Source: a virus
DNA: 32,850 nt
Reading direction: 5' to 3' (one strand)
Virus record (IMG/VR): IMGVR_UViG_3300037843_000015
Span: 1-32,850 of that record
This document shows, piece after piece, positions 1-32,850 of the stretch. A model generated the notes under the pieces. The model was not told where the DNA came from. It searched no databases and saw nothing but the letters and a program-made list of their open reading frames with translations. How positions within the stretch are numbered: the first letter of the stretch is position 1; each line of letters begins with the position of its first letter. A program made the translations under genes and the position numbers.

Positions 1-288
1 ATCGCCGGACACCTGCGCATTGCCGTACACCTGCGCATTGCCGGACACCCGCGCATTGCCGTACACCCGCGCATCGCCGGACACCCGCGCATTGCCGTAC
101 ACCCGCGCATCGCCGTACACCCACGCCTTGCCGTACACCTGCGCATTGCCGGACACCCACGCATCGCCGTACACCCGCGCATCGCCGTACACCTGCGCAT
201 TGCCGTACACCCGCGCATTGCCGTACACCCACGCATCGCCGGACACCTGCGCATTGCCGGACACCCGCGCATTGCCGTACACAATCGA
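1..288. repeat. 18-bp tandem repeat array (about 15 units)
   Basis: There are about fifteen consecutive 18-bp units of the form gccgKacacYYRcgcMtY. The variation is confined to a few positions: g/t, which gives Ser or Tyr on the minus strand; c/t, which gives Arg, Gln or Trp; and Asn/Asp codons. The period is exactly six codons in the frame of the leftward gene, so this is coding repetition rather than an intergenic array. The mixed pattern of variants suggests repeated unequal exchange within the array. Confidence 0.9.
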
Positions 289-426
289 GGTTGGATGAAG
301 ATAGGCCGACTCTTCAACTTTGGCGGTTTTGTAAACCCAGCCCCCGCCGTTTTTGTGTTGATGCCAGTCTGCCGGTTTCGAGCCGTAGACGGTATCGAGA
401 ACATTCTGCGGAACTTTTTCCGCCAT
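1..426 (-). CDS. Hexapeptide-repeat (left-handed beta-helix-like) protein, 3' end cut by the window edge
   Basis: The reading frame starts at ATG 426 behind an AGAGG ribosome site and stays open for 142 codons to the window edge. The first ~45 residues (MAEKVPQNVLDTVYG...) are non-repetitive. From about residue 46 the protein is tandem six-residue units of the type VYGNAR, VSGDAW or VYGNAQ. A hydrophobic residue at the first position and Ala at the fifth fit the left-handed parallel beta-helix (hexapeptide) pattern, known from acyltransferases and from many phage proteins with uncharacterised roles. No catalytic His or acyltransferase core is visible, so no enzyme activity is proposed. It is last in a leftward gene series and shares its repeat with the gene at 706-1215. 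The role is unknown. Confidence 0.8.
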   Translation of the reverse strand, partial: MAEKVPQNVLDTVYGSKPADWHQHKNGGGWVYKTAKVEESAYLHPTSIVYGNARVSGNAQVSGDAWVYGNARVYGNAQVYGDARVYGDAWVSGNAQVYGKAWVYGDARVYGNARVSGDARVYGNARVSGNAQVYGNAQVSGD

Positions 427-501
427 AAAACCTCTTTTCCGCGTATTTGGTAATTGCTCACTCCCGCCACGAGAAGGCATACACCAGGGAGCATCCCAGG
501 T

Positions 502-702
502 TCATTGCGCCTCTCCTGCGATCTGCGCGGTCATCAGGACAGCGGTTCGTGGTGCGATAGGCTGGTGCGGCATGAAGTATTCGCCGGTGGTGGTGAATCC
601 AGCGCCGCGCCCGTCTTCCAGGACAATGCGTGTAATGCCGTCATCGTCAGTGGAGCAGCGTGAGATTTTCTGCCCGATCCATGCTTCCCATACGTAAGGC
701 AT
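502..702 (-). CDS. Small hypothetical phage protein (66 aa)
   Basis: The start ATG at 702 lies 4 bases after the stop of the upstream gene (706-1215), and a GGCGG-type ribosome site lies within that gene's last codons. The protein begins MPYVWEAWIGQKISRC and carries an acidic middle (STDDDGITRIVLEDGRG) that could form a short beta-sheet unit. I do not recognise the family. The tight spacing supports a genuine gene in a leftward operon of accessory genes. After its stop, a strong AGGAGAGG sequence precedes a 15-codon open frame (458-505) that is too short to call. Confidence 0.6.
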   Translation of the reverse strand: MPYVWEAWIGQKISRCSTDDDGITRIVLEDGRGAGFTTTGEYFMPHQPIAPRTAVLMTAQIAGEAQ

Positions 703-705
703 GGC

Positions 706-1215
706 TTACCGCCTTTCTAATGGCATGGACTCGCCGGTAACGTAGTCTTCGCCGTACACTCGCGCATTGCCGTACACCCGCGCATCGCCGTACACCCGCG
801 CATAGCCGTACACCCACGCCTTGCCGTACACCCGCGCCTTGCCGTACACCCACGCATCGCCGTGCGGCGCGTGCGGGTCGTAGTCCTCGCGGGTGAGGAC
901 GTTTGGCTCTTCCGGTTCTGGAATGGAGTTATATCCGCGCCAGAATCGGTCCATTTCGTCTTGTGTGGCAGAGTTTGCGGCGGGGGTTGAAACCAGCATA
1001 TAGATGAGCGAATGAGCCGGTGTAAGCTCATGGCGATAGCTCTTGTCAAACACCCATCCCTTAGCAGCGCGAATTTTTGCTACCTGCCGCGTAAGATGTT
1101 CGCGTAAAAGGCTATACGCCGAATTGTGACGCTCTTCAAAGTCTATGAGTGCATCTCGCACGGCGCTGAATACCTCGTCTGGCACTTTTTCTTGCGGCTG
1201 CTTGCGTGTGTGCAT
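706..1215 (-). CDS. Protein with N-terminal helical domain and C-terminal hexapeptide repeats (169 aa)
   Basis: ATG 1215 follows a GGAAAGGA ribosome site. Residues 1-~115 are a mixed, charged domain (MHTRKQPQEKVPDEVF...) that I do not recognise. Residues ~119-155 are six-residue repeats (GDAWVYGKARVYGK...), the same motif as in the truncated protein at 1-426. A short non-repeat tail ends the protein. Two neighbouring genes carrying one repeat type attached to different N-terminal domains suggests domain duplication or recombination through the DNA repeat. The function is unknown; the beta-helix segment may act as a rigid spacer or oligomerisation unit. Confidence 0.75.
   Translation of the reverse strand: MHTRKQPQEKVPDEVFSAVRDALIDFEERHNSAYSLLREHLTRQVAKIRAAKGWVFDKSYRHELTPAHSLIYMLVSTPAANSATQDEMDRFWRGYNSIPEPEEPNVLTREDYDPHAPHGDAWVYGKARVYGKAWVYGYARVYGDARVYGNARVYGEDYVTGESMPLERR
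751..858. repeat. Second 18-bp tandem repeat array (6 units)
   Basis: Six units have the same period and core (gccgtacacYcRcgc...) as the array at 1-288, again in frame with the leftward gene. Lys codons (KAR, KAW) replace some Asn/Asp positions, so the array has diverged from the first while keeping the DNA core. The two arrays are about 460 bp apart in the same orientation and could recombine with each other. Confidence 0.85.
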
Positions 1216-1400
1216 CGTGTTTTCCTTTCCGCGCTCTCCGAGCGTCGGGGCAGTTGTATCTGCCTTAGCCTCTTGCCTCTCACTGACGTACTACGTGGCC
1301 TTTGGTTCCGTCAGCAGGTCGTTGTGAGGCTCTAATATCCAGCGGCTAAGGCAGGACAAGCCTGCCGGTTGTACAGCGTTGCGTTGCGGGTGAACGGGGG

Positions 1401-1745
1401 CTACTCGTGGCCTGGACGAAAGGGTGTTCCGTCAAAATGCCGTCCCTCACGGATGTGATACCGCTTTGCGGTGGTCTGAAAGAGAATGCGGGCAAACATG
1501 GCAGCTTCTTCGGCTTTGCCGTCTGCGATCATATCGCGAGTGATCCGCGATTCGCGGTCAATCCAAATCTGCAAACTCTTATGTGTTGCGGCCATCTGTC
1601 TTACCTCCATGCCCCTATACATGCACTTCCCGTGCCAAACTAAGTGATTGATTCTAAACAACACCCACAACGCAGAAGTGGAAACAAAGCGCAAACCTTT
1701 GCATACATTTTGGGGAAATAGGAAAACTTTTACCACTTTCGCCAT
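1401..1745 (-). CDS. Hypothetical protein, first gene of the leftward module (114 aa or 64 aa)
   Basis: Two starts are well supported. ATG 1745 follows GGAGGA with 6-base spacing and gives 114 aa. ATG 1595 (MAATHKSLQIW...) follows GGAGGT with 7-base spacing and gives 64 aa. The C-terminal 64 residues look like an ordinary small phage protein (IDRESRITRDMIADGKAEEA). The N-terminal extension is rich in Phe, Trp and Cys and contains a hydrophobic stretch (VSTSALWVLF), so it may be a separate reading or a real N-terminal segment. The longer form is given because the divergent control region lies immediately upstream of it. The family is not recognised. The 185 bases between this gene and the next one downstream hold no convincing gene. 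Confidence 0.55.
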   Translation of the reverse strand: MAKVVKVFLFPQNVCKGLRFVSTSALWVLFRINHLVWHGKCMYRGMEVRQMAATHKSLQIWIDRESRITRDMIADGKAEEAAMFARILFQTTAKRYHIREGRHFDGTPFRPGHE

Positions 1746-1761
1746 CAATTCTCCTCCAATC

Positions 1762-1772
1762 AGAACAGTTCT
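1762..1772. promoter_or_regulatory. Inverted repeat AGAAC-A-GTTCT, candidate operator
   Basis: This is a perfect 5-bp dyad around a single base, located at the predicted start of the leftward transcript in the divergent intergenic region. It resembles a repressor site in size and position, but its spacing does not match the GAAC-N4-GTTC LexA box. No cognate regulator can be assigned. Confidence 0.35.
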
Positions 1773-1774
1773 AA

Positions 1775-1803
1775 ATTGTGCTCGCCGTCACAGTTATTGT
1801 CCC
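1775..1803 (-). promoter_or_regulatory. Candidate leftward promoter
   Basis: Read on the minus strand, GGGACA (1803-1798) and CACAAT (1780-1775) are separated by 17 bases. Each matches 4 of 6 consensus positions. The predicted start of transcription, near 1768, lies about 23 bases before ATG 1745 and its strong ribosome site. Confidence 0.35.
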
Positions 1804-1819
1804 ACATCGTGAATATGTG
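1803..1819. promoter_or_regulatory. Inverted repeat CACAT-N7-ATGTG, candidate operator
   Basis: Two 5-base half-sites are separated by 7 bases, about 16 bases before the rightward small gene at 1835. A TATTAT box at 1823-1828 follows it and ends 6 bases before ATG 1835. The region could therefore control rightward transcription with a leaderless message. There is no convincing -35 element. Confidence 0.3.
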
Positions 1820-1834
1820 TGTTATTATTGCCAC

Positions 1835-1954
1835 ATGAACGAGCGCCGCAAACCCGCGAACCAGCAACAGCCTCAGCAGGTTGCGCCCGCGCTCGTCTTC
1901 ATCATGCGCTATCTTGCGCCCGCGATCCGCGAGCAGCAGCGCAAGGCGGCGTAG
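1835..1954 (+). CDS. Very small hypothetical protein (39 aa)
   Basis: The open frame is MNERRKPANQQQPQQVAP followed by ALVFIMRYLAPAIREQQRKAA. It has a Gln/Pro-rich basic N-terminus, a short hydrophobic segment and a basic C-terminus. There is no ribosome site, but a TATTAT box ends 6 bases before the ATG, so a leaderless message is possible. It precedes the 1964 gene by 9 bases. Support is limited to position, clean codon use and the promoter-like box. Confidence 0.4.
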   Translation: MNERRKPANQQQPQQVAPALVFIMRYLAPAIREQQRKAA

Positions 1955-1963
1955 AATCAAGCC

Positions 1964-2239
1964 ATGCGATTGACAGCGGAACAAATCGAAGCCGGACGCT
2001 CTCCGAAAGGCGGATGGACTCGCGCACAACTCAAAGCATGGGGCGTACCCTGGCCACCACCGAAAGGTTGGCGCAAACGCCTCACGCAACAACAGGAACC
2101 ACACTTGATAACAGCCCAGAGAACTCACTTTAGACGAAAGAGTTGCGCTGCCGATTTTCCATTACTGCCGTTAGCAAAATACTACTTTCGCAAACCAACT
2201 CCACACGGAACTTCTGCGACGCTTGACAGAGCGTGCTAA
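1964..2239 (+). CDS. Small phage protein with 'WTRAQLKAWGVPWPPPKGW' motif
   Basis: The first ~40 residues contain a motif (WTRAQLKAWGVPWPPPKGW) that I associate with short phage proteins encoded near terminase genes. Their function is unknown to me. The remaining ~50 residues look unlike coding sequence, and the last codons overlap a TTGACA promoter element at 2223. TGA and TAA triplets lie just out of frame near 2104. The real protein may therefore end near residue 48 through a frameshift or sequence error. There is no clear ribosome site; TAGAAT at 1952-1957 ends 6 bases before the ATG, as expected for a leaderless message. Confidence 0.5.
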   Translation: MRLTAEQIEAGRSPKGGWTRAQLKAWGVPWPPPKGWRKRLTQQQEPHLITAQRTHFRRKSCAADFPLLPLAKYYFRKPTPHGTSATLDRAC

Positions 2240-2251
2240 ACTACGGACAAT
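2223..2251 (+). promoter_or_regulatory. Candidate late promoter P1
   Basis: TTGACA (2223-2228), 17 bases, then GACAAT (2246-2251): a perfect -35 and a 4 of 6 -10 box. Transcription would start near 2258, inside the dyad TCCCC-CT-GGGGA (2251-2262), about 50 bases before the small terminase gene that opens the structural operon. Confidence 0.5.
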
Positions 2252-2283
2252 CCCCCTGGGGAGCGCGGTTCTTCGACTTGCGC

Positions 2284-2289
2284 TATAAT
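2284..2289 (+). promoter_or_regulatory. Perfect -10 box TATAAT, candidate late promoter P2
   Basis: A consensus TATAAT lies 17 bases before ATG 2307, with no recognisable -35 at the usual distance. It would give a very short leader that still contains the AGGTGAG ribosome site at 2297-2303. It may act alone with an activator, or as a second start next to P1. Confidence 0.4.
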
Positions 2290-2306
2290 CACGCTCAGGT
2301 GAGAGT

Positions 2307-2795
2307 ATGCCAGCACTGCTTCAATTCGATCCGGCGGAATATCTACCTGAAATACACGCATGGATTGAAGACGGGAAAACGCTCCGCGCATATTGCAGAC
2401 AACCCGGAAAGCCCTCATACAGCACGGTTTATGATTGGCTGGAAGATGATGCAAAGACCAAAGACAAAGCACAAAGTAGACGCTTCGCGCACGCACGCGA
2501 TATTGGCGAAGAGGTTATATTACAGGAATGCCTTGAAATCGCTGATAATACACAGGTTGGCGAGATAATTACGCAAAAACCGGATGGTTCGCAAGAGATT
2601 AAAAGCGCCGATATGATTGAACACCGCAAACTGCGAATTGAAACGCGGTTGAAACTGCTGGCGAAGTGGAATCCTAAGAAATACGGCGACAGGACGGCGA
2701 TCACGGGAGCGGATGGTGGGGCGATACAGCACGAAATACGCGGTATGAAGGAAATCCGTGCCGAGCTATATGGAAAAGATAGCCCCAAAACTTAA
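2307..2795 (+). CDS. terS: Terminase small subunit
   Basis: This is the DNA-recognition subunit of the packaging motor. The N-terminus (residues ~10-50) has a helix-turn-helix-like pattern (LRAYCRQPGKPSYSTVYDWL), as in small terminases that bind the packaging site. The C-terminal half carries the family hallmark HRKLRIETRLKLLAKWNPKKYGDR-type segment (about residues 105-130), here split around MIEH and KYGDR. The length of 162 aa is normal for the family. The start follows an AGGTGAG ribosome site. The 3' end overlaps the large-subunit gene by 38 bases in another frame, which suggests translational coupling. It is the first structural gene after the candidate late promoters. Confidence 0.85.
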   Translation: MPALLQFDPAEYLPEIHAWIEDGKTLRAYCRQPGKPSYSTVYDWLEDDAKTKDKAQSRRFAHARDIGEEVILQECLEIADNTQVGEIITQKPDGSQEIKSADMIEHRKLRIETRLKLLAKWNPKKYGDRTAITGADGGAIQHEIRGMKEIRAELYGKDSPKT

Positions 2796-4197
2796 TCCCG
2801 CCTTAGAAGCATTCTGGCGGGCTGAGGCCACGGGCCGTGTGCTGTACGGTGGGCGCATCAGCTCAAAATCGACAGATGCAGCAGGCAATGCACTTTTAAT
2901 GGCGAAGGCTGGCAGAGTGCGATTCCTTTGTGCGCGGCAATTTCAAAACAAGATTGCCGAGTCGGTTTACACGCTCCTTAGGCTCCAGATGGAGCGTTTT
3001 GGCTGGACTGACGAATTTGACGTAACAGATCGTCATATCGGTCACAAAGTAAATGGCTCAGAGTTCATCTTTTACGGTCTGGCGCGGAACCTCCAGGAAA
3101 TCCGTTCACTCGAAGATATTGATGTGACGTGGATTGAAGAGGCGCACTTTCTCACTAAAGAGCAGTGGGATGTACTCGAAGCCACAATCAACCGTAAGGA
3201 TGGTTCTGAAATCTGGCTGATCTTCAACCCGATGTATGCAACTGATTTCGCCTATCAGAGATTCGTGGTCAATCCCCCCGAAGGCTATATTGTACGCAAG
3301 ATCAACTATGAAGAGAATCCGTTCCTGTCGGAGACGGCCCGTAAAATCATAGCCAGATGCAGGAAAGAGTCTGAGGACGATTACCAACACATCTATCTAG
3401 GAAACCCTAAGCAAGACGCCGAGGGCGCGGTCATTAAGCGCAGTTGGATTGAAGCCGCAATCGACGCGCATCTCAAACTAGGCTTTGAGGCTACGGGAAA
3501 GCACACCATCGGCTTCGACGTGGCCGACGATGGGGAGGACGCCTGCGCGAACGTCTACTCGCACGGTAGCGTGGCGCTCTGGTCAGATGAGTGGCGGGCG
3601 CGTGAGGATGAACTGCTCAAGTCTTGTATGCGGACCTATGCAGCGGCGTCCGAGCGCAAGGCAGATATTCGATATGACAGTATTGGCGTAGGGGCATCAT
3701 GTGGCGCAAAGTTCGATGAACTTAACCAGGTGCGAGACAAGTACCTTCGTGTCCGGTATGCGAAGTTCAATGCCGGGGCAGCGGTAGAGCGTCCCGACGA
3801 GTATTACGTGGCGGACCGCCAGAACCAAATCAAGAATAAGGACTATTTCTGCAATCTCAAGGCCCAGGCATGGTGGAACATCGCAGACCGCTTTCGGAAT
3901 ACCTACAACGCAATCAATCGCGGCGAGAAGTTCAAAGATGACAAGCTAATCAGCATTTCCAGTGATATGCCGCATCTGGAAAAGCTGAAAACGGAACTCT
4001 CCACACCCAAGCGCGACTTTGACCGCAATGGCAGGGTGAAGGTGGAGAGCAAGGAAGACCTCGCAAAGTCTACTCGGATTGGCGGCTCTGTGCCGTCACC
4101 GAACCTGGCAGATGCGTTTGTCATGGCGTTTGCTTCGCCGGTAACATCATCACTTCTAGTAAGCGACGCGGCAATAGCGGCGGCAATGAGGGCGTAA
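2758..4197 (+). CDS. terL: Terminase large subunit (PBSX/Terminase_3 type)
   Basis: This is the ATPase and nuclease that pumps and cuts DNA during packaging. Near residue 30, GGRISSKS is the modified Walker A, where most relatives have GGRGSGKS; here the second Gly is replaced by Ser. Near residue 118, IDVTWIEEA is the Walker B with its catalytic Glu, followed by the FNPMYATDF coupling motif. The C-terminal RNase H-like nuclease begins with GFDVADDGEDACANV (about residue 248) and has further acidic residues at RYDSIGVG and NLADAFVMAF. The length of 479 aa is typical. The GTG start has an AAGGA site 5 bases upstream; ATG 2770 (MEKIAPKL) is the alternative. Confidence 0.93.
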   Translation: MPSYMEKIAPKLNPALEAFWRAEATGRVLYGGRISSKSTDAAGNALLMAKAGRVRFLCARQFQNKIAESVYTLLRLQMERFGWTDEFDVTDRHIGHKVNGSEFIFYGLARNLQEIRSLEDIDVTWIEEAHFLTKEQWDVLEATINRKDGSEIWLIFNPMYATDFAYQRFVVNPPEGYIVRKINYEENPFLSETARKIIARCRKESEDDYQHIYLGNPKQDAEGAVIKRSWIEAAIDAHLKLGFEATGKHTIGFDVADDGEDACANVYSHGSVALWSDEWRAREDELLKSCMRTYAAASERKADIRYDSIGVGASCGAKFDELNQVRDKYLRVRYAKFNAGAAVERPDEYYVADRQNQIKNKDYFCNLKAQAWWNIADRFRNTYNAINRGEKFKDDKLISISSDMPHLEKLKTELSTPKRDFDRNGRVKVESKEDLAKSTRIGGSVPSPNLADAFVMAFASPVTSSLLVSDAAIAAAMRA

Positions 4198-4434
4198 ATG
4201 AGAAAGCGCCGAAGCGAAGAGGATATGCAGGCAGAACAGACGCCGGTGATGTACAGGAAGAGCCAGCTACGCCTAGTGGATGGCCTTCGCAGCAGCTTCC
4301 CGGACTGGCAGGGAGCGCAGTGTTTCGACTACCGTAACGGTTGGACACGCTTAGGTGATTTCTTCGCCGATGGTTATTTCCTGCGTGACGAGATGCGCGA
4401 AATGGTGCATAATCGTTACGGAGTGTGCCTCTAA
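4198..4434 (+). CDS. Hypothetical protein between terminase and portal (78 aa)
   Basis: The ATG follows the terminase stop directly, with GAGGG just upstream, and the gene ends in a one-base TAATG overlap with the portal gene. It begins MRKRRSEEDMQAEQTPVMYR; the middle is polar and aromatic (FPDWQGAQCFDYRNGW). No family is recognised. The position between packaging and portal genes and the coupled start suggest a head-assembly accessory role, but nothing in the sequence shows it. Confidence 0.7.
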   Translation: MRKRRSEEDMQAEQTPVMYRKSQLRLVDGLRSSFPDWQGAQCFDYRNGWTRLGDFFADGYFLRDEMREMVHNRYGVCL

Positions 4435-6476
4435 TGGAGAATCAGAAGCCAACCGCACCGCCGTCAAGTAGCAGTGATCGTGTCCGCCGTTACCGCGAAA
4501 GGAAACGCAAAGGTAACGAACTTGCAACGCAGCGAATCAGCACATCTGCGATTCGTCTGGCACTTGAGGAACCAGTTGAACGTGTCCATTATCCCATCCA
4601 GATCCCCGTGATACCGAAGGGAGTAGTTCCACACGGGGTCATAGCACAAGTGGCAATGGACTCCGAGCCAGCCTACGAGTGCGCACGGCTGGCAATGGAC
4701 GCTGGGCCTCAGTTCGGCTCACAGCTTTATGCGTACAGCAATGTCGAAGGCTTCCCCGGCTATCCGTATCTGATGCTCTTGGCGTTGCGCTCAGAATACC
4801 GCAACATGGCAACGGCGCTTGCCACAGAATTGACGCGCAAGTGGATTAAATTCAACAGTACAGATACCGAGGACGAATCGACAAAAACGAAGATTACTGA
4901 GATTGAGCAGGCGTTCACTGCGCTTGGAATCCAGGGCATCATCCGCAAGGCGGCCGAGCATGATGCACTCTACGGAACGGGGCAGATTCTCATCAACATC
5001 AAGGGAGCGGACCTAAAGACGCCGCTCGTCATCGACCCGCGGACGGTCAAGAAAGACAGCCTGATTGGATTCAAGAACGTCGATCCGATATGGACCACGC
5101 CGCTGATGTACAACTCACTGACGCCCTCCAGCCCGAACTTCTACAGGCCGGATAGCTGGTGGGTCATGGGTGAGCATTGGGACGCATCGCGGATAATCGT
5201 CATTGTCACCCGCGAAGTGCCTGACATATTCAAGCCCGCATTCAACTTCTCTGGTATGAGCCTTTCACAACTCGCAGAGCCTTATGTAAATAATTGGCTG
5301 CGGACCAGGCAGAGCGTTTCAGACCTCATCAACAACTTCTCTATTGTGGTTCTCAAGACGGCGATGGACCAGGTACTCACGGGCGGGGATGATGGCTCAA
5401 ACCTGTTCTCCCGCATCAAGTTGTTCACGGCCACGCGGAGCAACAAGGGAGTGATGGCTCTGGACAAGGACCGTGAAGAGCTTGAGCAGATCGCCGTTCC
5501 CTTGGGCGGGTTGCATGAACTCCAGTCCCAGGCGCTTGAGCAGCTTTGCGTCGTATCGAGAGAGCCTGCAACCGTTCTAACAGGCATTACGCCTTCAGGC
5601 TTCGGCAACGTGGCCGAAGGTGAGGTTCGTATCTGGTACGACTACATACATGCCCAGCAAGAGGCACACTGGCGCAATGCGATTGATAAGATGTTCAAGA
5701 TCATCCAGATGTCAATGTACGGGGAGATTGACCCTGAGATCACGTTTGAATTTGTCCCGCTCTACGAAATGACGGAAGAGCAGGAATCAACCATCCGGGT
5801 CAACGACAGCATCCGGGCCGGGAACCTGATTGACAGGGGCGTGATCGATGCGCAAGAAGAGCGCGAGCGGCTGGCGCGTGATCCTGAGTCGGGGTACCAG
5901 GGCATTGATATTTCTAAGGAGATTGCGCCGCCGGACGAGGAAGAAGAGAGCGCAAACCTGGCACGAGGGACAGATTCGGCGCTCGGATATGACGCTGAAT
6001 TTGTGGAGAGTGAGCATCCTAGAGACGATGATGGGAAGTTTGGGAGCGGTGGAGGTGCAAAGACCGCCCCATCGCGTAAGACGGCGCATGAGTCTGTTAT
6101 GAAGGTAATAAAAGACCTTCGCGGACAAGGTAAATCGAAAGAGGAAATTGAATCTGATCCTACATATAAAATAGCCAAAGAGGAATCCAATAAAGCCGCT
6201 GGATTCTATAGTGGGGCGCGGGCGGATTTTGTGGGAACATCTAAACGGCGCTCAGAAGCTCTAAATATCGAACGCAACTTTGGAAATGGGTATACGGAGT
6301 CAGTGGGAGATTTTATTGAGGATTCAGTAGAAAAAGGATACCGGGTAACGATGACAAAAAGCGGAAAACCGGCATTTGTAAACAGCAAAATGGAAGGATA
6401 CGGGGCTAAGGAATTGGGTTCTGTCGGATGGGAATACGCAGTGCATTTATGCGATTCACTAAAGGATACAGCATGA
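4434..6476 (+). CDS. Portal protein (DUF1073 family) with an unrecognised C-terminal extension
   Basis: The portal is the dodecameric ring through which DNA enters and leaves the head. Residues ~75-520 match the DUF1073 portal type: ELTRKWIKFNSTDTE, ALYGTGQILINIKG, a long helical stem region, and SREPATVLTGITPSGFGNVAEGE, followed by the YYD/IHAQQE-type wing. Relatives are about 450-520 aa; this protein is 680 aa. After an acidic linker (PPDEEEESANLARGT), the motif FVESEHPRDDDGKFGSGGG introduces about 140 extra residues with no family I recognise and with more A/T-rich codons than the rest. The start ATG 4434 overlaps the previous stop; GTG 4425 is less likely because GGAG lies directly against it. 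Confidence 0.9.
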   Translation: MENQKPTAPPSSSSDRVRRYRERKRKGNELATQRISTSAIRLALEEPVERVHYPIQIPVIPKGVVPHGVIAQVAMDSEPAYECARLAMDAGPQFGSQLYAYSNVEGFPGYPYLMLLALRSEYRNMATALATELTRKWIKFNSTDTEDESTKTKITEIEQAFTALGIQGIIRKAAEHDALYGTGQILINIKGADLKTPLVIDPRTVKKDSLIGFKNVDPIWTTPLMYNSLTPSSPNFYRPDSWWVMGEHWDASRIIVIVTREVPDIFKPAFNFSGMSLSQLAEPYVNNWLRTRQSVSDLINNFSIVVLKTAMDQVLTGGDDGSNLFSRIKLFTATRSNKGVMALDKDREELEQIAVPLGGLHELQSQALEQLCVVSREPATVLTGITPSGFGNVAEGEVRIWYDYIHAQQEAHWRNAIDKMFKIIQMSMYGEIDPEITFEFVPLYEMTEEQESTIRVNDSIRAGNLIDRGVIDAQEERERLARDPESGYQGIDISKEIAPPDEEEESANLARGTDSALGYDAEFVESEHPRDDDGKFGSGGGAKTAPSRKTAHESVMKVIKDLRGQGKSKEEIESDPTYKIAKEESNKAAGFYSGARADFVGTSKRRSEALNIERNFGNGYTESVGDFIEDSVEKGYRVTMTKSGKPAFVNSKMEGYGAKELGSVGWEYAVHLCDSLKDTA

Positions 6477-6613
6477 GCATGACTCCCAAACAGAAGAAAA
6501 ACAGCCGCGCCCTGCATGAGGCGTTTGTTCGGCTTTTACTGCCTAAACCGAAGAATCGCAAGCAGCGCCAGAAGTTTGAGCGCAGGATACAACGCATGAG
6601 GGATTCAATATGA
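6473..6613 (+). CDS. Small basic protein (46 aa)
   Basis: The ATG overlaps the portal stop (ATGA), with AAGGA 6 bases upstream. The product begins MSMTPKQKKNSRALHEAF and is strongly basic and helical (KPKNRKQRQKFERRIQRM). It could bind nucleic acid or an acidic head protein, but no family is recognised. Its own stop overlaps the next gene in the same ATGA manner, which is good evidence that it is translated. Confidence 0.6.
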   Translation: MSMTPKQKKNSRALHEAFVRLLLPKPKNRKQRQKFERRIQRMRDSI

Positions 6614-6744
6614 GAGGAGACGCATTCATTTTGCGTCAGCCAAGGCCGCTGACGAAGTTGGAAGTTGTGGACATCCACCTGCTCGTCAAGGCAACGCATC
6701 CAGTGTTGCTTTCAGCCAGGCCTAAAAAAGAAGGTGAAAAATGA
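6610..6744 (+). CDS. Small hypothetical protein (44 aa)
   Basis: This short gene lies between two ATGA overlaps: its start overlaps the stop of the 46-aa gene and its stop overlaps ATG 6741. The product begins MRGDAFILRQPRPLTKLEVV, followed by a predicted helix (DIHLLVKATHPVLLSA) and a basic end. The family is not recognised. Continuous coupling with both neighbours is the main support. Confidence 0.5.
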   Translation: MRGDAFILRQPRPLTKLEVVDIHLLVKATHPVLLSARPKKEGEK

Positions 6745-7016
6745 CATCAGTTTCTCCGGTGTTCACAGAGCAGGAAGTATTTGCGGAGCAGGTGATTGCT
6801 TTAGATCAGCCGGAATATCTGCCAATCATCGTAGCTCGCATCCAAACAGACAACTTTAAGGCAAGCGTTACCAGGTATCGTTTTTCCGATGAAGAGCGGC
6901 AGCAAATAGCCGCTGGGGCGGATATCCTTGTCTATCAGCCACATCTTGGTGCGATTATGCCTCTCGCTTTTGCTTTGGCGCATCCCGGCCAATATCCCAC
7001 TATCGAGGGAGAATGA
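6741..7016 (+). CDS. Small conserved phage protein next to the gpF-like gene (91 aa)
   Basis: GAAGGTG lies just before the ATG, and there are ATGA overlaps at both ends. The middle, RYRFSDEERQQIAAGADILVYQ, resembles a small family I associate with phage head regions (a hydrophobic strand, then 'R-F-S/T-x-E-E-R-x-x-I-x-x-G-x-D-I'). Its function is unknown. Position suggests expression with the minor head protein that follows. Confidence 0.65.
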   Translation: MTSVSPVFTEQEVFAEQVIALDQPEYLPIIVARIQTDNFKASVTRYRFSDEERQQIAAGADILVYQPHLGAIMPLAFALAHPGQYPTIEGE

Positions 7017-7804
7017 ACAAGCCCCGCATAGCCCGCGCAGTGTGGCCCAACGCTGGCACTCGACAGCGGTATCAGCGACGCATGACCGCTCTCATAAGGG
7101 AGATGGCCGATTCTGTGGAGTATTGGCTACAGGCCCAGCGCAAGGCCGCGCCGCCGGTCCTAGCAACCGACTCAACGCCAGCAGAGCAGATGCAATTCGA
7201 GTTCAATAAGCTGGCGGAACGCTGGCAGGGAAAGTTTGACGATATGGCTCCCAAAGTGGCCGATTCATTCCTCAAGAACCAATTCAGGGGAACCAGCGCG
7301 GCTATGCGGATGGCGCTACGCGAGGCGGGCTGGTCTATCGAGTTCACCATGACCCCCGCCATGCGCGATGCGTTTGAGGCGTCCCTTGCGGAGAATGTGG
7401 GGTTAATCAAGTCGATACCCTCTCAGTATTTGCAGGAGGTTGAGGGCATCGTGATGCGCAACTATGCGGCGGGGCGCGATCTCAAGTCGATGGCGGCGGA
7501 GATTCGGGCGCGTTACCACGTCGCGGCGAATCGGGCTGTGCTGATCAGCCGGGACCAGTCAAACAAAGCCTCAGCGGTAGTGCAGCGGGCGCGTCAGAAC
7601 GAGTTGGGAATCACCGAGGCGATCTGGCTCCACTCCCATGCGGGAAAGACCCCCAGGCCGACTCACGTCGCCATGAACGGGAAGCGGTACGATGTGTCGA
7701 AGGGGATGTGGGATTCGGCGGTACAGAAGTTCATCTGGCCGGGTGAGCTTATTTCTTGCCGTTGCCAGGGCCGATCTGTTCTGCCTTGGACGCCCTCGGA
7801 ATAG
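7013..7804 (+). CDS. Minor head protein, phage Mu gpF-like
   Basis: Mu gpF-like proteins sit in the head near the portal and are needed for head maturation and DNA delivery. The N-terminal ~150 residues are helical. The C-terminus carries the family signature: RAVLISRDQSNKASAVV, then WLHSHAGKTPRPTHVAMNG and WPGELISCRCQGRSVLPW, with His and Cys residues likely to bind metal. The length of 263 aa is in the usual range. Start ATG 7013 overlaps the previous stop, with a GAGGGA site upstream. Its last 56 bases are overlapped on the other strand by the end of the leftward cassette (7749-8075). Confidence 0.88.
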   Translation: MNKPRIARAVWPNAGTRQRYQRRMTALIREMADSVEYWLQAQRKAAPPVLATDSTPAEQMQFEFNKLAERWQGKFDDMAPKVADSFLKNQFRGTSAAMRMALREAGWSIEFTMTPAMRDAFEASLAENVGLIKSIPSQYLQEVEGIVMRNYAAGRDLKSMAAEIRARYHVAANRAVLISRDQSNKASAVVQRARQNELGITEAIWLHSHAGKTPRPTHVAMNGKRYDVSKGMWDSAVQKFIWPGELISCRCQGRSVLPWTPSE

Positions 7805-8075
7805 CCGCCCCTTCGGGCATAGGGATGTCCAATTTTATGCCGAGAATACTTTTGTTGGATGTGGACGCCTGTAGAAACTTCTCCGTCTCCAGGTCGTGAG
7901 CAGTAAGCGCGTCGTTGTAGCATTCGGCCCCAAACGCATCGCGCCATACATTAAGAAGATCGACAGCGTGAGCAAGTTTCATCTCTAGTTCGTCCACCAG
8001 AGCTGAATGAACGCACATTCCATCAGGTTTAAGAAATATGTTGCCATTGATAATGTCGAACCTTGGTAATGTCAT
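7749..8075 (-). CDS. Hypothetical protein, last gene of the leftward cassette (108 aa)
   Basis: Start ATG 8075 follows GGGAGG with 7-base spacing and overlaps the upstream stop by 4 bases (ATGA). It begins MTLPRFDIINGNIFLKPDG. The middle is a long amphipathic helix (VDELEMKLAHAVDLLNVW), and the tail is glycine- and lysine-rich (EQIGPGNGKK). The family is not recognised. The 3' end is antisense to the last 56 bases of the gpF-like gene, so both proteins must tolerate shared DNA. No terminator is visible after it, so leftward transcription may run into the gpF-like gene. Confidence 0.65.
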   Translation of the reverse strand: MTLPRFDIINGNIFLKPDGMCVHSALVDELEMKLAHAVDLLNVWRDAFGAECYNDALTAHDLETEKFLQASTSNKSILGIKLDIPMPEGAAIPRASKAEQIGPGNGKK

Positions 8076-8236
8076 TTGTGCCTCCCACTCTCACACAAAT
8101 TCTCGTGCATCGCAAAGTTGCGTGTTCCTTCGATTAGCAAGTGGCATTTGCTACATCTAAACACCATCTCTTCACTTGTAATCGCTTGAAGGGTTGGCAT
8201 CGCTGGTCCGTTCCACCACAATCTCAATAAATTCAT
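8072..8236 (-). CDS. Small zinc-finger-like protein (54 aa)
   Basis: Start ATG 8236 has a full AGGAGG site 8 bases upstream and shares one base with the previous stop (TAATG). The C-terminal half reads FRCSKCHLLIEG, then NFAMHENLCESGRHK. The C-x2-C pair with a later His and Cys fits a single zinc-binding finger of about 25 residues. Small phage proteins of this type may bind nucleic acid or a host protein; no target can be named. It is coupled to genes on both sides in the leftward cassette. Confidence 0.65.
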   Translation of the reverse strand: MNLLRLWWNGPAMPTLQAITSEEMVFRCSKCHLLIEGTRNFAMHENLCESGRHK

Positions 8237-8313
8237 TATTTGTTCCTCCTGAGCGCCCACCATGCAAGCAGGGCGAGTGCGACGAATACCGCGTTGGCGA
8301 AAAGGTTAGTCAT
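8236..8313 (-). CDS. Tiny single-pass membrane protein (25 aa)
   Basis: The open frame has only 25 codons: MTNLFANAVFVALALLAW then WALRRNK. It is one hydrophobic helix of about 17 residues with a basic C-terminus. The length and the positive-inside rule fit a single-pass inner-membrane protein with its C-terminus in the cytoplasm. Its start overlaps the upstream stop by 8 bases, and its end forms a TAATG junction with the next gene. Its coding sequence also supplies the AGGAGG ribosome site of that gene. Small phage membrane proteins of this kind include superinfection-exclusion and holin-like factors; which applies here is unknown. Confidence 0.55.
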   Translation of the reverse strand: MTNLFANAVFVALALLAWWALRRNK

Positions 8314-8488
8314 GGTGCGTGATTACCGGCTTCGACACGTTGCGCTTAGAAAGCACAGCATCAACAAAGTTGTAAACATTTTCCAGCAACTCCTTCAGTG
8401 TGTCTTTTTCTGGTTTGGCGCACCACGCTGAGAAGATTTCGCGGGTGATCTCGATTGCCAGCGTGTCGCGCAGTTCATCGTGTTGCAT
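8306..8488 (-). CDS. Small helical hypothetical protein (60 aa)
   Basis: ATG 8488 follows AAGGAG with 6-base spacing. The product begins MQHDELRDTLAIEITREIF and continues as helix (LKELLENVYNFVDAVLSKR). It resembles the many short 'EI...AW...A..A..FVDAML' phage proteins of unknown function. It overlaps the preceding gene by 14 bases and the next by 8, in keeping with one translated cassette. Confidence 0.65.
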   Translation of the reverse strand: MQHDELRDTLAIEITREIFSAWCAKPEKDTLKELLENVYNFVDAVLSKRNVSKPVITHHD

Positions 8489-8624
8489 TGGAGTCTCCTT
8501 TGCGTTTCTGTCTCGCCCGCCACTCCCGCAGATACCTGGACTGGCAAATCGGGCAGCGTTGGCGCTTCTTGCTCGTTTTGAGCAGGTGTCCGTTGATACA
8601 GCGAACTCGACGTAATGGTGGCAT
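8475..8624 (-). CDS. Zinc-ribbon-like protein, first gene of the leftward cassette (49 aa)
   Basis: The product starts MPPLRRVRCINGHLLKTS and continues with RCPICQSRYLREWRARQKRKG. Cys-x3-His and CPIC form a likely four-ligand zinc ribbon on a very basic protein, as in HNH-associated or nucleic-acid-binding ribbons, but too short for a nuclease domain. ATG 8624 has no ribosome site. Instead a near-consensus promoter ends 6 bases before it, so the message is probably leaderless. An upstream in-frame start at 8693 would have to be read through the promoter and is rejected. Confidence 0.65.
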   Translation of the reverse strand: MPPLRRVRCINGHLLKTSKKRQRCPICQSRYLREWRARQKRKGDSNATR

Positions 8625-8630
8625 GACCAA

Positions 8631-8660
8631 ACAATACACGTCTTGCCTTTCGATTGTCAA
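8631..8660 (-). promoter_or_regulatory. Strong candidate promoter of the leftward cassette, apparently leaderless
   Basis: On the minus strand there is a perfect TTGACA (8660-8655), 18 bases, then TATTGT (8636-8631; 4 of 6 matches). The -10 box ends 6 bases before ATG 8624, so transcription should begin at or next to the start codon. The distance from TTGACA to the ATG is exactly 30 bases, the same as at the promoter of the ribbon-helix-helix gene (30398-30426). Confidence 0.65.
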
Positions 8661-8694
8661 GAGCGCTATTGCATTCCTGTTTTCATAGTGCAAT

Positions 8695-8708
8695 TCTCGA
8701 AATCGAGA
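8695..8708. promoter_or_regulatory. Dyad TCTCGA-AA-TCGAGA, candidate operator
   Basis: This is a perfect 6-bp inverted repeat around AA. It lies between the leftward promoter (-35 at 8660) and the rightward protease start at 8714. The size and position fit a repressor or activator site for either gene. It is too tight to form an RNA hairpin. Confidence 0.35.
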
Positions 8709-8713
8709 CAGCT

Positions 8714-10027
8714 ATGGAGATCGCTTGCGACTCGAAATTGCTAAACCGGCGATACGACGCGGACGGACGCTTGCATATTCTGCGGACGCCAATCTCCAAG
8801 GCGACAGTCAATCCCTATTACGGGCGCGAGATTCCAGACTCGGACAAGCTGGGCCTGGAGCCGGAGCAAGTGTACTACCTGCTACGCGATCCGGGCGAAC
8901 TTGCGAAAGCCGCTCCGTCTTTTGCTCGGAATCAATTGATGTTCGTTCACACGGCAGTCAGCGCGGACGATCCCAAACAGGGGAGTATCGCGGGGACAAT
9001 CGGCTCAGATGTGGAGTTTCAGGCTCCATACCTGATTGCGGACCTTTGCATTTGGGATGTGGAAGCAATCGCCGGAGTGGAAACAGACACCGTGCGGGAG
9101 CTTTCATCCTCGTATCGTTACCGGGCGGACATGACGCCGGGGATGTACGAGGGGCAGCGGTACGACGGGGTGATGCGCGATATTCAAGGCAATCACGTTG
9201 CGTTGGTTAAATCAGGCCGCGCCGGATCGGATGTGATGGCGGCGGACAACGAATTGGAGAAGAAGATGGAAACGAAATTCGGCAAAGCTCTTTACGCAAT
9301 TCTCTGTGCTGCATCGCCCAAGCTGGCAGCAGACTCCGCTCTCAAGCCTCTGGTGATCGGCCTGACGCGCAAACAGTGCGACCTGCGGGCGCTCGAACCC
9401 AAGCTCCTGGCCATGGACTCCGAGCTTCGCAAGCCTGAGACGCTGGCCGCGATGCAAGCTGCCAAGGACGCGGAATCCGAAGAGGAAACCGAGGCCGAGA
9501 AGAAGGCTCGCGAGGAGAATGAAGCCAAGGACAAGAAGGCGAAGGACGGCGAATCGAAAGACGGAAAGGCCAAAGACGCCGAAGAGGTGTCAGCCGAAGA
9601 GAAAAAGAAGCTCGAAGAGCGTGAAAAGCGCCGCGCCGCCGATTCCGAAGAGGAGTCTGAGGAAGAGCGCAAGGAACGCCTGGAAAAACGCGCCAAGGAC
9701 AAGAAAGCCAAGGATTGCAGCGCCGAGGATGGCACGAAAAAGGCAATGGATGAGTTCAAGGCCGATCTTCGCGCCTCCGACGAAGCCCGCCGAGCAGTCC
9801 GCACGGTCGTGGGCGATGTTCTGGCCCAGGATTCCGCCGCCGACATTTACTGCTTTGCGCTCGACCAGATGAAGGTTGATCACAAGGATGTGGTTGGCGT
9901 TCCGGCTCTGCGGGCGCTCTTCAATCTGGCGCAACAGGCGTCCAAGCCTGCGCCGCGTGTGGCGTTCGATGCGGTTTCAGTGGAAGAGAAGTTCACCGGC
10001 GCAGGCCGTCAAATTCAGGTGATGTGA
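8714..10027 (+). CDS. Prohead protease of the DUF2213 family fused to a scaffold-like region
   Basis: This protein probably directs capsid assembly and then cleaves itself and other head proteins. Residues 1-~180 match DUF2213: SKATVNPYYGREIP near the start, RELSSSYRYRADMTPGMYEG with the likely catalytic Ser, and MRDIQGNHVALVKSGRAG with the likely His. Residues ~245-350 are an almost uninterrupted run of Lys, Glu, Asp and Ala, a probable coiled-coil scaffold. The C-terminal ~80 residues are less charged and may bind the capsid. The length is 437 aa from ATG 8714. In-frame TTG 8654 would extend it through the leftward promoter and is less likely. A DUF2213 protease just before decoration and capsid genes is the normal order. 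Confidence 0.85.
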   Translation: MEIACDSKLLNRRYDADGRLHILRTPISKATVNPYYGREIPDSDKLGLEPEQVYYLLRDPGELAKAAPSFARNQLMFVHTAVSADDPKQGSIAGTIGSDVEFQAPYLIADLCIWDVEAIAGVETDTVRELSSSYRYRADMTPGMYEGQRYDGVMRDIQGNHVALVKSGRAGSDVMAADNELEKKMETKFGKALYAILCAASPKLAADSALKPLVIGLTRKQCDLRALEPKLLAMDSELRKPETLAAMQAAKDAESEEETEAEKKAREENEAKDKKAKDGESKDGKAKDAEEVSAEEKKKLEEREKRRAADSEEESEEERKERLEKRAKDKKAKDCSAEDGTKKAMDEFKADLRASDEARRAVRTVVGDVLAQDSAADIYCFALDQMKVDHKDVVGVPALRALFNLAQQASKPAPRVAFDAVSVEEKFTGAGRQIQVM

Positions 10028-10037
10028 GGAGAAGAAC

Positions 10038-11210
10038 ATGGGAAGCCCTTTAATCGGAAGTTTTCAGACGCGAGTCAACCTTTACAACCCTTTGGGCGTA
10101 GAGGGAGACTTTGCAAGTGCAAATCCTCGTGCGACCACTCTCACGACTGACGGTGGGGCATTGATCGCGGGTCCGAACGGCGTTACCGTCGGTCAGTTTG
10201 CATGGATCGCCGCGGACGGGAGAACGGTTAGCAATTCCGGCCAGTATCCAGCGCCTCCAGATGGATTCGTACACCGTGACCAGCAAGGACTTTTGACTCA
10301 GTATTTGCAGGCTGCGGGTTCGATTATCCCTCCTGGATTCCCGGTAACGCTCATGCGGCAAGGCGATTTCCTGGACAAGAACACCGGCCCGTCGTCCATC
10401 ACGTGCTACAGCACGCTCTATGCGTCGTACATTGACGGCTCGCTCCAGACTGCCGCCGCAACTGCGGGATCGGTCACGGCAACGCTCGGCTCTACCAACA
10501 CGGCGAGCTTGGGCGCGACGTTCACCGGCACGGCCTCGGTTGCGTCTACCTCCTTAGTTGTGACTGCCGTTACCGGCCTCATCAGCATCGGTGACACGGT
10601 GAGCGGTTCTGGCATCACAGATGCGCCCACGATCATCGCACAGACCGCAGGCACCACGGGCGCAGCGGGAACCTACACTCTGAGCAAGGCTGAAACCTGC
10701 ACGGGTGGAACCGTTACCTGTTTTGGGAATGTCGTCAACGTGACGGCGGTTTCCACATACATCAGCATCGGCGATTCCATCACGCACGCCAGCTATCCGG
10801 CCAGCAACACCATCACCGGGCAGACAAGCGGAACGACGGGTTCGACGGGCGTCTATACGACCGCAGTTCGCGGCACGGCTTACGTGGCATCGGCCGTCGC
10901 CGTTCTCACATTTGGCTACACGGTGGCAGTAACGGCAGTCGGGGCGGGCAGCTTCGGCGTTGGCCAGCCGGTCGTGGATGCTACCACAGGCGCGAACATT
11001 CCGGCGAACACGGTCGTGGAATCGCAAATCAGCGGTACGGCTGGATCGACCGGAATCTACACCTTGAGCAATCCGGCAACCGCTTATGCGGCTGGTGACA
11101 ATCTCACCACGACCGCCAGTGTTCAACTTACCAACTGGTCAGCGTTCCCGCCAGAGGGCACGTCGTCCGCTGTTGGAGAACTTGTACAAATCACAACGTG
11201 GGGTGCGTAA
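10038..11210 (+). CDS. Capsid decoration / structural cement protein with inserted beta repeats
   Basis: The ATG follows a GAGGAGAAG ribosome site. The ends match small capsid cement proteins: MGSPLIGSFQTRVNLYNP, FAWIAADGRTVSNSG and QGLLTQYLQAAGSIIPPG at the N-terminus, and WSAFPPEGTSSAVGELVQIT at the C-terminus. Relatives are about 130-190 aa; this protein is 390 aa. The extra part, residues ~140-370, holds at least three related beta units ending in GTTGAAGTYTLS, GTTGSTGVYT or GTAGSTGIYTLS. These are Thr/Ser/Gly-rich, like surface-exposed phage Ig-like insertions. The domain would project from the capsid surface. Confidence 0.75.
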   Translation: MGSPLIGSFQTRVNLYNPLGVEGDFASANPRATTLTTDGGALIAGPNGVTVGQFAWIAADGRTVSNSGQYPAPPDGFVHRDQQGLLTQYLQAAGSIIPPGFPVTLMRQGDFLDKNTGPSSITCYSTLYASYIDGSLQTAAATAGSVTATLGSTNTASLGATFTGTASVASTSLVVTAVTGLISIGDTVSGSGITDAPTIIAQTAGTTGAAGTYTLSKAETCTGGTVTCFGNVVNVTAVSTYISIGDSITHASYPASNTITGQTSGTTGSTGVYTTAVRGTAYVASAVAVLTFGYTVAVTAVGAGSFGVGQPVVDATTGANIPANTVVESQISGTAGSTGIYTLSNPATAYAAGDNLTTTASVQLTNWSAFPPEGTSSAVGELVQITTWGA

Positions 11211-12259
11211 TGGACCGTCATCTCGAATCAGTATCACAGAAGTGGGGCATCAATTTCATGGGGGTTGATGCCCAGTTGCAGCAGACCGAAAAGGAACGCG
11301 GCGGTCGGCTGGCTATGGATGCTCAACCCGCTCTGGTGACAGTCTCGAACAGCGGCATCCCCGCGTTCTTGTCTACCTACATCGACCCCAAGGTGATCGA
11401 AGTCCTTGTGGCCCCGATGAAGGCAACGGAGATCGTCGGCGAGGAAACCAAGAAGGGCGACTGGACACTGGAAACAGCGATGTTCCCGATTGTCGAGTCT
11501 ACCGGCATGGTTTCGTCCTATGGCGACTACGCTGAGACGGGCATCGCTGGCGCGAACGTGAATTGGGTCAATCGCCAGTCGTATACCTACCAGGTCATCA
11601 CGCAGTGGGGCGAACGCGAACTGGAAAAGATGGGCCTTGCTCGCATTGACTGGGCCAATCGCCAGCGCATCGCTTCGGTTCTGACGCTGAACAAGTTTCA
11701 GAACAAGAGCTACTTCTTTGGCGTTGCAGGTCTGGCAAACTACGGCCTGCTCAATGATCCATCGCTCTCGGCTCCGATTGCTCCCATTCCTGCTGTTACC
11801 AATCTGGTCACATGGGCGCAGAAAGCAACCGACACGAATGGCGCGATCTGGGTCTACAACGACATCAAGTATTTGTACGGCCAACTTGTCGCCCAGGCCA
11901 ATGGACTTGTCGAACTCGACATGGCTTCGCCGATGACTTTGGCAATGTCGCCAGACTCTCAGGTGTATCTCACCTTGACGAACAGCTACAACGTTAATGT
12001 GCAGGATATGCTCAAGAAAAACTTCCCGAAGATGAAGATCGAGACGGCCCCGGAATACGCAACCACGTCCGGCAACCTCGTGCAGTTGATCGCGGATGAG
12101 ATGCAGGGACAGAGGACGGCAACTACCGCCTTTACCGAAAAACTGCGTGCGCATCCGATCAAGATCGAACTGTCGAGCTTCAAGCAGAAGCAAAGCCAAG
12201 GCACATGGGGAACGATTCTGTTCCGCCCGTTCCTGATTGCGCAGATGCTTGGGTGCTAA
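11210..12259 (+). CDS. Major capsid protein (DUF2184 type, HK97 fold)
   Basis: This is the main shell protein. Recognisable segments are FLSTYIDPKVIEVLVAP (about residue 48), EETKKGDWTLETAMFPIVES, the long mid-region SYTYQVITQWGERELEK with NRQRIASVLTLNKFQNKSYF, and the C-terminal YATTSGNLVQLIADEM and IKIELSSFKQK segments seen in DUF2184 coat proteins. The length of 349 aa is typical. ATG 11210 shares one base with the decoration gene's stop (TAATG), with GGGG upstream; GTG 11198 is a possible earlier start. The 91-base gap after the gene holds a short GC-rich hairpin (12320-12334) without a T-run. Confidence 0.88.
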   Translation: MDRHLESVSQKWGINFMGVDAQLQQTEKERGGRLAMDAQPALVTVSNSGIPAFLSTYIDPKVIEVLVAPMKATEIVGEETKKGDWTLETAMFPIVESTGMVSSYGDYAETGIAGANVNWVNRQSYTYQVITQWGERELEKMGLARIDWANRQRIASVLTLNKFQNKSYFFGVAGLANYGLLNDPSLSAPIAPIPAVTNLVTWAQKATDTNGAIWVYNDIKYLYGQLVAQANGLVELDMASPMTLAMSPDSQVYLTLTNSYNVNVQDMLKKNFPKMKIETAPEYATTSGNLVQLIADEMQGQRTATTAFTEKLRAHPIKIELSSFKQKQSQGTWGTILFRPFLIAQMLGC

Positions 12260-12350
12260 ATCTGCAAGATGTTTGGTTGTACTGGCATTGAACAGGAGTC
12301 GCAGAGATGCGGCCTCAGCGCGGCCTAGCGCCGCTCCTTGAAAGGGAATC

Positions 12351-12710
12351 ATGGCAAAGGAAACAGTTCTCATTGGTTGCCGTCTACCGAACGGCCTTGT
12401 GTTGCATCACCCCAAGAACCGCAATCTGACCGTGACGCTTGCGGGGGTTTACGAGGCGAAGACTGAAAGCGGAATTTATCTTCCGCCCAAGATGTTTTCT
12501 ACCACGCCTGTTGACGCTGAGTTTTGGGCCGCATGGAAAGAAGCATACGAGGGATTCGGACCTTTGAAGACGCGGGCTATATTCGAGGCGCATTCAGACC
12601 AGGAAGCGCAGTCGAAGGCCAAGAACGCCGAGAAGGTTAAGACTGGGTTCGAGCCGATGAGCAAGACGGCCAAAATTGATGGCGTTGTAATGGAGCCTGC
12701 CAATTCGTGA
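12351..12710 (+). CDS. Hypothetical head protein after the capsid gene (119 aa)
   Basis: The start follows AAAGGGA. The N-terminal half is beta-rich (KETVLIGCRLPNGLVLHH and LTVTLAGVY), and the C-terminus is polar and Lys-rich. Short proteins of this pattern often lie between capsid and connector genes, and some are decoration or completion factors; no domain is recognised here. Its stop overlaps the GTG start of the connector gene by 4 bases (GTGA). Confidence 0.65.
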   Translation: MAKETVLIGCRLPNGLVLHHPKNRNLTVTLAGVYEAKTESGIYLPPKMFSTTPVDAEFWAAWKEAYEGFGPLKTRAIFEAHSDQEAQSKAKNAEKVKTGFEPMSKTAKIDGVVMEPANS

Positions 12711-13168
12711 TCGCCGTTTTCAATCCCGCAACCTTTATAGGCCGCTACCCTGAGTTCACAGCGGCCTATAGTGCGAATCCAACGCTGTTCGCTTCGATGT
12801 TCTCTGAGGCTGGCCTGTATCTCAACAACACAGACTGTAGCATCGTGCAGGATGTGACGTTGCGCGGCACGCTTCTCAACATGATTACGGCGCATATCGC
12901 GTTCCTGAGCGGGTTGCTCACCGCTGATGGCCAGCCCCGGCCCGTAGGCCGCGTCAGTGCGGCCAATGAGGGCGCGGTGGGGGCTACGTTCGACTTCACG
13001 CCAGCGACGCCTGGTACGGGCGCGTGGTTCCAGCAATCGCAGTATGGAGCGGCGTTCTGGCAAGCGACGACCTGCTACCGAGGCATGAAGTATTTCGCGC
13101 AACCAACACGGGTTGAGGGATTCACTGGAACGAGATTGGGGACAAATTGGTTGCCGCGTCCGGTTTAA
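12707..13168 (+). CDS. Head-tail connector protein, DUF4054 family
   Basis: DUF4054 proteins have an HK97 gp6-like helical fold and form the adaptor ring below the portal. Typical features are FIGRYPEFTAAYSANP near the N-terminus, a central helix MITAHIAFLSGLL, and the C-terminal AFWQATTCYRGMKYFAQP. The length of 153 aa is normal. The GTG start overlaps the previous stop by 4 bases; no ATG is available at the expected N-terminus. Confidence 0.8.
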   Translation: MIAVFNPATFIGRYPEFTAAYSANPTLFASMFSEAGLYLNNTDCSIVQDVTLRGTLLNMITAHIAFLSGLLTADGQPRPVGRVSAANEGAVGATFDFTPATPGTGAWFQQSQYGAAFWQATTCYRGMKYFAQPTRVEGFTGTRLGTNWLPRPV

Positions 13169-13317
13169 CGGTTACGCTCTCGATTGACGCTTCCGAACTG
13201 GAGCATGACCTGGAGCGAATCGAGGATGGAGAGATAGAATTACCGACGGTTTCAGCAGTGCGCGTTTCTTGCAATGAGGTTTTTGAGGATGTTCCAATAT
13301 GGCTGCCCGAAGCATAA
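13147..13317 (+). CDS. Small acidic hypothetical protein (56 aa), TTG start
   Basis: This short frame begins at TTG 13147 inside the end of the connector gene and ends inside the start of the next gene. It fills the otherwise empty 130 bases between them. The product reads MVAASGLTVTLSIDASELEH, then an acidic stretch (DLERIEDGEIELP) and EDVPIWLPEA. A GGGGAC sequence lies upstream of the TTG. The family is not recognised. The overlaps and clean coding character support it, but the TTG start keeps confidence modest. Confidence 0.45.
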   Translation: MVAASGLTVTLSIDASELEHDLERIEDGEIELPTVSAVRVSCNEVFEDVPIWLPEA

Positions 13318-13820
13318 AGATGAGCGATGCGGTTACGGCTAAGTTGCTTGACTTGGCAAAGCGGGCGCATGGAACAGTTCAGGTCGGATTCATCGACAGC
13401 GATCAGGCTCCGATTGCTTTCTGGAATGAGTTCGGGCATAAGGGAAGGTTCCCTTCCCCGCCACGTCCATTCTTCCGCACAATGGTATCGAACGAGTCCG
13501 GCAAATGGCCTCAGATGATGGCTGGCGAGTTGAAGCGTTCCAAGATGGACGGGCATCGGACTCTGGCGTTCATGGGCGAAGAGATTGATGGGGCACTCAA
13601 GCAAAGCATTATCGACTTGACCGCGCCGCCGCTTTCTAAAACTACACTCCGTTTGCGTTTCAAATTCGGCAATCAGCCGCAGAACATTCGTGCCCGCGAC
13701 GTGGTGCAGGCCCAGCGTGATGTGGCAAAGGGACGTAAGTTGGCGACAGGAACTCAAGCAAAGCCGCTGATCTGGACCGGCGATATGCTTAATTCAACCT
13801 CCTATCAAGTGAGTCAGTGA
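13299..13820 (+). CDS. HK97 gp10-like tail/neck completion protein
   Basis: The middle of the protein matches the gp10-type pattern: VQVGFIDSD, then AFWNEFGHKGRFPSPPRPFF (about residues 40-60), in which an Asn-Glu-Phe-Gly loop is followed by 'P-x-R-P-F-F'. Such proteins complete the neck or tail terminator region. The length of 173 aa is usual. The start has a GAGGA site at moderate distance, and the end overlaps the next start in a TGATG junction. Confidence 0.7.
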   Translation: MAARSIKMSDAVTAKLLDLAKRAHGTVQVGFIDSDQAPIAFWNEFGHKGRFPSPPRPFFRTMVSNESGKWPQMMAGELKRSKMDGHRTLAFMGEEIDGALKQSIIDLTAPPLSKTTLRLRFKFGNQPQNIRARDVVQAQRDVAKGRKLATGTQAKPLIWTGDMLNSTSYQVSQ

Positions 13821-14191
13821 TGGATTTGCGCTCGATTGCCAACACGGTTACGGACACGGTGAACCCCAATATCTCTGTCACTGTGAAGGTATCGACCGGC
13901 TACACCATCGGCTCCGGCCTCAAGCAGGTTCCGAGCTACGCCGATCCTGTTACTGGATTTGCTCAGGTCCAGGCGCTCACTGCCGCAGATCTTCGACACC
14001 TTGACGGCCTCAACATTCAGGGAGCTACCAAATCAATCATCCTTCGCGGCCCACTCGATGCAATTGTGCGCGTCAATTCACAGGGCGGCGATCTGGTCAT
14101 CATTGACAGCCAGACATGGCTTACCGTTGCCGTACTTGAGCAATGGCCTCTGTGGTCGCGCTGTGCAATCCAGCTACAGGATGTGAACTGA
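13820..14191 (+). CDS. Probable neck/head-closure protein (123 aa)
   Basis: ATG 13820 is in a TGATG junction with the previous gene. The protein is beta-rich: ISVTVKVSTGYTIGSG, LNIQGATKSIILRG and GGDLVIIDSQTWLTVAVLEQW. The pattern of an OB-like small barrel ending in 'W-x-V-x-x-x-E-x-W' is usual for stopper proteins between connector and terminator genes in this phage type. The assignment rests mainly on position and strand pattern. Confidence 0.6.
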   Translation: MDLRSIANTVTDTVNPNISVTVKVSTGYTIGSGLKQVPSYADPVTGFAQVQALTAADLRHLDGLNIQGATKSIILRGPLDAIVRVNSQGGDLVIIDSQTWLTVAVLEQWPLWSRCAIQLQDVN

Positions 14192-14709
14192 TGAGCGCCC
14201 CGATCCAATACGTGCCCTCTATCGCGCTCGACTCAGTGTTCGACGCGCTCGGCGCGTTCATACGGCCGTTCGTGGGAGCCACTCAGATCATCCGCGCACA
14301 GGTAAACCGGGTTGCTATGCCGGTTGGAAGTTTCGTTGAACTGACTGAGATTGCAAGCACTGATCTGGAGGTTCCGTATCAGTGGTACGATGGAGTGAAT
14401 TTCCAGAGCGACATTGTTGGCCCGAAGCGCCTGATGATTCAAGCGGACTTTTACGGAGCGCAAGCGGGCGACTGGTGCGCGGCGCTCAAGACGGTTTGGC
14501 GCACGCCTTACTCCACCGCGCAATTCCCGGCAGGTATCGCGCCGCTCTATTGCGATGACGGGAACGAATCACCGCTGATTACCGGCGAGGAACAGTACGA
14601 GCGCCGATGGATTCTGAATATGCTGCTTCAATACAACCCTGTGATCTGCGTGCCGCAGTTGGCTGCTGATTCACTCAAGATGAACACCGTTGACATGGCG
14701 GACGCATAA
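14191..14709 (+). CDS. Neck terminator protein, LIC_12616 / gp12-like family
   Basis: Recognisable segments are ALDSVFDALGAFIRPFVG, QVNRVAMPVGSFVELTEI, and MIQADFYGAQAGDWCAALKTVWRT-type sequence around residues 85-115 with the conserved 'D-F-Y-G' core, then EQYERRWILNMLLQYNP. The family caps the tail tube at the neck. The length is 172 aa. ATG 14191 lies in a TGATG junction; an earlier in-frame start at 14143 would extend it into the previous gene and is not favoured. Confidence 0.75.
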   Translation: MSAPIQYVPSIALDSVFDALGAFIRPFVGATQIIRAQVNRVAMPVGSFVELTEIASTDLEVPYQWYDGVNFQSDIVGPKRLMIQADFYGAQAGDWCAALKTVWRTPYSTAQFPAGIAPLYCDDGNESPLITGEEQYERRWILNMLLQYNPVICVPQLAADSLKMNTVDMADA

Positions 14710-14719
14710 GGAGAAGAAA

Positions 14720-16282
14720 ATGACGATCCCGGCAAGTGTTATCGCTTCTGCAATTCCCTCAGTGCTTAGTCCCGGTGGCACGGGTCTGGTGATGAACGGG
14801 CTTGTATTGACTGAAAATCCCCTTATGCCTGCGGGTCAGGTATTGAGTTTCGCGCTCACTGGCGGAAGCGCACAAACGGTCTCGAACTTTTTTGGGCCGT
14901 CGTCGGCAGAGTACGCGTATGCTTCCATCTACGCAGCGGGAATGGTGAACGGGACTCAGCTTCCCTCTTCGATCCTGTTTGCTTCCTACAATGCAGCGGC
15001 CCGCGGCGGATGGTTGCAGTCCGGTTCTCTTGCCGGGGTTCCTCTCTCCACTCTCCAGAGCTACAGTGGAACACTGACCATCGACTTTGCCGGATCTCCG
15101 ATCACATCAAGCACAATCAATCTGACCGGAGTCGCAACGCAAAGCCTGATGGCGGCGGAGATTCAAGCAGCCTTTACCACTCCTCCTTTTGCGGTGACAT
15201 GGAATGCCGTCCAAGGCGCATTTGTTTTCACCAGCACACTTACCGGGGCAACGGAGACGATTACCTACGCGACAGGAACGCTCGCGGCTGATCTCTTCTT
15301 GACTCAGGCGACTGGCGCAACGCTCTCGCAAGGCGCGGCGGCTGATACGCCCGCAAGCGCGATGAATAACGTCATCGCAGTCAATCGCAATTGGGCGAGC
15401 ATGAGCTATCTCACAGAGCCAACGCTGACACAGAAAGAAGATTTTGCCGCATGGTTTAGCGGGCAGAACGGGCAATACGGCGCAGTTGTATGGGACAGCG
15501 ATGTTCAGGCGAGCGTGCAGAATGCCACTGAGCCTTTTGGAGTCGTTGCTAAAACGAACAACTACAACGCTCTGATGTGCATCGGCGGCGATCCGGCACT
15601 CGGTACGCTTGGGCCTTTGGTGATGAATACGGCGGCTTTTGTGCAGGGAATGATTGCCTCTGTGAACTATTCACAGACAAACGGAAGCATCACATTCTCC
15701 GGGAAATCGGCAAACTCTGCTGCTGTGTCTCCGACGTGCGCAAATCTGCAAACCTACGAGAATCTTCTGGCAAACGGCTACAGTTGCTACGGAGCCTTCG
15801 CATCGCGCAATCAGGGATTCACGTTCTTCTCGAACGGCAATATGCCTGGGAGCGTTCCGTGGGCAAACCTGTTTTTTGACCAGATATGGTTGAACTCCCA
15901 ATTTGAGTTGTCGCTGATTACTCTCTACACCACACTGGGGAAGATTCCTTATGACCCATATGGATACGGCCTTGTTCGGGCGTCACTCGTGGGACAGAGC
16001 AGCACTGCTTCTCCTGCCGACAATGGGCCAATCAACAACGCGCTCAACAATGGCGTTATTCAGATTGGCGTGACTCTTTCTTCAACTCAGGCTGCTGCTA
16101 TCAACGCTGCTGCCGGGGTACAGAACGCGGCAAGCGCGGTCCAAAAGAACGGGTACTATTTGCAGATTCTTGACCCTGGGGCAGAGGCCCGCAACGCTGG
16201 CCAGACTCCGATTATCAATTTCTGGTATGCCAGCGGCGGAGCGATTCTGCAATTTTCGATGGCGAGCATCAACGTTTTGTGA
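14720..16282 (+). CDS. Contractile tail sheath protein (DUF3383)
   Basis: This protein shows that the tail is contractile. The start ATG 14720 has an AAGGAGAAG site. The N-terminal part (SFALTGGSAQTVSNFFGPSSAEY) and the C-terminal part (FFDQIWLNSQFELSLITLYTTLGKIPYDPYG, which spans the sheath core) match DUF3383. Residues ~115-215 hold the variable outward-facing domain (beta-rich, Thr/Ala-rich). The length of 520 aa fits. An earlier in-frame start at 14690 overlaps the previous gene and lacks a ribosome site. Confidence 0.88.
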   Translation: MTIPASVIASAIPSVLSPGGTGLVMNGLVLTENPLMPAGQVLSFALTGGSAQTVSNFFGPSSAEYAYASIYAAGMVNGTQLPSSILFASYNAAARGGWLQSGSLAGVPLSTLQSYSGTLTIDFAGSPITSSTINLTGVATQSLMAAEIQAAFTTPPFAVTWNAVQGAFVFTSTLTGATETITYATGTLAADLFLTQATGATLSQGAAADTPASAMNNVIAVNRNWASMSYLTEPTLTQKEDFAAWFSGQNGQYGAVVWDSDVQASVQNATEPFGVVAKTNNYNALMCIGGDPALGTLGPLVMNTAAFVQGMIASVNYSQTNGSITFSGKSANSAAVSPTCANLQTYENLLANGYSCYGAFASRNQGFTFFSNGNMPGSVPWANLFFDQIWLNSQFELSLITLYTTLGKIPYDPYGYGLVRASLVGQSSTASPADNGPINNALNNGVIQIGVTLSSTQAAAINAAAGVQNAASAVQKNGYYLQILDPGAEARNAGQTPIINFWYASGGAILQFSMASINVL

Positions 16283-16309
16283 TGAAATTGTGCTAAAAAG
16301 GGGTGACGT

Positions 16310-16768
16310 ATGGGCGGATTTCTCAATGCACTAACAGGCGGAGCGAGCACGATTACCTCTGCGAATTCGGTTGTCAGCATCATCGTGGCGGGGCTATTCC
16401 CTTCGCCTGTACAGTTGCAGGGTTACTCGACGGATAAGGCATGGGATACTGCGGCTGTTGTGGTGACTGAAACGCAAATCGGCGTCGATGGGCGCAAGAC
16501 GGCGGGCCTCGTATTCAACGCGGTCAAGCAGACTTACTCGTTCCAGGCCGACTCTCCGAGCGTCGCGCTTTTCGAGGCGATCTATGGTGCCCAGCGCGTA
16601 GCCCGCGATGTCTACTACATCACGGCGATTGTCGATCTGCCTTCAACTGGCCAGTCCTACGTTTGCAACAAAGGAACGCTGGAGGATTACAACTCGGTGG
16701 CCTCGGCTGGTAAGGTTCTCGGCGCACGCGAATTCAGCATAAATTGGGGATCAGTGATTCCGGCATAG
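16310..16768 (+). CDS. Tail tube protein (DUF3277-like)
   Basis: This protein forms the inner tube inside the sheath. The series GYSTDKAWDTAAVVVTETQ, IGVDGRKTAGLVFNAV and YSFQADSPSVALFEAIY, ending in AREFSINWGSV, fits the DUF3277 tube family, which follows DUF3383 sheath genes. The length of 152 aa is standard. AGGGGTGA lies before the ATG. Confidence 0.82.
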   Translation: MGGFLNALTGGASTITSANSVVSIIVAGLFPSPVQLQGYSTDKAWDTAAVVVTETQIGVDGRKTAGLVFNAVKQTYSFQADSPSVALFEAIYGAQRVARDVYYITAIVDLPSTGQSYVCNKGTLEDYNSVASAGKVLGAREFSINWGSVIPA

Positions 16769-16780
16769 GCGAGGTGATTC

Positions 16781-17257
16781 ATGGCGCGTAAAGTTTCGAC
16801 ATACACAGTGGACTCTGAGGGCAGGGATAAAGGCAAGCAATTCCTGCTCACAGAAATGGCCGCGACAAAGGCGGAAGACTGGGCTATCCGAGTGATGCTT
16901 GCGCTCGGATCGGCAAACGTGGACATTCCTGACGGTGCCTTGCAGTTGGGCATGGCGGCGCTGGCGGAAATCGGCCTCAAGAAGCTGTTTGCGATTGACG
17001 CCGTTTCGATCAGGCCACTGCTCGCCGAACTGATGGAGTGCGTCGAGTTCGTGCCGAATCCGCAGAAGCCAGCGGTCAAGGTGGGATACCCGCTGTTTGA
17101 GAGTCAGGTTGAAGAAGTCAAGACGCTGCTCATGCTTAAATGGGAAGTTCTGAAATTGCATTTAGATTTTTCTCTCGCCGTCGGCCTCTCAGAATCACTC
17201 GGCAACACACTGGCGGCGGAAAAGCACAAGCCGGGTACGCGAACGTCCCCAAAATAA
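16781..17257 (+). CDS. Tail assembly chaperone, short form (158 aa)
   Basis: This gene lies between tube and tape measure, where lambda G-type chaperones are found. The protein begins MARKVSTYTVDSEGRDKGKQ and is mainly helical; LTEMAATKAEDWAIRVMLAL is typical of this class. It probably coats the tape measure during tail assembly. The last codons before the TAA stop form a -1 slippery sequence that joins it to the overlapping downstream frame. Confidence 0.75.
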   Translation: MARKVSTYTVDSEGRDKGKQFLLTEMAATKAEDWAIRVMLALGSANVDIPDGALQLGMAALAEIGLKKLFAIDAVSIRPLLAELMECVEFVPNPQKPAVKVGYPLFESQVEEVKTLLMLKWEVLKLHLDFSLAVGLSESLGNTLAAEKHKPGTRTSPK

Positions 17258-17379
17258 TCGGGGTCATAGTCGGCAGACGATTGGCGACACTTTTGGAGCT
17301 TCAAACGGTCTACGGGGAAGAAGATGCTCATAACCTTCTCGAAATCATCGCCGTAGATTCAGAAAACGAGAGGGAGTAG
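16781..17379 (+). CDS. Tail assembly chaperone, predicted -1 frameshift fusion (199 aa)
   Basis: A -1 slip on C-CCA-AAA at 17248-17254, directly before TAA 17255-17257, would continue translation as ATA ATC GGG... and add 41 residues (IIGVIVGRRLATLLELQTVY, then an acidic helical end) up to 17379, just before the tape-measure start. The downstream frame is open through the shift point but has no credible start or ribosome site of its own. Most tailed phages make such a G/GT pair at this locus, so the longer product is very likely. Confidence 0.7.
17248..17254 (+). other. -1 ribosomal frameshift heptamer CCCAAAA
   Basis: The zero frame reads TCC-CCA-AAA-TAA, so the heptamer has the canonical X-XXY-YYZ form with X=C, Y=A, Z=A. 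The stop codon immediately after it should add a pause. A weak stem (AATCG at 17256-17260 with CGATT at 17278-17282) lies downstream but starts within the stop codon, so its role is unclear. Confidence 0.7.
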
Positions 17380-17382
17380 ACT

Positions 17383-19149
17383 ATGGCAACAGTGATTGAC
17401 AGCCTGATCGTCACCCTCGGACTCGACAGTAAAGACGTAGACGCAAAGGCTCCCGGTGTTCGCAGCAAGCTCGCCGATCTGGAAACGTCTGCTAAAGATA
17501 CAGAGAAGGGTTTTACCGGACTAAGCGGCGCGGTAAAATCTTTCGGTGCAGTTCTCGCCAGCATTGTTAGCGTGGGAGTTGTAACCGCGTTCGCAAAAGA
17601 CATCATAGAAACAAACACGCATCTATATTACCTCTCTCAGAATCTTGGCATCAGCGCACAGAAGTTGTCAGCCTGGGGTCAAATGGCAAAACAGCTTGGC
17701 GGAAGCTCTGCGTCAATTCAGAATTTCTTCGGGCAAATTCGCGGTATGTACGGCCAATATATGATGGGCGAGACTCCACCGTTGCAGAAATTATTTGCTA
17801 TGGTGGGCATCAATCCCATAGCTGCGGCCATGCAATCTCCAGAAGCAACCATTCTGCAATTGGCCGAGAAATTCAAGAAATCTGATACAGGACCAAACCG
17901 CTGGAAGGCCGCATCGTTTATGGAGGCCGGGGGATTATCCGAAGATGTGGTAAACATGATATTGCAGGGTCCAGCATGGATTAAGAGCCATCAGAAGGAG
18001 CTTGCTGCATTATCCCCGACAGACAGACAGGTTAAGGCGTCTGCCGATCTAACGCAGAGGCTGGTTGTATTATCAACTGCGGTCAATAAGATTGGGAATA
18101 ACCTTCTCACAGACCTTATGCCGTTGCTCCATAAGATTGAGATAAGGTTGGATGGAATACTGAAATGGATGTTGAAGCACGGAGGGACAACCGAAGCTAT
18201 TGCCGGAACTGGAGTTGGAGCCTTGGGTCTAATGGGGATTATAGGCTCATTCGAGATACTAAAACCGCTCATTCTAGGCATTGGAACAGCATTTACAGCT
18301 ATCGACTGGCCCATTCTAGCAGTTATCGGAGCTATTGCTGCTCTGTCACTTGGAATCTATGAACTTCATAAGCACTGGTCATACTTCGTGGAGAAGTGGG
18401 ATAAATTCAAGATTAGCCCAGCAATGACAGAGGCGGCGAAACTATGGGGCGCTGTCGTCGATAAGATGAATGCTGGAGAACAATGGGTCATTAGCAAGTG
18501 GAACGAGATGCAACTGAAACGGGCTGGTATGTCGGGGCTTGCTCCAGGCGGAGGAGTGCATGAGCAAGTGTCACATGAAGAATTGGAAAAGTATCTTATC
18601 TCCAAGGGAATGTCGCCGGAATGGTCTGCTGCGTGGGCTGCAAACGTGCAGAGCGAGAGCGGAGGATCAACAAATGCGCGCGGAGACAATGGCCTCGCTT
18701 ATGGTATTGCCCAATTCCATCCTGATTGGCTTGTGGAATTCAAGCACATGTATGGGATTCCGATGAGTCAGGCGGGATGGAAGCAGCAGGCTGATTTTCT
18801 GACTTACATCGCAAAAAACAAGATGGGGAAGGGCAGCTATCTCACGGAAGCGCAGAAGGCTGCGTATATCGTCGCCCACTTCGAGAAACCGAAGGACATA
18901 GCCGGGGAATCAGCGTCACGCGGATTGTTGGCCGAGCAATACTACAGAGGTCTTTCTGGGGCAAGCTCTGTTGCGTCTGGCGTGAGCAGCACATCCAATT
19001 CGAGCGTTACGCATTCAGATAGCAGCAAGAACGTGCATATTGGCACGATGAACGTGAACCAACCCGCCGCGCAGAGTCGTTCAGTATCAAACTCTTTGCA
19101 TGGAATGGACTGGATGTTTGCACCTGCATTTAATGGAGCAATCTGGTAA
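17383..19149 (+). CDS. Tape measure protein with C-terminal tail lysozyme domain
   Basis: The tape measure sets tail length and is ejected with the DNA. Residues 1-~250 are helical. Hydrophobic segments lie at about 45-66 and 270-330 (GVGALGLMGIIGSF, WPILAVIGAIAALSLGIY). Residues ~395-520 match the phage tail lysozyme family (Phage_lysozyme2): YLISKGMSPEWSAAWAANVQ, SESGG with the probable catalytic Glu, AYGIAQFHPDWLVEFKHMYG and AAYIVAHFEKP. This domain should cut cell-wall peptidoglycan during injection. The C-terminus is Ser/Asn-rich. At 588 aa it implies a fairly short tail (by the usual ratio, roughly 80-90 nm). GAGGGAG precedes the ATG. Confidence 0.9.
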   Translation: MATVIDSLIVTLGLDSKDVDAKAPGVRSKLADLETSAKDTEKGFTGLSGAVKSFGAVLASIVSVGVVTAFAKDIIETNTHLYYLSQNLGISAQKLSAWGQMAKQLGGSSASIQNFFGQIRGMYGQYMMGETPPLQKLFAMVGINPIAAAMQSPEATILQLAEKFKKSDTGPNRWKAASFMEAGGLSEDVVNMILQGPAWIKSHQKELAALSPTDRQVKASADLTQRLVVLSTAVNKIGNNLLTDLMPLLHKIEIRLDGILKWMLKHGGTTEAIAGTGVGALGLMGIIGSFEILKPLILGIGTAFTAIDWPILAVIGAIAALSLGIYELHKHWSYFVEKWDKFKISPAMTEAAKLWGAVVDKMNAGEQWVISKWNEMQLKRAGMSGLAPGGGVHEQVSHEELEKYLISKGMSPEWSAAWAANVQSESGGSTNARGDNGLAYGIAQFHPDWLVEFKHMYGIPMSQAGWKQQADFLTYIAKNKMGKGSYLTEAQKAAYIVAHFEKPKDIAGESASRGLLAEQYYRGLSGASSVASGVSSTSNSSVTHSDSSKNVHIGTMNVNQPAAQSRSVSNSLHGMDWMFAPAFNGAIW

Positions 19150-19865
19150 TGGCGCTGATACCATTTCCGTCGGTCCCGAACTATCCTGGCGTGCCAGCGA
19201 TTCCCCGAACTGCGCCCGGATCGCCGAGTATCAATATCAGCATCGCGCCCGCTCAGAACACTTCTGTTAGCCAGTCTTCCAGCGAGCCGTTATGGGGAAT
19301 CTTCACATCTTCAAATGCGCCCCTTTGGGAAGCCGAAGACGTTGGAACGCTTTCCGTGCTCTCGTTCGGGTTCGAGCGTTCGATGCAGGTCAGCGATTTT
19401 CCAGTTGAGGCGAACAATGCAAATCAAGGGACAGCGTTCGCTAGTTTTAACAAGGTGTTTGTCCCTTCCAATCCGATTCTAACTTTGGCTCTAAGCGGAA
19501 CCGAAGCGCAAAAGATGTATTTTCTAGCTGCGCTTGACGTAGCTTGTCAGTCAACCGCCCTCTATAACGTACTTACGCCGGACGCTTCGTATGTTGCACC
19601 TAATGGCGCTTGCACGATTGAGCGGTACAGCTACCAGCGCACAGCGACGCATGGCGCTACGATGCTGATCGTGGAAGTATCACTTAAGCAGGTTTTACAG
19701 GTCACGGCGGCGCTGACCAATGTTCCGGCTGGAACGACCGGGATTACTTCGCCGCAATCCCCAAGCGCAACCTCGACAACAAACGGCGGAACAGTAAACG
19801 GAAATGACACGCCTGTTTTGAGCCAAGACTCTATCGACGCTATTCTTGCAGGGGGGGCACGGTAA
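19149..19865 (+). CDS. Baseplate-proximal tail protein (238 aa)
   Basis: This gene comes directly after the tape measure, in the position of the gene upstream of the baseplate plug in Pam3-like phages. The N-terminus is Pro/Ser-rich (PSVPNYPGVPAIPRTAPG); the middle (WGIFTSSNAPLWEAEDVGTL, VFVPSNPILTLALSG) is a beta-rich domain, and the C-terminal ~50 residues are a flexible Thr/Gly/Asn tail. It may link tube end and hub. No precise family is assigned. Start and end are coupled by TAATG junctions. Confidence 0.6.
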   Translation: MALIPFPSVPNYPGVPAIPRTAPGSPSINISIAPAQNTSVSQSSSEPLWGIFTSSNAPLWEAEDVGTLSVLSFGFERSMQVSDFPVEANNANQGTAFASFNKVFVPSNPILTLALSGTEAQKMYFLAALDVACQSTALYNVLTPDASYVAPNGACTIERYSYQRTATHGATMLIVEVSLKQVLQVTAALTNVPAGTTGITSPQSPSATSTTNGGTVNGNDTPVLSQDSIDAILAGGAR

Positions 19866-20185
19866 TGCAGACGATCCCCATTCAACCCGTTCCCTCACAG
19901 CAGTTCCAAGTCACCCTAGACGGGCAGCTCTGCGCTTTTTCTATTTACGTGAAAAATCAGTGTATGTTCTTTGATGCGCTTGTCAACGGGGCGGCAATTT
20001 CATACTCTGTTCAATGTAAAAACCTTGTAAATCTTATCCCGACAGCGTATCTGGGGTTCACTGGCTTGCTTGTATTCAATGACACGCAGGGAACCTCAGA
20101 CCCGGTATATACAGGGCTTGGGATTCGTTGGTTGCTGCTATACTTGGATGCGGCGGACTGGGAGGTCTATGGCCTCTCCATCTAG
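19865..20185 (+). CDS. Baseplate plug protein (Pam3 gp18-like)
   Basis: The sequence MQTIPIQPVPSQQFQVTLDG, followed by NGAAISYSVQCKNLVNLIP and YLGFTGLLVFNDTQGTSDP, is a close match in order and spacing to the baseplate plug family defined from cyanophage Pam3. In that structure the plug closes the tube at the baseplate until contraction. The length of 106 aa is standard. The gene's 3' end overlaps the next gene by 17 bases. Confidence 0.82.
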   Translation: MQTIPIQPVPSQQFQVTLDGQLCAFSIYVKNQCMFFDALVNGAAISYSVQCKNLVNLIPTAYLGFTGLLVFNDTQGTSDPVYTGLGIRWLLLYLDAADWEVYGLSI

Positions 20186-21149
20186 TTTCGAGAACATCAA
20201 AGACCTAAAGTTTATCTTTACTTTAGGCAGTTGGATGACTCCGTTTACTGTTTCCGGTGGGACTGCAAACACCATTACGATGCAGGGTCTAAGGGCAAGC
20301 GTCTCCATTGACCATGCCGGTGGTGCTGACATGGGAACTATGAGCGCGAACATATACGGACTCACGCCGAGCCAGCTAAACCAACTGACAAGCCTCCAGT
20401 GGAAGACGGCTATTCTTGGGTTATCGAGTCAGGATTTCAGTGCGTACACTGTTCAGGTATACGCGATTGACGGATCACAGGAAACTCTTTTGTATAATGG
20501 TCAGGTGCTGAACGCATGGGCGGATTTCAGCGGTATGCCGCAGACGTGCCTAATAATACAGACGAATCCAGCGGGAGCGTACTCAGCCCTTGTAAATTCC
20601 GCAAACCCACTTAGCATTTCATCGAATACGACGGTCGGAATAGTAATGTCTCGATTGGCGCAAGCGATGGGATTCTCATTCCAAAACGCGTCTTCTGACG
20701 GTAGCATCGTCAACCAGGCAGTAACAAAAGGCTCATATTTCGGGAATACGGCAATGGAACAGGCCCGGTCGATGATGGATGCATACCGATTCTGGATGTA
20801 CATTGACGCAACCACGAATCCTCCGACACTGGCAATTGTTCCTTGGGGGAAAGCAAGGAATTCTGTAGTTGCGGTTCCCCTTATCTCCCCTCAGACTGGA
20901 CTCATCGGCTACCCTCTTTTCAATTCAAGTGGAGTAACATTCGATTGCCTTTATAACCCAACCATCCTGCTCGGAGGCCAAGTAAAGATTCAGTCCTCAA
21001 TTCCGCAAGCAAACGATGTATGGACTGTGACATCTCTGTCTCATCAACTTACGAGTCAGTTCCCCGGCGGTCCTTGGCAAAGCTCCGTTCAGGCGGTATC
21101 TGGAGACTTCGGGAACATCGGACAGGTTCTATCGGGAGGCGGCTCATGA
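20169..21149 (+). CDS. Baseplate hub protein
   Basis: Start ATG 20169 follows GGGAGG at short spacing. Features are MASPSSFENIKDLKFIFTLG, the strand-rich GLRASVSIDHAGGADMGTMS with NIYGLTPSQLNQL, and a late segment VKIQSSIPQANDVWTVTSLS ending in HQL (the 'W-x-V-x-x-x-x-H-x-L' feature of gpD/gp44-type hubs). The hub joins tube and spike. The length of 326 aa is usual. The track-level upstream extension to 20070 would overlap the plug gene and is not used. Confidence 0.75.
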   Translation: MASPSSFENIKDLKFIFTLGSWMTPFTVSGGTANTITMQGLRASVSIDHAGGADMGTMSANIYGLTPSQLNQLTSLQWKTAILGLSSQDFSAYTVQVYAIDGSQETLLYNGQVLNAWADFSGMPQTCLIIQTNPAGAYSALVNSANPLSISSNTTVGIVMSRLAQAMGFSFQNASSDGSIVNQAVTKGSYFGNTAMEQARSMMDAYRFWMYIDATTNPPTLAIVPWGKARNSVVAVPLISPQTGLIGYPLFNSSGVTFDCLYNPTILLGGQVKIQSSIPQANDVWTVTSLSHQLTSQFPGGPWQSSVQAVSGDFGNIGQVLSGGGS

Positions 21150-21877
21150 GTTCTCCGGCATTCTCTAACCCGTGGGGATTCCTCCAGCCGGCATCGTTGT
21201 GGGGAAGGTATAACAATCTGCGTTTTATGATTCAGCAGATGCTTTCCAAGGTGCAGACGGCAACCATTGTCCAGGTCACGGCCTGCTCAAACGATGGAGG
21301 CGTATCCCCGGTTGGAACGGTTGATGTGCAGATTCTAGTGAACCAGATGGGTTCGTTGGCTGGGCAAATGGTTGGAGTTCCTCATGTGACGATGTTAGGA
21401 CTTCCCTACTTGCGCATCCAGGGCGGAGAGAATGCAATCATCATCGATCCGCAAGTGGGAGACATCGGCATTGCAGTCTTTGCCAGCCGAGACATTACGA
21501 ACGTCAAGAGTACCAAAGCGCAAGCCAACCCCGGCAGTTTCAGGATGCACGACTTCGCAGATGGGATGTACCTGGGCGGGCTACTGAATGGGACGCCAAC
21601 GCAGTTCATTCAGTTTTCGTCGTCTGGTATTACCCTCCAATCGCTTACTGCCGTGCTTGTGCAAGCTCCATCTGTGACAGCTTATTCAACGGGAACGATC
21701 AACCTAGTAGCTCCCGATGTGGCGGCATACAACACGGGCGGTACGCCGCTCGCGCTGGTCAATTCAGATTGGCTTGACTGGTTCACAACGAACATACAGC
21801 CTTTCTTAGTCGGCCTTGGGTATACGGGGGTGCCCATGCCGTCGTATTGCAAGACTACGATCTTGAAGGGTGAGTAG
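21146..21877 (+). CDS. Baseplate spike protein, Gp138-like
   Basis: ATG 21146 overlaps the hub stop (ATGA) with GGGAGG upstream. The N-terminal OB-fold domain reads ATIVQVTACSNDGGVSPVGT, VDVQILVNQMG and IIDPQVGDIGIAVFASRDI; 'P-x-x-G-D-x-G-x-x-x-F-x-x-R-D' is the Gp138/gp45 signature. The C-terminal part (ITLQSLTAVLVQAPSVTAYS) has a period typical of the triple-stranded beta-helix needle. The end is short and lacks a visible His-x-His iron-binding tip. The length is 243 aa. Confidence 0.8.
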   Translation: MSSPAFSNPWGFLQPASLWGRYNNLRFMIQQMLSKVQTATIVQVTACSNDGGVSPVGTVDVQILVNQMGSLAGQMVGVPHVTMLGLPYLRIQGGENAIIIDPQVGDIGIAVFASRDITNVKSTKAQANPGSFRMHDFADGMYLGGLLNGTPTQFIQFSSSGITLQSLTAVLVQAPSVTAYSTGTINLVAPDVAAYNTGGTPLALVNSDWLDWFTTNIQPFLVGLGYTGVPMPSYCKTTILKGE

Positions 21878-21878
21878 C

Positions 21879-22229
21879 ATGAATACGCTGCTTTTGGACA
21901 ATTTGGTTTGGGATTTGGTTCTCGACTCCAACGGGAACATTGCGCTTGCAAGCCCCCCCTACGCTGTTGCTCAGGATGTGGCGAGCGCGTGCCGCCTGTT
22001 TTTAGGGGAGCTTTGGTACGACACAACGCAAGGTATATCCTATTGGCAGCAGCTTTTAGGCCAGAATCCGACTTCTTCGCAGATCGCGGCGGCATTGAAT
22101 AGCGCGGCATTGACGGTGCCGGGAGTGGTAACGGCGAACACGATTATCACTTCATCTGCGGGCCGCGAGATCAGCGGGCAGGTTCAGTTCAGTACGAGCG
22201 ACGAGACAGAAACGAGCGTGAACTTCTGA
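21879..22229 (+). CDS. Baseplate wedge protein, gp46 / GPW-gp25 family
   Basis: Features are LDNLVWDLVLDSNGNIALAS, DVASACRLFLGELWYDTTQG and IIT...GREISGQVQFST, as in the gp46 family. LWYDTTQGISYW matches the conserved strand before the pore-facing loop. The protein nucleates sheath assembly on the baseplate. ATG 21879 has AAGGG/GGTGAG upstream; GTG 21870 is closer to the site and less likely. The length is 116 aa. Confidence 0.8.
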   Translation: MNTLLLDNLVWDLVLDSNGNIALASPPYAVAQDVASACRLFLGELWYDTTQGISYWQQLLGQNPTSSQIAAALNSAALTVPGVVTANTIITSSAGREISGQVQFSTSDETETSVNF

Positions 22230-23494
22230 TGGCAACGACCAGCGTACCTCCAATTCAATGGCTCACGACCGGCGTCGTACTCCCGACGGACGCGGCGATC
22301 CTTGCTGGCGTTCAGTCCGACATCAACGCGGCCTTTGGCGGAGGAGTCAACCCCGCACTCGCCACGCCGCAAGGGCAGATCGCATCGAGCAATTCGGCGG
22401 TCATCTCAGACAAGAACAGCGCCATTGCCTACATTGCAAACCAGGTCGATCCGCAATATGCTGAGGGAAGATTCCAGGATGCAATAGGCCGCATCTACTT
22501 CATGACGCGCAACCCGGCTTCTTCCACGGTCGTCATTGCTACCATCGGCGGCTTGCCGGGAACCTACATTCCTACCGGAGTCCTTGCGCTGGATACCTCT
22601 CAGAACGTCTACCAGCTTCTAGGAGCCGTCACGATAGGTGAAGGCGGTACAATCCCTGCCGAGTTCTCCAACGTCGCCACAGGGCCGATTCCATGCGTAG
22701 AAGGTACACTCACGAAACTTTATCAGACCGTGCCGGGATGGGATACGGTGACAAATGCGGCGGCTGGTATCCTTGGCTCCGATGTGGAAAGTTCGCAAGC
22801 CTTTGAACTTCGCCGTCAGAACTCTGTTGCGCTCAACAGCCACGGGACGACAGATGCCATTTTCGCAAATGTGTACGCCGTTGCTGGCGTGCTCGACTGC
22901 TACGTGATTGACAATCAATCAGGAGGAACAGTCAATTATGGAACGACAAATTACCCGCTTGCCCCACACTCAATTTATGTTGCGGTCGTTGGCGGCTCGC
23001 CCAGCGCAATCACACAAGCTATCTGGCTCGCCAAAGACGGCGGCTGCTCCTACAGTGCATGGCCAAACTGGCCAGCGGGGTCCACGGTCCCCGGTGTAGG
23101 GTCAGTTGAAACTGTCATCGTCTACGATACTCGCCCCCAGTACGCACCCAACTATCCAGCCTACGGGGTGAGCTATATTGTTCCCGCTGCAACGCCGGTG
23201 TATTTCGCCGTAACTGTGACGAACGCGGCGGCGCTGCCTTCGGACTATGCGACTCTGATTCAAAACGCGATCATCGCACAGTTTAACGGCGAGAACGGCA
23301 ACACGCCTGCCGGGATTGCTTCTCTGATTCTGGCACTCAGCTATACCGGAGCGATCTTCGCGGCCGTCCCAGGGCTATCGCTCGTTAGCATTTTCGTTGG
23401 CCTGACGGCTTCGCCAACCGGCTATGAGGCGGCAATGGGAATCGACCAGGTGCCAACATTGAGCAGCGCGGATATCAGCGTGGTGAGCATCTAG
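22229..23494 (+). CDS. Baseplate J-like protein
   Basis: Baseplate J proteins form the wedge ring that carries the fibres. The sequence has the expected N-terminal ALATPQGQIASSNSAVISDK helix, the central GTIPAEFSNVATGPIPCVEG and GILGSDVESSQAFELRRQNS motif ('G-x-D-x-E-x-x-x-x-x-R-R'), and a beta C-terminus. The length of 421 aa fits. ATG 22229 lies in a TGATG junction with the gp46 gene. Confidence 0.88.
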   Translation: MATTSVPPIQWLTTGVVLPTDAAILAGVQSDINAAFGGGVNPALATPQGQIASSNSAVISDKNSAIAYIANQVDPQYAEGRFQDAIGRIYFMTRNPASSTVVIATIGGLPGTYIPTGVLALDTSQNVYQLLGAVTIGEGGTIPAEFSNVATGPIPCVEGTLTKLYQTVPGWDTVTNAAAGILGSDVESSQAFELRRQNSVALNSHGTTDAIFANVYAVAGVLDCYVIDNQSGGTVNYGTTNYPLAPHSIYVAVVGGSPSAITQAIWLAKDGGCSYSAWPNWPAGSTVPGVGSVETVIVYDTRPQYAPNYPAYGVSYIVPAATPVYFAVTVTNAAALPSDYATLIQNAIIAQFNGENGNTPAGIASLILALSYTGAIFAAVPGLSLVSIFVGLTASPTGYEAAMGIDQVPTLSSADISVVSI

Positions 23495-23496
23495 CT

Positions 23497-24072
23497 ATGG
23501 AAAATGTCCTACAAACCCTGATCAGTCAGTATGCTAACAGCCCAACCATCCTTGCGCTCATCGAATCGTTCAATGCGGCAGTTGACCCCGCCGCAGACTT
23601 GGATGCTTTTCTTACTCACGTCTGGCAGGTGGACACAGCACAGGGAGTGTTTCTTGACAACGTTTGGGGGCGCATCGTTGGAGTCACCAGAACGATTCCG
23701 ACGAACCCGGTAACGGTGTTGACCGACGCGCAGTTCCTGGAATTGATTCTGCTCAAGGCGCTTGCGAACATTTCGCGGGACAGTTCGTATTCGATCAACA
23801 CGCTGTTGCTAGAGTGGATGGCGGGGCGCGGGCGGGCATACGTCAACGATCTGGGAAACATGGAGATTCGCTATCAATTCGAGTTTGCGTTAGAACCGTT
23901 CGAGATTGATATTATTACTCAGAGCGGAATCTTTCTCAGACCGGCAGGCGTGGGCGGTTGGATGGTCAACTCGCCTCTGCCTGTATTTGGTTTCAGCGGC
24001 ATGACCGATGGGGCGGCTCCGTTTGGGCAGGCTCCGTTTATGCCTGTCGGCAACCCGTACAGCGTGGCGTGA
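23497..24072 (+). CDS. Tail/baseplate protein DUF2612
   Basis: The segment LTHVWQVDTAQGVFLDNVWGRIVGVTR (its two halves, about residues 40-66) and the following ISRDSSYSINTLLLEWM are the DUF2612 pattern. This family, like Mu gp48, joins wedge and fibres. Its C-terminus (GFSGMTDGAAPFGQAPF) is the usual Gly/Pro/Phe-rich tail. The length is 191 aa. It starts 2 bases after the baseplate J stop. Confidence 0.82.
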   Translation: MENVLQTLISQYANSPTILALIESFNAAVDPAADLDAFLTHVWQVDTAQGVFLDNVWGRIVGVTRTIPTNPVTVLTDAQFLELILLKALANISRDSSYSINTLLLEWMAGRGRAYVNDLGNMEIRYQFEFALEPFEIDIITQSGIFLRPAGVGGWMVNSPLPVFGFSGMTDGAAPFGQAPFMPVGNPYSVA

Positions 24073-24081
24073 GGAGAGACA

Positions 24082-24912
24082 ATGCAGTTGAGCAGCGTAC
24101 CATCACAAATCGTTAAGGCATGGGCCGCGGGTGATTCATCCAAGACGAATCCTATCCCTGTCCCGTCACAGACGGGGATTACTCCAGGCGCTGCCAGTTT
24201 GACAGATGGATTTCCACCGCTCTGCGCTACGCCTGTCGCGTCGGGGGGAATTCCGCCCTCGAAGGCCGACATGAATGGAATCCTCTACCAGATGAGCGCA
24301 GTGGATGTATGGATGTGCGCTGGCGGTGGGTTCCCATACAACTCCGCATTCTCGTCCGCAATCGGGGGGTATCCGACGGGCGCTCGCGTGTTGATGGCCA
24401 GCGGAAACGGCTACTGGGTGAGCACGACAGACAACAACGTAACCGATCCCGATACAGGTGGAGCTGGCTGGGCATCTGACGACTCGAACGCGATTACGGC
24501 CCTTACCGGCGACGTGACGGCGAATGGACCAGGTAGCGCAGTGGCAACATTGGCGGCTAGCGGCGTGACAGCGGGAAGTTACATTGGTGCTGACATCACT
24601 GTCGATGCAAAGGGGCGCGTAACAGCAGCATCAAACGGTTTCACGTCAGGTAGTAACGGAAATGGATCATGGGTAAGAGACCCAACCGGGCATATCCATC
24701 AATGGGGTCCGCTTTCTGGAACGGTTTCTCACAATACAACTGTTACGTTCCCGACACCGTTTACAGCCGGATGCTCCCCTGTTGTGGTGGTGTCGAATGA
24801 GAACGCAGGAGCCGGACAATGCACCACGGCCTCGTCGATAACAACAAGCGGTTTTTACTTTGGCGGATACGGAAGTTCAGATGTTGGACAATGGATTGCG
24901 GATGGTTATTAA
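24082..24912 (+). CDS. Tail fibre protein with gp53-like C-terminal domain
   Basis: A GAGGAGAGAC site precedes the ATG. The N-terminal ~110 residues (MQLSSVPSQIVKAWAAGDSS, then GGIPPSKADMNGILYQMSAV) match the fibre attachment region common after DUF2612 genes. The middle has the tail-fibre repeat type TGDVTANGPGSAVATLAASG and ITVDAKGRVTAASNG. The C-terminal ~80 residues (WVRDPTGHIHQWG onwards, FPTPFTAGCSPVVVVSNE) fit the gp53-like receptor-binding domain. The length is 276 aa. It probably contacts the host surface. Confidence 0.8.
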   Translation: MQLSSVPSQIVKAWAAGDSSKTNPIPVPSQTGITPGAASLTDGFPPLCATPVASGGIPPSKADMNGILYQMSAVDVWMCAGGGFPYNSAFSSAIGGYPTGARVLMASGNGYWVSTTDNNVTDPDTGGAGWASDDSNAITALTGDVTANGPGSAVATLAASGVTAGSYIGADITVDAKGRVTAASNGFTSGSNGNGSWVRDPTGHIHQWGPLSGTVSHNTTVTFPTPFTAGCSPVVVVSNENAGAGQCTTASSITTSGFYFGGYGSSDVGQWIADGY

Positions 24913-24921
24913 GGAGATACG

Positions 24922-27900
24922 ATGAAGCGAATTTTAACGATTTCGATTCTTGCACTGGCTGCGATCTTTGCGCCGATGGTTCATTCACAGTCCAGCGGGA
25001 GCACGCCTCCGCCGCCGCCATACTGTACATCTGCGAATGCGGGCGCTCTCTACACGAACACCGGCACGAGTCCAGCGACGGTGTACACGTGCAGTTACTA
25101 CAACCTGGCTTGGCAATGGGTGGTAAATCCGAGCTATGGCGGGCTGGTTTTGTACCCGACTGTGCCGTCTACCTGCTCAGGGGCACTGCCGGTATTCTTA
25201 GCTGGCTGGCCGACGAATACGCAGATGTATGTGTGCGTAAATGGCGTTCCTGTTCCGCAAGCGATAGGACCGCCCGGACCAGTAGGCCCATCAGGACCGC
25301 CCCTCAACTGGCGCGGTAATTGGGAAGCATATACGCCGTATGCGCGAAATGACGGATTCATAGAGGCTGGCATCGGTTACGTGGTCATCACATCCTATAC
25401 ATCGGGAGCAACTTTTGGATCGCTTGATACTGCGAATAGCGTCCAGATTGCGACAGGATGTGCGGGTGGCGTGTGTCAGATTCTAGAGGGCGGCACGGGC
25501 GCGACTACAGCAGGTGCGGCTTTGTCGAATCTGGGTGGAACTCCAGCTATTGTAAATCCAGCGGTGTGCTATACAGGATGGCCATCTTCTTCTCCATTGT
25601 ACGGAAATACACCGCCCGCATGGTGCGGAGCCTCTGGCCAGACAGCAGACGTTTACATCCAAGCCGCCTGCAATCAACTGCCATCCGCTGGCGGCACAAT
25701 CGACTTGCGCGGGTTTGGGGCGACGACCCAGACGCTTGCCAATTCGATCACCGGCTGTATGTCGCCAACAAAAGCGGTCTTGTTTCTGGTAGACAATTCG
25801 ACGTATTGGCAGATCACAGAATCAGATGGGGGCACCATGTTCCCGTTGGATAATAATTCTGGTGTTGTAGGGGAGGGTTTGGGCCAGTGCTCTCCCAGTT
25901 ATGCGAACCCGCGTGGGTTTGCATTGACCGGAGTGGCGAACGTAACATCTATTTTCGGCCCCGCGCACACTGACGGATCACAGGAGGATTTAGCGGTTAA
26001 GGGTCTGTGTATGCATGGCTACGCTCGCGAGTATGGCGTTACTGCCTACACCACTGTATCTGGAGTATCGACTACGCTGACAATGGTAGGCCCGGCTCCG
26101 AGCGCGGGACAGCAAGTGACATTCTATTTTTCCGCCGGACCAACTTATCTGAGCGGTCAAACGCTTACAGTTGCCTCAAGCAATCCTTCTCTTAATCAGT
26201 ACACCGTGAATACCGCAGCCTCTACGGGCAGCGGGTCAGCAACGGGATACAGCACCTTCTTCGCTATAGTTACCAAAGGACTGATTTATCTTGGCGGCAT
26301 CGGCGGCACGAATACCGCAATCGTGGATAACAACGTCGATCAGTGCAACACCGCCTGTCTGTGGATTGAAAACTCTGGCGGGTCGATGAGTGTTCATGGC
26401 AATGATTTCAGCGCCACGGAGGGAGACTATTGGGTAACCGCAAGCCCCATTGTGCTCTATGCTTACGGCGGCACTGGAGTTCAATTGTCTGATATTTACA
26501 TCTTCAACAACAACATCGAGCACGCCAACGGCGGCTTGCTCTACCCTGAATTGAATATTCATACAGACGGGTCAGGAGCGGGATTCGGTAGAATCAACGT
26601 CCACGATAACTATTTTGAGCGCAACAGTCCCAGTTACTTTGGCAGCGTTCCGAGCGTGAACGGAATTTACCTTGAGAATTGCAGGGATTGCAAGTTTGAA
26701 AATCTCGCTGCCGGGGGAGGGTCTGGTGGATCTGGTGGAACTGACTTCATCCACGTAGTTCAAACTGCGACCAACCTGGGAGGGCGGACGAACAATGTGC
26801 AGTTTGAGAATATCGCAAACGGAGATGGGTTCGGCTCAGCATTTACGAACACCTTGAATGATACCGTGGACGGAGTGACATTAAGTGCTATATCTAATTA
26901 CGATATTACAGACTATACGATACTGCCGGGGTACTGGCAGTATAACGTTCCTCCAAATACCGTGTACGTTGCGAACGGGCCAGACATCGTAGCCGGGGCG
27001 GGGCTGTTTTCGGGAACCTGCAACCCCTGCACCTACACGGGGTGGAATCAATATCTCAGCGGCCTGACTTCCGGGCAAGTAACATACTCGTTAGTTGCCG
27101 ACGCACCTCCTGTGTCTCCGTGGAACAGCGCGGGCGGAACTTCCTCGCAGGATATTCTCATCGGGGCAAATAGCTCTCCTATCTATTCCGCAGCGGGCAT
27201 CCAGCAATCATCAACGCCATACGCGCAAGTGGCTGGAAACACGTATATAGTTTCAGTTGCCGCGAAACTTATCAGCGGGACTAACCTACAGCTTCTTTTG
27301 TTTGTAGGCAACGGGTCAACAAGCAATTGCCAAGGAAGCGGGTCTACTATCTTTTCCATCACATCGTCGTGGGCATATTACAATTTCGTTTGCACGGCTA
27401 TACTAACTGAAAATGTCTTAATCGCTCCGCAAGTCGGAACCGTGGCAGTAAGCGCAACCGGAGAGGTGCGGGTTGCGAACATCCAGATGTTCGCTCCCAA
27501 TGGAGGCCAGCAGAACTCTATTCCGATTTGGGTAGGGACTACGGGCAATAAGCTGGGCAACGCGACAGCGGCACAGTTAAATTCCTCTCTCTATGTGGCT
27601 GGCGGAGGCACGGCGCAAGCGCAGACAGTTACGCTGACTCCCGCGCCTGGGTCACTCACAAACGGCATGGTGGTACGCTGGTTGCCACTAGCTGCCAATA
27701 CGCTGACCGCGCCAACGCTGGCAGTGAACGGTTTGGCCGCAACCACGATCACAAAGTGTGGCACGGTAGCACTTGTAGCAAATGATTTGATTACGACTGC
27801 GATTGCGACGGTCGTGTATGATGGGACATACTTTGAATTACAGAATCCGCAGGCGGTGGCGTGCGGAAGCATTAGCTATCCCGGCGCTGGTGTTCCTGTA

Positions 27901-28905
27901 TCCACTGGCTCGGCGTGGGGAATGTCGCTTACTAAATATGGTAGTGCGGCGGGCGTAGCAACGTCATCCGATCCTGGTACAACGGCAGAAGTGCCGATGG
28001 TGGCAGATGGTACACACGGACAGAAACCGAGCGCATCTGGAGCATTGGGGACAGGTGCATTTGCTCCGGCTTATACTCTTCCGGCAACGGTTGTGCAGAC
28101 GAATCAGGCAAACACATATACAACGGGTTTACAGGACTTTTCCGCAGTAGCTCAGGTTAAAATGCCTGTGACAGCAAATTATGCAAGCGCGGCTCAGGGT
28201 GAGCTTGGATATGACTCAACCAATCTAAATTGGCACGTTTGGCAGAATGGGGCCGATAACTTCATGGCAGTATTCCCTGCCGGATCGCCACCAACCAGCG
28301 GCCACGTAGCAGGATTCTTGAAGTCTACAAATTCATGGTCATTGCAGGATTTGGGCGCTATGCCATCTGCTCTACCGCCTAATGGCAGCGCGAGCGGAGA
28401 TTTAAGTGGAACCTATCCGGGGCCAACAGTGGCAAAGGTAAACGGGAATACTCCCGGCGCTTCTTGCACGAATCAGGTAGTAACTGCCATCAACTCGTCC
28501 GCGCAAGGGACTTGTACTTCCTTAGCCACTTCCTATCTGCCCACTGCTCAAGTGACGCGCACAGTGGTCGTGACAGATGTAACTCCTGTGATTGGCGATG
28601 ATCTTTTAATCACCGTCCTAGACTCGGCGACAGCGATACAACTAACAAGATTCTCTTGTGGAGTCACCGGCTCAACTTCGGTAATTACAAATCTGGTGAG
28701 CGGCGGAAACTCGCTGATCTCCGATATGACAGCCACAGCCGGAACGGTCAATCAAGTCGTAGTTACGAGTTGGGTCAGCGGCTCATGCAGTTCTCAAACA
28801 ACTTACTGCCCTGTTGCGGCTCACACACCAGTTACCCTTCACATCGGCACAATCTCAGGAACCCCAACGTCGTTAAACTGTGCAGTGGATTACACGGTGA
28901 ACTAA
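24922..28905 (+). CDS. Large tailspike/fibre (1327 aa) with signal peptide, beta-helix and binding modules
   Basis: Residues 1-22 form a clear Sec-type signal peptide: MKRILTISILALAAIFAPMV then HSQ. A short collagen-like run (GPPGPVGPSGPP) lies at ~115-127, followed by a sugar-binding-like NWRGNWEAYTPYARNDGFIE unit and the fibre motif GGTGATTAGAALSNLGG. Residues ~230-650 have the short Asn/Gly-rich turns of a right-handed parallel beta-helix (NNNIEHANGGLLYPE, INVHDNYFERN, IYLENCRDCKFENL), as in polysaccharide-degrading tailspikes. A jelly-roll-like region follows (~690-860), and the C-terminus has GDLSGTYPGPTVAKVNG repeats and several Cys pairs. An export signal is unusual for a virion protein. 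AAGGAGATAC precedes the ATG. Confidence 0.75.
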   Translation: MKRILTISILALAAIFAPMVHSQSSGSTPPPPPYCTSANAGALYTNTGTSPATVYTCSYYNLAWQWVVNPSYGGLVLYPTVPSTCSGALPVFLAGWPTNTQMYVCVNGVPVPQAIGPPGPVGPSGPPLNWRGNWEAYTPYARNDGFIEAGIGYVVITSYTSGATFGSLDTANSVQIATGCAGGVCQILEGGTGATTAGAALSNLGGTPAIVNPAVCYTGWPSSSPLYGNTPPAWCGASGQTADVYIQAACNQLPSAGGTIDLRGFGATTQTLANSITGCMSPTKAVLFLVDNSTYWQITESDGGTMFPLDNNSGVVGEGLGQCSPSYANPRGFALTGVANVTSIFGPAHTDGSQEDLAVKGLCMHGYAREYGVTAYTTVSGVSTTLTMVGPAPSAGQQVTFYFSAGPTYLSGQTLTVASSNPSLNQYTVNTAASTGSGSATGYSTFFAIVTKGLIYLGGIGGTNTAIVDNNVDQCNTACLWIENSGGSMSVHGNDFSATEGDYWVTASPIVLYAYGGTGVQLSDIYIFNNNIEHANGGLLYPELNIHTDGSGAGFGRINVHDNYFERNSPSYFGSVPSVNGIYLENCRDCKFENLAAGGGSGGSGGTDFIHVVQTATNLGGRTNNVQFENIANGDGFGSAFTNTLNDTVDGVTLSAISNYDITDYTILPGYWQYNVPPNTVYVANGPDIVAGAGLFSGTCNPCTYTGWNQYLSGLTSGQVTYSLVADAPPVSPWNSAGGTSSQDILIGANSSPIYSAAGIQQSSTPYAQVAGNTYIVSVAAKLISGTNLQLLLFVGNGSTSNCQGSGSTIFSITSSWAYYNFVCTAILTENVLIAPQVGTVAVSATGEVRVANIQMFAPNGGQQNSIPIWVGTTGNKLGNATAAQLNSSLYVAGGGTAQAQTVTLTPAPGSLTNGMVVRWLPLAANTLTAPTLAVNGLAATTITKCGTVALVANDLITTAIATVVYDGTYFELQNPQAVACGSISYPGAGVPVSTGSAWGMSLTKYGSAAGVATSSDPGTTAEVPMVADGTHGQKPSASGALGTGAFAPAYTLPATVVQTNQANTYTTGLQDFSAVAQVKMPVTANYASAAQGELGYDSTNLNWHVWQNGADNFMAVFPAGSPPTSGHVAGFLKSTNSWSLQDLGAMPSALPPNGSASGDLSGTYPGPTVAKVNGNTPGASCTNQVVTAINSSAQGTCTSLATSYLPTAQVTRTVVVTDVTPVIGDDLLITVLDSATAIQLTRFSCGVTGSTSVITNLVSGGNSLISDMTATAGTVNQVVVTSWVSGSCSSQTTYCPVAAHTPVTLHIGTISGTPTSLNCAVDYTVN

Positions 28906-29706
28906 ATGAGAAAAATTCTGTACATTTCGGTTATGCTGGTTCTTTTGCTTCCGTGCTACGGACAGCACGTTATTAAGCACAAGGTTTTTACGCCTCCAAC
29001 TCCTCTCGGTCAGTGGAATCTTGCTGGCTGCACTACATCGGGAAGCGGCTGCACACCATCTAGCTCGACAACGGCATACGATCAAACGGGCAACGGCTAC
29101 GCAGGAACGTGGCAAGGCACCGATCCGAATCCTGGAGGCCCGACTTACTGGTATGGTGCGGGCCTTATAAATCAATATGCCGGGTTATTTGATGGAAGCA
29201 CGAACGGCGTGTTCTTAGGCACTTCCGCAGGTTTGCTTGCGCCTTTTGCGGGCCAGTCCATTTCACTTTCCTGCTGGTTCAAAGTAAACAATGTTGCCGG
29301 GGATTTCCTGCTTATAGGACAGGCTAAGAATTCGGGATCGTCATCCATCTCGATGTATATTTATGGTGCTTATAATACTCCAATTAGAGCAGTTACACAG
29401 AATGCTTCGTCCACTGTGGTAACAGCTTCTTCGGCTGCAAATATAACATCCGGAATATGGCATCTTGCTGTGGCTACCTACGATGGGGCACACGTCATTC
29501 TTTATTATGATGGGAATCAAGTTGACAGTGAAGTGCAAACCGGCAATTTGAAATCAATCGCCAGCACTTATCAACCCTCAATAGGAGCCGGAGATAATGC
29601 TGGTACCGTAACTAATCCGTTTAATGGGGTACTAGGCCCGTGTGGTGTGTATTCAACCGTGTTGACGGCAACACAAGCCCAGCAGATGTATCAAACAGCG
29701 TGGTAG
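28906..29706 (+). CDS. LamG/concanavalin-type lectin protein with signal peptide
   Basis: The ATG follows the stop of the tailspike gene directly. Residues 1-20 (MRKILYISVMLVLLLPCYGQ) are a Sec-type signal peptide; no lipobox in the strict L-x-x-C form with a suitable residue at the next position is evident, although Cys17 is close. Residues ~75-260 fit the Laminin_G_3 jelly roll: YAGLFDGSTNGVFLG, ISLSCWFKVNNVAGDFLLIG, WHLAVATYDGAHVILYYDG, NPFNGVLGPCGVYSTVLTA. This domain binds sugars or surface proteins. It is the last gene before the lysis region. Confidence 0.75.
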   Translation: MRKILYISVMLVLLLPCYGQHVIKHKVFTPPTPLGQWNLAGCTTSGSGCTPSSSTTAYDQTGNGYAGTWQGTDPNPGGPTYWYGAGLINQYAGLFDGSTNGVFLGTSAGLLAPFAGQSISLSCWFKVNNVAGDFLLIGQAKNSGSSSISMYIYGAYNTPIRAVTQNASSTVVTASSAANITSGIWHLAVATYDGAHVILYYDGNQVDSEVQTGNLKSIASTYQPSIGAGDNAGTVTNPFNGVLGPCGVYSTVLTATQAQQMYQTAW

Positions 29707-29842
29707 ATCGGGAGTTGAGTAGCTTTTCGGGGGATTAGGCAGCTTGCAAGCGGATCACGGGCGCGCAGCCGGAAGAACGGTCCACCAGCGGTAAAGGGGC
29801 TGGAGCGCACAACGAGGCCGGGACGGGCCAGGAGATTAGCTG
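29707..29842. other. 136-base gap between fibre and lysis genes, no gene seen
   Basis: No open frame with a ribosome site is visible. The stretch is GC-rich and ends with AGGAG, the ribosome site of the gene at 29843. No hairpin followed by a T-run marks a terminator, so late transcription probably continues into the lysis genes. Confidence 0.5.
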
Positions 29843-30262
29843 ATGGCCGAGAATCTAGCGGTAAAAGTGGGAAGGCTGGAGGAGCGTATGGAACACGTAG
29901 AAGCGGCGGTTGCCAATTTTCGCAGCCTTGACCGGAATGTGAGCGAGTTTATGACTGAGTTTCGCACGCATCGAAACGATGAAGAGGATGCGGCGAAAAG
30001 AGCGACCGAGGCGGTCAAGGTCGATCTGGAAGCGCACAACCGCAAGGCCGACCGGCGCATCAACACGCTCATTGCCATCTGTGCAATCATCACGCTGTTC
30101 TTCGGACTCCCGGTAGTCATCCACACAGCAATCGAGGTACGCAAAGAGATTCTGACCAACCAGATTCAGCTACCCCACTGGCCTCAGCACACCGGGCAGA
30201 TCGACACCGCGCACTCAACCCCTCGCGAGGACACCCTAATGTCCTATCCCAAACCGCAGTAA
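29843..30262 (+). CDS. Coiled-coil protein with one membrane segment (XhlA-like layout, 139 aa)
   Basis: Residues ~5-75 are a charged coiled coil (KVGRLEERMEHVEAAVANF). One membrane segment follows at ~75-100 (INTLIAICAIITLFFGLPVV), then ~40 polar residues ending in MSYPKPQ. Haemolysin XhlA-type proteins have the same order and assist holins, but are shorter. The location just before holin and endolysin supports a lysis or membrane role. Function by homology is not certain. AGGAG precedes the ATG. Confidence 0.65.
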   Translation: MAENLAVKVGRLEERMEHVEAAVANFRSLDRNVSEFMTEFRTHRNDEEDAAKRATEAVKVDLEAHNRKADRRINTLIAICAIITLFFGLPVVIHTAIEVRKEILTNQIQLPHWPQHTGQIDTAHSTPREDTLMSYPKPQ

Positions 30263-30274
30263 AGGAGAAAACCG

Positions 30275-30394
30275 ATGACGCTAGTAGCCGATCCGCCGCC
30301 CATCATTCCAGACCCGAAAGCGCCGGGAGAGCCTACCCCGTGCGATGAAGAGAAGCCGGTCGAACCCGCGCCGGAGCCGATTGCCTCAGAATAG
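30275..30394 (+). CDS. Proline-rich acidic mini-protein (39 aa)
   Basis: This short frame has a strong AAAGGAG ribosome site. The product is MTLVADPPPIIPDPKAPGEP, then TPCDEEKPVEPAPEPIASE, with about a third Pro plus many Glu/Asp. It has no signal peptide or lipobox, so it is not a typical Rz1 spanin despite the proline content and lysis location. It is probably disordered; the role is unknown. Confidence 0.5.
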   Translation: MTLVADPPPIIPDPKAPGEPTPCDEEKPVEPAPEPIASE

Positions 30395-30397
30395 CGA

Positions 30398-30426
30398 TTG
30401 ACAGTGTGGATGTAGAAGTGTAAATT
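30398..30426 (+). promoter_or_regulatory. Promoter of the ribbon-helix-helix gene, apparently leaderless
   Basis: TTGACA (30398-30403), 17 bases, then TAAATT (30421-30426). The -10 box ends 7 bases before ATG 30434, so the message should start at the initiator codon. No ribosome site is present. The distance from TTGACA to ATG is 30 bases, identical to the leftward-cassette promoter. Confidence 0.65.
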
Positions 30427-30433
30427 TACATCC
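30408..30433. promoter_or_regulatory. Nested palindromes overlapping the -10 box, likely autoregulatory operator
   Basis: GGATGTA (30408-30414) and TACATCC (30427-30433) form a perfect 7-bp inverted repeat, and TGTAAATTTACA (30419-30430) is a perfect 12-bp palindrome in its right half. Both cover the spacer, -10 box and start point. Ribbon-helix-helix proteins bind such short tandem half-sites as dimers of dimers, so the protein encoded next is the natural candidate to repress its own promoter. Confidence 0.6.
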
Positions 30434-30655
30434 ATGAAGACGGTCAACATTCCCGACGACCTGCACCGCCGCGTGAAGTTAGAGGCAGCACAAGCCGGTG
30501 TTTCTGTTGGGGTGTACCTTTTGCGCTTGATTGAGGCCGGGTTGAACTTCCGCGCCGAGGAGCTGAAAAAGGAAGCGGCATTCGACAAAGCAGACAAGGG
30601 ATGGGCATCGGCAAATGAGCGCATCACACAACTCACAGGAGAGATCAAAGCCTGA
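30434..30655 (+). CDS. Ribbon-helix-helix DNA-binding protein (73 aa)
   Basis: The N-terminus MKTVNIPDDLHRRVKLEAAQ is the classic ribbon strand followed by helix A; AGVSVGVYLLRLIEAGL is helix B, with the usual turn between. This is the Arc/MetJ/CopG fold, used by antitoxins and small repressors. The C-terminal ~30 residues (RAEELKKEAAFDKADKGW) are helical and could bind a partner. No toxin gene is adjacent, so a solitary regulator is more likely than a toxin-antitoxin pair. It has its own promoter and palindromic operator inside the lysis region. Confidence 0.75.
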   Translation: MKTVNIPDDLHRRVKLEAAQAGVSVGVYLLRLIEAGLNFRAEELKKEAAFDKADKGWASANERITQLTGEIKA

Positions 30656-30681
30656 AGACATGGACGCCGCCGCCGGACAGA

Positions 30682-30759
30682 ATGCTTCAAAAGCCTGAGA
30701 CGATGACACCGGAGCAGCAAACGGCGTGGGAACGCGCCAGGAAAGTAGGAGTCGCATGA
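30682..30759 (+). CDS. Possible mini-protein upstream of the holin (25 aa)
   Basis: The short frame (MLQKPETMTPEQQTAWERAR then KVGVA) ends in an ATGA overlap with the holin start. There is no ribosome site at its own ATG. The composition looks like coding sequence and resembles a C-terminal remnant of a longer protein. It may be a leader that couples translation to the holin, or a broken gene. Confidence 0.3.
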   Translation: MLQKPETMTPEQQTAWERARKVGVA

Positions 30760-30983
30760 ACAACTGGAAAACAACGCTCGCTGGCGTAATCAGCGCAGTC
30801 GTCATGGCCGTAGCAAACTACAGCGGCCCGAACACATGGCAGGGGTATGTTGCCTGTCTCGGCCCGGTCGTGCTTGGCGTACTTGCCAAGGACTTTGACA
30901 CCCACTCGACACAGACGCAGGTCCAGACGGCAACGAACCAGGCACAAGCCGCCGCCATCGACGCCGCCAACTCAACCAAGTAA
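30756..30983 (+). CDS. Probable holin (75 aa)
   Basis: ATG 30756 has GTAGGAG upstream. MNNWKTTLAGVISAVVMAVA is followed by a second hydrophobic segment (YVACLGPVVLGVLAKD) and a polar Gln/Ala-rich tail. The two short membrane helices and the 'NWKTTLAG ... LLAKD' frame are common in small phage holins, which release the endolysin. The earlier start at 30726 would extend it through the upstream mini-frame and has no ribosome site. Confidence 0.7.
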   Translation: MNNWKTTLAGVISAVVMAVANYSGPNTWQGYVACLGPVVLGVLAKDFDTHSTQTQVQTATNQAQAAAIDAANSTK

Positions 30984-30995
30984 CCGGCTCCGGCC

Positions 30996-31023
30996 TCGGC
31001 TTTACGCTTTGGGCGGAAGCCGA
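30996..31023 (+). other. Inverted repeat TCGGCTT-N14-AAGCCGA
   Basis: A 7-bp stem with a 14-base loop lies in the 90-base gap after the holin gene. It has no T-run and the loop is large, so it is not a clear terminator. It may affect messenger RNA stability between the holin and the next gene. Confidence 0.35.
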
Positions 31024-31073
31024 TAGCAGACTTTACGCACCATAACCCGCATCCCGCATCAGGAGAAACCATC

Positions 31074-31406
31074 ATGTCACTTTGGACTGAGATTACCGCG
31101 GCAGGAGAGAAGATCGAGGAGTTCTTGACCAACGTCTCCATCGGAGCGAAGAAGCTCTACGCCGTTTACCAGAAGCTCTCACCTTCAACCCTGGCGGCGG
31201 TTGCCGCTGTCTCCTATGACGTGATCAAGGCATTCGCAGCCGGCACGGCTATCGTGGCCGATGTTGCGGCCGGCAACGTCACGGGAGCCGTCACCATCGC
31301 CATGAGCGACACAACCAAGGCGCTTGTCACACAGTTCGTTACTGACCTCAAGGCTGGCGAGGCCGTGACCGTGGCCGACGCGGACGCGCTCGGAATCAAA
31401 CTGTAG
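31074..31406 (+). CDS. Alanine-rich hypothetical protein (110 aa)
   Basis: AGGAGAAACC precedes the ATG. The protein begins MSLWTEITAAGEKIEEFLTN and continues as amphipathic, Ala/Val-rich helices (YDVIKAFAAGTAIVADVAAG). It has no clear hydrophobic membrane span. The location among holin, mini-genes and endolysin suggests a lysis or late accessory role, but no family is recognised. Confidence 0.6.
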   Translation: MSLWTEITAAGEKIEEFLTNVSIGAKKLYAVYQKLSPSTLAAVAAVSYDVIKAFAAGTAIVADVAAGNVTGAVTIAMSDTTKALVTQFVTDLKAGEAVTVADADALGIKL

Positions 31407-31413
31407 GAGCGAT

Positions 31414-31614
31414 ATGGCAGACCCCGCAATCATCACGTTCACCATTGCACTGCCCCCGGATACCGTCGCGGAGGTCAACGGCTTAATCGCTGATCTCCGC
31501 ACGGCAGTCCAGAAATACTCGGCACTGGCAGACTCAGTAAATGCCGCTGTGCCTCCGATTTTGACCGATGTAAACGCCGTCACGGCGAAGATTGCAAAGG
31601 CGTGGCTACCATGA
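31414..31614 (+). CDS. Small helical hypothetical protein (66 aa)
   Basis: The ATG is preceded by TAGGAG. The product MADPAIITFTIALPPDTVAE, then helices (VNGLIADLRTAVQKYSALAD), looks like a short coiled-coil protein. It ends in an ATGA overlap with the next mini-gene. The family is not recognised. Confidence 0.55.
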   Translation: MADPAIITFTIALPPDTVAEVNGLIADLRTAVQKYSALADSVNAAVPPILTDVNAVTAKIAKAWLP

Positions 31615-31733
31615 CCCCACAACCCAAACCTCCGCTCTGGCAGCGCGTACTCTCGCCGGTATGCGCCGCTCTGAGCAACACGCTCAGCTGGATACTCGGC
31701 GTGAACGTGGGCAAGATCAACAAGGGGAAGTAG
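31611..31733 (+). CDS. Small basic protein ending on the tRNA (40 aa)
   Basis: The start overlaps the previous stop (ATGA). The product MTPQPKPPLWQRVLSPVCAA continues with a short hydrophobic segment (LSNTLSWILGVNVG) and a basic end (KINKGK). It may be membrane-associated. The G of its TAG stop is the first base of the tRNA gene that follows, an extreme overlap that would put the stop codon at the tRNA processing site. Confidence 0.5.
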   Translation: MTPQPKPPLWQRVLSPVCAALSNTLSWILGVNVGKINKGK

Positions 31734-31808
31734 CGGCCCTAGCTCAGTCGGCAGAGCATCTGCCTCGTAAGCAGACGGTCCACAGTTCGATTCTGTGGGG
31801 CCGCTCCA
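31733..31808 (+). tRNA. tRNA-Thr (anticodon CGU)
   Basis: All 76 bases fold as a standard cloverleaf: acceptor GCGGCCC/GGGCCGC, D stem GCTC/GAGC, anticodon stem TCTGC/GCAGA with loop CTCGTAA, and T stem CACAG/CTGTG with loop TTCGATT. The anticodon is CGU, reading ACG (Thr). Discriminator T and CCA are encoded. G1-C72 and C2-G71 plus the G and U of the anticodon agree with known threonine identity elements. It is carried between lysis genes on the late strand and may supplement the host for ACG codons. Confidence 0.95.
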
Positions 31809-31817
31809 GCGCATCAC

Positions 31818-31845
31818 CGGGCGGCGTCCGAAAGGGCGTCGCCTG
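31818..31845 (+). other. Strong hairpin with GAAA tetraloop after the tRNA
   Basis: Bases 31818-31829 pair with 31834-31845 over 12 bp (three G-U pairs) around GAAA at 31830-31833, a stable GNRA tetraloop. No T-run follows, so it is not a standard terminator. It lies 9 bases after the tRNA CCA end and just before the endolysin ribosome site (AGGAG at 31851-31855). It could protect the endolysin message after the tRNA is cut out of the transcript. Confidence 0.55.
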
Positions 31846-31859
31846 AGTGTAGGAGAGAA

Positions 31860-32378
31860 ATGAATATGGCATCATTTGACATAGCATTTCAGTTTCTCAT
31901 GGACAGCGAAGACCCGTCCCGCGAGTACAAGATCACCCCCGACTGCGGCGGCTATGCCATAAGCGGCATCAACAGCGCAGCCTTCCCCGACTCCTACGCG
32001 GCGATTGCTGCCACTCCGCAAGCTAATCATCGTGCCGCGCTGGTGGATTTTTTCTACAAGGTACACTTCTGGAATGGATGGTTTGAGGAGTTTGCCTCGG
32101 ATGAGGTTGCCAAGCGGGTATTCGACGCGGCGGTGAATATGGGCGCGGGTACGGCGGTTAAGCTGTTGCAACAGGCCATCTGCAACGTGACGGGCCTTAC
32201 ACTGGAACTGGACGGTCTGTGGGGGCCGCAGACGGTCGAGACGGCCAACAGTACCGACCCTGTGAAGCTGGTCCAGGCGTTCAAGATAGAGCGGTCAGAT
32301 CACTACAAGGCCATCGTCGCCAAGAACCCCGCCAAGGCTGAATACCTCGCCGGATGGCTGGCAAGGGCTATGAAGTAA
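31860..32378 (+). CDS. Endolysin, GH108 N-acetylmuramidase with C-terminal peptidoglycan-binding domain
   Basis: This enzyme degrades the cell wall at the end of infection. The N-terminus (FQFLMDSEDPSREYKITPDC, then GGYAISGINSAAFPDSY) aligns with the GH108 pattern 'E-x-x-Y ... D-x-G-G-x-x-x-x-G-I-x-x-x-x-F-P'. The catalytic Glu is in the SED...RE segment, although the usual E-G-G-Y core is altered. The central YKVHFWNGWFEEFASDEVAK and AVNMGAGTAVKLLQQAIC match the family and its PG_binding_3 C-terminus (DGLWGPQTVETAN). No signal peptide is seen, so release needs the holin. The length is 172 aa. AGGAG lies 4 bases before the ATG. Confidence 0.87.
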   Translation: MNMASFDIAFQFLMDSEDPSREYKITPDCGGYAISGINSAAFPDSYAAIAATPQANHRAALVDFFYKVHFWNGWFEEFASDEVAKRVFDAAVNMGAGTAVKLLQQAICNVTGLTLELDGLWGPQTVETANSTDPVKLVQAFKIERSDHYKAIVAKNPAKAEYLAGWLARAMK

Positions 32379-32421
32379 ATCCACGCGAAGGAGGATCAGC
32401 TTCTCACACCACGCAGAGCAG

Positions 32422-32452
32422 AGCCGCCTCGGAACAGTGAGGCGGCTTTCTT
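32422..32452 (+). terminator. Rho-independent terminator of the late operon
   Basis: AGCCGCCTC (32422-32430) pairs perfectly with GAGGCGGCT (32439-32447) around an 8-base loop, followed by TTTCTT. It lies 44 bases after the endolysin stop and just before the stop of the opposing methyltransferase gene. The other strand lacks a T-run, so it acts mainly on rightward transcripts. A good AAGGAGG sequence at about 32389 has no start codon after it. Confidence 0.85.
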
Positions 32453-32453
32453 G

Positions 32454-32850
32454 TCAGAAGAGTTTTGCTTGTCTTGCATCTATGCAATGGGGAGAGAACC
32501 AGATGCGCTCTTTGGCGCTGTTATCTCGTGCCTGATTCTCTCCTTGAGAGCCGTATCCGCCATTCGCCTTCCACTCTATGCATTGCCATGAATCAGGCAT
32601 CTTATCTTCACCTTCGTATCCGCAGAGCGCAATCCTGATTCGCGGGTCATCTCCCTGTGCGATTGCCCACTCCCGTACCTCGTTAGCTACTGTAAGGCTG
32701 TCTGAGCTATATAGCGCGTCTGTGCGACCGTCAAGGTAAGGAGGATCGAGGAAGACTCCAGTGGTTCCGAGCTTTACCGTTGGCGTAGGGCCGCAGACAC
32801 GAGACCAATCGCCGCAGCACACCCTGACTCGGCGCAAGCGTTTGGCTAGT
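32454..32850 (-). CDS. Dam-type (D12) DNA adenine methyltransferase, C-terminal part only
   Basis: The frame enters from the right edge (LAKRLRRVRVCCGDWSRVCG) and stops at 32454, giving the last 131-132 residues. The motif FLDPPYLDG is the D-P-P-Y catalytic motif of adenine-N6 methyltransferases. Its placement after RVRVCCGDW and before a polar AKERIWFSPHC end fits the D12/Dam class, in which motif IV lies in the second half. It transfers methyl from S-adenosylmethionine to adenine. Phages use such enzymes to evade restriction or in regulation. The N-terminal S-adenosylmethionine-binding motif lies outside the window. Confidence 0.85.
   Translation of the reverse strand, partial: LAKRLRRVRVCCGDWSRVCGPTPTVKLGTTGVFLDPPYLDGRTDALYSSDSLTVANEVREWAIAQGDDPRIRIALCGYEGEDKMPDSWQCIEWKANGGYGSQGENQARDNSAKERIWFSPHCIDARQAKLF

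Follow-up and report, generated by a model that had tools for sequence, protein, structure and literature searches.

The interval between a gpF-like head morphogenesis gene and a DUF2213 prohead protease gene in a 32,850-bp viral contig (hereafter the window) is read here as an autonomous antisense accessory, or moron, operon and a site of gene exchange, an interpretation to which we assign a probability of roughly two in three. Five leftward frames (A-E), overlapping head to tail, occupy positions 7749-8660 amid these two rightward virion-assembly genes (Table 1). Morons are extra phage cassettes with their own promoter in late regions, and a sequence-only reading of this DNA had called the five genes such a cassette. 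This call is supported by junctions whose flanks are conserved but whose length ranges over 192-2,064 bp, by single-gene insertions and deletions between near-identical phages, and by a near-empty junction in most proteobacterial prophages. The locus fits the description of a recurrently re-stocked antisense operon better than that of a single, fixed cassette of five genes.

Table 1. Features of the gpF-DUF2213 interval of the window and its flanking genes.
Feature	Coordinates	Strand	Properties
Left flank, gpF-like head morphogenesis gene	7013-7804	+	PF04233, E 2e-10; phrog_324, E 6e-71
Gene E, 108 aa	7749-8075	-	Residues 1-80 conserved; last 56 nt antisense to gpF gene
Gene D, 54 aa, C-x2-C...H...C zinc-finger-like	8072-8236	-	Shine-Dalgarno AGGAGG
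Gene/element C, 25 aa, single-span membrane peptide	8236-8313	-	DNA block of ~80 bp with sharp borders
Gene B, 60 aa	8306-8488	-	Shine-Dalgarno AGGAG
Gene A, 49 aa, CHCC zinc finger and basic helix	8475-8624	-	Leader gene, conserved
3' half of A, DNA segment of ~51 bp	8514-8564	-	93-96% identical in some junctions
Sigma-70-type promoter, TTGACA-18-TATTGT, 10/12	8631-8660	-	Predicted from sequence
Inverted repeat, TTGCA-N15-TGCAA	8669-8693		Upstream of the leftward promoter; sole exact copy in the window
Right flank, DUF2213 prohead protease gene	8714-10027	+	Pfam PF09979, E 1e-45

All five frames were recovered at the sizes first reported for them, with overlaps of 14 nt (A/B), 8 nt (B/C), 1 nt (C/D), and 4 nt (D/E), and the opposite-strand overlap of the last gene with the gpF-like gene and the near-consensus promoter were likewise confirmed. 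The claim of strong ribosome sites for most of the genes holds for B, D, and E, but C has a weak Shine-Dalgarno sequence and is coupled to B through their overlap, and A has none. The frames and promoter lie within the limits originally drawn, and the unit extends past them to the upstream inverted repeat. The right-flank gene also matches a head maturation protease family (phrog_2229, E 5e-114). With a chain scoring devised in this analysis as a screen, to which the comparative evidence below is superior, the leftward frames with their ribosome sites scored 45.6 and the rightward strand 24.6; the leftward chain exceeded all 300 dinucleotide-preserving shuffles (mean 17.9, sd 6.0, maximum 38.5). 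The GC content of the cassette is 50.0%, near the 10th percentile of the window, against a window mean of 54.3%. Scans with Pfam, PHROGs, NCBIfam, and PADLOC matched none of B, C, D, or E to a family of known function. At the left end of the window, a 169-aa minus-strand frame contains tandem repeats of the xVYGxA type (20-300 and 647-1215), and the related contig G001 has a frame with a different repeat (L388 9359-10483).

Relatives of the locus were collected using the flanking genes as queries, which returned about 80 and 41 viral-contig loci that were collapsed to 42 distinct junctions (numbered with the prefix L). The close relatives are all metagenomic contigs, many of them short. Across the 42 junctions, in which gpF is 70-92% identical, the interval between the two flanking genes spans 192 to 2,064 bp. 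The minimal junctions (192-201 bp) hold A alone, and the content behind A varies between phages, including E with a different partner gene, zinc-finger proteins, and secreted-looking proteins of 114-183 aa. The latter recur with a signal peptide-like start (L015 3109-3660, L024 5790-6134, and L041 2619-2978, minus strand) and gave no confident family assignment. The relatives therefore do not carry the same frames everywhere with random substitutions: content differs, and the proteins are constrained where relatives exist. A first genome scan for hosts was empty and a second gave only relatives of 29-55% identity. Most proteobacterial prophages that carry distant relatives of gpF have the two flanking genes almost adjoining, with gaps mostly of 5-22 bp; others carry HNH or rightward genes in the junction. 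Among cultured phages, the junction is empty in Amjad_SA, contains an HNH gene in phiXaf18, four rightward genes (the first an Arc-like regulator) in Orisa03, and leftward genes in Aeromonas phages 4_D05 and vB_AsaM-56. This variety of states indicates that the junction is a general insertion point, and that an antisense layout either emerged or was retained in more than one lineage. Ten related contigs, each possibly incomplete, yielded no integrase, and the classic moron role of a prophage-expressed conversion gene is therefore unsupported here.

The most persistent component of the operon is its leader gene. A had been labeled zinc-ribbon-like but is instead a CHCC finger with a basic helix, in which the ligands C9, H13, C24, and C27 (C-x3-H...C-x2-C) are invariant. 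By profile search, an A-family frame is present at 40 of the 42 distinct junctions, leftward every time; of the other two, one has a ribbon-helix-helix-type (RHH) gene first (L059) and one a leftward endonuclease VII (EndoVII) gene (L109), and in L028 an RHH gene comes first and A is reduced to a remnant. A was counted in this way rather than from cargo cluster 0 because automatic clustering had fused A with E via a shared read-through tail from the end of gpF. In a search of 2.9 million viral contigs, 61 of 61 confirmed A relatives adjoin this gpF/DUF2213 pair, and neither A nor E had a match among cultured phage records. Pooled over 16 members, A has a dS of 1.35, a dN of 0.45, and a dN/dS of 0.33. 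An AlphaFold2 (AF2) model of A consists of a hairpin plus a helix (pLDDT 71); Foldseek found no match for this model, and searches of solved structures with A gave only marginal zinc proteins. The sequence and model of A are suggestive of a DNA-binding regulator. In the related contig G003, a second A-family gene (~366-595; L047 109-318, minus strand; hmm E 1e-13) lies upstream of the terminase genes; a dyad, TACGCA-GAG-TGCGTA, sits on its -10 box, and a similar dyad occurs at the next promoter downstream.

The promoter architecture in front of A is conserved as well. In the window, only 6 nt separate the end of the -10 box from the ATG of A. This accounts for the lack of a Shine-Dalgarno sequence, and the first message is thus probably leaderless. 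The same 6-nt spacing was found by script in 25 of the 42 distinct junctions and applies to three more in which the ATG of A is 6 nt away and the script had picked an earlier in-frame GTG. The 6-nt linkers themselves vary, with 13 kinds present, and the spacing is kept where an RHH protein replaces A as the first gene (L028 and L059). About 32 of the 42 junctions have the upstream inverted-repeat motif at this position. When all viral contigs were scanned with the promoter pattern, the matches listed were mostly unrelated. Of 25 distinct promoters from relatives, about 10 have an operator-like dyad between the -35 and -10 boxes, significant in about seven (shuffle p-value ≤ 0.015) and suggestive in three more; L004 retains such a dyad with different bases, and L059 has a different, perfect 10-bp dyad in its core promoter. 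These dyads, together with the one on the -10 box in G003, favor autoregulation. We consider the odds that A regulates its own promoter to be about even overall, and the case is weakest in the window itself, where no dyad in the core promoter reaches significance (shuffle p-value 0.46).

Coding by the remaining frames, claimed for all five, is supported by comparison to different degrees. B is identical in L035 and L082 and 53% identical in L006 (pS 0.61, pN 0.35). E, compared with six relatives that all sit at this same locus, has a pS of about 0.8 and a pN of 0.22-0.28; these relatives were reached via the flanking genes, a single-sequence search with E having returned no match. An AF2 model of E (pLDDT 54) was too uncertain for a structure search. 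Judged from these Nei-Gojobori counts, A, B, and E are proteins under constraint, whereas C is conserved mainly as DNA and no relatives of D were found. The case for coding by D accordingly relies on its frame, its ribosome site, and a zinc-finger hit of marginal significance (DUF7128, E 9e-4, short of the curated cut-off), and D could be a recent arrival or non-functional.

These patterns of selection bear on a different reading of the locus, namely that it is a homing-endonuclease site at which A is the zinc-finger remnant of an HNH or EndoVII protein and the cassette is selfish-gene debris without phage function. As with free-standing homing endonucleases (HNH/EndoVII/GIY-YIG), insertion at the same junction is seen in several relatives: nuclease-type cargo comprises an HNH-AP2 gene in L050, an endonuclease-like gene in L028, and the leftward EndoVII gene of L109, and HNH genes occupy this junction in phiXaf18, distant phages, and prophages. 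A-family members also match HNH PHROGs weakly (best E 0.0024). However, A showed no significant match to two such endonucleases from this site when their profiles were compared, and Pfam and PHROGs revealed no nuclease catalytic domain in A-E. Debris, moreover, would not keep what is seen here, namely protein-level selection on A, B, and E and a conserved promoter spacing and predicted leaderless design. We therefore regard this account of the cassette as unlikely, though homing endonucleases may explain the origin of the site.

Element C is present in 17 of the 42 junctions, at 82-91% DNA identity amid changing neighbors. Its synonymous sites are conserved too (pS 0.06-0.35), and its final codons carry the Shine-Dalgarno sequence of the next gene, D. 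Because of this synonymous conservation and the sharp borders of the block with unrelated neighbors, C is a DNA-level unit at least in part. Two copies of C flank one gene in L024 (6131-6208 and 6415-6492), an arrangement resembling a small cassette array, and the distal copy has an in-frame stop.

The predicted product of C, a small single-span membrane peptide with a basic tail, would also suit a toxin-antitoxin or superinfection-exclusion module in which A (or the RHH protein) is the antitoxin or regulator and C or a neighbor the toxin or exclusion peptide. The overlapping, coupled genes and the combination of an RHH gene with an endonuclease-like gene in L028 fit such a module, and there is phage precedent, as phage Fc02 carries small exclusion genes on opposing strands (PMC9936078). 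Yet C is missing from 25 of the 42 junctions where A stays, and A is alone in the minimal junctions, which excludes an obligate pair; the window genes, moreover, matched no toxin-antitoxin family in the Pfam, PHROGs, NCBIfam, and PADLOC scans. This makes a module of this type improbable. It is considerably less probable still that the locus specifies a regulatory antisense RNA, with a leftward transcript that dampens gpF or protease expression and frames that are incidental. No leftward terminator-like site was found in a consensus scan of 7600-8800, so that, given the 56-nt E/gpF overlap, the transcript could run antisense into gpF, but E, A, and B are under protein-level selection, and the gene content turns over completely while the promoter remains. 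That the genes encode virion or assembly accessory proteins placed in the head module by chance is scarcely credible, for although they adjoin head genes, near which small accessory proteins such as decoration proteins are known (PMC4378225), they lie on the opposite strand behind their own housekeeping-type promoter and show extreme turnover within one head type.

Turnover at the locus is seen in pairs of related phages with and without an insert, the clearest of which is L009 and L010. These two share an identical 362 bp that covers the promoter and the whole of A, and a distal 248 bp that is 99% identical. Between these, L009 has an extra 1,134 bp lying between two copies of a 31-bp direct repeat that is single in L010, the matching site without insert. 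The insert encodes DpdA-like and QueD proteins (5480-6461, minus strand). Other pairs (L022/L042, L056/L057, L046/L050, and L012/L021) differ by 186, ~370, or ~300 bp, and their border repeats are short or imperfect. The window and L035 have A, B, and the start of C in common at 96.5% identity, with divergence beginning inside C. A gpF tree covering the 42 junctions requires at least six changes in the presence of C, at least six in that of the secreted protein, and at least four in that of E. The ~51-bp segment in the 3' half of A remains nearly identical in some junctions although the neighbors differ between them, and this part of the gene is likely to be a recombination hub. One relative encodes an Erf-like annealing protein (phrog_2324, E 2e-31), and Rad52-like recombinases, an Erf included, efficiently recombine short, diverged DNA (PMC3945230); a phage annealing recombinase probably assists these exchanges.

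In the mechanism that we propose, a housekeeping-type promoter opposed to the late operon would drive leaderless A, and the genes after A would be translationally coupled through their 1-14-nt overlaps. Host RNA polymerase, without phage factors, would turn the operon on early in infection, and convergent late transcription would later oppose it. A would bind DNA and restrain its own promoter, in the manner of Aca proteins, which limit their own promoter in anti-CRISPR operons. The cargo behind A would be gained, lost, and swapped singly by recombination at short shared DNA blocks, for which the promoter spacer, the 3' half of A, element C, and the end of gpF are candidates. The variable proteins would most likely target host defenses or competing phages. 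That the window's own five genes act against the host or a rival phage, as was first suggested, is plausible by analogy, with functional support lying solely in the cargo of relatives, such as DpdA/QueD. The QueD assignment is firm (PF01242, PTPS, E 6e-24), and the DpdA-like protein was assigned from 29-34% identity to phage proteins annotated so; this cargo was seen in one relative lineage only. DNA modification with 7-deazaguanine by systems that include DpdA shields phage DNA from restriction (PMC6884629).

A close parallel is with the acr-aca loci of Mu-like Pseudomonas phages, such as acrF1-aca1 of JBD30, which likewise combine small variable genes with a conserved small DNA-binding-type gene and have their own promoter. 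The JBD30 genes are inserted among the head genes, directly preceding the one for the head maturation protease. The core promoters of acr-aca loci contain inverted repeats (PMC9410906). The JBD30 locus differs in that it runs with the late genes, whereas that of the window runs against them; its neighbor on the other side is gp34, here gpF; and its aca gene encodes a winged helix-turn-helix (HTH) protein and follows the acr gene, whereas A encodes a CHCC finger and usually comes first. Scans of the tested window genes with Pfam, PHROGs, NCBIfam, and PADLOC named no Acr homolog. By analogy, then, the locus may work like acr-aca, while lacking a known Acr, running antisense, and having in place of an HTH-type Aca the CHCC finger of A or, in L028 and L059, an RHH protein.

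Lambdoid and Mu-like morons and regions of genomic plasticity (PMC4378225) also consist of extra self-expressed genes that are present or absent between conserved genes, but those morons are usually single genes, whereas here the promoter and leader are fixed, the cargo is re-stocked, and the antisense strand is used. We apply the name moron to the way of working and not as strict membership; the main features are present, without a detected terminator. The anti-phage hotspots of P2 and P4 (PMC9122126) are similarly small, high-turnover loci between two conserved phage genes, but the genes here are small (mostly 25-180 aa) and one leader gene persists; PADLOC detected no known defense system in the genes tested. 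The cultured Aeromonas phages vB_AsaM-56 and 4_D05 have small leftward genes in the gpF-DUF2213 interval, among them that of AsaM-56 gp54, a zinc-finger protein of 42 aa whose C-terminus is basic. These sequences are unrelated to those of the window, and as the A-family model does not recognize gp54, the resemblance is one of design only. In the vB_AsaM-56 record (NC_019527), leftward gp56 (25238-27973, minus strand) overlaps a rightward DUF2213 match (25301-26503) and is probably a mis-annotation.

The most productive route to anti-CRISPRs and other anti-defense genes has been through accessory loci linked to a conserved marker gene. We tentatively suggest, as a possibility that we hold to be doubtful, that the A family is a new, non-HTH class of associated regulator, a ~45-aa CHCC zinc-finger autorepressor with a leaderless message that marks antisense counter-defense operons, and that C is a docking block allowing in-register cassette exchange through its upstream stop-start overlap and downstream Shine-Dalgarno sequence. 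If this is true, the neighbors of A-family genes could be mined for new anti-defense proteins. With A as a new marker and a promoter architecture that is fixed, the locus offers dozens of small, unclassified proteins from a group of uncultured phages known from metagenomes alone, and the paired sequences with and without an insert reveal how phages acquire such genes. The same design is visible in cultured Aeromonas phages, where, as far as we have found, it is undescribed. A moron, on this evidence, can take the form of a standing antisense operon whose contents are exchangeable.
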